The translations under genes and the position numbers were made by a program. Positions 1 to 53,531 of a stretch of 53,531 nt of DNA are shown one piece after another. Within the stretch, counting starts at the first letter, position 1. Every line of letters begins with the position of its first letter. The DNA comes from Actinomycetota bacterium. GTDB taxonomy: Bacteria; Actinomycetota; Actinomycetes; S36-B12; UBA5976. The stretch lies in the NCBI GenBank assembly GCA_947452755.1, contig CANGDT010000006.1, forward strand, positions 1-53,531. Reading direction: 5' to 3'. Under the pieces are notes generated by a model. That model had not been told where the DNA came from, did no database searches, and was given only the letters and a program-made list of their open reading frames with translations.

Positions 1-347
1 CGGCCCGCGGCTTCAGCAAGTTCGGCGTAACTCCACACTGTTCCGCCACGAACTTTTCGCAACGACTTCCAACATTCCTGCATGAATTCGCCGCCAGGCT
101 GTCGAACTTTGAGTGAATCGAAGGCATTCACCTGTCCATCAAGCCAGTTGTTGACTACTGCAGTGACACCGGCAAGTTTGGCGTCCTTGGTAAAGGTCAC
201 AACTGGGATTTTGCCGTTTGCCTTTTTAATTAATGTGGGCAGGTCACTGAACGCCGCGCCTATGACAACTGGGCTATTGGTGACGTCCACAATTGTGGCC
301 ATTGGTCCCCATGGGGTCTTGATTTCGTATCCCAGGTATTCAGTCAT
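1..347 (-). CDS. Methylated-DNA--protein-cysteine methyltransferase family protein, partial (runs off the left edge)
   Basis: Reverse-strand reading from ATG at 347 gives MTEYLGYEIKTPWGPMATIVDVTNSPVVIGAAFSDLPTLI...GGEFMQECWKSLRKVRGGTVWSYAELAEAAGR, typical of Ogt just before the PCHRV active site. Absent from the ORF track because it is truncated. Confidence 0.8.
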   Translation of the reverse strand, partial: MTEYLGYEIKTPWGPMATIVDVTNSPVVIGAAFSDLPTLIKKANGKIPVVTFTKDAKLAGVTAVVNNWLDGQVNAFDSLKVRQPGGEFMQECWKSLRKVRGGTVWSYAELAEAAG

Positions 348-405
348 GTTGCTCAGGTTATTGGTTACGAAGTGCGTATGCGAGTGGTTTGGGTAAGGTC
401 GATTT

Positions 406-651
406 ATGAGTTTGAGCGAGCGCATCACCGAGCTTGCTGATCGCCCATTATCGGTGCCGGCTGTGAGTCGTCTCGATCCAGACCGAGAAGACTTTGCTGC
501 AATTGTGTCGGCGCATCAAACTGCGATGAATGAAGGTCGCAATGGGTATTTAGATCCAAAAACTGGGGCGTGGGTTTTTACAGCAGCAGCGCACGCAGCG
601 CGCGGGTTTTGTTGTGAGAATGGTTGTCGGCACTGCCCATTCACGAAGTGA
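406..651 (+). CDS. DUF5522-like small cysteine-containing protein
   Basis: 81 aa ending CCENGCRHCPFTK; CxxxCRHCP(Y/F) motif; TAAGGT-N6-ATG promoter/start arrangement. Confidence 0.65.
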   Translation: MSLSERITELADRPLSVPAVSRLDPDREDFAAIVSAHQTAMNEGRNGYLDPKTGAWVFTAAAHAARGFCCENGCRHCPFTK

Positions 652-782
652 ATGGGCAGAATAAATATTGTCCGTGGGGTTCACGAAGTGAATGGGCAGG
701 ATAGATATTGTCCGTGGGGTTCACGAAGTGAATGGGCAGGATAGATATTGTCCGTGGGGTTCACGAAGTGAATGGGCAGGAT
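641..782. repeat. 40-bp tandem repeat, about 3.5 copies, starting inside the 3' end of the DUF5522-like gene
   Basis: Unit TCACGAAGTGAATGGGCAGGATAGATATTGTCCGTGGGGT at 641, 681, 721 and a partial copy at 761; copies nearly identical. Confidence 0.95.
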
Positions 783-806
783 TAGTGCACGTAATCCTCT
801 GCTTTG

Positions 807-1193
807 TTATCGCCGTTCGATGAAGTCCCAAAGGTTTCCGTATTTATCAGCGAATACGACTACTTTGCCAAAGTCTTCGTTGCGTGGTTGTTCGGTGAAT
901 TGCACGTTGTGTTCGGCCATGCGAGCGTAGTCGCGGTCGAAGTTATCGGTGTAGAGGAAGAATCCGACACGTCCGCCGGTTTGATTTCCGATTGCGGTTT
1001 GTTGCGTTGGTGTGGTCGCTTCGGCGATAAGGAGCGCTGCGCCTTGTGTTGGGTCTGGTGCGATGACTACCCAACGTTTTGTTTCTGACATTGTGGTGTC
1101 TTCGACAAGGGTGAAACCAAGCGCTGTGGTGTAGTACTCGATTGCTTCGTCGTAGTTGTCGACGACGACTGTGATCATGCCAAGGTTCGCCAT
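807..1193 (-). CDS. VOC/glyoxalase family protein
   Basis: MANLGMITVVVDNYDEAIEYYTTALGF...FADKYGNLWDFIE, VOC fold pattern. Confidence 0.8.
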   Translation of the reverse strand: MANLGMITVVVDNYDEAIEYYTTALGFTLVEDTTMSETKRWVVIAPDPTQGAALLIAEATTPTQQTAIGNQTGGRVGFFLYTDNFDRDYARMAEHNVQFTEQPRNEDFGKVVVFADKYGNLWDFIERR

Positions 1194-1208
1194 GTTGAAC
1201 TTTCTGTC

Positions 1209-2357
1209 TTAGTGTTCGAGGATTTCAGCCATGCGCTTGATGGCTTCTTTGATGTTGGCTTTGCTTGTTGCAAAGTTCAGCCGCACGTGACCTTCTCCGG
1301 TGGTTCCGAATTCTTCACCATGGCTGAGTGCTACTCGCGCTTTTTCGTGAAGTGCGTCGGCTGGTTTTTCAATTTCGTAGGCCCGTAAGTCAATCCAGGC
1401 TAGGTAGGTGCTGTGGGGAATTGAATATTTTGCCTTTGGCAAGTATTTTTTGATGACTTTGGCTAGGTATTCTCGGTTCTCATCTAAGTTGTCCATGACA
1501 GCGTCGAGCCATTTTGTTCCTTCGTTGTAGGCAACAACACTTGCCCAGCCACCGAACAATGATGCGCGCCAGGTGGTGCTGATTGGCAGACCCGCGAGCA
1601 GGTCGTTGATTGCAGCATCCTGCGAAATAATTTGTGCACATTTCAAGCCCGCTAAATTCCAAGATTTACTTGCGGACGTTATGCAAACACCGTGTGCTCG
1701 GGCTTCATCATTTACTGCAAGGTATGGAATGAATTGCGCCTCGGCAAATGTCAGCGGCGCGTGAATCTCATCACTGATAACAAGCACGTTGTACTTTGCA
1801 GCTAGGTGCGCGATTTTTTCTAATTCCTCGCGACTAAATACGTGTCCAACTGGATTATGCGGATGGCACAGGATGAATGCCTTTGCTCCATCGGCGAATG
1901 CCGTTTCAAGTGCTGTGGCATCCAAAGCCCATTCGCCGTTCGCTGGAATTAGCGGAACATCGACAGGCTCACATTTGACCTCTTTGATCCAGGTAAAGAA
2001 ATTCATGTACACAGGGGAGTTCAAAACTACTTTGTCACCGGGTTGCGTGACGAGGCGCAGAATTTCAACGCCAGCAACGCCGACGTCGGTTGCAAGATGG
2101 AATTGATCTACGTCAACATCCCAGTCCCATCGACGTTTTGCAAAGCCAGCAAACGCGGCAGGAAGCTCAGGAATGATTCCGCCGTAGCCTGTGTCTGAAC
2201 GCTTGATCATGTCAATCAATTCGTCTTGGATGGGCTTTGCGATGGGAAAGTCCATCTCGGCGACGGGCAATGGCAACACATCGGATTCAAATCCGCGCCA
2301 CTTTGCGCTTCGTCGTAGTCGTAAGTCTTTGAGTGAATCTGCTTTTACCTTGGCCAC
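1209..2357 (-). CDS. MalY/PatB-type PLP-dependent aminotransferase / C-S lyase
   Basis: LPVAEMDFPIAKPI, CHPHNPVGHVFSREEL, ITSASKSWNLAGLKCA; leaderless GTG start with upstream TAGCCT. Confidence 0.85.
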   Translation of the reverse strand: MAKVKADSLKDLRLRRSAKWRGFESDVLPLPVAEMDFPIAKPIQDELIDMIKRSDTGYGGIIPELPAAFAGFAKRRWDWDVDVDQFHLATDVGVAGVEILRLVTQPGDKVVLNSPVYMNFFTWIKEVKCEPVDVPLIPANGEWALDATALETAFADGAKAFILCHPHNPVGHVFSREELEKIAHLAAKYNVLVISDEIHAPLTFAEAQFIPYLAVNDEARAHGVCITSASKSWNLAGLKCAQIISQDAAINDLLAGLPISTTWRASLFGGWASVVAYNEGTKWLDAVMDNLDENREYLAKVIKKYLPKAKYSIPHSTYLAWIDLRAYEIEKPADALHEKARVALSHGEEFGTTGEGHVRLNFATSKANIKEAIKRMAEILEH

Positions 2358-2390
2358 GGGTTCAGGCTAGCAATGAACTGACGAAAAAAC

Positions 2391-3434
2391 CTAGGGCTTG
2401 ATGACAGTGATACCTGGCAACGGGTTTGTACCCATTTGCTCAAGTGCCGCAGGAACTTCTTCGAGAGTGATGAGTCGCTCTACCAAGGTTTCCGGGCGTA
2501 ATTTTCCGCTGCTGATGTCAGCAAGCATGTCAGGGTACGTTGCCGCTGACATTCCATGGCTTCCCATTACAGAGAGCTCGCGCCCGATAACGAGGTGCAT
2601 TGGAATGGTTGCTTGATCTTGCACTTGTGCAGGAGGCAACAAACCGACTTGTACGTGGCGACCGAGTCGGCGCAGAGTTTCAATTGCAAGTTTCGCTGTG
2701 GCAATGGAGCCCAGAGCGTCAACGGTGACGTCTGCACCTCGCGAATTCATCGCCTTAACAACTTTTGGTACATCGTCGTGGATTGAATCAAGAACAACTT
2801 CAGCACCTGCAAGCCGTGCTCGATCGCGAGCATGGTGTGAGGTGTCAACACCAACAACGGTTGCTCCACGAGATGCTGCAATCATGATTGCTGCCAGCCC
2901 CACACCGCCACAGCCGAACACTGCAACAAGTTCGCCGGGCTTCACCTGTGCGACTTGAACGATTGCTCGATATGACGTCGCAAAGCGACACCCAAGTGCT
3001 GCGGCTGTTTCAAATGAGACATCGTCAGGAAGTGCAACTACGTTGAAGTCAGCGTTGGGCACGCGCACGTATTCAGCAAAACTGCCAGGTCCGTTGAAGC
3101 CGGGCTGCCATTGGAAGAAGCACACTTGCGCGTTTCCTTCGAGGCAATCTACGCATTCTCCGCAACCGCTGACGAATGGAACGGTGACCCTGTCGCCCAC
3201 TTTCCATTTGGTTACGTCGCTGCCAACGTCGCTAATGGTGCCTGCAAATTCGTGACCGGGGATGTGCGGGAACTCTTTAATGTCATCGTCGTGACCTTGC
3301 CATCCGTGCCAGTCACTTCGGCACAAGCCAGTTGCTTCGACTTTGATGATGACCCCGTGTGGCCGAGGCGTGGGAATTGGTCGCTCATCTATATAGAGAG
3401 GTGATCCAAATGAGTCGAATTGGGCTACGCGCAC
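2391..3434 (-). CDS. Zinc-dependent medium-chain alcohol dehydrogenase
   Basis: GHEFAGTISDVG, CGECVDCLEGNAQVC zinc site, VFGCGGVGLAAIMIA Rossmann motif. Confidence 0.85.
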   Translation of the reverse strand: MRVAQFDSFGSPLYIDERPIPTPRPHGVIIKVEATGLCRSDWHGWQGHDDDIKEFPHIPGHEFAGTISDVGSDVTKWKVGDRVTVPFVSGCGECVDCLEGNAQVCFFQWQPGFNGPGSFAEYVRVPNADFNVVALPDDVSFETAAALGCRFATSYRAIVQVAQVKPGELVAVFGCGGVGLAAIMIAASRGATVVGVDTSHHARDRARLAGAEVVLDSIHDDVPKVVKAMNSRGADVTVDALGSIATAKLAIETLRRLGRHVQVGLLPPAQVQDQATIPMHLVIGRELSVMGSHGMSAATYPDMLADISSGKLRPETLVERLITLEEVPAALEQMGTNPLPGITVIKP

Positions 3435-3553
3435 CTGCCAAGAGTATTGGTAAAGGTTGGTCTGTCAGAAACTGGGTGAGGCATGAAAAATGCCCGATTT
3501 TGACCACGCCAGCCCGGGAATAAAGCAAAAACCCTTTAGGTTGTACATTTTGC

Positions 3554-3574
3554 CTTGAGCGAACCCGACTCAAC
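3554..3574. promoter_or_regulatory. HAIR-like HspR operator, upstream copy
   Basis: CTTGAGC-N7-ACTCAAC versus consensus CTTGAGT-N7-ACTCAAG (12/14). Confidence 0.75.
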
Positions 3575-3616
3575 TGATTTGACACGATAGGTTTCAGGTC
3601 ACTTAATATGGGAACA

Positions 3617-3637
3617 CTTGAGTCATACCAACTCTTA
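3617..3637. promoter_or_regulatory. HAIR-like HspR operator, dnaK-proximal degenerate copy
   Basis: CTTGAGT-N7-ACTCTTA with exact 7-nt spacing; one perfect half-site; 14 nt before the dnaK ATG. Confidence 0.55.
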
Positions 3638-3650
3638 TAAGGAGCAACAC

Positions 3651-5474
3651 ATGTCCCGTGCCGTAGGCATTGACCTGGGAACCACCAACTCGGTGGTTGC
3701 AGTTCTTGAAGGTGGCGAACCCACCGTCATCGCAAACGCAGAAGGCGCACGCACCACACCCAGTGTCGTCGCATTCGCAAAGAATGGTGAAGTTCTGGTC
3801 GGCGAAGTCGCCAAGCGCCAGGCAGTCACTAACGTCGATCGCACAATTCGTTCGGTGAAGCGCCACATTGGCGAGACATCGTGGAATGTTGCCATCGATG
3901 ACAAGAAATACAACGCACAAGAAATTTCTGCCCGCGTTCTTCAGAAGTTGAAGCGCGACGCTGAAGCGTACTTGGGCGAAACTGTCACCGATGCGGTCAT
4001 CACAGTTCCTGCATACTTCAATGACGCTCAGCGTCAGGCTACGAAAGACGCTGGCCAAATCGCTGGTCTGAACGTCCTGCGTATCGTCAACGAGCCAACC
4101 GCTGCAGCTCTTGCATATGGTTTGGACAAGGGCGATACCGAACAAACAATTCTTGTATTCGACCTTGGTGGCGGAACGTTCGACGTTTCACTGCTCGAAA
4201 TTGGTGAAGGCATCGTAGAAGTGAAAGCCACAAGTGGCGATAACAACCTCGGTGGCGATGACTGGGATCAGCGCGTAGTGGATCACTTGGTCAGTGCATT
4301 CAAGATGTCTAACGGCATTGACCTTGCAACTGACAAGGTCGCACTTCAGCGACTTCGTGAAGCTGCTGAAAAAGCAAAGATTGAATTGTCGTCATCACAG
4401 TCGACAAACGTCAACCTTCCATACATCACAGCTTCGGATGCCGGTCCACTTCACATGGATGTGACAATTACTCGTGCAGAATTCCAAAAGATGACTGCAG
4501 ATCTACTTGATCGCACAAAGTCACCGTTCAACAACGTCATCAAGGATGCTGGCATCAAAGTCGGCGACATTGATCACGTAGTTCTTGTTGGTGGTTCTAC
4601 TCGTATGCCGGCCGTCACCGAATTGGTGAAGGAACTTACCGGTGGCAAGGAACCAAACAAGAGCGTTAATCCTGATGAAGTAGTTGCCATCGGTGCTGCA
4701 CTTCAGGCTGGTGTTCTTAAAGGTGAAGTGAAAGACGTACTTCTTCTTGATGTCACACCACTGTCACTTGGTATCGAAACCAAGGGTGGCTTGATGACCA
4801 AGATGATTGAGCGCAACACCACCATCCCAACGAAGCGTTCGGAAATCTTCACAACTGCTGAAGACAACCAGCCATCCGTACTCATTCAGGTTTTCCAGGG
4901 TGAACGCGAAATGGCCGCTTACAACAAGAAGCTCGGAACTTTCGAACTCACAGGTCTGCCACCTGCTCCACGCAACGTGCCACAGATTGAAGTGACCTTC
5001 GATATCGATGCCAACGGTATTGTTCACGTTTCTGCCAAAGACTTAGGTACTGGCAAGGAACAGTCGATGACCATCACTGGCGGCGGCGGCTTGTCGAAGG
5101 AAGAAATCGACCGCATGATGAAGGATGCTGAAGCACACGCAGACGAAGACCGCACGCGTCGTGAAGAAGCGGAAGTTCGCAACCAGGCTGAGTCGCTTGT
5201 TTTCCAGACTGAAAAGTTCCTTGCTGAAAGCGGTGACAAGGTTCCAGCAGATGCCAAGGCAAACGTTGATGAGCCATTGGCTGCGCTGAAGAAGGCACTT
5301 GAAGGTGACGACTTTGAAGCAATCAAGTCAGGCGTTGAAGCTGTAGCCACCGCAAGTCAGGCATTGGGTGCTGCGTTGTACGCAAACACACAAGCCGAAG
5401 GTGAAGCAGATGCACCCGCCGGCGACGATGACGTTGTAGATGCTGAAATCGTTGAAGAGGCCGATCAGAAATGA
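3651..5474 (+). CDS. dnaK: Chaperone DnaK
   Basis: [32 protein letters not shown]..., [23 protein letters not shown] before ATG 3651. Confidence 0.98.
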
Positions 5475-6028
5475 CCGACCACGACCACGGCGATGAACAG
5501 GCCGATGGCGTAAGGATCACTGACAATCACAAGATTGATCCTGAGACGGGAGCTCCTCGTTCACCGGAAGGTGGCGAGGAGCAATCCGCTCCGGCTGAAG
5601 CCGATCCCATCGCGGAATTGACTGCTGACTTACAGCGCCTTCAAGCAGAATTTTCGAATTATCGTAAACGCGTTGAGCGTGATCGTGAAGCTGCTCGTGA
5701 ATTAATCGTCGCAAATACGTTGGCAGAACTTCTGCCTGTGCTTGATGACATTGGACGGGCGCGTTCGCATGGCGAACTTGAGGGCGGATTCAAATCTGTC
5801 GGCGAGGCACTTGAAGGAACAGTCAATCGACTTGGACTCAAGGCCTTTGGCGAACCAGGCGACGCCTTTGATCCAATGAGACATGAAGCAATTGCGCATG
5901 AATTCAGCGCAGAAGTCACCACGTCAACGTGTGCTTCCGTATTTCAACCGGGTTATGAATTTGCCGGCCGAGTAATTCGTGCAGCAATTGTCAGTGTTGC
6001 TGATCCTGAAACAGCAGCCAGCGAATAA
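5471..6028 (+). CDS. grpE: Nucleotide exchange factor GrpE
   Basis: [45 protein letters not shown]; downstream of dnaK. Confidence 0.95.
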
Positions 6029-6058
6029 TTAATAACACAACATCTGAAAGGAGGCGCC

Positions 6059-7030
6059 ATGAGTGCGAAGGATCTGTACGAAAAGGATTACTACAAAATT
6101 CTTGGCGTCTCCAAAGATGCTGACGCTGCCGCAATCAAAAAGGCATATCGTCAATTAGCAAAAAATCTTCACCCGGATACAAACCAGGGCGACAAGGCAA
6201 TTGAAGAAAAATTTAAAGAAGTTTCTGAAGCATATGACGTGCTCTCGGATTCGAAGTCACGTGCTGAATATGACGATGCGCGACGCATGGGCGCCGCAGG
6301 TTTTGGTGCAGGGCGCCGCGGACCTGCAGGTGGACGACCAGGCGGACCGAATGTCGAAGATATGTTCGGCGGCGGTGGTCAAGGCTTTGGCGATCTGTCA
6401 GACATTTTTGGCGGGCTATTTGGTGGCGGTGGAGGTCGACGTGGACCACGGCGCGGTAGCGACTTAGAAACCTCAATCAAAATTAGTTTTGATGATTCTA
6501 TTTTTGGGGCAACAAAATCGTTGACATTATCAACGGGAAATGTTTCCACGCGCATCCCCGCCGGTGTGAAGAACGGGCAGCAGATTCGTTTGCGAGGCAA
6601 GGGTCAGCCAGGGGAACCCGGCGCGCCTGCTGGCGACTTGTTGATCAACATTGCAGTAGTTCCGCACCCTGTTTTTGGTCGCGATGGCGACAACCTCACG
6701 GTCACTGTGCCAGTCCGGTTTGATGAAGCGGTCAATGGCGCAGACATCAAAGTGCCCGTTCTGTCTGGTCAGCCAGTAACCATTCGTATTCCCGCGGGGA
6801 CGAAGACGGGCGCAAAGTTCCGCGCACGTGGCAAAGGCGTAGCTGCGGCCCATAAGACTGGCGATTTGATTGTGACGGTCGATATTGCAGTACCGAAGGA
6901 TCTCTCGAGTGCTGCCCTGAAGGCGCTTGCGGAATTCGCTGCCGAAACATCAGATTTCGATCCTCGCGAAGAATTGATGCGCAAGACTGGCAACACAACT
7001 GACTCACGAAAGAGCTCAACTGATGAATGA
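6059..7030 (+). CDS. dnaJ: Chaperone DnaJ/CbpA-type
   Basis: J-domain DYYKILGVSKDADAAAIKKAYRQLAKNLHPDTN, G-rich linker, C-terminal substrate domains; no CxxCxGxG zinc repeats visible. Confidence 0.93.
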   Translation: MSAKDLYEKDYYKILGVSKDADAAAIKKAYRQLAKNLHPDTNQGDKAIEEKFKEVSEAYDVLSDSKSRAEYDDARRMGAAGFGAGRRGPAGGRPGGPNVEDMFGGGGQGFGDLSDIFGGLFGGGGGRRGPRRGSDLETSIKISFDDSIFGATKSLTLSTGNVSTRIPAGVKNGQQIRLRGKGQPGEPGAPAGDLLINIAVVPHPVFGRDGDNLTVTVPVRFDEAVNGADIKVPVLSGQPVTIRIPAGTKTGAKFRARGKGVAAAHKTGDLIVTVDIAVPKDLSSAALKALAEFAAETSDFDPREELMRKTGNTTDSRKSSTDE

Positions 7031-7364
7031 GTTTGAACACGATGATGAAGTGCCGGTTTATGTTATTTCAGTTGCCGCACAGCTAGCTGGGCTGCACCCA
7101 CAAACATTACGACAGTACGACCGCCTTGGTCTTGTTTCTCCTGGACGTTCAATCGGCCGCAACCGTTTGTACTCATTACGTGACATCAATCGCCTGCGCG
7201 AAGTGACGAAACTTTCTAATGAAGGAATCACGCTTGCTGGAATTATGCGCATTCTGATTCTTGAAGAGCAACTCGAACGTGCGCTCAAGGAAAATATTCG
7301 TCTTCGCGAGTCAATTGGACCATCAACAGCAGTAGTTGTGTGGCGCCCCAACCGCCGCGCATAA
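7023..7364 (+). CDS. hspR: MerR-family heat-shock repressor HspR
   Basis: PVYVISVAAQLAGLHPQTLRQYDRLGLVSPGRSIGRNRLYSLRDINRLR; overlaps dnaJ by 8 nt. Confidence 0.93.
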   Translation: MNEFEHDDEVPVYVISVAAQLAGLHPQTLRQYDRLGLVSPGRSIGRNRLYSLRDINRLREVTKLSNEGITLAGIMRILILEEQLERALKENIRLRESIGPSTAVVVWRPNRRA

Positions 7365-7418
7365 TTCTGCCTACGAAACTGGCCGGTATTCGGTAGCGTG
7401 AACCCAAGAGGAGACGCT

Positions 7419-8456
7419 ATGTATGTTTTGAACACCTGGTATGTCACAGCGTGGAGTCATGAAGTGACAACTACGCCAGTGAAGCGAATGGTTTGTGAAA
7501 TCCCATTGGTGCTGTACCGAAATGTGTCTGGACAAGTACGAATTCTCGAAGATCGCTGCCCTCACCGTGGCTACCCACTGTCGGCGGGTGTGACACACGA
7601 CGACACAATCGAGTGCGGATATCACGGGTTCACTTTTGATGGCGCAGGAACCTGCACACGTGTTCCTGCGCAGTCAACAATCCCGGAACGCGCAGTAGTT
7701 CGCAGTTTTCCGGTTGTTGAGAAAGATGGCTGGATTTGGGTATGGACTGGCGATAAGAGTCTTGCCGATGAATCGCAAATTCCTGATACCCATTACATGA
7801 ATGATCCAGCGTGGGCTGCCAACACCCACAGCTATCTTTTTGAATGCCGGGCAGATTTGATTCATGACAACCTGTTGGACCTGACTCACGAGTCGTTTAT
7901 TCACACCAGCACGGTAGGCGATGACTATATCTATAAGCACGGCATCACCGTTGAAGTAGAGGGCACGGTTGTCTCTGCCGATCGTTTGATGCCAAATGTG
8001 GCTCCGCCACCCTTGTATGCGAAAACAATGGGTCTTGATGGACTTTTCGATCGCTTCCACTGCACAGAATTTCATGTACCGAATTACCACATCTTGCATT
8101 CTGGAATCACTGGCGCTGGTCGTCCCCGTGAAGAGGGCTACCTCATCAAAGTTCTCAATGGCATCACACCGATCACTGCGAATACAAGTTGGTATTACTA
8201 CTGCTTTGCACGCAATTTTGCTATTGATGATGTGCAAGCAACTGCAGATTTACAAGAAGGACTGGCGACAGTTCTTGATGAAGATGCGGACGCATTACGT
8301 CTTCAAGAAATTGGTTTATCAACTCGACCAAGCAATGTTCACGATGTGTTGATTGCTCAAGATGCGGGAGTTGCGAAAGCACGACGCATTATGAAGCAGT
8401 TACTCGATGCTGAAGCACAATTTCGTGACGCGGCCGTAACTGCGACGTCGCACTAA
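7419..8456 (+). CDS. Rieske non-heme iron oxygenase (VanA-like)
   Basis: CPHRGYPLSAG...CGYHGFTF Rieske motif; DNLLDLTHESFIH iron-site motif; GAGGAGA RBS before ATG 7419. Confidence 0.85.
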   Translation: MYVLNTWYVTAWSHEVTTTPVKRMVCEIPLVLYRNVSGQVRILEDRCPHRGYPLSAGVTHDDTIECGYHGFTFDGAGTCTRVPAQSTIPERAVVRSFPVVEKDGWIWVWTGDKSLADESQIPDTHYMNDPAWAANTHSYLFECRADLIHDNLLDLTHESFIHTSTVGDDYIYKHGITVEVEGTVVSADRLMPNVAPPPLYAKTMGLDGLFDRFHCTEFHVPNYHILHSGITGAGRPREEGYLIKVLNGITPITANTSWYYYCFARNFAIDDVQATADLQEGLATVLDEDADALRLQEIGLSTRPSNVHDVLIAQDAGVAKARRIMKQLLDAEAQFRDAAVTATSH

Positions 8457-8458
8457 TT

Positions 8459-8968
8459 ATGTGGATGCTTGAACGCGGGACGAGCTTCTCGGGACAAGTG
8501 GAGACGCACCAGTTGGCGGCCTGCCCCGATACACACGGCCGAGGCGACCGCTGGAAGTGGTCGGTAGCTGCAGTTGTTGGTGATGTGCAGTCATGGTTTC
8601 CTCTGGGCGCTGATCGCAGTTCGTATACCTGTGAAGTGTTGGACATCGATGTTGCCCAACGTTGTTCGCTAGCAGTTGCTTTTGATCCGGCATTTGTGTC
8701 CATCGAAGTGCGCATCGCGGAAAAGAATGAACAACTCGAGGTACTGCGTATAGGCGGCAGTGAAGTTGTAGTCATTCCATTGTTTGGGGAAGCTCTCGTA
8801 GTCGCACCCAATGGCGTGTGGAAACGTTGGCTGACATCTGGTGACACATTTGTCATTGAAGGCGAAGACGATGAGACACTCTTTGTCACACCATCACCCG
8901 AACTCACCCGAGTGATTGTGATTCAAATCAGTCCAATGACGGAACAAGCCCTCAGGTGGGTGCCGTGA
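8459..8968 (+). CDS. Hypothetical protein, possibly HutD/Ves cupin-like
   Basis: Between oxygenase and ferredoxin genes; RGDRWKWSVAAVVGDVQSWFPLGADRSSYTCEVLD resembles HutD/Ves pattern. Confidence 0.5.
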   Translation: MWMLERGTSFSGQVETHQLAACPDTHGRGDRWKWSVAAVVGDVQSWFPLGADRSSYTCEVLDIDVAQRCSLAVAFDPAFVSIEVRIAEKNEQLEVLRIGGSEVVVIPLFGEALVVAPNGVWKRWLTSGDTFVIEGEDDETLFVTPSPELTRVIVIQISPMTEQALRWVP

Positions 8969-9252
8969 GTGAGTTGAACCCGCCAAAATCTTTCATCGTC
9001 AAGATTGCTTCGACTGGACAAGAAGTTGTTGTTGAAGAAAGTCGCACAATCCTTGATTCGCTTGAGCGCGCTGACATTTATCCAGACAACTCATGTCGAG
9101 ATGGCATCTGCGGCACATGTGAGACGCGAGTAATTGCTGGAACGCCGGATCATCGTGACATGTTACTTAGCGACGAAGAGCAAGCAGCCGGTAAAACCAT
9201 TTTGCTCTGTGTGTCACGATCGCACAGTCCTGTGCTCGAACTTGATTTGTAG
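8965..9252 (+). CDS. Stand-alone 2Fe-2S ferredoxin-domain protein (VanB C-terminal-like)
   Basis: DNSCRDGICGTCETRVIAGTPDHRDMLLSDEEQAAGKTILLCVSRS; GTGA overlap with preceding stop. Confidence 0.75.
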   Translation: MSELNPPKSFIVKIASTGQEVVVEESRTILDSLERADIYPDNSCRDGICGTCETRVIAGTPDHRDMLLSDEEQAAGKTILLCVSRSHSPVLELDL

Positions 9253-9261
9253 GATCGTCAG

Positions 9262-10017
9262 ATGCCCACCGCTTTAGTAACTGGCGCAACCGCCGGAATT
9301 GGTCTCGCATACGCTCATGCACTCGCGAACCGTGGTTTTGATTTAGTTGTCGTTGCGCGCAACGAATCTCGTCTTCAAGACATTGCCAAGGAGTGCATCT
9401 CGAAGTTTGGGATCAACGTCGAAGTCTTGGGCGCAGATCTTTCTGACCGTGCTGCGGTTGATCGTGTTGCCAAGCGTGCAGCTCAAGACGACATCGAACT
9501 TGTCGTGAACAACGCTGGCTTTGGATTGAATGAAGCATTTACGTCAAGCACTGTTGAAGACGAGCAGGTAATGCTCGACGTACTTGTGACTGCGGTTATG
9601 CGAATTACTCATGCAACACTTCCGGGAATGTTGGAACGAAACCATGGTGGCGTTATAAATGTCAGTTCGGTAGCGAGTTGGTTATCGAGCGGAACTTACA
9701 GTGCTGCTAAATCGTGGGTAACTACTTTTAGTGAATCGCTTGCCACTCAACATAAAGATTCGAAAGTGCACGTCATTGCTGTGTGCCCAGGGTTTACACG
9801 TACGGAATTTCATGAGCGCGCCAACATGGAAACGGAAACCATTCCGCGCTGGATGTGGTTAGACGTAAATCATGTTGTCGAAAAATCACTACGCGATTTT
9901 GCAAAACGCAGGCCAGTGAGCGTTGCAGGTACTCAGTACAAAGTGCTTGCTTTAGTTGCTCAGTATTTGCCTCGCCCATTTGTGCGAGTAATTTCGAATG
10001 TTGAACGCAAACGCTAA
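9262..10017 (+). CDS. Short-chain dehydrogenase/reductase
   Basis: LVTGATAGIGLAYAHALA; NNAGFG; SxxxYSAAKSW pattern. Confidence 0.88.
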   Translation: MPTALVTGATAGIGLAYAHALANRGFDLVVVARNESRLQDIAKECISKFGINVEVLGADLSDRAAVDRVAKRAAQDDIELVVNNAGFGLNEAFTSSTVEDEQVMLDVLVTAVMRITHATLPGMLERNHGGVINVSSVASWLSSGTYSAAKSWVTTFSESLATQHKDSKVHVIAVCPGFTRTEFHERANMETETIPRWMWLDVNHVVEKSLRDFAKRRPVSVAGTQYKVLALVAQYLPRPFVRVISNVERKR

Positions 10018-10442
10018 AAAGTATTCAACACACTTTGAACTGAATCGTTGGTGATCTTCCAGCCGCGCAAACGTGCCTGCAAGTTGGTCTCTCGGGCACG
10101 GTCGGTATCCGGTTGCGTAATGATGACAGTCACGGGTGCATCAGGCCAGTCACCATATTCACCACCAACTGTTGGCAACACAGGGTCAATCAGTACATAA
10201 CCGATAGCTGGACGACGAAGCGACTTGCGGCTAAACCCAACAGCAGGGGAATGGACGCTTGATTCGCCGTCAAAAATAAGTACGAGCGGCTCGGCCGTTT
10301 TAGCGAGTTCACCGCAAACATGGGTGACCCAGCGCACGCCTTGTTGAGGTGCCGAGATAACAAAAGGTGTTGCTGCGAGCCGGACCTGCGCCACCCAAGG
10401 ATTTTGGGAATCGATTGTGGGCAGAAACGCGAGCGCAGGCAT
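10014..10442 (-). CDS. Conserved hypothetical protein
   Basis: 142 aa ORF filling the gap, convergent with the SDR and overlapping by 4 nt; no family recognised. Confidence 0.5.
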   Translation of the reverse strand: MPALAFLPTIDSQNPWVAQVRLAATPFVISAPQQGVRWVTHVCGELAKTAEPLVLIFDGESSVHSPAVGFSRKSLRRPAIGYVLIDPVLPTVGGEYGDWPDAPVTVIITQPDTDRARETNLQARLRGWKITNDSVQSVLNTF

Positions 10443-10576
10443 ACGCCTACCTTGCCATGTTTATCGGCACAGCGAGTGAATCCTGTGCCATGTTTAACTG
10501 CACGTAAAGTGCACCACATGCTCCGAATTGGCACTTGCGTGTTCGAGTGGTGAACGGTCTGAAATAGGCTAGGCAC

Positions 10577-11110
10577 ATGTCAGATCGCGAAGCACTCCGT
10601 CAGCAAATCATCGACAAAGCCGTTGTTCACGGCAAGGTCACCCTTTCAAGTGGCAAGGAAGCTGACTATTACGTCGACTTACGTCGCGTCACTTTAGATT
10701 CGCAGGCAGCACCAATCATTGGCCGCGTCATGCTTGATGTGACAAAGGACCTGGATTTTGATGCTGTTGGTGGACTAACTCTGGGTGCAGATCCAGTTGC
10801 GACTGCCATGTTGCACGCCGCTGCGGCACAGGGACGAAAGCTTGATGCATTTGTCGTACGTAAAGCGGAAAAGGCTCATGGGCTTCAGCGTCGTATTGAA
10901 GGACCAGATGTTAAAGGTCGCCGAGTGCTTGCGGTTGAAGACACCAGCACAACAGGCGGTTCTGTACTGACTGCAGTTGAAGCACTCCGTGAAGCTGGTG
11001 CCGAAGTTGTTGGTGTTGCTGTCATTGTTGAACGCGCTGCGGCACCTGCCGTTGAAGCAACTGGTCTTCAGTACCTATACGCCTACAACTTGCCAGACCT
11101 TGGATTGTAA
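10577..11110 (+). CDS. pyrE: Orotate phosphoribosyltransferase
   Basis: GKVTLSSGKEADYYVDLRRVTLDS; VLAVEDTSTTGGSVLTAVEALREAGAEVVGVAVIVER. Confidence 0.95.
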   Translation: MSDREALRQQIIDKAVVHGKVTLSSGKEADYYVDLRRVTLDSQAAPIIGRVMLDVTKDLDFDAVGGLTLGADPVATAMLHAAAAQGRKLDAFVVRKAEKAHGLQRRIEGPDVKGRRVLAVEDTSTTGGSVLTAVEALREAGAEVVGVAVIVERAAAPAVEATGLQYLYAYNLPDLGL

Positions 11111-11113
11111 AAA

Positions 11114-11764
11114 CTATTTCTTAGCTTGCTTGCGCACTTCGAAGTAAATCGGAATTGTGCTGAGCACAACAAGTCCGATAGTCACAAGATCAATGTGGTT
11201 CTTAATGACGTTTATTCCACCGAGGAAGTATCCAGCTAGCGTCAAAATCAATACCCACGCGATGCCACCGATAGTGCTGTAAGTGGCAAACCGCTTGTAG
11301 TCCATGCGGGCGATGCCAGCGACAGCGGTAATGAGTGAACGAACAATCGGCACAAAGCGCGCCAGGACGATTGCGCGATTGCCGTGTTTTTCAAAAAATG
11401 CATTTGTTTGCGCAACATATTCTTGCTTAAAGAATCGCGAATCTGGGCGCTTGAAAAGTGCGGGACCAACTTTGACGCCAGTCCAGTAGCCCAATAGGTT
11501 TCCGGCAACTGCAGAAATAGATAGCGCAAAGAGTGCCAGTGCTAACGGCGTTGAAATAAATCCATTTGCTAAGAGCAGACCGACAATGAACAACAAAGAA
11601 TCGCCTGGCAAAACCAAGCCAACGAGAAGGCCGCATTCCACGAGCAAAATCACACACGCACCCAAGAGAGCCCAGGGACCGAGATCCTTCATTAAACCTT
11701 CGGGACTCAGTAGTCCGGTATGGATTACAGCGACTGAATGGGCAACTAATGCAGGTGTCATCAC
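11114..11764 (-). CDS. DedA family membrane protein
   Basis: VECGLLVGLVLPGDSLLFIVGLL; FARFVPIVRSLITAVAGIARM. Confidence 0.92.
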   Translation of the reverse strand: MMTPALVAHSVAVIHTGLLSPEGLMKDLGPWALLGACVILLVECGLLVGLVLPGDSLLFIVGLLLANGFISTPLALALFALSISAVAGNLLGYWTGVKVGPALFKRPDSRFFKQEYVAQTNAFFEKHGNRAIVLARFVPIVRSLITAVAGIARMDYKRFATYSTIGGIAWVLILTLAGYFLGGINVIKNHIDLVTIGLVVLSTIPIYFEVRKQAKK

Positions 11765-11853
11765 CTTTCGACTCTATCCATGACAGAATAGGGACACGGG
11801 CAACGGCGCCCTCTAGCCCGCAAAAACCACCTTTTCTAGGAGTTAGAACAAAT

Positions 11854-12879
11854 ATGCCTATTGCATCCAACGAGGTCTACAACGAGATGCTCGACCGCGC
11901 AAAGGCCGGTGCCTTCGCCTACCCTGCAATTAACTGCACATCATCACAGAGCATTGTTGCTGCGATTCGTGGCTTTGCAGAAGCCGAATCTGACGGCATC
12001 GTTCAAGTTTCATGGGGCGGCGCCGAATTCGCTTCAGGTCAACTTGTAAAGGACATGGTTGCTGGTGCAGCTGCTCTTGCAGAGTTCACGCATTCGATTG
12101 CGAAGCACTACAACGTCAACATTGCACTTCACACGGACCATTGCCCTGCCGAAAAGCTTGATGGCTTTATGCGCCCGTTGGTAGCGATTTCCGCAGAGCG
12201 TGTGAAGAACGGTCAAGAACCGTTGTTCCAGTCGCACATGTGGGATGGTTCCGCCGTGTCACTTGGTGAGAACCTCGACATCGCTGACGAAATGCTCGAC
12301 AAGTGTGCAGCAGCTCGCACAATCCTTGAAATCGAAATCGGCGTCGTCGGTGGCGAAGAAGACGGCATTGAAGCAAAGCATGATGCAAAGCTTTTCTCAA
12401 CACCAGAAGACGCACTTGCCATGGTGGACAAGCTTGGTCTTGGCGATCGCGGTCGTTACCTTGTTGCAGCAACATTCGGAAACGTGCACGGCGTGTACAA
12501 GCCAGGCAATGTTGTGTTGACTCCATCGATCTTGAAGGAACTTCAGGATGCAGTGCAGGCAAAGCACAACACGAAGGAAAAGCCACTTGACCTTGTATTC
12601 CATGGTGGATCGGGTTCATTGCTTTCTGAAATTCGCGAATCACTTGATTACGGTGTCATCAAGATGAACATCGACACGGATACCCAGTACGCGTTTACTC
12701 GTCCAATCGTTGACCACATCTTCAAGAACTACGATGGCGTACTCAAAATCGATGGCGAAGTTGGCAACAAGAAGGCCTACGATCCACGCGCATACGGAAA
12801 GCTTGCCGAAGCTGGCATGGCTGCTCGTGTGACTGCGGCATGCGAAGACCTTCGTTCAACCGGAACGCGCATCAAGTAA
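11854..12879 (+). CDS. fbaA: Class II fructose-bisphosphate aldolase
   Basis: MPIASNEVYNEMLDRAKAGAFAYPAINCTSSQS; HTDHCPAEKL; FHGGSGS; NIDTDTQYAFTRP. Confidence 0.95.
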   Translation: MPIASNEVYNEMLDRAKAGAFAYPAINCTSSQSIVAAIRGFAEAESDGIVQVSWGGAEFASGQLVKDMVAGAAALAEFTHSIAKHYNVNIALHTDHCPAEKLDGFMRPLVAISAERVKNGQEPLFQSHMWDGSAVSLGENLDIADEMLDKCAAARTILEIEIGVVGGEEDGIEAKHDAKLFSTPEDALAMVDKLGLGDRGRYLVAATFGNVHGVYKPGNVVLTPSILKELQDAVQAKHNTKEKPLDLVFHGGSGSLLSEIRESLDYGVIKMNIDTDTQYAFTRPIVDHIFKNYDGVLKIDGEVGNKKAYDPRAYGKLAEAGMAARVTAACEDLRSTGTRIK

Positions 12880-13295
12880 TGACAATTGGTGAAAGTCTTT
12901 TGGACGGTCCGCCGCCAACATTTCTGCCTGCAGATACATCTGCGGTAGACGCTCTGGCGGCGGGTCGAACACCTGAAGATGTTGCCGCTCAATTCCCGAC
13001 CAGCAGTTTGGCGTGGGCAGTTCTTGCAGATCAAGCGTGGGGCGAAAAGCGCACCATTGAGTCCTACGCATTTGCCCGTGTTGGATACCACCGCGGCCTT
13101 GATGCTTTACGTCGAAATGGTTGGAAAGGTCACGGCCCAGTTCCTTGGAGTCACGAGCCGAACCAGGGTTTCCTGCGTTGTCTGGCGGCCCTTGCCCGTG
13201 CCGCGCAAGCCATCAACGAGACTGAAGAAGCCACTCGTTGCTCACAATTCTTGACTGATTGTGACCCAGCAGCCACGGCTGCACTGGTTCACTGA
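12879..13295 (+). CDS. DUF3151 family protein
   Basis: SSLAWAVLADQAWGEKRTIESYAFARVGYHRGLDALRRNGWKGHGPVPWSHEPNQGFLRCLAAL; start overlaps fbaA stop. Confidence 0.85.
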   Translation: MTIGESLLDGPPPTFLPADTSAVDALAAGRTPEDVAAQFPTSSLAWAVLADQAWGEKRTIESYAFARVGYHRGLDALRRNGWKGHGPVPWSHEPNQGFLRCLAALARAAQAINETEEATRCSQFLTDCDPAATAALVH

Positions 13296-13303
13296 GGTCC
13301 TGA

Positions 13304-14659
<1,356 letters not shown>

Positions 14660-14714
14660 TAATTTCTCTGGCGTGGGCTTAGTGCCCAATCAGTTCATCC
14701 GATACGTTTAAACC

Positions 14715-15479
14715 ATGCGTATTAGTTCTGTGCCTAACGAATTTGGCGATCCAATCGGCGTGCCTTTGCCAGCCGATATCCAGCGTCCTGCACTTCCGGA
14801 TGAATCGGTTGTATTGACGGGCCGTTACTGTCACCTTGAAGCGCTTGATGCCGACAAGCATGCAGCCGACTTGTGGAACGTATTCGCGCTAGATACCGAC
14901 GGGCGTTTGTGGACATATATGCCACAAGGCCCCTTTGCGAATGCCGATGAATATCGCACTTGGGTCGAAGGTGCACACCACAAGGCTGATCCATTTTTTT
15001 ACGCAATCATCGATAGTTCATCGGGCAAGGCCGTAGGTGTCGCATCGTATTTGCGCGTCGATCCGAATAACAGCTCAATTGAAGTTGGTTGGATTACGTT
15101 CTCACCTGTCATTCAGCAAAAACCCATCGCGACCGAGGCGATGTATTTGATGATGAAGCACGCATTCGACATGGGTTACCGCCGTTACGAATGGAAATGC
15201 AATTCACTGAACCAACCGTCAATAAATGCTGCAATGCGTTTGGGTATGTCTTTCGAAGGCCTCTTCCGACAGATGTCGATGGTCAAGGGCCACAATCGCG
15301 ACACCGCGTGGTTTGCGATTCTGGATCGCGATTGGGCAACAGTTCAGCCAGCATTCGAAGCGTGGCTTGACCCAGCAAACTTCAATGCTGATGGGTTACA
15401 AAAGTCCAAACTTTCGGATGGAACCGCGGTGGTCCTTGAATCACGCTGGCCAAACCTGAACCTGGATGTACAGCGCTAG
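14715..15479 (+). CDS. GNAT family N-acetyltransferase (RimJ/RimL-like)
   Basis: GRYCHLEALDADKHAADLW...TEAMYLMMKHAFDMGYRRYEWKCNSLNQPSINAAMRLGMSFEGLFRQ. Confidence 0.85.
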   Translation: MRISSVPNEFGDPIGVPLPADIQRPALPDESVVLTGRYCHLEALDADKHAADLWNVFALDTDGRLWTYMPQGPFANADEYRTWVEGAHHKADPFFYAIIDSSSGKAVGVASYLRVDPNNSSIEVGWITFSPVIQQKPIATEAMYLMMKHAFDMGYRRYEWKCNSLNQPSINAAMRLGMSFEGLFRQMSMVKGHNRDTAWFAILDRDWATVQPAFEAWLDPANFNADGLQKSKLSDGTAVVLESRWPNLNLDVQR

Positions 15480-15508
15480 TTTCGACCCCATTTGTGACGC
15501 TCATTTCA

Positions 15509-15528
15509 TACCAAGGCATTGATTGGTA
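15509..15528. promoter_or_regulatory. Perfect inverted repeat, candidate operator
   Basis: TACCAA-GGCATTGA-TTGGTA upstream of the class III aminotransferase. Confidence 0.4.
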
Positions 15529-15592
15529 GGGCAGCACCAACTCCTCGGGGATAGGCGTAGCATTGTGCCGAACCGATTCTCAAGGAGTGGCA

Positions 15593-16942
15593 ATGTCCTT
15601 CACCGCAGATCCAGCACGTGGCGCCGAAGTTCTTAAGAACGACCGCGAACACGTATTCCATTCATGGAGCGCACAAGGTGCACTTAACCCCATGCTTATC
15701 GCCTCCGGCGAAGGTTCATACATGTGGGACTTTGATGGCAAACGCTACCTCGACTTTTCAAGCCAATTGGTGAATACCAACATTGGCCATCAGCATCCCA
15801 AGGTTGTAGCGGCAATTCAGGAACAGGCAGCAATACTTGCCACTGTTGCGCCACAGCATGCCAACGAAGCACGCGGCGAAGCTGCAAAGCGCATTGCTGA
15901 TTTGGCACCTGACGGTTTCAACAAAGTGTTCTTCACCAACGGTGGCGCAGACGGTATTGAAAACGCAATCCGCATGGCGCGCATTCACACCGGCAAGCAC
16001 AAGATCATGTCGTTCTATCGTTCGTACCACGGCAACACGACCAGTGCGATTACTGCAACAGGTGACCCACGTCGTTGGCCAAACGAGTACGCCTCTGGCC
16101 ACGTACATTTCTTTGGCCCGCATCTTTACCGCAGTTCATTCTGGGCAACAACACCAGAAGAAGAATCAGCACGCGCGCTCGCGCACCTTGCAGAAGTAAT
16201 CAAGTACGAAGGTGCATCAACTATCGGCGCAATCCTGATGGAAACTGTTGTTGGTACCGCAGGCGTACTTGCACCACCACCCGGTTACCTTGAGGGTGTT
16301 CGCAAGCTATGTGATGACAATGGCATCGTGATGATTCTTGATGAAGTCATGTGTGGCTTTGGTCGCACAGGTGAATGGTTCGCACTCGACAACTATGGTG
16401 TTAAGCCAGACCTGATTGTTTTCGCTAAGGGTTCAAACAGTGGTTACATCCCAGTTGGTGGCGTAGTCATCAGTGATCCGATTGCTGCCACATTCGACGA
16501 ACGCGTATTCCCAGGTGGACTTACTTACTCAGGACATCCGATTGCTGCTGCATCAATCGTGGCAACAATCGATGCCATGAAGGAAGAAAAGATTGTCGAA
16601 AACGCAAAGCACATTGGCGAAAACGTCATTGGTCCAGCGCTTCGTGACATGGCTGAACGTCACCGTGTTATTGGTGAAGTTCGCGGTCTAGGAACTTTCT
16701 GGGCAGTTGATTTCGTTTCCGATCGCGCGACTAAGGAAATGATTGCTCCTTACGGCGGCACATCCCCGGCAATGACGTACCTCGTCAGTGAGGCTAAGAA
16801 GGCTGGCCTATTGCCGTTCGCAAACTACAACCGTTTGCATGTTGTTCCACCATGCAACGTTTCTGAAACCGAAGCCAAGGAAGGCCTGGCCATCCTCGAC
16901 GAGGTCATCGCAGGTATGGACCAGTTCTACACCGGCGCTTAA
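15593..16942 (+). CDS. Class III aminotransferase
   Basis: GSYMWDFDGKRYLDFSSQLVNTNIGHQHPKV; MILDEVMCGFGRTGEWFA; FAKGSNSGYIPVGGVV. Confidence 0.9.
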   Translation: MSFTADPARGAEVLKNDREHVFHSWSAQGALNPMLIASGEGSYMWDFDGKRYLDFSSQLVNTNIGHQHPKVVAAIQEQAAILATVAPQHANEARGEAAKRIADLAPDGFNKVFFTNGGADGIENAIRMARIHTGKHKIMSFYRSYHGNTTSAITATGDPRRWPNEYASGHVHFFGPHLYRSSFWATTPEEESARALAHLAEVIKYEGASTIGAILMETVVGTAGVLAPPPGYLEGVRKLCDDNGIVMILDEVMCGFGRTGEWFALDNYGVKPDLIVFAKGSNSGYIPVGGVVISDPIAATFDERVFPGGLTYSGHPIAAASIVATIDAMKEEKIVENAKHIGENVIGPALRDMAERHRVIGEVRGLGTFWAVDFVSDRATKEMIAPYGGTSPAMTYLVSEAKKAGLLPFANYNRLHVVPPCNVSETEAKEGLAILDEVIAGMDQFYTGA

Positions 16943-16954
16943 TTTCAAGAAGTC

Positions 16955-16995
16955 AGCCGACTGCACTCCATGAGGGTGTGGTCGGCTTTCTTTTT
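16955..16995 (+). terminator. Rho-independent terminator
   Basis: AGCCGAC...GTCGGCT stem followed by TTCTTTTT. Confidence 0.8.
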
Positions 16996-17065
16996 GCCCA
17001 TTTTGCGGGAGTTGGCGCATCTTGCTGGGCGTTTAGTCATGCGCTAATTCCACTAAAATAGGACA

Positions 17066-18340
17066 GTGAGAATCCTTGTAGTTGGCTCCGGCGCTCGTGA
17101 ACACGCGCTAGCTCGCACGCTACTCAAGGACCAGGGCGTTGAAGTTTTGTGTGCGCCTGGAAATCCCGGAATTGCTTTGGATTGTGACATCGCACCTGTT
17201 GTTCCCACGGACGGCGAAGCCGTAACGGCCCTGGCTACGGATTTTTCCGCGGACTTAGTCGTTATCGGACCCGAAGCACCACTCGTTGCTGGTGTCGCTG
17301 ATGTTCTTCGTTCAGCGGGGTTTGCAGTCTTCGGCCCCTCTGCGTCCGCTGCTCAACTTGAGGGAAGTAAAGCGTTTGCAAAGGACGTCATGCAATCTGC
17401 AGGCGTTCCTACCGCCGCTGCACATTTGTGCACGGATGTAACTCAAATCGATGGCGCACTTGATGCGTTTGGCGCTCCATATGTTGTGAAGGATGACGGA
17501 CTTGCCGCGGGTAAAGGTGTAGTCGTCACGTTAGATCGCGATGAAGCTATCGCGCATGCACGAGCGTGTATTCAAGGCCGACCAGGTGGCGCGGTCGTTA
17601 TCGAAGAATTTCTCGATGGACCAGAAGTAAGTTTGTTTGGCATCAGCGATGGCTCAACAATTGTTCCGCTATCACCTGCGCAAGATTTCAAACGCGTCCA
17701 CAATGATGATCGTGGTCCCAACACAGGGGGAATGGGTGCGTATACGCCGCTCCCGTGGGCGCCTGCGAATTTGGTGTCAGAAGTGACTCGCACGGTTCTG
17801 CAGCCGATGATTGATGAAATGGCTCGCCGCGGTACACCGTTCAGTGGATTGCTGTACGCCGGGCTTGCCCTCACAACTCGAGGTACTCGAGTTATTGAAT
17901 TCAACGCTCGCTTTGGTGATCCAGAAACACAAGTTGTACTAGCGCGTTTAGCTTCACCGCTGTCGTCCGCGTTGATGGCATGTGCAACAGGCACACTTGA
18001 ATCGCTACCAGCTTTGGAATGGCGGGATGAGTCTGCCGTCACGGTTGTAATGGCCAGCGAAGGCTACCCAGAGTCGCCAGTATCAGGTGCTGTTATCAGC
18101 GGTCCAGTCGAATCTGCAACGGATGCAGTTGATGTGTATCACGCAGGAACATCTCGAAGTGCGAATGGTGAATTGGTTGTCAGCGGTGGTCGAGTTCTGT
18201 CAGTGACAGCAACCGGCGCGGATTTGGCCCTAGCGCGTGTACATGCATACGACATTGTTGAGACAATTGAATTCGCGGGGGAGCATCATCGTTCTGACAT
18301 CGCGTTAAAGGCAGCTAAAGGGGAGATTCACGTTCCATGA
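17066..18340 (+). CDS. purD: Phosphoribosylamine--glycine ligase
   Basis: MRILVVGSGAREHALARTL; VVKDDGLAAGKGVVVT; FNARFGDPETQ; TAAAAT-N6-GTG leaderless arrangement. Confidence 0.97.
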   Translation: MRILVVGSGAREHALARTLLKDQGVEVLCAPGNPGIALDCDIAPVVPTDGEAVTALATDFSADLVVIGPEAPLVAGVADVLRSAGFAVFGPSASAAQLEGSKAFAKDVMQSAGVPTAAAHLCTDVTQIDGALDAFGAPYVVKDDGLAAGKGVVVTLDRDEAIAHARACIQGRPGGAVVIEEFLDGPEVSLFGISDGSTIVPLSPAQDFKRVHNDDRGPNTGGMGAYTPLPWAPANLVSEVTRTVLQPMIDEMARRGTPFSGLLYAGLALTTRGTRVIEFNARFGDPETQVVLARLASPLSSALMACATGTLESLPALEWRDESAVTVVMASEGYPESPVSGAVISGPVESATDAVDVYHAGTSRSANGELVVSGGRVLSVTATGADLALARVHAYDIVETIEFAGEHHRSDIALKAAKGEIHVP

Positions 18341-19770
18341 GCAAACCAGTTACACCTAATGTTCTCGCTGCACGATACGCGTCTACCTCAATGGCCGAAA
18401 TCTGGTCACCTGCTAACAAAATTGTTCTTGAGCGTCAATTGTGGATTGCAGTTCTAAAAGCCCAAAAAGATTTGGGCATTGCAGTTCCGGACGGTGTCAT
18501 TGAAGCCTATGAAGCCGTCATCACAAATGTTGATTTGGCGAGCATTGCTGAGCGTGAAAAAATTTCGCGCCACGATGTGAAAGCACGTATCGAAGAGTTC
18601 TGTGCGCTTGCTGGCCACGAACATATCCACAAAGGTATGACAAGTCGCGATCTGACTGAAAATGTCGAGCAGCTGCAAGTTCTCGCTTCGTTGAAACTCG
18701 CTCATGTGAAGGCCGTCGCTACCGCATCAGTGCTAACCGAACTGGCTGTGCGATACACAGACGTCGCACTGACTGGTCGTAGCCACAACGTTGCGGCGCA
18801 AACGACCACGCTTGGAAAGCGTTTCGCAAGTGCGGCTGACGAAATGCTAGTCGCCATCGCTCGCATCGAAGATTTGATTGCCCGCTATCCGCTTCGCGGA
18901 ATTAAGGGACCAGTCGGTACAGCCCAAGACATGCTCGATTTACTTGATGGAGATGCCAACAAGTTGGCTGATCTCGAACAGCGAATTGCTCAGCATCTCG
19001 GATTCACAAATGTCTTCACAAGCGTTGGTCAGGTCTACCCGCGTTCGGTGGACTACGACACCGTGACCTCTCTTGTTCAACTTGCCGCAGGCCCTAGTAG
19101 TTTCGCCACCACGATTCGCTTGATGGCTGGACACGAACTTGTCACTGAAGGTTTCAAAGAAGGCCAAGTGGGTTCAAGTGCGATGCCACACAAGATGAAC
19201 ACTCGTTCTTGTGAGCGCGTCAATGGTTTCGCCGTAATTTTGCGTGGCTACGCGAGTATGGCTGGTGAACTATCGGGCAACCAATGGAACGAAGGCGATG
19301 TATTTTGTTCCGTTGTTCGTCGTGTTGCCCTTCCGGACTCGTTTTATGCAATTGACGGACTCTTCGAAACATTCCTCACGGTCCTCGAAGAGTTTGGTGC
19401 ATTCCCTGCAGTTATTGAGCGCGAACTACAGCGATACCTGCCGTTCCTGTCGACTACGAAGGTACTGATGGCTGCAGTACGTGCAGGTGTCGGGCGCGAA
19501 GTTGCCCACGAAGTAATCAAGGAACATGCGGTGGCAGTTGCTTTAGAAATGCGTGGGCCACAAGGCGCTGACGGTTCTGTACTTATTGAGCGCCTTGCTG
19601 CAGATGCGCGCCTTGGTCTGTCACGTGGAGACCTTGAAGCATTAATTGCCGAACCGCTTGAATTCACTGGCGCTGCACGGCAGCAAGTTGCCGACGTTGC
19701 TTCTCAAGTTGCACAACTTGTCGCTCGCACACCAGGTGCCGACACTTACCGACCGGAGCCAATCCTGTGA
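18337..19770 (+). CDS. purB: Adenylosuccinate lyase
   Basis: GMTSRDLTENVEQLQ; GSSAMPHKMNTRSCERVNG; overlaps purD by 4 nt. Confidence 0.95.
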   Translation: MSKPVTPNVLAARYASTSMAEIWSPANKIVLERQLWIAVLKAQKDLGIAVPDGVIEAYEAVITNVDLASIAEREKISRHDVKARIEEFCALAGHEHIHKGMTSRDLTENVEQLQVLASLKLAHVKAVATASVLTELAVRYTDVALTGRSHNVAAQTTTLGKRFASAADEMLVAIARIEDLIARYPLRGIKGPVGTAQDMLDLLDGDANKLADLEQRIAQHLGFTNVFTSVGQVYPRSVDYDTVTSLVQLAAGPSSFATTIRLMAGHELVTEGFKEGQVGSSAMPHKMNTRSCERVNGFAVILRGYASMAGELSGNQWNEGDVFCSVVRRVALPDSFYAIDGLFETFLTVLEEFGAFPAVIERELQRYLPFLSTTKVLMAAVRAGVGREVAHEVIKEHAVAVALEMRGPQGADGSVLIERLAADARLGLSRGDLEALIAEPLEFTGAARQQVADVASQVAQLVARTPGADTYRPEPIL

Positions 19771-20651
19771 CCGACTACAACCTAGGTTCTGAGTACACAC
19801 ATGTGTACTCAGGTAAAGTGCGCGACCTGTATGAATCAACAGATGGTCGGTTGCTCTTTGTTGCTAGCGATCGCATCTCGGCATTCGACTACATTTTGCC
19901 TACAGAGATTCCGGACAAGGGCCGCATCCTGACCGCAATGTCTTTGTGGTGGTTTTATCAGCTTGAGGACATTGTTCCCAATCACATCGTCTCGGCAAAT
20001 GTTCCAAACGAAGTTAAAGGCCGTGCAACATTTTGCGAACGCCTTGAGATGTTTCCGGTGGAATGTGTTGCGCGCGGGTATCTGACTGGGTCAGGTCTCA
20101 GTGATTACAAAGCATCAGGTTCGATTTGTGGTGTCGGTTTGCCACCTGGTTTGCAGGATGGTTCGCAATTACCCAAGACGATTTTTACGCCGGCTACTAA
20201 AGCCGCTATAGGCGATCACGATGAAAATGTCACGTTCGATGAAGTGATGGCGAATATTGGCATGGAAGAAGCCCAGCAGCTTCGTCGCATTACATTGAAG
20301 GTTTATGAAACTGCACTCGAGATTGCTCGTCGCCGTGGAATCATTTTGGCTGACACAAAATTTGAATTCGGACTGGGACTTCGTGGCGCGCACAAGGGTG
20401 AGATTGTGTTGGCCGACGAAGTGCTGACACCGGACTCGTCACGTTTCTGGCCTGCTGAGTTGTGGAAGCCGGGACAGGCCCAGCCATCGTTTGATAAGCA
20501 GTACGTTCGTGATTGGCTTTTGTCACCTGCATCTGGCTGGGACAAGAATTCAGGCGAAGCACCACCCGCGCTACCTGATGAGGTCGTTGAAAAGACGCGT
20601 GCGCGATACGTCGAAGCCTACGAAAAGCTCACAGGCAACAAGTTCGACTAG
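19767..20651 (+). CDS. purC: Phosphoribosylaminoimidazole-succinocarboxamide synthase
   Basis: GKVRDLYESTDGRLLFVASDRISAFDYILPTEIPDKG; overlaps purB by 4 nt. Confidence 0.97.
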   Translation: MTDYNLGSEYTHVYSGKVRDLYESTDGRLLFVASDRISAFDYILPTEIPDKGRILTAMSLWWFYQLEDIVPNHIVSANVPNEVKGRATFCERLEMFPVECVARGYLTGSGLSDYKASGSICGVGLPPGLQDGSQLPKTIFTPATKAAIGDHDENVTFDEVMANIGMEEAQQLRRITLKVYETALEIARRRGIILADTKFEFGLGLRGAHKGEIVLADEVLTPDSSRFWPAELWKPGQAQPSFDKQYVRDWLLSPASGWDKNSGEAPPALPDEVVEKTRARYVEAYEKLTGNKFD

Positions 20652-20653
20652 GT

Positions 20654-22282
20654 CTACTCAGTCCAGCGCGGACTAGTGCTCTTTGGTGGGTAAAGCTTTT
20701 CGCGAATCAAAATGATTCCTGGCTGCTTCAAGCTGAGTGCATCACCGAGGTCTTCAACAGTTGTCTCAGTGAACGACAAACCAAACGCTTGAGCAAGAAC
20801 AGCCCAATCAGGTGACACAAGGTCAACGCCACGTTCCGGATGACCCATCACGATCTGGTCGAAGCGAAGCATTCCGTAACCGCCATCATCAACAATCAGC
20901 AATGTGTACGGAAGATTTTCCTGAACGATCGTGGCAAGTTCGCCAAGTGCAAATGCCACGCCGCCGTCTCCGCAAACAGCCAATGTTGGTGAACCATTGG
21001 CGGCTGGCCCGATAGCTGCTGGCAATCCGAATCCCAATGTTCCCCAACCAACGGGATAAACGATACGTCGTGGTCGTGGCTGAACCGCATAAACGCCAGT
21101 CCAATACCCACACACCGACATGTCGCACACGATCGTGCCGTCAGCCGGCCAATGCTGTTCAATCGCTTCAACAAGCGCAATTCCACGCTTGGATTTCTCA
21201 CCCACACGAAGTCGAGCACGCACCGTGGTATTCAACTGCGACACATCAGCCCACGAAGTGCGCGCCGGGGTTTGCGCTACTAATCCGTTTGCTACTTGTC
21301 CAATGTTGTTATGCACAACAACCGCAGTGGGATCTACATTGCGCATTGTCATTGTTGGGTCTGCGTCAACGATAACGATTTTTGCTGGCCACTTGATTGT
21401 CCAGTTTTTTGTGTTCATGCCGTCAAGTTGGCTACCCAATACAACAAGTACATCTGCCTGACCGAAAAGTTCTTCAACTTCTGGCTCATGAATTGGAGCT
21501 GTCACAATCAGGTCTGAATCTGCAGAGACTCCTTTGGCAGCAAATGACGTAATGATTGGTGCGTTCCAATGTGCTGACAATGTTGTGATTGCCTCGGATT
21601 GATCAACGGAACCGCCGCCAGCCCAAATGACAATTTTTTCCGAGCCTTCTAGTGCCGCCTTGGCAGCGCGCAGGTCAAGTGAAATAAATTCTTGTCCACG
21701 TTCAAGTGTTGGGCGAGTTCCAGTGAATGGTTGACCCAATACGTCTGCAGGAATTCCGAGGTAACCAGCGCCGGCGGGAGCACGCAACAAGTCGCGAATC
21801 ATTTCAGCGGCGACATCAACTGCAGTAACACCATCGGTCACGCTCACAGCCATGGAAACTCCATTGAGTTTCTTGGCCAGTGGAGCAAAAAGTGCGGCTT
21901 GGTCATCCATTTCGTGAAGCAGTCCTCGGGAACCGTCGGTTCCACGCTTACCGATTGGAGCTTCGGATGAAATAACAAAAATTGGGGAACCGCTGATAGC
22001 CGCTTCGCCAAATGCACCGAGGGTATTTGCTGCACCGGGGCCGGTTGTCGTGAGTGCGACTGCAATGTTTCCTGTTGTACGTGCAAGGCCATCAGCTGCA
22101 TAGGCGGTGGCTTGTTCATGCCGCACTCCAAGGATTGTTGGGCGCTGGGGTCCGAGTGCATCCCAAAATGCCAAGTTATGCACACCGGGTATCCCGAATG
22201 TGACGCGAACGTCAGCTTCCCACAGCAAGTCGAGGATGACCCCTGCAACAGTCGGGTGGCTTGGCGTGGCATTGTTAGACAT
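20654..22282 (-). CDS. Thiamine-pyrophosphate-dependent enzyme (acetolactate synthase-like)
   Basis: FGIPGVHNLAFWDAL; VRHEQATAYAADGLAR; GDGGVAFALGELATIVQENLPYTLLIVDDGGYGMLR. Confidence 0.88.
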   Translation of the reverse strand: MSNNATPSHPTVAGVILDLLWEADVRVTFGIPGVHNLAFWDALGPQRPTILGVRHEQATAYAADGLARTTGNIAVALTTTGPGAANTLGAFGEAAISGSPIFVISSEAPIGKRGTDGSRGLLHEMDDQAALFAPLAKKLNGVSMAVSVTDGVTAVDVAAEMIRDLLRAPAGAGYLGIPADVLGQPFTGTRPTLERGQEFISLDLRAAKAALEGSEKIVIWAGGGSVDQSEAITTLSAHWNAPIITSFAAKGVSADSDLIVTAPIHEPEVEELFGQADVLVVLGSQLDGMNTKNWTIKWPAKIVIVDADPTMTMRNVDPTAVVVHNNIGQVANGLVAQTPARTSWADVSQLNTTVRARLRVGEKSKRGIALVEAIEQHWPADGTIVCDMSVCGYWTGVYAVQPRPRRIVYPVGWGTLGFGLPAAIGPAANGSPTLAVCGDGGVAFALGELATIVQENLPYTLLIVDDGGYGMLRFDQIVMGHPERGVDLVSPDWAVLAQAFGLSFTETTVEDLGDALSLKQPGIILIREKLYPPKSTSPRWTE

Positions 22283-22395
22283 AAGAGAACTTTACCGTTT
22301 ACGAATGTGGCCGATGATGTCCGCCGTTGGGTCCAATGATCCAAGGTGTGCGTACTTGGTCACACAAGATTCAGGCACCAGACGAAGGAATCACC

Positions 22396-23562
22396 ATGGC
22401 TGAGCTACCAGAAGTTGTTGACGTTGTTATTGCAGGCGGTGGCGTCATGGGTGCCTCTGCGGCATTCCATCTTGCCGAAGCAGGCGTGAGCGTCCTGCTT
22501 GTTGAAAAGAGTGAGCTTGCAAGTGGCTCAACATCTAAAGCTGCGGGTGGTGTTCGTGCGAATTTCTCTGACGAATTGAACATCGCAATGGGCGCACGTT
22601 CGTTGGACCTTTTGGCTGACTTCAATAATCGTCCAGGTCAAGAAATTGATTTACATCGTCCGGGTTACTTGTTTGCTCTGACAACACCTGAAGATGTGGC
22701 CACTTTTGAACGCTCAACAGAGTTGCATCATAAATTCGGTGTTGAATCGCGCATGCTGACTCCTCAAGAAGCACTTGAGTTGAGCCCGCTTCTCAACATT
22801 GATGATGTACTTGCCGCTTCATTCACTCCAAACGATGGCCATTGCACGCCTGAATCCGTTGTGATGGGTTATGCATCTGGCGCTCGTCGTCATGGCGCAA
22901 CTGTTCTGACAAATACTGAACTCACAGGGATCACGTTGAGTGGTAACGAAATCACTGGTGTCACAACAAGTGCAGGAAATGTGCGAACGAGTGCTGTCAT
23001 TAACTGCGCAGGTGCATGGTCGCCAACCGTTGGTGCGATGGTTGGCCTTGACTTACCTGTGGTGCCGTACCGCCGTGAACTTCTCATCACTGAACCACTG
23101 AGCGATGATTTCGCAGACTTGCCAGCAAACATGGCATTCACAATTGATTACTCAACATCGCTTTACTGGCACCGTGAAGGTAAGGGCCTGTTGATGGGAT
23201 TCTCTGATAAGACTGTCGCACCTGGTTTTGATTTCTCGCGTGATCCACAGTTCCCAGAAAAATTGGCCGAGCTTGCCTATGAACGTGCACCTCGTTTGCT
23301 TGATGTCGGTGTTGGTTCGGGTTGGTCAGGTTTGTACGAGGTCACACCAGATCACAACGCAATCCTTGGTGAATGGGGTAACGTTTCACGCTTCTTGTAT
23401 GCGACAGGTTTCAGCGGTCATGGTTTCTTGCAAGGACCAGCTATTGGTGAAATTCTGCGCGACCTGTACTTGGGCAAGCAGCCATTCGTTGACATCTCAC
23501 CGCTCAGTGCTGATCGTTTTTCTTCGGGTGGCGAACTTCGTCCCGAGAGCAACATCGTTTAA
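22396..23562 (+). CDS. FAD-dependent oxidoreductase, DAO / sarcosine-oxidase-beta-like
   Basis: DVVIAGGGVMGASAAFHLAEAGVSVLLVEKSELASGSTSKAAGGVR; GFSGHGFLQGPAIGEI. Confidence 0.88.
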   Translation: MAELPEVVDVVIAGGGVMGASAAFHLAEAGVSVLLVEKSELASGSTSKAAGGVRANFSDELNIAMGARSLDLLADFNNRPGQEIDLHRPGYLFALTTPEDVATFERSTELHHKFGVESRMLTPQEALELSPLLNIDDVLAASFTPNDGHCTPESVVMGYASGARRHGATVLTNTELTGITLSGNEITGVTTSAGNVRTSAVINCAGAWSPTVGAMVGLDLPVVPYRRELLITEPLSDDFADLPANMAFTIDYSTSLYWHREGKGLLMGFSDKTVAPGFDFSRDPQFPEKLAELAYERAPRLLDVGVGSGWSGLYEVTPDHNAILGEWGNVSRFLYATGFSGHGFLQGPAIGEILRDLYLGKQPFVDISPLSADRFSSGGELRPESNIV

Positions 23563-23582
23563 CACCCTTGTAGTCTGACGTT

Positions 23583-24260
23583 ATGTTTTCATTAGGCGAG
23601 TGGTTACGACCCTCGCGCACAGTGCCTGTGACTCCATGGGCTGCTGGCGCTACAAACTGGAAACCGGCTCCTAAAACACTTGCTGCTTTGTTGTTTGGGT
23701 TATGGCTTTTCGGCTCAGGCGAAGCAGCACTCGTTGCTGCGAACTGCGGTGTTTCGCCCTGGGTTGTTTTCGCTCAGGGAATTTCGTTGAAGACTGGAAT
23801 GTCAATCGGCTGGTCAACATTTGTGATTTCTGTATGCGTTCTACTTTTATGGATTCCACTTCGCCGACGTCCAGGCCTCGGTACGGTACTGAACATCATT
23901 GTGATTGCCTTTGCTTTGCAGGTCATGATTCCTTTATTCCCAAGCCCCGACGCCAAATGGCTCCAAGTGGTGGAGGCATTCTTCGGCGTAGCCCTGGTCG
24001 GATTGGGTAGCGCCTTTTACATCACCAGCAACGTCGGTCCTGGTCCACGTGATGGATTGATGACCGGGCTGCATGACAAGACAGGTGTTCGTATCGGACG
24101 CGTGCGTCTAGCCATAGAAGCGATTGTGCTCGTCATCGGTTATGCGCTGGGTGGCACGGTGGGAATCGGCACTTTGATCTTTGCGCTATTTATTGGACAA
24201 AGTGTTGCCTTGTGGTTTGGCGTAGTTTCGCGACTCACTGAGCAGCCCCACACGCACTAG
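23583..24260 (+). CDS. YczE/YitT-like integral membrane protein
   Basis: Multiple TM segments; YITSNVGPGPRDGLMTGLHDKTGVRIGRVRLAIE. Confidence 0.75.
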   Translation: MFSLGEWLRPSRTVPVTPWAAGATNWKPAPKTLAALLFGLWLFGSGEAALVAANCGVSPWVVFAQGISLKTGMSIGWSTFVISVCVLLLWIPLRRRPGLGTVLNIIVIAFALQVMIPLFPSPDAKWLQVVEAFFGVALVGLGSAFYITSNVGPGPRDGLMTGLHDKTGVRIGRVRLAIEAIVLVIGYALGGTVGIGTLIFALFIGQSVALWFGVVSRLTEQPHTH

Positions 24261-25210
24261 CTGTGTTCTGGTCGCGCTTTCTCTGCGACATACACACCTA
24301 CGAGCATGACAATGCCACCAATCATCTGAACGATGTCTAACGATTCGCCCAACACAACCCAAGCAATGATGAATGCAACGAGCGGCTCAAACATGCCAAT
24401 TAGACTCGCACCAGCTGCACCAAGATGACGAATTGCCATCACAACTAAAACAAAAGGTACAACGGTTCCTGCGATGACCATGTAGGCGATGAGAATCCAC
24501 ATCGGCACCTGCATCTCGGATGACGTAAATGGCGTCACCGTTCCATGAAGTGCTGACCAAGGGAACGAGGACCACGGAGCAATGATCGCCCAAAAAATTG
24601 TGGCAAATCCAAAGCCCCACATGATGAGCGAAACCGGATCGCGACGCTTAGATGCTTTTTCGCCAAGCAAGAAATAAAACACTAATGACGTAGTTGCCAA
24701 CATCGCAGCAATCATGCCGACAGCATCCAGTGTGAATCCATTCCACACTTGGGCTACAAGTGCTAGACCGCCGACGGCGAGACCAAGACCAAGCCACACG
24801 CTGGATCGCACATGTTGCTTACGACCGAACCGAATCCATAGCACCACAAAAATTGGGGCAGTAAATTCGATCAGCAAGGTGATGCCTACGGGCATTTTGC
24901 TGATTGCAACAAAATATGCCCACTGGGTGACCGTGATTCCAAACAAGCTGTAAACAAGCAGAACGGGGATTTCCGCCTTTTCGAGTTTGAAGGCCTTGCG
25001 GTTGGTCAGCGCAACGAAAACAAAAAGAATGATGAATGCGAAGGTGGTGCGAATTTGCGATACCCGAACTGCATCGCCAACTTGAAGCAGAATTACTTTG
25101 CTGACTGTTCCGTTGATTCCCCAAATTGTGGCGGCCGACAAATACAGCAGGTAACCCAGTTTTTCACTTCGGTGGAAGGCCGGAGCGGTGTCCGAAGTAT
25201 TCGTCGTCAT
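24257..25210 (-). CDS. EamA family (DMT) transporter
   Basis: Ten-TM pattern, LSAATIWGINGTVSK, FEPLVAFIIAWVVLGESL. Confidence 0.9.
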   Translation of the reverse strand: MTTNTSDTAPAFHRSEKLGYLLYLSAATIWGINGTVSKVILLQVGDAVRVSQIRTTFAFIILFVFVALTNRKAFKLEKAEIPVLLVYSLFGITVTQWAYFVAISKMPVGITLLIEFTAPIFVVLWIRFGRKQHVRSSVWLGLGLAVGGLALVAQVWNGFTLDAVGMIAAMLATTSLVFYFLLGEKASKRRDPVSLIMWGFGFATIFWAIIAPWSSFPWSALHGTVTPFTSSEMQVPMWILIAYMVIAGTVVPFVLVVMAIRHLGAAGASLIGMFEPLVAFIIAWVVLGESLDIVQMIGGIVMLVGVYVAEKARPEHS

Positions 25211-26373
25211 TGACTGAAGTGCTCCAAGGCCTCTTGGTAGACGGAGATCGTCTCTCGAGCGATTCTATCCCAGCCAAATTCTTTCACTGCGCGCTCGCGT
25301 CCTGCTGCACCCATTGCTCGTGCCCGATTCGTATCACCGAGGACGCTGCCGAGTGCATTGGCAAAGTCAGTTTCGAAAGCGGCCGTATCGTTTTCGTCGT
25401 AATGCACTAGCAGGCCGGTAGCTCCATCCACAACAACTTCTGGAATGCCGCCGACATCACTAGCTACGACAGCAACTTCACAGGCCATTGCTTCAAGGTT
25501 CACGATGCCGAGTGGTTCGTAAATAGAAGGACAAGCGAATACGGCGGCATGTGACAAAACTTGTACCAGTTCTGGTCGAGGCAACTGATCTTTGATCCAG
25601 TGCACACCGGTGCGTGTGGCCGCAAGTTTGGCAATTTGTTCAGATACTTCGTCGCCAAGTTCTGGAGTATCCGGTGACGAGGCACAGATAACCAATGCGA
25701 ATTCAGCCGGCAGCATTTCAGCAGCGCGCAGCAAATGCATAATGCCCTTTTGCCGAGTGATGCGACCTACGAACAACACGTATGGCCGTTCGGGGTCGAT
25801 GCCGTTTGACGTTAGCGCAGATGTGTCATTGACGCGTTGCACGGATTCAGTGTTGATGCCGTTATAAACAACTTTGACTTTTTCAGGATCAATATCGGGG
25901 TAGCACTCGAGAATGTCATTGCGCATTCCGTTGCTGACGGCGATGACTGCATCTGCAGCCAAATACGCTGTGACTTCAGCCCATGAGGACACCGCGTATC
26001 CACCACCAAGCTGTTCGGCTTTCCATGGACGCCGTGGTTCTAGTGAATGGGCAGTCAGAATGTGCGGACGACTATAAAGCAAACCACCAATGTGGCCGGC
26101 CATATTTGCGTACCAGGTGTGTGAATGAATGACATCCGCGTTTGCCAAGTCACCCATCATGGACAGGTTGGTGCCCAGCACTTGGATGGCGGCATTTGCG
26201 CTAGCGAGTTCGGACGGGGTTGCGTAAGTGAGTGCACCTTCTTTAGGCGCTCCAAAGGCATGAACATCAACAGTTTCAAGTTTGCGGAGCTCTTCAACGA
26301 GGTGCTCAACGTGAACGCCCGCACCACCATAGATATCGGGTGGCCATTCTTTGGTAACAATTGAAATACGCAC
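25207..26373 (-). CDS. glgA: Glycogen synthase / GT4 glycosyltransferase
   Basis: TKEWPPDIYGGAGVHVEHL; FVGRITRQKGIMHLLRA; SIYEPLGIVNLEAMAC; divergent from glgC. Confidence 0.9.
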   Translation of the reverse strand: MRISIVTKEWPPDIYGGAGVHVEHLVEELRKLETVDVHAFGAPKEGALTYATPSELASANAAIQVLGTNLSMMGDLANADVIHSHTWYANMAGHIGGLLYSRPHILTAHSLEPRRPWKAEQLGGGYAVSSWAEVTAYLAADAVIAVSNGMRNDILECYPDIDPEKVKVVYNGINTESVQRVNDTSALTSNGIDPERPYVLFVGRITRQKGIMHLLRAAEMLPAEFALVICASSPDTPELGDEVSEQIAKLAATRTGVHWIKDQLPRPELVQVLSHAAVFACPSIYEPLGIVNLEAMACEVAVVASDVGGIPEVVVDGATGLLVHYDENDTAAFETDFANALGSVLGDTNRARAMGAAGRERAVKEFGWDRIARETISVYQEALEHFSQ

Positions 26374-26379
26374 ACCCCA

Positions 26380-26401
26380 ACCCTAGAGGTTTCACTAGGC
26401 T
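26380..26401. promoter_or_regulatory. Compact divergent glgA/glgC promoter with two opposed -10 elements
   Basis: Minus-strand TAGGGT (26380-26385) 6 nt before the glgA GTG; plus-strand TAGGCT (26396-26401) 6 nt before the glgC GTG. Confidence 0.65.
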
Positions 26402-26407
26402 TAGCGT

Positions 26408-27628
26408 GTGCGTAGTCGTCATAACGTCTTAAGCATCGTGCTTGCCGGTGGTGAAGGTAAGCGTCTGATGCCGTTGACGGCTGACCGAGCCAAACCAGCA
26501 GTCCCATTTGGCGGGTCGTATCGTCTTGTTGACTTTGTTTTGTCGAATCTTGTTAACGCTGGATATCTACGAATCTGTGTGTTGACCCAGTACAAATCGC
26601 ATTCCCTTGACCGTCACATCACAACAACGTGGCGTGTGGGCAGCATGCTCGGTGACTACGTCACACCGGTTCCGGCTCAGCAGCGGCTCGGCCCGCGTTG
26701 GTACACCGGATCTGCGGATGCGATTTATCAAAGTTTGAATTTGGTTTATGACGAGATGCCGGACTACGTCGTTGTGTTTGGTGCTGATCACGTGTACCGC
26801 ATGGATCCCGAGCAGATGGTCGAGGCGCACATTGCATCTGGCGCGAGTGTCACCGTCGCTGGAATTCGCGTAGCTAAATCTGAAGCAAGCAGTTTTGGAA
26901 TCATTAAGACCGATGCCAGCGGCACAAAGATTACTGAGTTCTTAGAAAAGCCTGCAGATCCACCAACTGTCCCAGGCTCTCCAGATGAATGCTTTGCATC
27001 GATGGGTAATTATGTGTTCAGCACGGATGCACTGATTGATGCATTGCGTACAGATGCACTTGATGAGACGTCTATCCATGACATGGGTAGCAACATCATT
27101 CCAATGCTGACCGAACGTGGCGAAGCAAACGTTTATGACTTCGCATTGAATGAAGTCCCGGGCACAACTGACCGTGACCGAGGTTATTGGCGGGATGTTG
27201 GAACATTAGACGCGTATCACGATGCGCACATGGACCTGGTATCTGTGCATCCAATTTTTAACTTGTACAACCGTGAGTGGCCAATCCTCACATCGTTGCC
27301 ACCTTTAGCGCCAGCAAAGTTTGTTCAGGGCGGAAATGCACATGAATCCATCGTGGGTGCAGGCTCAATCATTTCTGGTGCGCATGTGCGATCGTCAGTT
27401 GTATCGCATGAAGTGCGTGTGCAAGACGGTGCCTACGTCGATGGTGCAGTTCTAATGCCTGGTGTGCGCATTGGCCGCGGCGCTGTTATTCGCCGCGCGA
27501 TTTTGGATAAGAACGTAGTTGTCCCGGATGGTGCACAAATCGGCGTTGATCTCGATCGTGATCGCGAGCTCTACACCGTCAGCGACAGTGGCATTGTGAT
27601 CCTAGGCAAAGGCCAACGCGTACTTTAA
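26408..27628 (+). CDS. glgC: Glucose-1-phosphate adenylyltransferase
   Basis: [45 protein letters not shown]-type motif (GSADAIYQS); ADHVYRMD. Confidence 0.96.
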
Positions 27629-27640
27629 TTTGTGACGGTT

Positions 27641-28585
27641 CTACATTCCGTGGATGTGAACTTCAACGGCCAAAATTCTCTGCAAATCAAGGAAATCGCG
27701 ATGATAAACAACCATCGAACCAGGACTTAATGCCGGATCAAAAAGCTCAGAGTTCGCCGAAATATTGACCAGTGATTCATCAAGAATGAATTCTGCCTTC
27801 AGCGCTTTCATGACGGTCGGAAGTACAGGACGGTGTGTACAAATTACCGTGGGTTGATCCGCGTAGGCCAATTCTGCGATTCGAGTTTTTGCTGCCTCGG
27901 AGTCCTCTTTGTGGCGCTCTTCGCTGATTGTCGCTTCTAACCCAATCGGCAAACTTCGAGCGGTTGCGTAGGGTCCCACTGTGTCGCGGCAACGTGTTGA
28001 GTCGGAAGTGTGAATGTACGAAACGCCATAGGCGGCAAGTGCAGGTACGACACCAGCTGCTTGGATTCGGCCAACTGCTGTTAAAGGGCGGTCCGCATCG
28101 CGGTTCGAGCGATTCGATAATGACACGGTCCAGTCGGCACGCTTCATGGCTTGGGTATGACGCATGACAATCAGCGGTGAAGTAGCCCGACCATTTTTTG
28201 CAGCATCAATAACATCGGCATCGTGTTCGTATGTGAGAAGTGCGCGTGCCTGCTTAAATGGCAGCCAACGAATTTCATCAACTTCATTGTTAGGAACAAA
28301 GTCTCCAGCGAGAACTTCGGCATGCCAGTAGTTCACAATTTTTGGTTTGCCATTTGCTTTGTAACTCTGGGTAGGAAGCGGAAGTCCAAGCTGAATTGCG
28401 TAACCGGTTTCTTCGCGAACTTCGCGGATTGCTGCGCCTGCAATATCTTCGGCGGGATCCAGTTTCCCTTTCGGAAATGACCAATCATCGCGATAACTAC
28501 GATGCACCAATAAATATTCACGCGCATTGCCTTCGCCACGAGTAATTACCGCGCCGGCAGCACGTACGGTCTTATCGATCGCCAC
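27641..28585 (-). CDS. NUDIX hydrolase fused to histidine phosphatase domain (MutT1-like)
   Basis: [23 protein letters not shown] Nudix box; [13 protein letters not shown]-like C-terminal domain. Confidence 0.9.
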
Positions 28586-30746
28586 GAATACCCACCATGT
28601 TCAGAAGCGTATTGAACATTCGGGGTGTAGCAATTTCTGCCGGGGGCTTACTCACAGGATGACTCTTGATCAGTTGCTCTTGGTAGTCATCTAAAGGTTC
28701 GTCTTCAGTTCCCAGGTACACACGCGTCCAGGTGCCATCTGGATTGAGGTGCCATGAGGCGGTTGTGTCAGCCATTGCAAAATCCAAAGTTTCGGAAATT
28801 GAGTTTCCATCATTTGAGTTAAGCAAAACTACACATTCGACTCGACGATCAAGGTTGCGGTGCATCATGTCTGGTGAACCAATCCACGTTTCTTGCTCGC
28901 CAGCGTTTTCGAATTCGTAGACGCGACTGTGTTCCAAAAAGCGGCCCAAGATGCTGCGCACTCGAATGTTCTCCGAGAGTCCGGGTACACCGGGACGTAA
29001 TGCGCAAATACCGCGCACAACCACATCAACTTGTACGCCCGCGTTTGACGCACGATACAGGGCATCAAGAATCGCTTCGTCCACTAGAGAATTGCACTTG
29101 AAGCGGATGCGTGCTGTTTTGCCCTGTTGTGCGTGAGCGATTTCGCGTTCAATTTTTTCAACCAGCCCGGTTCGCAACTCGCGTGGTGCAACCATCAGAC
29201 GGTTGTAGTCACCCTGCACGCCGTATCCGGAAAGGTGATTGAACAAACTCGCGACGTCTTCGCCGACTTTGGGATCGCTAGTTAATAATCCGTAATCTTC
29301 ATAAACACGTGCGGTTTTGGGATTGTAGTTACCCGTACCGATGTGCACATAGCGATTTAGACGGCCGTGGTCGTTACGGACCACCATGCACAACTTGGCA
29401 TGAGTTTTCAGTCCGACAATCCCATACACAACATGTACGCCGGCTTCTTCAAGCTTGCGTGCCCAGTCGATGTTGTTTTGTTCGTCAAAACGGGCCTTGA
29501 TTTCGACAACAGCGAGTACTTGCTTGCCCGCTTCTGCTGCTGCAATTAACGCATCCACAATCGGGGAGTCACCCGATGTGCGATACAGCGTTTGCTTAAT
29601 CGCTAGAACGTTTGGATCAACAGATGCTTGCTCAAGAAACGCTTGCATGCTGGTTGAGAACGAGTCGTATGGGTGGTGAAGTAACACATCACGATGGCGC
29701 ATCACTTCGAGAATGTCAGGCGCTGACGATGATTCAACTTCGGAAAGTGCGCTACTTGTGCGGCCAACAAATGGTGGCAGCTTAAGATCATCGCGATTAA
29801 GTTTCTGCAATTCAAACAGCGCACGAAGATCTAACATGCCATTCAGTCGGTAGACCTCATTGTCATTGACACCAAGTTCACCAATCAGCATTTCCAAAAT
29901 CTTTGGGTCGATTGATTGTTCAACCTCAAGTCGAACTGGTGGACCGAAGCGGCGGCGCATCAATTCGCGTTCGAGTGCCTGCAACAAATTTTCGGCGTCA
30001 TCTTCTTCGACTTCAAGTTCTTCATTTCGAGTAACGCGAAATGTGTGATTCTGAATTACTTCCATGCCTGGGAACAACATGTGCACATGACCAGCGATGA
30101 CATCTTCAAGTGGAACGTAACGTTCAGTTCCTACTTCGATGAATCGTGGAAGTGATGGTGGAACTTTTACGCGCGCAAAAAGTTCGTAACCAGATTCGGG
30201 GTTGCGCACCACGACTGCCAGGTTCAACGACAAACCTGAAATGTAGGGGAAAGGATGTGATGGGTCGACAGCCAGCGGCGTCAGTACAGGAAAAACCTGA
30301 GTTTCAAAAAGAGTTGTGAGATCAGCACGCTCGGTGGGTGTGACATCTTCCCAACGCAAAATTTGAATGCCGCTCGCCAGCAAAGTCGGTAAGACAGATT
30401 CAGTAAAAGTTGCTGCATGCTCTTGCATCAGTTCATACGAGCGAGCAAGGACGTTGTCGTAAAGCTCCCGTGGCATAGAGCCGCTCGCCGACTTCACAGC
30501 CATTCCCGCGGCAATTCGACGCTTAAGACCGGCGATGCGCACCATGAAAAATTCGTCCAGGTTACTAGCGAAAATTGCTAAATACTTAGCCCGCTCCAGA
30601 ATTGCCATCTCTTCATCTTGGGCAAGTTCGAGAACGCGTTGGTTGAATGCAAGCCAAGAAAGTTCGCGATCCAAATAGCGATCGGCAGGCAAGCCAATGC
30701 TGGTCGCGGCTGTGATCTTGGTGATTTCCATCGTTTCGTCAGACAT
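28572..30746 (-). CDS. ppk: Polyphosphate kinase
   Basis: [29 protein letters not shown]-type ([12 protein letters not shown]); [40 protein letters not shown]. Confidence 0.96.
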
Positions 30747-30850
30747 AATGCCATAAGCGTTGCACACTTTGGTTAACAAGAAACCGCGAAAAATGGACTC
30801 AGAGCCATTCTCAAGGTGAACAAATCCATGAGTAATGCCATGATGAAAGA

Positions 30851-32008
30851 GTGACGAGACAGATTGTGATCATGGGTTCGGGCGAAACGAGCCCCACAAT
30901 GGTCACCCCGCATCAAAATTTGCTTGCCGACACCCCAAAAACCCCAAAATCAATGGTTTTTTTGGACACTCCATTTGGTTTCCAAGAAAATGCCGATGAC
31001 CTGACCAAACGCATCATTGAGTACTTCGCGCATTCCGTCGGACATGTACCAACCCCAGTGTCGTTACGCAATGCCCAGGTGTCTGGCAGCGAGCTCGGTC
31101 AAGCGGTCAACGCCATTCGCGAAGCATCCTGGCTATTTGCCGGTCCCGGAAGCCCGTCGTATGCCTTGAAAGTGTGGCAGGAACTAGGCGTCAATCCGCA
31201 CCTAGATGCTGTGCTGTCCCGCGGCACTCTCGTGTTCGCTTCGGCTGCAGCTCTGACTGTTGGATCGCACACCATGCCCGTATATGAAATGTACAAAGTT
31301 GGCGAAGAACCGCATTGGCTTGAGGGCCTGAATTTAATGGAACGTCATACCGGAATGCCCGCAGCTGTCATTCCGCACTACGACAACACCGAAGGTCAAA
31401 ACCATGACACTCGGTTCTGTTACATCGGTGAACGTCGACTTCGCATTTTGGAATCTTTGCTCCCTGAAGAGACTTTCATTATCGGTGTTGACGAACACAC
31501 TGGAATTAGTTTTGACCTCGACTTGCGCATTGCTCGTGTATTTGGTCGTGGACAAATGACTATTCGTCATCACGGTGAATCGTGGACGGTAAATTCGGGT
31601 GGCAGCGCGACGTTTGACGAAATCATTTCGCACACAGGCAGTCACATTGTTCTTGGCGAACCAGCACCGTTATTTAAAGTTGACCCAAGTCGCGTGGAAG
31701 AGATGCTCGAGTCCGGCGATGTGTCGTCCGCAGTGAATGCATTGTTGGACCTTGACGAAGTAGATCGCGATTTTGAAACCCGTGCTGCTGTTCATGCGCT
31801 TGTCACACGTTTGGGGCATTTGGCTGCAAGCCCGCGCGTGGATCTTCAGTCTGTAGTTGGTCCCTATATAGAGGCACTCTTACAAGCTCGGCAAGCCGCT
31901 CGTGCTGGTGGACGTTGGGATGAGGCGGATCAAATCCGTGATCAGTTGACCGAGATGAAAGTTGTTATCAAGGATTCAGCCGACGGTTCAACGTGGGAGA
32001 TTCACTAA
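30851..32008 (+). CDS. S51/cyanophycinase-like class-I amidotransferase-fold protein with CysRS-like C-terminal domain
   Basis: N-terminal [33 protein letters not shown]-terminal [46 protein letters not shown] resembles the cysteinyl-tRNA synthetase C-terminus. Confidence 0.75.
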
Positions 32009-32009
32009 C

Positions 32010-32714
32010 GTGACTGCGGGACCGATAGCACTTGTTGGATCCGGCGAATATTTGCCAGTGATGCAGCGTATAGAAGCAGACCTTATTAAGGGACGAAATC
32101 CCAGGTATGTTCAGTTACCAACCGCAGCCGCACCTGAGGGTGACAAGTCGTTGCAGCGTTGGATTGACCTTGGGTTGCAACAGGCACAACGTCTCGGTGT
32201 CGAGCAAGTTCCGGTAATTGTTCGTGACGCCGACGAAGCAAACAACCCAGAGCTAGCCGCAATGATCAAAGATGCCGGCCTTATATATCTATCTGGTGGC
32301 AATCCACATTTTTTGGCGGACACGTTGCGCGGTTCACTCGTATGGAATGCGATTTATGAAGCGTGGCAGAACGGTGCGGCTCTTGCGGGTTGTTCGGCAG
32401 GTGCGATGGCGATCGCTGATCACATTCCAGCGCTGCGGGTTCATTCACCCCGCGAGACCCGCGGGCTCGGTGCGTTGCCACATATTCGAGTGCTGCCGCA
32501 CTTCGACAAAATGTTTGGCTGGGTGCCAGATCTGGCACTTCGTATGCTGAATGTTCCAAATGGTGTTCATGTTGTTGGTATTGATGAAGATACTGCCCTT
32601 GTCGGAGGACCATTTGAATGGAAAGTTCAAGGTCGCCAGTCTGTGTGGTTGATAAGTGACGGAAATAGGCAACAGTTTTCCGAAGGTGACGTAATTCATC
32701 TACCTGCTCAGTAG
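32010..32714 (+). CDS. S51/cyanophycinase-like protein
   Basis: GTG start at 32010; LVGSGEYLPVMQ, LAGCSAGAMAIADHIP, VLPHFDK, VVGIDEDTALVG. Confidence 0.75.
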   Translation: MTAGPIALVGSGEYLPVMQRIEADLIKGRNPRYVQLPTAAAPEGDKSLQRWIDLGLQQAQRLGVEQVPVIVRDADEANNPELAAMIKDAGLIYLSGGNPHFLADTLRGSLVWNAIYEAWQNGAALAGCSAGAMAIADHIPALRVHSPRETRGLGALPHIRVLPHFDKMFGWVPDLALRMLNVPNGVHVVGIDEDTALVGGPFEWKVQGRQSVWLISDGNRQQFSEGDVIHLPAQ

Positions 32715-32717
32715 TTT

Positions 32718-32745
32718 TATGAGGGGGTATCCCCTCATATTTTTT
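32718..32745 (+). terminator. Rho-independent terminator
   Basis: Perfect 9-bp stem TATGAGGGG-GTAT-CCCCTCATA followed by TTTTTT. Confidence 0.92.
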
Positions 32746-32808
32746 GCAAATCCAATTTCACGGCCGTTCATGGTCAAAAGCACCGCAAAACCTAGGGTTT
32801 ACTAGATA

Positions 32809-32828
32809 AGTCTGACCAAAGTCAGGCT
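32809..32828 (+). promoter_or_regulatory. 5'-UTR hairpin of the secreted protein gene
   Basis: AGTCTGAC-CAAA-GTCAGGCT, 8-bp stem with one T-G wobble, no T-tract. Confidence 0.4.
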
Positions 32829-32857
32829 TCATTGGTTCCGCCAAAAAAGAAAGTGTT

Positions 32858-35119
32858 GTGACGAAGTTGTCCAATAATTTGTCCCGCGCCGCAAAGCGCG
32901 TTTTTGCTTTAATAAGTTCATTAGCGGTTGTTTTGACCGGCCTTGTCGCAGGTGTTTCTTCACCAGTACAAGCTGCTGCGGTCACTACACCGAGCTACCT
33001 AGCAATCACTCGTACTGCTAACCAAGATGGCACATTCACCATTCACACTGGTGAATCCATTCAGGTGACAGTACGCACGTATGCAAGCAACGTTACTTCG
33101 GATGGTGTTAAGACCATTTCTTCAGATGCAGCAGTTGTTACTGGAGTTGCTGGCCTCACTTATGGCGCAAAGACCTACATGTGGGATTTCTCAAGCTGTG
33201 CAGGCGGTGCGCCTATTACTACTGCGTCGCCGGTTCCATGCGCCCAGGCAACCGAATTTGGTTTGAGCGTTTACCAAACCATTACCAATTCATCAGGTTC
33301 AGATAAGTTCGTTGCTACAAATGCCGCAGCTGCAAAATTCACTTACGGTGGCAACGATCTGAGCGCAACCGATTCCTTCGCCTACGCCTACCGCAATACA
33401 ACTTCGTCATCAGGCATTGTCCTAACGGCAAACGATTCGAGTTTTTCAGGGCAAATTTCGCTATGCGTTACTTCGGGTGCAACTTCCGCGAATGACACAT
33501 TGACATGGGTTACTTCAACTCTCAATGGAACATCTCCTGTTGCCAACGAGACTAACAATTTGGATCCAGTGATCACCTTGAGGCGCTACACAATGGCGGG
33601 GCCAGTTAACGTCACAAACTCGAGCACTATGACTGTTGGATCAACTCCTGAATCGAGCTACAACCTCGACATTTACGGAAGCCACCTGACGGCTGGCACC
33701 TACCACATCTCAGTTGACTTGCAGAAGGACGGCGTATCGGTTCTTGGATCATGCAACAACGGCGGTGGCGGCGGTGGCGGTGGCCCAACAGCACTTTTGA
33801 CGGGTGCACTTGGCACAGCTGGTAAGGCTGTTGCTGATGCTGCATCTGCTGAAAAGGCTTTCGGCGCAAACATCACTACAGCAAGCGTCGGTCGCAGTGC
33901 ACCGGATGGTGCGGGCGGCCTGATAGTCGCTAGCCCAGGCACGAATCCTGGTGAATGGAAAATCGCAAACATCACTGCTGCTGGTCCAAACACGAAGTTT
34001 GGTGCAACAGGAAAAATTTCCTTGACCGCTGACCCAGACGCCATGGTTGGTTCCGCTGGCTGGTACGGCGCTGCTGCGGCAGGTTGGGCTGTTGACTTCT
34101 GGAACATGAGTGGCGGCACCGACATTTACTGGGGAACGAAGGCTGCTGCGGCAACAAAGCACCTTGCAGTGTCACAGGAAGCAATCACGACATTCTGTAC
34201 AGCAAATGCACCGACGGGCTACACAGGTGGCGGCTTCGGAGGAATGTCAGAATTCGATTTCTTAAATGCTCCGACGACTGATCCAATGATGATCTTCACC
34301 TGCTTCAATGATCAGACCATGGATGAAAAGACATTCATTGTGAAGGTCACAACCGGTGGCTTTACCAAGGTTGTCAGCATGAGCTCGGCGACTACTACTG
34401 TTGCAAAGCCATGTTCAGCAACAAGCACCTACGTGAACCCTGCAGCCACCAAGACATCGGTCGCAGCACTGTTGATCATTGCCAATACCGCTAAGTCGTC
34501 AATGGGTATGGGTCCAGAGTCATGCAATGGTGTGGGCGGTGCAGCTGGCGATCGTCGCATCACCACAATCACTGCTGCTGGTGTGGCGAAGGTATACACC
34601 ACCAACATCCCAGCTGCTGCTGTTCCGGCCAATACGGCTGGAATGTCAATTGCTCCTGGCAGCGCTGCAGGAACGTGGGTTGGCGTTGTTTACGCTGGTT
34701 CACCTGCCAAGCCAACGCAGACCATCAAGATCTCGGCTGCCGCTGTGGTAACCAAGATGAAGGCAATTACGTTGGATGCCGCTTCGGTATTCCCGCAGAC
34801 GGCCAGCTCAATGGTGCCAGTAAAGCAACTAGCAAATGGCTCAATTATCGTGCTACGTCGCGCTTCGGTTATGCCGACTCCGCCGGCTATGGGTCAGACC
34901 GTTAAGTACGCTGTTGGCGAGATCAGTGCTACCGGCAAGGTAACAACCGGCAAGGTATTTACCCTTACCGCATCAGGCTTGATGGACATGTACGCCTCCG
35001 CGAACATGTCACGTGCTAGCGTCACTTCAGCTGGTGTAGTTAATTACTACTACACCTCGAAGTACACCGCTGATGGCGGCAAGTACAAGGTTGTTACTTG
35101 GAAGAATCCAACTAAGTAA
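32858..35119 (+). CDS. Large secreted/cell-surface protein of unknown function
   Basis: Signal peptide RVFALISSLAVVLTGLVAGVSSPVQAAA; Ser/Thr/Ala-rich; Gly7 linker; flanked by terminators. Confidence 0.8.
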   Translation: MTKLSNNLSRAAKRVFALISSLAVVLTGLVAGVSSPVQAAAVTTPSYLAITRTANQDGTFTIHTGESIQVTVRTYASNVTSDGVKTISSDAAVVTGVAGLTYGAKTYMWDFSSCAGGAPITTASPVPCAQATEFGLSVYQTITNSSGSDKFVATNAAAAKFTYGGNDLSATDSFAYAYRNTTSSSGIVLTANDSSFSGQISLCVTSGATSANDTLTWVTSTLNGTSPVANETNNLDPVITLRRYTMAGPVNVTNSSTMTVGSTPESSYNLDIYGSHLTAGTYHISVDLQKDGVSVLGSCNNGGGGGGGGPTALLTGALGTAGKAVADAASAEKAFGANITTASVGRSAPDGAGGLIVASPGTNPGEWKIANITAAGPNTKFGATGKISLTADPDAMVGSAGWYGAAAAGWAVDFWNMSGGTDIYWGTKAAAATKHLAVSQEAITTFCTANAPTGYTGGGFGGMSEFDFLNAPTTDPMMIFTCFNDQTMDEKTFIVKVTTGGFTKVVSMSSATTTVAKPCSATSTYVNPAATKTSVAALLIIANTAKSSMGMGPESCNGVGGAAGDRRITTITAAGVAKVYTTNIPAAAVPANTAGMSIAPGSAAGTWVGVVYAGSPAKPTQTIKISAAAVVTKMKAITLDAASVFPQTASSMVPVKQLANGSIIVLRRASVMPTPPAMGQTVKYAVGEISATGKVTTGKVFTLTASGLMDMYASANMSRASVTSAGVVNYYYTSKYTADGGKYKVVTWKNPTK

Positions 35120-35131
35120 AACTAAGTTAGT

Positions 35132-35169
35132 AATAAGTGAGGGTCACCGAAAGGTGGCCCTCACTTATT
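35132..35169 (+). terminator. Rho-independent terminator
   Basis: AATAAGTGAGGGTCACC-GAAA-GGTGGCCCTCACTTATT, 17-bp stem, GAAA tetraloop. Confidence 0.9.
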
Positions 35170-35204
35170 TGTTCTCAATCATTTTCTTGTTTTACGGTGC
35201 TTAA

Positions 35205-36137
35205 CTAGCTTCGGGTAAACATCACGTCGGAATCCCAGTGGGCAAATCCGAGAGATTCATACAAGTGTCGCGCGGATTCATTTTCAGCATCCACATACAA
35301 CATCGCGGCTGACAATCCTTCGCGGCGCAAGTAATCCAAACCAGCAAATGTCAGCGCGCGTCCTAACTGCGTGCCACGTTCGCTTGGCGCGATTCCAAGG
35401 ACATAAATTTCACCAATTTCAGGATGATCGTGCGCACCCTTACGAAGTCCACCGTGGATTTTTGTCCAATGAAATCCAACGAGCTTTTCGCCGCCGTCAG
35501 TTTCTTTCGCGGCAAGGAAAAATCCGCGTGGTTCAAACCATCCTTCAGACATGCGGACGTCGAGATCTTCGCGCGTCATACGTCCCTGTTCGGGGTGTTC
35601 AGCAAATACTTCGGAGTTCAGCCCTAACCACGCGTCCTCATCAACGCCTGGTTCGAAGGTGCGCAGGGTTACCCCGTTGGCAAGTTCAAATTTCGGTAAA
35701 GGCGCGAGGAGCGATCGGCGCATTTGCCACAATTCACGAGTCTTGGTGAAACCCATGTTGCTGGCTAACTGGTAGGCACTGGCGAGTTCTCCATGTGCCC
35801 AAAGTCGCAGTTTGGGGTTGTGTGCGCGTTCAACAGCGGTTTCTACCAGTCGGCGACCGAGACCTTGGCGACGAAAATCGGGGTGGACAACGACTTCGAC
35901 AACTGGTCCGGCAACAACATCCGTTTGATCGAGATGAAGGTAGCCAACAACCGTGCCATCAGCGGCACGCATAATGACATGCTCGTCAGCAGAATCGCCG
36001 CCGTGATGCAAGTGAATCAAAACATGTTCAGAGAGTGGCGCCATGTCGTCATAGGCCGTTGCCGCAGCCGTCAATTTCTTGATTGCTGCAACATCATCGG
36101 CAGTAACGGTGCTTGTTGATTCGATGGTGAACGTCAT
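35205..36137 (-). CDS. mshD: Mycothiol synthase
   Basis: Two tandem GNAT domains; VVHPDFRRQGLGRRLVETA; EIYVLGIAPSERGTQLGRALTFAGLDYL; adjacent to GlnR-like regulator. Confidence 0.9.
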   Translation of the reverse strand: MTFTIESTSTVTADDVAAIKKLTAAATAYDDMAPLSEHVLIHLHHGGDSADEHVIMRAADGTVVGYLHLDQTDVVAGPVVEVVVHPDFRRQGLGRRLVETAVERAHNPKLRLWAHGELASAYQLASNMGFTKTRELWQMRRSLLAPLPKFELANGVTLRTFEPGVDEDAWLGLNSEVFAEHPEQGRMTREDLDVRMSEGWFEPRGFFLAAKETDGGEKLVGFHWTKIHGGLRKGAHDHPEIGEIYVLGIAPSERGTQLGRALTFAGLDYLRREGLSAAMLYVDAENESARHLYESLGFAHWDSDVMFTRS

Positions 36138-36152
36138 TGAAACGTCACCCCG

Positions 36153-36854
36153 CTAAACGTAAACGTCGGCAGTTTGATCAGCAACAGATGCGACAAAACG
36201 GTAGCCAACGTTGCGGACAGTGCCAATGAGTGCTTCATTTTCCGCACCGAGTTTGGCACGCAAGCGACGCACATGAACGTCGACAGTACGCGTGCCACCG
36301 AAGTAGTCGTAGCCCCATACCTCCTGCAACAAGTGAGCGCGTGAAAAAACACGTCCAGGATGTTGAGCGAGGAACTTTAAAAGTTCGAATTCTTTGAAGG
36401 TCAGGTCAAGTGTGCGCCCACGAAGTTTGGCGGTGTAACTCACTTCGTCGATGGCTAGTTCACCGTTGCGAATTTCACCGGATGCTTCAGATGCGTATTC
36501 AACATTTTGGCGACCGATCATCAAACGTAAACGTGCTTCAATTTCAGCAGGTCCCGCAGTTTCTAAAACTACGTCGGTAATGCCCCATTCGTGCGTGACT
36601 GCAGTCAGTCCGCCTTCAGTTGCAATTAACAAAACTGGTGTGGTCGTTCCCGTTGTTTCCAATAGTCGGCACAGGCTACGAACAGCAGGCAAATCTTGGC
36701 GCCCATCGATCAAGATGACATCAGCATCAGGTGCAGTGATTAAGGCAGTTGGTTCGGGTGAGAGAACACGAATCTGGTGGCTCAATAGTTCAAGGCCGGG
36801 GAGTACGGAACTGGACGGCGTCATTGCGCGGGTCAGGAGCAGTAGTTGCGCCAT
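36153..36854 (-). CDS. glnR: Winged-helix OmpR-family response regulator (GlnR-like)
   Basis: [53 protein letters not shown]; position next to mshD as in mycobacteria. Confidence 0.8.
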
Positions 36855-36924
36855 GAATCGTCACCGCCTCGCGTTCATTCGTATGTAGAGAGTCTACTGA
36901 ATGACCTCGGGACGGGAAACTCGG

Positions 36925-37338
36925 CTAAACCAACACTTCTGTCAGGGCTGCGGTCACTTCTGAACGCTTTGGCAATCCCACTGCTTTACCAACAATTGCG
37001 CCGGTGTGATCAAGCACCAATGTGGTGGGGGTGCGCATGATTCCTAGTTGTTTGACCAAGTCGAGGTGCTCTTCAGCATTCACCTCTATATGGGCAACCC
37101 CTGGTTCGTGAGCTACAACATCGCTGAGCAGAACTCGCGTTGCTTTGCATGGCTGGCAGAACGCTGAAGAGAACTGCAACAAAGTTGCGCGCGTCCCAAG
37201 CTGGTTGGCGATATCGAGGCACGCAACGTGTTCATGCTGGGGAGTTTCGTGAACCCGACCGTCAGTGAGCCGGCGATAGATTCCGAAGGCGCTGGACAGA
37301 CCAAGGACGGCGATCAGAATGATCAGACCTGTTGGCAT
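36925..37338 (-). CDS. Thioredoxin-family membrane-anchored protein (ThiX-like)
   Basis: N-terminal TM; LLQFSSAFCQPCKATRVLL (CxxC); GIMRTPTTLVLDHTG. Confidence 0.85.
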   Translation of the reverse strand: MPTGLIILIAVLGLSSAFGIYRRLTDGRVHETPQHEHVACLDIANQLGTRATLLQFSSAFCQPCKATRVLLSDVVAHEPGVAHIEVNAEEHLDLVKQLGIMRTPTTLVLDHTGAIVGKAVGLPKRSEVTAALTEVLV

Positions 37339-37387
37339 GTGACACGACCTTCGTTGTTCGAACCTGTGTTACAACCGTAAGGCAATA

Positions 37388-37432
37388 ATGCGTATATGAA
37401 CAATGCATATATGAACAATGCGTAAATGAGTA
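37388..37432. repeat. 15-bp tandem repeat, 3 copies
   Basis: ATGCGTATATGAACA / ATGCATATATGAACA / ATGCGTAAATGAGTA, then ATGC. Confidence 0.9.
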
Positions 37433-37513
37433 ATGCCGATTTCATCGCAGGCCCCTTATTGCAAGGTCTTTGCAGTTAAGAAATCTTCCCTCACATGTAG
37501 CGCGTAGGTCGTT

Positions 37514-37519
37514 TACAGT
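37514..37519 (+). promoter_or_regulatory. -10 element of leaderless leader ORF
   Basis: TACAGT exactly 6 nt before ATG 37526. Confidence 0.6.
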
Positions 37520-37525
37520 TACAGC

Positions 37526-37609
37526 ATGTCCCAGAGCACTTCGCTGATTAAGCGCCGAGTTATTGACTTCGGTTTGCTTGGGTCATCTATGTGTTGTCGC
37601 GCTGTTTAA
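37526..37609 (+). CDS. Putative cysteine-responsive leader peptide (uORF)
   Basis: MSQSTSLIKRRVIDFGLLGSSMCCRAV*; RR..D....SS.C pattern of actinobacterial leader peptides; tandem TGT TGT codons near stop; upstream of sulfur operon; not in ORF track (27 aa). Confidence 0.75.
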   Translation: MSQSTSLIKRRVIDFGLLGSSMCCRAV

Positions 37610-37669
37610 TGCGTAGCTCTGGTGCCGCGCATTCATGCCCACCAAACCAACCAACACAAGGAATACACA

Positions 37670-38098
37670 ATGAGTACAAAGCAAATTGATCCACGCGGAC
37701 CACGTTTCGGCGCTGCGGTCACTACGGTTGTGCTTGCGGTTATTGTTCTGTCTATTCCATCAACGATTGCAACGATTCTGTTGACACTTCAAGCCGTTGT
37801 TTTCGGGCTGGGTGCTTTTGTTGGTTTACATGCACAGCCATACGGAATTGTGTACCGAAAACTTGTTCAACCGCGACTGCCAAAGCCAATCGAACTCGAA
37901 GACACCGAACCACCACAGTTTGCCCAGTTCGTCGGATTCTTGTTTGCCGCAGTTGGCTTAATCGCATTGGGTACAGGCCATCCTTTTGTTGCACAAATTG
38001 CTGTTGGCTTCGCGTTAGGTGCGGCGTTTTTAAATGCTGCATTTAACTTTTGCCTCGGCTGCGAAATGTATCTACTCGGAAAGCGCATTGCGGCCTAA
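37670..38098 (+). CDS. DUF4395 family membrane protein
   Basis: DPRGPRFGAAVTTVVLAVIVL; AAFNFCLGCEMYLLGKRI. Confidence 0.88.
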   Translation: MSTKQIDPRGPRFGAAVTTVVLAVIVLSIPSTIATILLTLQAVVFGLGAFVGLHAQPYGIVYRKLVQPRLPKPIELEDTEPPQFAQFVGFLFAAVGLIALGTGHPFVAQIAVGFALGAAFLNAAFNFCLGCEMYLLGKRIAA

Positions 38099-38143
38099 TC
38101 ACAAATTTCATTCGTAAGAACTTTTCACTACCAAGGAGAAAAA

Positions 38144-38989
38144 ATGAGTAACGAAGTACTAGTAGATGCAGATTGGGCAGTTGCCCATCTTGCTGACCCC
38201 AAGGTTGTATTCGTCGAGGTTGACGAAGATACAGCTGCTTACGACACCAACCACATCGCCGGTGCAATCAAGTTCAACTGGCGCACTGACCTTCAGGACG
38301 GCACTCGCCGTGACTTCGTCAGCAAGGCTGGCTTTGAAGCGCTGTTGAGCAAGAACGGTATTGCCAACGATGACACTGTTGTTCTCTACGGCGGAAACAA
38401 CAACTGGTTTGCTGCATATGCTTTCTGGTACTTCAAGTTGTACGGTCACCAGGATGTTCGTCTGCTCGATGGTGGACGTAAGAAGTGGGAACTTGATGGT
38501 CGCGAACTCGTGGCTGAAGTTCCAGCACGAGCTGCAACAACATACGTTGCCACCGAACAGGATCGCACTCTGCGCGCATTCCGCGATGACGTGCTAAAGG
38601 CAATTGGTACCCAGAACCTTGTTGACGTTCGCTCACCAGACGAGTACGCAGGTCGCCTATTGGCACCAGCTCATTTGCCACAAGAAGCATCACAGGTTGG
38701 TGGTCATATCCCAACAGCCGCGAATATTCCTTGGAGCAAGGCTGCCAACGAAGATGGCACCTTCAAGAGCATCGACGAACTTAAGGCGCTGTACACCGGT
38801 GCTGGTGTTGATTTGGGCAAGGACACAATTGCTTATTGCCGTATCGGCGAGCGTTCAGCTCACACTTGGTTTGTCTTGCATGAGCTGCTTGGCGTGAAGA
38901 ACGTGAAGAACTACGACGGCTCTTGGACTGAGTACGGCTCACTTGTTGGTGTTCCGGTTGCTCTTGGCGACGAGCCAGGTAACGCATGA
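38144..38989 (+). CDS. sseA: Thiosulfate/3-mercaptopyruvate sulfurtransferase (two rhodanese domains)
   Basis: VFVEVDEDTAAYDTNHIAGAIKFNWRTDLQD; IAYCRIGERSAHTWFVL active site; VKNYDGSWTEYGS. Confidence 0.92.
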   Translation: MSNEVLVDADWAVAHLADPKVVFVEVDEDTAAYDTNHIAGAIKFNWRTDLQDGTRRDFVSKAGFEALLSKNGIANDDTVVLYGGNNNWFAAYAFWYFKLYGHQDVRLLDGGRKKWELDGRELVAEVPARAATTYVATEQDRTLRAFRDDVLKAIGTQNLVDVRSPDEYAGRLLAPAHLPQEASQVGGHIPTAANIPWSKAANEDGTFKSIDELKALYTGAGVDLGKDTIAYCRIGERSAHTWFVLHELLGVKNVKNYDGSWTEYGSLVGVPVALGDEPGNA

Positions 38990-39288
38990 GTTCCTGTGGC
39001 GCAGTCGTCGGTGGCGTTTCGCTTGATCGCGTAGACGTTTCTACCCAGGCTGTCATCCAGGGCGTAGTTCAGAAGGACGGCGAACCAGTCAAGGTTGGTT
39101 ACGTTCGCCTTTTGGATTCCGGTAATGAATTCACAGCCGAAGTTCCAGTATCGACAGCGGGAGAATTCCGATTCTTCGCAGCTGCTGGCACCTGGACGGT
39201 TGTTGCCTTGGTTCCGGGTGGATCTGCTCGTGCTTCGGTGACTGCTGAACTGGGCAAGATTGCCGATATCGACGTGTTAGTCGCGTAA
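38986..39288 (+). CDS. DUF1416 family protein (SseC-like)
   Basis: MSSCGAVVGGVSLDRVDVSTQAVIQGVVQKDGEPVKVGYVRLLDSGNEFTAEV; overlaps sulfurtransferase by 4 nt. Confidence 0.88.
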   Translation: MSSCGAVVGGVSLDRVDVSTQAVIQGVVQKDGEPVKVGYVRLLDSGNEFTAEVPVSTAGEFRFFAAAGTWTVVALVPGGSARASVTAELGKIADIDVLVA

Positions 39289-39342
39289 GTAAAGTCGTGT
39301 TAGTCGCGTAAGTAAAGTCGTGTTGGTCGCGTAAGCGGCGTC
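39274..39342. repeat. 23-bp tandem repeat spanning the DUF1416 stop codon, 3 copies
   Basis: GTGTTAGTCGCGTAAGTAAAGTC x2 (identical), third copy with 4 differences. Confidence 0.95.
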
Positions 39343-39353
39343 TAGACATCAGT

Positions 39354-39394
39354 TGGAATGGGCGTATTCACTCAAGTTGAATGCGCCCATTCCA
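39354..39394. terminator. Long hairpin, possible terminator without T-tract
   Basis: TGGAATGGGCGtATTCA-CTCAAGT-TGAATgCGCCCATTCCA. Confidence 0.5.
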
Positions 39395-39413
39395 CACTCG
39401 CTAGACTGAACAC

Positions 39414-39515
39414 GTGGTTGAAAACTTTTATTTGGGACTTCTTGTTCTTTGCTCCGCAGCCATCACATGGTTTGCGGGTTATGCCGTATACAAACTATTT
39501 AAGGGTCAAGGCTGA
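39414..39515 (+). CDS. Small single-TM membrane protein
   Basis: GTG start, MVENFYLGLLVLCSAAITWFAGYAVYKLFKGQG*; stop overlaps putative nitrobindin start. Confidence 0.55.
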   Translation: MVENFYLGLLVLCSAAITWFAGYAVYKLFKGQG

Positions 39516-40030
39516 GTACAAAACTGCATTCTGATCTCGCACATTTGTCATGGCTCGTTGGCAACTGGGTGGGTGTTGGTGTGGTCGGATTTCCAAGTAT
39601 GGAAAACGATATTCAGGTTGGCCAAGAACTCAGCATCACTCATGATGGTCGCCCGTTCCTGATTCATTGGTCACGCACCTGGGAATTGGATGCTAATGGC
39701 GAGCGAGTTCGTCCGCGCGCGATGGAAGCCGGTTTTTGGCGGCCCCGCCCTAATAATGAATTTGAATTTCTGTTGGCGCATCCAACAGGTTTCCTTGAAT
39801 CCTGGTTTGGCAAAGTAACAGTGACTGGCATTGAGAATGCTGTGATCACCGGTGCGCGTGCTGAACTTGAAACCGATGCAATTGTTCGAACTGAATCAGC
39901 GAAGGAAGTTACCGCAGGTAAGCGCTTGTATGGACTTGTTGAGGGAAACCTCGCGTGGGTCTATGACATGGCTGCCGAAGGTGTTCCGCTTGCCTCGCAC
40001 GCATCTTTCCATCTAACGAAAGCGGATTAA
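39512..40030 (+). CDS. Nitrobindin-like heme-binding FABP-family protein
   Basis: LHSDLAHLSWLVGNWVGVGVVGFPSMENDIQVGQELSITHDGRPFLIHWSRTW; N-terminal conserved segment lies upstream of the called TTG 39545, implying a CTG start at 39512 or 39524. Confidence 0.8.
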   Translation: MSTKLHSDLAHLSWLVGNWVGVGVVGFPSMENDIQVGQELSITHDGRPFLIHWSRTWELDANGERVRPRAMEAGFWRPRPNNEFEFLLAHPTGFLESWFGKVTVTGIENAVITGARAELETDAIVRTESAKEVTAGKRLYGLVEGNLAWVYDMAAEGVPLASHASFHLTKAD

Positions 40031-40031
40031 C

Positions 40032-40460
40032 ATGGCTCGCGATTGGGACGCCGTTTTACGTGATCACGGATTTCGTATCACGCCACAACGTCAACTAGTT
40101 CTAGAAGCTGTCAATGTTCTAGGTCACGCAACACCTGAAGAGTTGCTGAACGAGGTACAAAAGACTGCTGGCGCAGTTAACTTGTCAACGATTTACCGCA
40201 CGCTTGAAGTGCTTGAGCAAGTTGGACTCGTGACACATGCTCACATCGGCCATGGCGCACCGACTTATCATTCCGTTGAAGAAGAGGCGCACATCCATTT
40301 GGTGTGTGACACCTGCCAGGCTGTGCAGTCAATCCATGCTGAGTCTGCAGAACTTTTTGTTCAGATGCTCCGTGACAAGGTCGGTTTTGAAACTGATGTC
40401 GCACACGTATCAGTGCATGGACAATGTGCAAGCTGCGTTGGTCGACAAGCGCTTCTCTAA
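40032..40460 (+). CDS. Fur family transcriptional regulator
   Basis: LRDHGFRITPQRQLVLEAV; NLSTIYRTLEVLEQVGLV; HIHLVCDTCQ; CASC. Confidence 0.92.
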   Translation: MARDWDAVLRDHGFRITPQRQLVLEAVNVLGHATPEELLNEVQKTAGAVNLSTIYRTLEVLEQVGLVTHAHIGHGAPTYHSVEEEAHIHLVCDTCQAVQSIHAESAELFVQMLRDKVGFETDVAHVSVHGQCASCVGRQALL

Positions 40461-40494
40461 ATCTAAATTTTTTTCGAATTCGCTACGCGAATCT

Positions 40495-40992
40495 TTAAGG
40501 CAGCGCGCGCGTGAATTTCACGCGATCTTCACCGGGTCCGTCATAGTCAGGAATGTAGGCAACTCCGTCAGGATTATGCGCCGAACCGTGCGACTCGAAA
40601 CCTTGAGAGTGATGAAATTTAATTGACGTCGAATTTACTGGCGACGTCACGGCATGTACTTCTGTGCAGCCGAGAGCGGCCATCTGATCAAAGAATGTGC
40701 GGTAGAGAACTGCGCCAATGTTCATCTTGCGATGGTTCGGAGGCACACCTACGAAATGAATGTAGGCAACGTGAGGAAGGGTCGCTGAGCGAAAGCCTAC
40801 GAGAAACCCAGCCAGAGTGCCGTCGTCGGCAATTGCGGCGTGTGATGTGTTTCGGAAATGTGTGAAGAACAGGCGAGGAAGCATGTCAGCCATGTGGCGA
40901 CCGCCCCACCACTCATCGAGAACCGCAATGATGGGTTCGTAATCAGACTCGGTAAGTTCGCGAACAGTGAACTGAAAACCGTTATTACTCAT
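40495..40992 (-). CDS. GNAT family N-acetyltransferase
   Basis: FTVRELTESDYEPIIAVLDEWWGGR; YIHFVGVPPNHRKMNIGAVLYRTFF. Confidence 0.85.
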   Translation of the reverse strand: MSNNGFQFTVRELTESDYEPIIAVLDEWWGGRHMADMLPRLFFTHFRNTSHAAIADDGTLAGFLVGFRSATLPHVAYIHFVGVPPNHRKMNIGAVLYRTFFDQMAALGCTEVHAVTSPVNSTSIKFHHSQGFESHGSAHNPDGVAYIPDYDGPGEDRVKFTRALP

Positions 40993-41054
40993 AGTTCTAG
41001 GCTAGCAATCGCGGTGCGGTATCCCGTAAGCAACTCATGGGCAAGAATAGAGCT

Positions 41055-42023
41055 GTGACCGCAATCCCAACAATGGATGACACCAGCATTGACTCGCCTG
41101 TGGCGTGGCACTTTGGTGATCCGTTACGCGAGCAACGCGAACTCGTTGCCGGCAATGGCCGTGTTGATTTGTCACATTATGGTGTTGTCACCGTGTCAGG
41201 TCCTGATCGTCACAGTTGGATGAATTCGCTAACCACACAGGATTTCTTGAGTCCATTTACGAGCCTTCAAGCACTGATTCTGTCACCGCATGGTCACGTG
41301 GAGCATGACCTACATGTTATTGACGATGGAAATGTCACGTGGTTAATTGTCGAACCGGGTACCTCGCAGGCATTAGCTGAGTACCTAGTGAAAATGCGTT
41401 TCATGTTGCAGGTAGAGATTGAAGATGTGTCGGCTGATTTTGCAGTTGTTGGTGCACCTGGTCACTTGGTGGGCGAACGTGTGTGGCACAGTCCTGATGC
41501 GTATCTTTCGACATTCGATTCTGATGTGTATGTGTCGAAGCGCCCCGAATCGTGGGTAGTGAGTGAACTTGTAGTGCCGCGCACAGAGTTACTTGCTACC
41601 TTGGCGCAGTCCAGTTCGGTCGGAACGTGGGCATGGGAAGCGCATCGCATCCGTGCGGGTGTTCCACGATTGAATTTCGAAACTGATCACAAAACCATTC
41701 CACACGAAGTGGGACTAATTTCTGCTGCCGTGCATTTAAACAAAGGTTGCTACCGCGGACAAGAAACAATTGCTCGCGTTTACAACTTGGGCAAACCGCC
41801 ACGTCGACTTGTGCGCCTAGAAATTGACGGTTCAACTAACGAATTGCCAGTAATCGGTATGCCCGTCATGTTGGATGAAAAAGAAATTGGTCGGTTGACC
41901 AGCATCACTCAGGATTATGAATCGGGTCCGCTCGGACTTGCAGTCATCAAGCGTTCAATCCCAGTCGACGCAGTGCTCACTGTTGGCGGAGTAGCGGCCG
42001 GACAAACACCAATCGTGCTTTAG
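41055..42023 (+). CDS. ygfZ: Folate-binding protein YgfZ/GcvT-like
   Basis: KGCYRGQETIARVYNLGKPPRRLVRL signature. Confidence 0.92.
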   Translation: MTAIPTMDDTSIDSPVAWHFGDPLREQRELVAGNGRVDLSHYGVVTVSGPDRHSWMNSLTTQDFLSPFTSLQALILSPHGHVEHDLHVIDDGNVTWLIVEPGTSQALAEYLVKMRFMLQVEIEDVSADFAVVGAPGHLVGERVWHSPDAYLSTFDSDVYVSKRPESWVVSELVVPRTELLATLAQSSSVGTWAWEAHRIRAGVPRLNFETDHKTIPHEVGLISAAVHLNKGCYRGQETIARVYNLGKPPRRLVRLEIDGSTNELPVIGMPVMLDEKEIGRLTSITQDYESGPLGLAVIKRSIPVDAVLTVGGVAAGQTPIVL

Positions 42024-42490
42024 ACCTCGACAGTGACGGTCATTGGGCCGTCGCATACCTGAGTGATACGCATGTCAGCGCCAAACTTTCCAGTCTCAAC
42101 TACAGCCCCAAGGTCACGAAGTGCACGAGCAACACCATTCACTAACGGCTCTGCTTGAGGTCCTCGAGCAGCTTGCTGCCACGTAGGTCGGCGGCCTTTG
42201 GAAGTATCGGCAAACAGTGTGAACTGACTAATCAACAAAATTGGTAAGCGCGCATCAACGGCAGCCACTTCGACTGACTCTGAATTCACCTTGAGACCCC
42301 GTGCACGAAGTGCTTCTGCCTCAAAAATTCGAAGACGCCAAATTTTGTCAGCCAACGGTGCGCACTTTGACTCATCATCATCCACACTGACGCCGACAAG
42401 CACCATCAAACCTGGACCTTCGAAGCTGCCGATAACTTTCCCTTCGACCTCAACACTGGCCCCATCAACTCGCTGAATCACTGCACGCAT
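42020..42490 (-). CDS. dtd: D-aminoacyl-tRNA deacylase
   Basis: MRAVIQRVDGASVEVEGKVIGSFEGPGLMVLVGV; LLISQFTLFADTSKGRRPTW. Confidence 0.95.
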   Translation of the reverse strand: MRAVIQRVDGASVEVEGKVIGSFEGPGLMVLVGVSVDDDESKCAPLADKIWRLRIFEAEALRARGLKVNSESVEVAAVDARLPILLISQFTLFADTSKGRRPTWQQAARGPQAEPLVNGVARALRDLGAVVETGKFGADMRITQVCDGPMTVTVEV

Positions 42491-42561
42491 GTTCCTATTG
42501 TTCATCATCCGTTAGGCAACGCGCATGTGACACCACGGTTCCACCGTGGGACGATAGTCCC

Positions 42562-43512
42562 ATGTCAGTTCCAGTCGCCAATGTTGTTCGCAGTGGTTTT
42601 GTTGAGGGTATTCACTACGGCAGCGCAGTGGTAACAGATGTCGATGGTTCCGTACTGTGGTCCATCGGTGATGTGGAATCTCAAATGTTTCCGCGATCAT
42701 CAAATAAATTGATGCAAGGTCTGGCCATGGTGCGAGCAGGTCTGCCATTGAAAGATGAGTTGCTGGCGCTTGCTTGTGCATCGCACAGTGGTGAATCGTT
42801 TCACTTGGAGGGTGTACGCGCAATCCTGAACGCCGCAAACATGGACGTTGACAGACTGCAATGTCCGATGGATTACCCACTTGATGATGTTGAGCGAGAC
42901 ACCGCATTGGCCGCCGGCATCGATAAACAGCGCATTTTTATGAACTGCAGCGGAAAGCATTCAGCGATGCTTTTTACGTGCGTTCTCAATGGGTGGGACA
43001 CCGCGACCTACCTCGACGAAAGCCATCCGCTTCAGGTTGCGATCAGAAATGTCATCGAAGAAACAACCGGTGAACAAGTTGAGCATGTGGGAACTGACGG
43101 CTGTGGTGCACCACTGATGTCGACTTCGTTGATTGGACTTGCTCGCGTGTTTGGCACATTCGCCGGCCCACATGCAGATGCTGAACAAAAAACCATTGCG
43201 GATGCCATCCGTTCAAACCCTGAATACTTAGGCGGCACCCGTCGCGATGTCACCTCATTAATGAAGGGCGTTTCCGGTTTGTTGGCGAAAGATGGTGCTG
43301 AAGGCGTTTACGGAATCGGCCTTAGCGATGGGCGAGCATTAGCGCTCAAAATTGATGACGGTGCGGATCGTGCGCGCATCGTGGTGGCCGCAGAAATCTT
43401 GAACAAAGTTTTGCGAATTGATGCGCCAGCAATTCATGAACTATTAGATGGACAAATTTTGCTCGGCGCTGGTCAACCTGTTGGAAAGATTGTGCCAGCG
43501 TTCGTTCGGTAA
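42562..43512 (+). CDS. Asparaginase II family protein
   Basis: GSAVVTDVDGSVLWSIGDVESQMFPRSSNKLMQGLAMVRAGL; CSGKHSAMLFTCVLNGWDTATYLDESHPLQ. Confidence 0.88.
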   Translation: MSVPVANVVRSGFVEGIHYGSAVVTDVDGSVLWSIGDVESQMFPRSSNKLMQGLAMVRAGLPLKDELLALACASHSGESFHLEGVRAILNAANMDVDRLQCPMDYPLDDVERDTALAAGIDKQRIFMNCSGKHSAMLFTCVLNGWDTATYLDESHPLQVAIRNVIEETTGEQVEHVGTDGCGAPLMSTSLIGLARVFGTFAGPHADAEQKTIADAIRSNPEYLGGTRRDVTSLMKGVSGLLAKDGAEGVYGIGLSDGRALALKIDDGADRARIVVAAEILNKVLRIDAPAIHELLDGQILLGAGQPVGKIVPAFVR

Positions 43513-43520
43513 CTGAAAAG

Positions 43521-44726
43521 TTACGCGTCACCCATTAGTTCTTTACGCAACTTCATCAACGTTGACGTTAAACCAATTCCCACAACACCAACGAGTTTGC
43601 CCCCGCGGTAGTAACCCATTACGAGTTCGCCGCCAATTGAACCCTCGATGATTGCAATTTCGTCAGCAAGGGCCGGCATGCCGAAACCTTGAATCTTGAG
43701 GTCGTACTGATCTGACCAGAACGACGGCATCGGCGTGAACGGCTGTGCAACCAGTTCGTCATAGCCTTCACCACTGAGGTAAGCATTGAGAACTGGCCCA
43801 ACTCGCTTGCCAGTTTCAGTAGGAATGTTCCAATGTTCAATTCGACGTGCAACGTCATCAAAAAGTGGATTGGCGAATCGAGCCAAGTCGCCAACAACAT
43901 GAACGCCATCAACAGAGTTACCGTCAACGGTGACCGCGCGCAAAGCCCGGTCTGCCAACACGCCATTACTCAAATCAAGGTTTGTGTTGTTCAGCCATTC
44001 GGTATTGCAATGTGAGCTGATTGCCTCAACTAATACGTCAGCTGGGAGCAGTTCGCCGTCATCAAGCAAAACGCCTGTGAGTGCGCCGTCACCTTCAAGG
44101 TCGGCAATGCCACGACGCAGGCGGAACTGCACGCCATGAGTTTCGTGCCGAGCCTGAAGATCGGCTGCAAAAGTAGGTCCCAGTGGCCGAACCATTGGAT
44201 ATTCATCAATGGCAACGGCCGTGACTTCGCAACCTAACCCGCGTGCAGTCGCCGCTACTTCGCATCCGATAAATCCAGCACCGGCAACGACAACTCGAGC
44301 ACCTGGAACAAGAGCTGCACGCAAGCCAATTGCATCATCCAAACTGCGCACGGTGTGCCGACCTGTGACGTTTCCGTTTGGCACATCCAGTCGACGCGGT
44401 CGTAAACCTGAAGCAATCACAAGTCCGTCGTAGCTAAACGTTTCACCATCATCAGTGGTTACTGTTTTGGCATCAAGATTGGCATCAACAACCGGTGAAC
44501 CAAACTTCCACACAACATCCGCAGTTTGTTGACGCTGTTTAAACGCCACGGCTTCGTGTGTCACTTCTTTCGCCAACACTTCTTTTGACAACGGAGGACG
44601 GTTATAAGGAGCGTGTGATTCATCGCCGATAACAGCGATGTTGTCGGTAAAGCCAGCATTGCGCAGGGCTTCAGCGGTACGCAGCCCACCCATGGATGCG
44701 CCGACAATGACTACTGACTTGGACAT
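43521..44726 (-). CDS. FAD-dependent ferredoxin reductase
   Basis: SVVIVGASMGGLRTAEALRNAGF; YNRPPLSKEVL; VVVAGAGFIGCEVAATARGLG; HVVGDLARF. Confidence 0.92.
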   Translation of the reverse strand: MSKSVVIVGASMGGLRTAEALRNAGFTDNIAVIGDESHAPYNRPPLSKEVLAKEVTHEAVAFKQRQQTADVVWKFGSPVVDANLDAKTVTTDDGETFSYDGLVIASGLRPRRLDVPNGNVTGRHTVRSLDDAIGLRAALVPGARVVVAGAGFIGCEVAATARGLGCEVTAVAIDEYPMVRPLGPTFAADLQARHETHGVQFRLRRGIADLEGDGALTGVLLDDGELLPADVLVEAISSHCNTEWLNNTNLDLSNGVLADRALRAVTVDGNSVDGVHVVGDLARFANPLFDDVARRIEHWNIPTETGKRVGPVLNAYLSGEGYDELVAQPFTPMPSFWSDQYDLKIQGFGMPALADEIAIIEGSIGGELVMGYYRGGKLVGVVGIGLTSTLMKLRKELMGDA

Positions 44727-44762
44727 GCGAACTCCCTAAACGACGGATGACTGCTGGGGAAA

Positions 44763-44954
44763 TTAATCTTGCAGGACGATAGCTTGCATTGGGCACACGT
44801 CAATTGCACTTTCGATATCAGTGCGACGGCTGTCATCGGCAGTGGCAACGTATTCCAACTTGTCGTCATCGTTGAGCTTGAAGATGTCTGGCGCTTCAAA
44901 AACACACTGACCGTAATGCTGGCACTTTTCCATATCGACGTAGATTTTGAGCAT
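44763..44954 (-). CDS. Small 3Fe-4S-type ferredoxin (P450-associated type)
   Basis: MLKIYVDMEKCQHYGQCVFEAPDIFKLNDDDKLEYVATADDSRRTDIESAIDVCPMQAIVLQD. Confidence 0.9.
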   Translation of the reverse strand: MLKIYVDMEKCQHYGQCVFEAPDIFKLNDDDKLEYVATADDSRRTDIESAIDVCPMQAIVLQD

Positions 44955-45832
44955 TAGTTCTTCTCCTCAACAGTTGATGGGTACAGGTCTTTCGATGGTG
45001 TGCGAATTCCGCGGAACTCCCAGTCGCCACCCATTGCGGTGGATACAACTTCTTCGCTTTCGGTCGGCTGTGCGCCAACGTCTGTGCGGATTGCCGTAGG
45101 TCCAGTGACGATTGTGTTTGTTAACTTGCCGAGTCCTTCGACTTCAACTTCAACAACGTCGCCTGGTTGAACTGGTCGTGAGTTTGCTGGTGTTCCACTG
45201 AACAAAATGTCGCCAGGAACCAATGTGATGGTGCGCGCAATATCGGCGACCAAGTAATTCATGTCCCACTCCATGTTGCTGGTGTTGTCGTCTTGTTTCA
45301 CTTCACCATTAACGAGTGTGCGAATTTGTTTGCCACGGAAATCCCAGTCTGTGATCAGGCCCGGGCCGACAGGTGCGAGTGTGTCGCTGCCTTTGACGCG
45401 CAACATTGATCCTGCATCGGTATCGCGGAAATCGTGTAGACCGTAATCATTTCCGATTGTGTAGCCCGCGATGTAGTCGCCAGCTTCATCTGGGCTGATG
45501 TTGCGACAGATGCGACCGATAACGATGACAATCTCACCTTCGTAGTTCAGCCACTTGCATCCCTGTGGGCGCACGATGTTTCCGTTGTGGCTGTTCAGTG
45601 CTGTGATTGGCTTGTGAAAGTACGTTGGCGCAGCAGGAAGTTTTGTCATGAACTCCTTGGTGCGGCTGTCGTAGTTCAAATGCACAGCAATGATTTTGGT
45701 TGGCTCTGAAGGAGGCAAGTGAATCGCATCTGCGATTGCAACTTCACGACCATCAGGAGCCACCAAGGTGTCACCGTGACGAATTGTCTGGACGGCATAA
45801 CCATCCAACAGAATGCGGCGATACTCAGCCAC
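44954..45832 (-). CDS. Fumarylacetoacetate hydrolase family protein
   Basis: HKPITALNSHNGNIVRPQGCKWLNYEGEIVIVIG; GYTIGNDYG; PGDILFSGTPANSRPVQPGDVVEVEVEGLG; GTG start with GGAGG RBS. Confidence 0.88.
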   Translation of the reverse strand: MAEYRRILLDGYAVQTIRHGDTLVAPDGREVAIADAIHLPPSEPTKIIAVHLNYDSRTKEFMTKLPAAPTYFHKPITALNSHNGNIVRPQGCKWLNYEGEIVIVIGRICRNISPDEAGDYIAGYTIGNDYGLHDFRDTDAGSMLRVKGSDTLAPVGPGLITDWDFRGKQIRTLVNGEVKQDDNTSNMEWDMNYLVADIARTITLVPGDILFSGTPANSRPVQPGDVVEVEVEGLGKLTNTIVTGPTAIRTDVGAQPTESEEVVSTAMGGDWEFRGIRTPSKDLYPSTVEEKN

Positions 45833-46733
45833 GCGATACCTCCGGGTGTTTGACGGCTGGGAAGCCGCCTTCTGGGGCATCGAACCATAGGTGAACTTGG
45901 CCCGTGCCGATTGAGTTTTCGTAGTCGCCGTATTGACGACCCTTTGCAGTGTTGTCACCTTCGCCAGTTGCGCCGTGCATCATCATGGCGTGACCGTATC
46001 GAGCTTCTGGCTTGAACTTATGGAAAGCCGGCATGGTGTCCAAGACTTTGGCGTGATCACCGTTCTTGTACCACTCGATGCGCTCTTCGTCTGCTGCGCG
46101 AGCTTCAGGAGTAAAGATGCTCGTGAGGTCTGCGGATTCGTGTTTGCGCAATTCGCGAAGTGGCCAGAACGTGTGTGACAGCGCACCTGAGGCAATCAAC
46201 AGAACTTTGCGGTCCGAGTTTGCAACTGCTTCGCCAACAGCACGACCTAAACGTAAGTTGTCTTCGTCATCACCTGTTTGGCACATGCCAATGCTGATCC
46301 AGTTCTTGTCTAGGCCCTTGCCAAGGAATGACCATAAATTCAATGTTGCGTAGAACGTTGGCAAGTGTGGATTGTCGATTGGCGTGATCCAGGTGCCGTG
46401 CTTTTCCCCAAGGTCAGCAATTTGCTTAGCTAGTTCGGGATCACCTTTCCAGTCGTACGGCACCGACGACATGCCGCGAGGTAGTTCTTCACTGGTGTAG
46501 AAACCAGTGCGGTGATCGTGTGAGGTGACGACGTATTCAACAGTGGTTGCCCAATGTGAATCGAAGACGATGACTGTGTCGTAGTCAGCGGTTTCAAAAA
46601 CGTCTTTGCGCAACTGTGTGAGCGCAGGACCGAGTGTGAAATCTTTGCCGTTGTTTAATTCACGACGAATATCTTCCGGCAACATGATTGTCGGTACGTG
46701 AGCAAGGATTCCTGCTCCAACAATTTCTCCCAT
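45825..46733 (-). CDS. hpaD: LigB-type extradiol ring-cleavage dioxygenase, HpaD-like
   Basis: HVPTIMLP; VIVFDSHW; FYTSEELPRGM; LIASGALSH; SIGTGQVHLWFD, resembling 3,4-dihydroxyphenylacetate 2,3-dioxygenase. Confidence 0.82.
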   Translation of the reverse strand: MGEIVGAGILAHVPTIMLPEDIRRELNNGKDFTLGPALTQLRKDVFETADYDTVIVFDSHWATTVEYVVTSHDHRTGFYTSEELPRGMSSVPYDWKGDPELAKQIADLGEKHGTWITPIDNPHLPTFYATLNLWSFLGKGLDKNWISIGMCQTGDDEDNLRLGRAVGEAVANSDRKVLLIASGALSHTFWPLRELRKHESADLTSIFTPEARAADEERIEWYKNGDHAKVLDTMPAFHKFKPEARYGHAMMMHGATGEGDNTAKGRQYGDYENSIGTGQVHLWFDAPEGGFPAVKHPEVSRG

Positions 46734-46735
46734 GA

Positions 46736-48199
46736 TTATTCCTTCCATCCATTCGGCGCAAAGACGGTGTTCTTTACGTCGGCGTAAAAATCAAATGACC
46801 AGATGCCACCTTCGCGACCAATTCCGGATTTCTTCGAGCCACCAAATGGTGCACCGAGATCGCGGACGAAGAAGCAGTTCACCCAGACTGTGCCGGCAAC
46901 GAGATGTTCGGTGATTGCTTCGGCGCGAGCCTTGTCGCCGCAAATCAACACTGCAGCCAAGCCGAATTCGGTGTCGTTTGCCATCTGGATTGCTTGCTCG
47001 TCAGTATCGAATTGCTGCATAACCAAAACGGGTCCGAATACTTCCTGGGTCGCAATTTCGCTACCAGGCGTGGGGTTATCGATCAGCGTGGGCTTGAAGA
47101 AATTGCCACCAAGGTCAGCGTTGGGGCCGCCGCCCATCACAATGTTTTGCCCTTCACTAGCAGCGCGGTCAACGAATCCTTTGACGCGAGCGAAATGATC
47201 AGGATGCACCTGTGGCCCAATGTCAGTTTCTAGGTCGCGCGGATCACCTTGCTTGATCTGTTGTGCCTTTTCGATGAATGCAGCCTTGAAAGCATCGGCG
47301 ATTCCACGTTGTACAAGTATGCGCGTGCCCGACAAGCACACTTGGCCGGCATTGTCGTATTGCTCGACGGCAACTGTGACGGCGATGTCCAGGTCGGCAT
47401 CGTCGGTGATGATGAGCGGGCTTTTGCCACCAAGTTCAAATGAACATGGAACCAAGTTGTCAGCCGCAGCCCTAGCCACCAACTTTGCAGTCGGAACTGA
47501 GCCAGTAAATGAAATACGCGACAGGTCAGGATGTGACGTGAGTGCAGCACCTGCTTCTTCGCCGTAACCTTGCACAACGTTGAACACACCGGGTGGCATT
47601 CCAGCTTCGACTGTGATGTCGGCCAAGAGTGATGCAGTCAGCGGCGTCCACTCGGGTGGTTTTGCAACGACTGTGTCACCAGCTGCAAGGGCAGGGCCGA
47701 TTCGCCAAGTTGCCAACATCAATGGCGCATTCCACGGGGTGATGACACCGACCACACCGGTTGGATCCCACGTGACGTGATTGCGATGTCCGCGCGTATC
47801 AAAATCTGGATAGGACAGTTGATTCATCGCATAGTCGGCAAAGAAACGGAAGTTCATTGCAACACGCGGCATCACACCACGACGGTGTGATCGCAATAGT
47901 GAACCGTTGTCAGTTGTTTCCACAATGGAAAGTTCTTCGATGCGCTCTTCTACAAGGTCAGCAACGCGATGCAAAATTACGCCGCGTTCTTGTGGTGTCA
48001 TTTTGGACCAGATTGGGAACGCAGCTTTTGCCGCAGCCATGGCCATGTCGACTTCACGTTTGCCACCACGATGAATGTCGGCAAGGAATGCTCCGTCGAT
48101 TGGGGAGTGATCTGGGAAGGTTTCGGCGGATTCGACACGTTCTCCACCAATGAAATGGCGGGTGTCGACCTCAACGCCAGCAACAATTGCCTTGGTCAT
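46736..48199 (-). CDS. hpaE: Aldehyde dehydrogenase, HpaE-like
   Basis: FELGGKSPLIITDDADLD; NAGQVCLSGTRILVQ; RDLGAPFGGSKKSGIGREGGIWSFDFYADVKN. Confidence 0.82.
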   Translation of the reverse strand: MTKAIVAGVEVDTRHFIGGERVESAETFPDHSPIDGAFLADIHRGGKREVDMAMAAAKAAFPIWSKMTPQERGVILHRVADLVEERIEELSIVETTDNGSLLRSHRRGVMPRVAMNFRFFADYAMNQLSYPDFDTRGHRNHVTWDPTGVVGVITPWNAPLMLATWRIGPALAAGDTVVAKPPEWTPLTASLLADITVEAGMPPGVFNVVQGYGEEAGAALTSHPDLSRISFTGSVPTAKLVARAAADNLVPCSFELGGKSPLIITDDADLDIAVTVAVEQYDNAGQVCLSGTRILVQRGIADAFKAAFIEKAQQIKQGDPRDLETDIGPQVHPDHFARVKGFVDRAASEGQNIVMGGGPNADLGGNFFKPTLIDNPTPGSEIATQEVFGPVLVMQQFDTDEQAIQMANDTEFGLAAVLICGDKARAEAITEHLVAGTVWVNCFFVRDLGAPFGGSKKSGIGREGGIWSFDFYADVKNTVFAPNGWKE

Positions 48200-48212
48200 G
48201 TGTTCCCCTGAA

Positions 48213-48234
48213 TATCGTTCGGATACTAACGAAA
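48213..48234. promoter_or_regulatory. Island operator O1 (hpaE-like / puuD-like divergent region)
   Basis: TATCGTT-CGGATACT-AACGAAA. Confidence 0.65.
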
Positions 48235-48297
48235 TACGATACGTTACATACGGTAATTTGGGAACCAGATTTCCGATATTTCTTTAGGCAGGTATCC

Positions 48298-48978
48298 GTG
48301 ACTCAGCGCCCTCGAATCGCCCTTTTGGGTCGTTTTACCAACTCGGCCTCAGCCTTGCGCTACGCAGGCGTGGTCAGTTCCCGTGCGCTGCTTGAAGGTC
48401 TGTGGAATGCCGGAGCCGATCCGGTGACGTTGCTACCCGCTTTGGATAGCAACTGGGCGGAACGGCTTCTGGGTTTTGATGGAGTTTTATTGGCCGGAGG
48501 TGGGGACATCAATCCAGCTCGTTACGGTCAGGAACCTGACGAATCGGTTTATGACGTCGATGACCTCCAGGACCAGGCTGATTTCGAGTTGACGGAATAC
48601 GTTCTCGGACAAGGCATCCCGACGTTAGCGGTGTGCCGAGGTATGCACGTGGTCAATGTTGTGCGTGGAGGAACATTGATTCAAGATATGCCCGTCAACC
48701 ATCGCAACCATGTGCATCAGGTGAAAGTCACGAATCACGAGGCTTTCGGTTTCAGTGATGAAGTCATTACCGCGTCGTGTTATCACCACCAGGCAATTGA
48801 TCAATTGGGGTCAGGTCTGACGATCGAGGGTCGTGCGGAAGATGGCACGGTTGAAGCGATGTCGATTGCGGCCAATGGTTGGGCATATGGGGTTCAGTTT
48901 CATCCTGAAGACACGGCAGCTAGTGATGTAAACCAAAGTGGCCTGCTTGCGGAACTTGTGAAGCAAGCAAGTAAATAA
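48298..48978 (+). CDS. Gamma-glutamyl-GABA hydrolase-like class-I amidotransferase (PuuD-like)
   Basis: GGDINPARYGQEP; PTLAVCRGMHVVNVVRGGTLIQDMP; YGVQFHPEDTA. Confidence 0.88.
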   Translation: MTQRPRIALLGRFTNSASALRYAGVVSSRALLEGLWNAGADPVTLLPALDSNWAERLLGFDGVLLAGGGDINPARYGQEPDESVYDVDDLQDQADFELTEYVLGQGIPTLAVCRGMHVVNVVRGGTLIQDMPVNHRNHVHQVKVTNHEAFGFSDEVITASCYHHQAIDQLGSGLTIEGRAEDGTVEAMSIAANGWAYGVQFHPEDTAASDVNQSGLLAELVKQASK

Positions 48979-49016
48979 CGGTTGCGGAACTTGTGAAGCA
49001 AGCAGGTAGTTAACGT
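48947..49016. repeat. 35-bp tandem duplication spanning the puuD-like stop codon, 2 copies
   Basis: TTGCGGAACTTGTGAAGCAAGCAAGTAAATAACGG / TTGCGGAACTTGTGAAGCAAGCAGGTAGTTAACGT (31/35). Confidence 0.95.
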
Positions 49017-49517
49017 TTAGCGGTCCGCTTCGACTGTTTTGGTCACAGCGCGCAGCATTTCTGCGAGCGGGCCAAGGTCTTTCCGGTCAAGGTCGGCGAT
49101 GGCGAGGCGTTCGCCTTTATTGAATTCGGGGAACAGGGTGTGCATCATTTTGCGTCCCTTTGCGGTGAGGCGAACCAGTACGAGTCGACCGTCTTCGGTG
49201 CTGCGCTTGCGGGTTACTAGACCGCGGCCTTCGAGTGTTTGTAGGACTCCGGTGAGTGTGGCTTTTGAGAATCCGCCTTCTTCGGCGATTGTGCGGGTTT
49301 CGACGGGTTCCCAGATCCAGACGACCCATAGCACTACAAAAGCGGTCCAGGACAAATCATTTTCGGCTAGAACTGTTCGTTCAAGGTAGTTGCGCACTGC
49401 GTTGGCGGCCCGGAACAGGTTTGAGGTGACTGCCATTGCTTCGAAGTCGATTTTGAGGTCACCGAGACGCTCCTGAACTTGGCGTTCAGTTTCATCGAGC
49501 GTGTGTTGACCAGCCAT
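49017..49517 (-). CDS. MarR family transcriptional regulator
   Basis: TIAEEGGFSKATLTGVLQTLEGRGLVTRKRSTEDGRLVLVRLTAKGR; start could alternatively be 49544. Confidence 0.9.
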   Translation of the reverse strand: MAGQHTLDETERQVQERLGDLKIDFEAMAVTSNLFRAANAVRNYLERTVLAENDLSWTAFVVLWVVWIWEPVETRTIAEEGGFSKATLTGVLQTLEGRGLVTRKRSTEDGRLVLVRLTAKGRKMMHTLFPEFNKGERLAIADLDRKDLGPLAEMLRAVTKTVEADR

Positions 49518-49603
49518 TTGAACCTCAATCTTCGGGTATTTCAAATAATCCTAGTCCGCTTGGCGAAAATGCCCCCAAGAAAATTGGAAATGAGGTAACT
49601 TCT

Positions 49604-49625
49604 TATTGTTCGTATCCGAACGATT
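49604..49625. promoter_or_regulatory. Island operator O2 (marR / P450 divergent region)
   Basis: TATTGTT-CGTATCCG-AACGATT. Confidence 0.65.
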
Positions 49626-49653
49626 ATTCGATCGTCACGTGTGAGGTAGGGCA

Positions 49654-50904
49654 ATGTCAACGACGACAAACATCAGCTTGGCTGACATGAGTATTTTTGA
49701 GCGCGAAATCCCCTGGGGAGTTTTCGATGAACTGCGCACCAATGCTCCCGTGCACTGGAGTGACGAACCGACTCCAAATAAGGGATTCTGGTCACTCACC
49801 GGATACAGCGATATCGTTTCGGTCCTTCGTGACACCGACACCTACTCGAGCGAACGCGGCGCAGTCACGTTGGAAGAGCTTGAGCCCGATGAACTCGAAG
49901 CACGTAAGTCCATGATCGACACTGACGGTTTGCGTCACCGCGCATTGCGCAAACTGATGCAAGACTCGTTCACGCCGCGCGCAGTTGCTGGGTATGAAAC
50001 ATTCCTTCGCGGGTTGACTGCATCAACGTTGGACACGGCCTTTGCATTAGGCAAGTTTGATTTCGTTAAGGAAGTTGCTGCCGACTTCCCAATTCGCGTG
50101 TTGGCAAAGTTGCTTGACGTTCCAGATTCTGACATCGGTCAATTGATCGAGTGGGGTAACCGCATGGTTGGCAACACTGATCCAGAACATGCCGACGTGT
50201 TGTTGGATTCACCAGAATCCGAGAAGTACCGCTTGCTTCCATTCCGTTCACCCGCAGCACTTGAGTTGTGGGCCTACGGCGACGAGCTTGCCCGTCAACG
50301 TAAGGGCGGAAGCGGCAAAGACATCGTGTCAACAATGATCAACCAGACACCGATTGATGGCGTCCCGTTGTCCGAACGTGATTTCCATGCCTACTTCCTG
50401 CTTCTAGTTGTGGCCGGAAACGAAACAACACGTCACACCATCAGCCACAGCATGAATTACTTGATCGACAATCCTGACCAGATGGCGTTGTTGCAAGAAA
50501 AGCCTGAATTGATTGATTGGGCTGTCGAAGAAATGCTGCGCATGGCTAGCCCGGTGTATCACTTCCGTCGTACTGCGATGAAGGACACTGAAATTCGCGG
50601 ACAGAAAATCAAGGAAGGCGACAAGGTCGTCACGTGGTTTGCTGCGGGAAATCGTGATCCTGAAATTTTCAAGGATCCTTACAAGATGGACGTCACCCGT
50701 AGCCCGAACGAACATATGACCTTTGGTCGCGGTGGACCGCATTTGTGCTTGGGCAACGCGCTTGCACGTTTGGAAATCAAGATCATGTTCCAAGAGCTCT
50801 TGCCACGCATTTCAGACATCAAACGCACTGGCGAAGTTGATCGCTTGCGTAGCAACATCATCAACGGCATTAAGCGTTTCCCAGTGGAAGTTACTCTGAA
50901 GTAA
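49654..50904 (+). CDS. Cytochrome P450
   Basis: VVAGNETTRH I-helix; EEMLR; FGRGGPHLCLGNALARLE heme motif. Confidence 0.96.
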   Translation: MSTTTNISLADMSIFEREIPWGVFDELRTNAPVHWSDEPTPNKGFWSLTGYSDIVSVLRDTDTYSSERGAVTLEELEPDELEARKSMIDTDGLRHRALRKLMQDSFTPRAVAGYETFLRGLTASTLDTAFALGKFDFVKEVAADFPIRVLAKLLDVPDSDIGQLIEWGNRMVGNTDPEHADVLLDSPESEKYRLLPFRSPAALELWAYGDELARQRKGGSGKDIVSTMINQTPIDGVPLSERDFHAYFLLLVVAGNETTRHTISHSMNYLIDNPDQMALLQEKPELIDWAVEEMLRMASPVYHFRRTAMKDTEIRGQKIKEGDKVVTWFAAGNRDPEIFKDPYKMDVTRSPNEHMTFGRGGPHLCLGNALARLEIKIMFQELLPRISDIKRTGEVDRLRSNIINGIKRFPVEVTLK

Positions 50905-50914
50905 TTGAGCGCAT

Positions 50915-50953
50915 AAAAAAGTGGCCCAGCGCAATGTGCTGTGCCACTTTTTT
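50915..50953. terminator. Bidirectional rho-independent terminator between P450 and amidotransferase
   Basis: AAAAAAGTGGC-c-CAGC-gcaatgt-GCTG-t-GCCACTTTTTT. Confidence 0.9.
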
Positions 50954-50959
50954 ATTTCA

Positions 50960-51667
50960 CTAAATCAATTTTGCGACATCGCGTAGAAACGCATCGACAA
51001 GCTCGTTCACGCGGGTGAGTGCCTTGTCCTGTTCGGCACGGGTGTGAGCGACCAGCGCATCGGGATCTTGGCCGTCTTCTGCCACCAGGGCGCGACCCCC
51101 GTTGCCGTACCAACCGAGCAGCATGTCTTCGGTGAGCTCTGGGTGGAATTGCACACCGAGGCTACGTTCGTATGTGAATGCTTGGCTTGCTGAAGAATTG
51201 CGGGCAATTTCGGTTGCTACGGGCGGAAGTGTCCAGCGATCGTAGTGAAATTCAAACCATGGTCCGTCGCTGACAATGTCTGGTCGGTCTGAGTGAATGG
51301 CTGTCCAACCAATTTCAGGCTTAGGCGCCCGAGTTACCGAACCGCCCAGCACGCGGGCCAACAGCTGGCCACCAAAACAAATACCGAATACCGCAACATC
51401 GTTATCGAGGGCTTGCTGAATAAATTCCAGTTCGCCGCTGAGCCAGTTGCCAATGGAGGCATCATCCCAAGCACCCCAGGGTGCACCCATAGGGACGACC
51501 ACATCGAAGTCGGTCGGATCGGGGAATTCAAAATCAATATTTGGGGTATCGAATTTGTCGGCCGGTACAACCAGTGTGCGCACAACCTCAAAACCGTGGT
51601 GGGCAAATCGTTCTGCCACCGGTCCAGGCGGACTGACATGGTCGTGCTCGATTATCAGAACCCGCAT
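50960..51667 (-). CDS. Class-I glutamine amidotransferase (GMP synthase-like)
   Basis: VAVFGICFGGQLLARVLGG nucleophile motif; LGVQFHPELTEDML. Confidence 0.9.
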   Translation of the reverse strand: MRVLIIEHDHVSPPGPVAERFAHHGFEVVRTLVVPADKFDTPNIDFEFPDPTDFDVVVPMGAPWGAWDDASIGNWLSGELEFIQQALDNDVAVFGICFGGQLLARVLGGSVTRAPKPEIGWTAIHSDRPDIVSDGPWFEFHYDRWTLPPVATEIARNSSASQAFTYERSLGVQFHPELTEDMLLGWYGNGGRALVAEDGQDPDALVAHTRAEQDKALTRVNELVDAFLRDVAKLI

Positions 51668-51746
51668 AAACCCGTCCTTGCAATAACGTAACCAAATTTT
51701 TCCCTATTTTGCCCTAGTTGGGGTCGGTTTGCGTCTAGTATCAGAA

Positions 51747-51768
51747 AATCGTTCCGACCCTAACGATT
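51747..51768. promoter_or_regulatory. Island operator O3 (amidotransferase / GS-like divergent region)
   Basis: Perfect AATCGTT-CCGACCCT-AACGATT. Confidence 0.75.
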
Positions 51769-51782
51769 ATCTCGGAGGACCA

Positions 51783-53129
51783 ATGGCGCTCGACCTGACT
51801 GCACTGCGCAAAGACCTGCAGAGCAAGAACATTGATGTGTTGCGTTTGATTTATGCAGACGTTCTCGGCATTACCCGATCGAAGGATTTGTTAGTTAGCC
51901 AGCTGGAAAATTCAGCCGCGCATGGCCCTGCGTTCTGTCAGGGCGTCTGGGTCACCACAACCCAAGGCGGAGTGCTCGATGGTCATGGAAGTATTTCCGA
52001 TGGCTTGTCGGACTTCGTGAGCCAGATTGTGCCAGCGAGTATTCATGAACTTCCATGGGAACCAGGTGTTGCCTATGGTGTTGCCAACGCATTCGAACCT
52101 GATGGCAGCGACAACCCAGTTGCTCCGCGTACCGCTTTACAGCGCGTACTGAATGAATACGCCGAATTGGGTTTGATCCCGGTCATTGGTACTGAACTCG
52201 AGTTCTACATTGCTGAACAAATCGAAGAACAGTGGAAGCCAATCCTTCATCGCAAGGGTCGCGTCTACACAACCGGTGCCATGGTGGATCGCGACGGATT
52301 GTTCTTGCATATGTTGCGCATGCTTGACCAAATGAATATTGGCATCTTTGCCGGTAACCACGAGTTCGCTCCGGGCCAATTTGAAATCAACATGTGGCAT
52401 GGCGAAGCAATGGAAACAACGGACCGCACATTGTTATTCAAAACTGCGCTGAAGGACATTGCAGCTCGTCGTGGATTGAACGCGACATTTCTGGGCAAGC
52501 CTTGGGCTGACTTAGAAGGTAGTGGTTTCCACTTGCACTTCTCGGTGACGGACATGAATGGCGAGAACAAAATGCATGACGGTGCTGAGTTGTCTGATAC
52601 CGCTAAGCACATGATTGCTGGCATCCTCCAGCACGCCAACGCATTGACCGCATTTGCTAACCCAACAGTCAACGCATTCAAGCGCCTTGGTCCAGACACG
52701 CTGGCACCAAGCCGGGCAAACTGGGGATATGACAACCGCGCAACAATGTTGCGTGTTCCACCAGAGCGTGGTGGCGGTACTCGCCTAGAAGTTCGCATCG
52801 GTGATGGTGCTGCAAATCCATACTTGGTTGTTGCATCTGTTCTGGCCGCTGGCCTTGATGGCATCAAGCGCAATTTGACGCCACCGGCTCATGCCGAAGG
52901 TTGGGCTTACGAAAATGAGGCAGACGCATTGTTGCCTGTGACATTTGCTGAAGCGCTGGATGCGTTGGATGCTGATCCGTTGTTCGCAGAAAAACTTGGT
53001 GCAACTGTTGTCCAGACTCACTTGACTTTGAAGCGCGATGAAATTGAGCGTTATGAAGCCGAAGTGTCTGACCCAGCTACCCGTGACATCACGGACTGGG
53101 AACTAAACGAATACATCTGGGATTTCTAA
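51783..53129 (+). CDS. Glutamine synthetase-like gamma-glutamyl-amine ligase
   Basis: VIGTELEFYI; NHEFAPGQFEIN; GSGFHLHFSV; LEVRIGDGAANPYL; GGAGGA RBS before ATG 51783. Confidence 0.88.
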   Translation: MALDLTALRKDLQSKNIDVLRLIYADVLGITRSKDLLVSQLENSAAHGPAFCQGVWVTTTQGGVLDGHGSISDGLSDFVSQIVPASIHELPWEPGVAYGVANAFEPDGSDNPVAPRTALQRVLNEYAELGLIPVIGTELEFYIAEQIEEQWKPILHRKGRVYTTGAMVDRDGLFLHMLRMLDQMNIGIFAGNHEFAPGQFEINMWHGEAMETTDRTLLFKTALKDIAARRGLNATFLGKPWADLEGSGFHLHFSVTDMNGENKMHDGAELSDTAKHMIAGILQHANALTAFANPTVNAFKRLGPDTLAPSRANWGYDNRATMLRVPPERGGGTRLEVRIGDGAANPYLVVASVLAAGLDGIKRNLTPPAHAEGWAYENEADALLPVTFAEALDALDADPLFAEKLGATVVQTHLTLKRDEIERYEAEVSDPATRDITDWELNEYIWDF

Positions 53130-53139
53130 GTCTCAAAAT

Positions 53140-53176
53140 AAGTAAAGGCGACCCGATTGGGCCGCCTTTACTTTTT
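53140..53176. terminator. Rho-independent terminator
   Basis: AAGTAAAGGCG-a-CCC-gatt-GGG-c-CGCCTTTACTTTTT. Confidence 0.9.
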
Positions 53177-53186
53177 AGTATTGAAA

Positions 53187-53531
53187 CTAGATTGGCTGGC
53201 TGCGATCGGCGATCAACGTCCCACCTGCGAATGTCACGCCTACTTCGCGGTAGTAGCCAGCGATGATTTCTTGGACGGGAAGGATTGAGGCAAGTTCGTC
53301 CCATTGCGAATCACCCAGAACTAATTCAGCATCGCCCTTCCAGGCTTGGCCAAGGTCAGCGTCAACTCCACCCATGGTGACGAGTTGATCCATGGTCATA
53401 CCTTTGCCACGTTCGATTGATGGCATCCAACGGTTGTGCAACATGGGGTGTCCATTAACGAAACCATTCTTTTCGACTGGTTCACGCAATGTGACGATGG
53501 CGCTTGCCAATCGGTGATCGTATGCCGACAA
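53187..53531 (-). CDS. Acetoacetate decarboxylase-family-like protein, partial (runs off the right edge)
   Basis: GHPMLHNRWMPSIERGKGMTMDQLV...AWKGDAELVLGDSQWDELASILPVQEIIAGYYREVGVTFAGGTLI resembles ADC family. Confidence 0.55.
   Translation of the reverse strand: MSAYDHRLASAIVTLREPVEKNGFVNGHPMLHNRWMPSIERGKGMTMDQLVTMGGVDADLGQAWKGDAELVLGDSQWDELASILPVQEIIAGYYREVGVTFAGGTLIADRSQPI

Follow-up and report, generated by a model that had tools for sequence, protein, structure and literature searches.

Why should genes for a ferredoxin reductase, a ring-cleaving dioxygenase, a cytochrome P450 and a glutamine-synthetase-like ligase carry the same short element at their promoters? The question is raised by a catabolic island at the end of the window, the whole 53,531-nucleotide stretch of actinobacterial DNA analysed here. 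A preliminary description had noted a shared inverted repeat in the island's divergent promoter regions, one copy of which adjoins a gene for a MarR-family regulator, and had proposed an autoregulated local regulon. MarR regulons built on palindromes in divergent promoters are a familiar design.

A shared element in three divergent gaps

One site was found in each of the island's three divergent gaps, at the positions and on the strands given in the preliminary description. Operator O1 (TATCGTTCGGATACTAACGAAA, 48213..48234, + strand) lies in the hpaE/puuD gap, 13 bp before the hpaE-like start and 63 bp from that of puuD. Operator O2 (AATCGTTCGGATACGAACAATA, 49604..49625, − strand) lies in the marR/P450 gap, 28 bp before the P450 start and 86 bp from that of marR, and operator O3 (AATCGTTCCGACCCTAACGATT, 51747..51768, + strand) occupies the GATase/GS gap, 14 bp before the GS-like start and 79 bp from that of the GATase gene. 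Compared in the orientation of that description, O1 and O2 are identical at 18 of 22 positions and O3 is a perfect 7-bp inverted repeat with an 8-nt spacer, both as had been claimed; O3 matches O1 and O2 at 16/22 positions each. A matrix built from the three sites scored them at 29–32 bits, values inflated partly by construction because the same sites went into the matrix, and the runner-up place in the 53.5-kb window reached 11.8 bits. Among trios of 22-mers common to the three gaps, the best reached 52 summed identities; 150 Markov shuffles gave 38.1 on average and never more than 43. The convergent gaps of the island held no operator site.

Conservation and shape of the operator in relatives

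We searched GTDB genomes with the MarR protein and obtained 55 related loci (58–86% identity), under names that include Candidatus Nanopelagicales, Microcella, Yonghaparkia and Rhodoluna; several labels of metagenome-assembled genomes (MAGs) are clearly unreliable. The MAGs holding L012, L026, L063 and L055, for example, are titled Bifidobacterium breve or Gulosibacter; their sequence clearly places them among the freshwater actinobacteria, and the labels look wrong. Nearly all 55 loci hold the same island. Counting sites of more than 12 bits within 250 bp upstream of a gene, we found one before hpaE in 51 of 54 relatives, before the P450 gene in 49 of 53 and before the GS-like gene in 40 of 45. 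The expectation from shuffled regions was 0.07–0.12 matches per whole set, and coding sequence, taken as a control, gave 3 matches in 405 kb. The proposed operator is thus conserved at equivalent positions, and where puuD has moved elsewhere the site remains before hpaE.

The 143 sites define a half-site of (A)(A)TCGTTnG(G/T)(A/G), in which both T of CGTT and the next G are near-invariant, and a full operator of the form ATCGTTnGnn-nnCnAACGAT, with 24.2 bits for the whole element. The best form, the perfect 22-bp palindrome TATCGTTCGGATCCGAACGATA, is present in one relative (L062). The 7-8-7 layout of the preliminary description was correct for the outer part, but across species the element is longer, a 22-bp palindrome. 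Its distance to the start codon is 9–150 bp over all relatives; in the window's genus it lies 12–30 bp upstream of the hpaE, P450, GS and ADC start codons.

Alignment within the genus placed each operator about 5 bp after a conserved −10-like sequence and before the Shine-Dalgarno sequence. The −10-like sequence is TATCGT before O1; before O3 it is TAAAAT in relatives and TAGTAT in the window. These calls are based on conservation alone, and a sigma-70 consensus scan, which is uninformative for this lineage, returned no promoter matches. Since the operator sits between the −10-like and Shine-Dalgarno sequences, a bound dimer should block initiation.

A fourth site and the extent of the proposed regulon

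Genome-wide searches combined a calibrated sequence-only model of 62 sites with pattern searches; since filters capped how many candidates were scored, weak sites may be missed. In the window's own 1.73-Mb genome (G000), the ranking was O2, O1, a site near cydA on contig C9, a fourth site (O4), O3 and then two weak places. Matches in a LuxR/substrate-binding protein divergent gap on C37 and in a cytochrome b/alcohol dehydrogenase divergent gap on C55 had E values in the range 0.35–0.52 and were treated as chance. A search of 14 relatives found only two places outside the island. The motif is therefore rare at unrelated loci, the top places in the own genome being O1–O4 and the cydA site and the matches in relatives being nearly all within the island.

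O4 was first found by the blind pattern search and its context was learned afterwards. It lies outside the window, at G000:C2:641-662, about 25 bp before the start of an ADC/MppR-family gene (53187..53531, − strand; PF06314) that is cut by the contig end and continues on C2; window positions 53383-53531 and G000:C2:1-149 overlap by 149 identical bases. Along C2 the island goes on with the ADC start, O4, a second ferredoxin gene and a GntR gene. One or two sites precede the ADC-family gene in most relatives. An APC-type amino-acid permease gene lies near it in 23 loci, with at least one site at the permease start, and among the relatives the ADC operator region is often shared with a divergent amino-acid permease gene. 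The shared operator of the proposed local regulon was upheld, but the regulon is larger than had been described, adding the ADC gene, the permease in relatives and perhaps cydA. Genes that look unrelated are thus united in a single coherent, sharply bounded regulon, which is defined by a 24-bit operator conserved over many freshwater actinobacterial species, and the operator predicts which genes belong to the pathway.

The strong copy on C9 (G000:C9:40888-40909; L004:1501-1522) is 48 bp upstream of cydA. A member of another genus of the same family has a strong copy 159 bp upstream of a cydA copy (L137:12480; G089:C56), which is the best genome-wide match of that genome. Across the 30 genomes whose cydA upstream region was read, a site of more than 16 bits was present in 3 of 11 with the MarR gene vs 0 of 19 without (nominal p = 0.04); nine congeners have no cydA site, and those genomes lack cydA. 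The regulon may in some lineages have come to include cytochrome bd oxidase.

Contig C2 also carries a second amine-type cluster (G000:C2:9146-16223; L098), with genes for a CoA-transferase III, an amidotransferase, a GS-like protein, an alcohol dehydrogenase, a P450 and an amino-acid permease. Its divergent gap has no strong operator, and its P450 is 40% identical to that of the first island.

A MarR-family protein as the presumed binder

The presumed binder of O1–O4 is the MarR-family regulator encoded at 49017..49517 (− strand, ATG at 49517), which matched PF01047 with 51.9 bits against a cutoff of 24.6. Its AF2 model (pLDDT 90.2) has the winged helix-turn-helix fold of the MarR type. The model had 318 PDB matches at E ≤ 0.001, of which the best 50 are all MarR-family or MarR-like regulators, and among the matches listed it was closest to MftR, PecS, HucR, PcaV and HpaR. 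A palindrome in the own and divergent promoter, a trait of the MarR family, is present here as O2 and is conserved.

Because the 55 relatives were found with the MarR query, the presence of MarR in them is by selection. A comparison of 148 genomes of the order is free of this bias: 47 had both motif and MarR, 88 had neither, 10 had the motif only and 3 had MarR only. The two agreed in 135 of 148 genomes (Fisher p = 6e-25, nominal since the genomes are related), a correlation expected under any cluster-linked binder. In most motif-only genomes a contig ends within the cluster, and G045 and G079, counted as MarR only, do have weaker sites at the corresponding places. Within the window's genus, 7 sampled genomes carry motif and MarR and 16 carry neither; the island is accessory within the genus.

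Helix 85–97 of MarR (SKATLTGV) and the wing residues Asp109 and Arg111 hardly vary even where overall identity has fallen to 56%, a pattern to be expected of a protein with a constant operator. The protein also has an invariant Trp-rich stretch (W57...W64.W67.W69), which we infer would suit an aromatic ligand. We conclude, with a probability of about 0.87, that the island's own MarR-family repressor has the 22-bp palindrome as its operator; binding by MarR and autoregulation are well-supported predictions.

Alternative explanations

Another regulator could instead bind the palindrome, a candidate being the GntR-family protein encoded at C2:894-1568 beside the ADC gene. This gene adjoins the ADC gene with its O4 site in this genome, and within the order each of the 18 genomes that have a close GntR homologue carries the motif too. 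However, the homologue is missing from 39 of the 57 motif-bearing genomes, including all six full-island congeners, which refutes GntR as the general binder. GntR goes with C2's second amine cluster; MarR is located inside the island in nearly all cases. We regard a different binder as unlikely.

Less probable still is that the inverted repeat acts as RNA, forming a hairpin in the 5′ leader for translation control or attenuation. A perfect or near-perfect repeat near a ribosome-binding site, with some both-side changes in its outer pairs, would suit such a role, but conservation falls on bases rather than pairs (TT/AA and G/C do not vary), pairing is broken in 21% of pair cells, start codons lie at variable distances, and divergent genes are served by this one element in both orientations. 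A hairpin is unsupported because complementarity at the inner positions 8, 10 and 11 does not exceed what independent bases would give. The sites might also be alike through a recent duplication or by coincidence, the three gaps being AT-rich; this would accord with the small number of sites in the window, three, and the close match of O1 to O2. We give it next to no weight: it is refuted by the unrelated flanks of the sites, by shuffles that never reached the observed likeness and by conservation of the sites over species with MarR proteins down to about 55% identity.

A predicted pathway of amine breakdown

The genes behind O1 on the − strand encode, from the operator outwards, an HpaE-like aldehyde dehydrogenase (46736..48199; PF00171), an HpaD-like LigB-type extradiol dioxygenase (45825..46748; PF02900), an FAH/HpaG-like hydrolase or decarboxylase (44954..45958; PF01557; nearest solved chain 1gtt, HpaG), a small ferredoxin of 63 aa (44763..44954), read from sequence and the presumed P450 electron donor, and a ferredoxin reductase (43521..44726; PF07992 and PF14759). 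The nearest solved chain to the HpaD-like protein is a 3,4-dihydroxyphenylacetate 2,3-dioxygenase. Neither HpaD (TIGR02298, 136 bits vs 316) nor HpaE (TIGR02299, 514.7 bits vs 638) reached its equivalog cutoff. Across O1 on the + strand is a PuuD-like C26 amidotransferase/hydrolase (48298..48978; PF07722; GTG start inferred), which scored 60.7 bits with the PuuD model, below the cutoff of 266. O2 precedes a cytochrome P450 that is CYP125-like by sequence (49654..50904, + strand; PF00067; nearest solved chain 8vxi, CYP125MRCA). O3 separates a class I glutamine-amidotransferase-like gamma-glutamyl hydrolase (50960..51667, − strand; PF00117) from a putative glutamine-synthetase-like gamma-glutamyl-amine ligase (51783..53129, + strand; PF00120). 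In an alignment, the Glu-flap PGYEAP of B. subtilis glutamine synthetase (GS) corresponds to PDTLAP in this GS-like protein, an E to L change; lacking the catalytic Glu-flap residue, it was rejected as a canonical glutamine synthetase.

These parts suggest that the island serves the breakdown of an amine, probably an aromatic one. The GS-like ligase would gamma-glutamylate the amine, the P450 with its ferredoxin and reductase would oxygenate it, the LigB-type HpaD would cleave the catechol ring, HpaE, FAH and the ADC-family protein would process the compound, and the GATase and PuuD-like proteins would take off the glutamate. By analogy with AtdA/NpaA (PMC11335346), gamma-glutamylation, oxygenation, ring cleavage and deglutamylation would be the simplest chemistry. 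We found no direct description of a pathway with these parts in the open-licence literature. The operator is clearly real, conserved and specific, and the MarR-type local regulon is ordinary; the pathway is less ordinary and undescribed. Our fullest proposal is one that we consider less likely than not. The operator would flag all the genes of an aerobic pathway not described before, which would take an aromatic amine through gamma-glutamylation, ring hydroxylation by the P450, cleavage by the HpaD-like extradiol dioxygenase and then removal of glutamate; in some lineages MarR would also have captured the cytochrome bd oxidase genes. Cultured Microcella strains have the same system, which makes the pathway testable.

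Proposed mechanism

The best reading of the regulation is simple MarR repression that an amine of the pathway relieves. A MarR homodimer would read the CGTT/AACG half-sites in successive major grooves, with its wings at the A/T-rich ends, and the bound repressor would stop transcription start of the hpaE-hpaD-fah-fdx-fdr operon and of the P450, GS and ADC genes; the divergent puuD, marR and GATase genes would possibly be repressed as well. MarR would leave the DNA on binding a ligand, perhaps aromatic, that is either the imported amine or an early intermediate. MarR would be a ligand sensor usable to find the substrate. The general MarR mode of action agrees with this mechanism (PMC5487221).

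Comparison with known systems

HpaR, which represses the hpa-meta operon in E. coli W and Yersinia, is likewise of the MarR family, and both HpaR and the island MarR adjoin a homoprotocatechuate-type meta-cleavage operon. HpaR represses via palindromes near the promoter, with sites of the form TTAA-N4-TTAA (PMC7180172). The island operator, ATCGTT-N10-AACGAT, is unlike these, and the set that it controls extends beyond that of HpaR to the P450, GS and amidotransferase genes. We rejected identity of the regulator with HpaR, as TIGR02337 gave 54.5 against a cutoff of 121.2 and the operator also differs.

The UrtR-type regulators MftR, PecS and HucR are the best structural matches among those listed and fall in the same size class, at about 20–24% identity to the island MarR. 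The model has the additional N-terminal helix of this type (residues 7–18), with a TM-score of 0.84 to MftR. Members of the UrtR subfamily have conserved urate-contact residues, including an N-terminal Trp; read in sequence, residues 1–56 of the island MarR, N-terminal helix included, contain no Trp. The targets differ, being amine/aromatic catabolism for the island MarR and urate or transport for the UrtR type. A divergent autoregulated arrangement is known for HucR (PMC5487221).

In gene content, the island resembles the PipA/MorA P450 systems of Mycobacterium and Gulosibacter, which act on secondary cyclic amines and likewise combine a P450 and its ferredoxin partner with a neighbouring GS gene (PMC9477822). 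The clusters in that paper are not described with an extradiol dioxygenase, HpaE or FAH, whereas the island has all three. GS-like ligases glutamylate an amine before oxidation in several pathways, namely AtdA1/NpaA1 for aniline and 1-naphthylamine, GlnA4/EpuRI for ethanolamine and Puu for putrescine; the AtdA/NpaA routes lead to ring cleavage, and in the case of GlnA4 a neighbouring regulator acts as repressor (PMC11335346, PMC6529630). Unlike the AtdA/NpaA, GlnA4 and Puu pathways, the island pairs a P450 oxygenase with HpaD-like LigB ring cleavage, and its regulator is a MarR protein with a defined operator.
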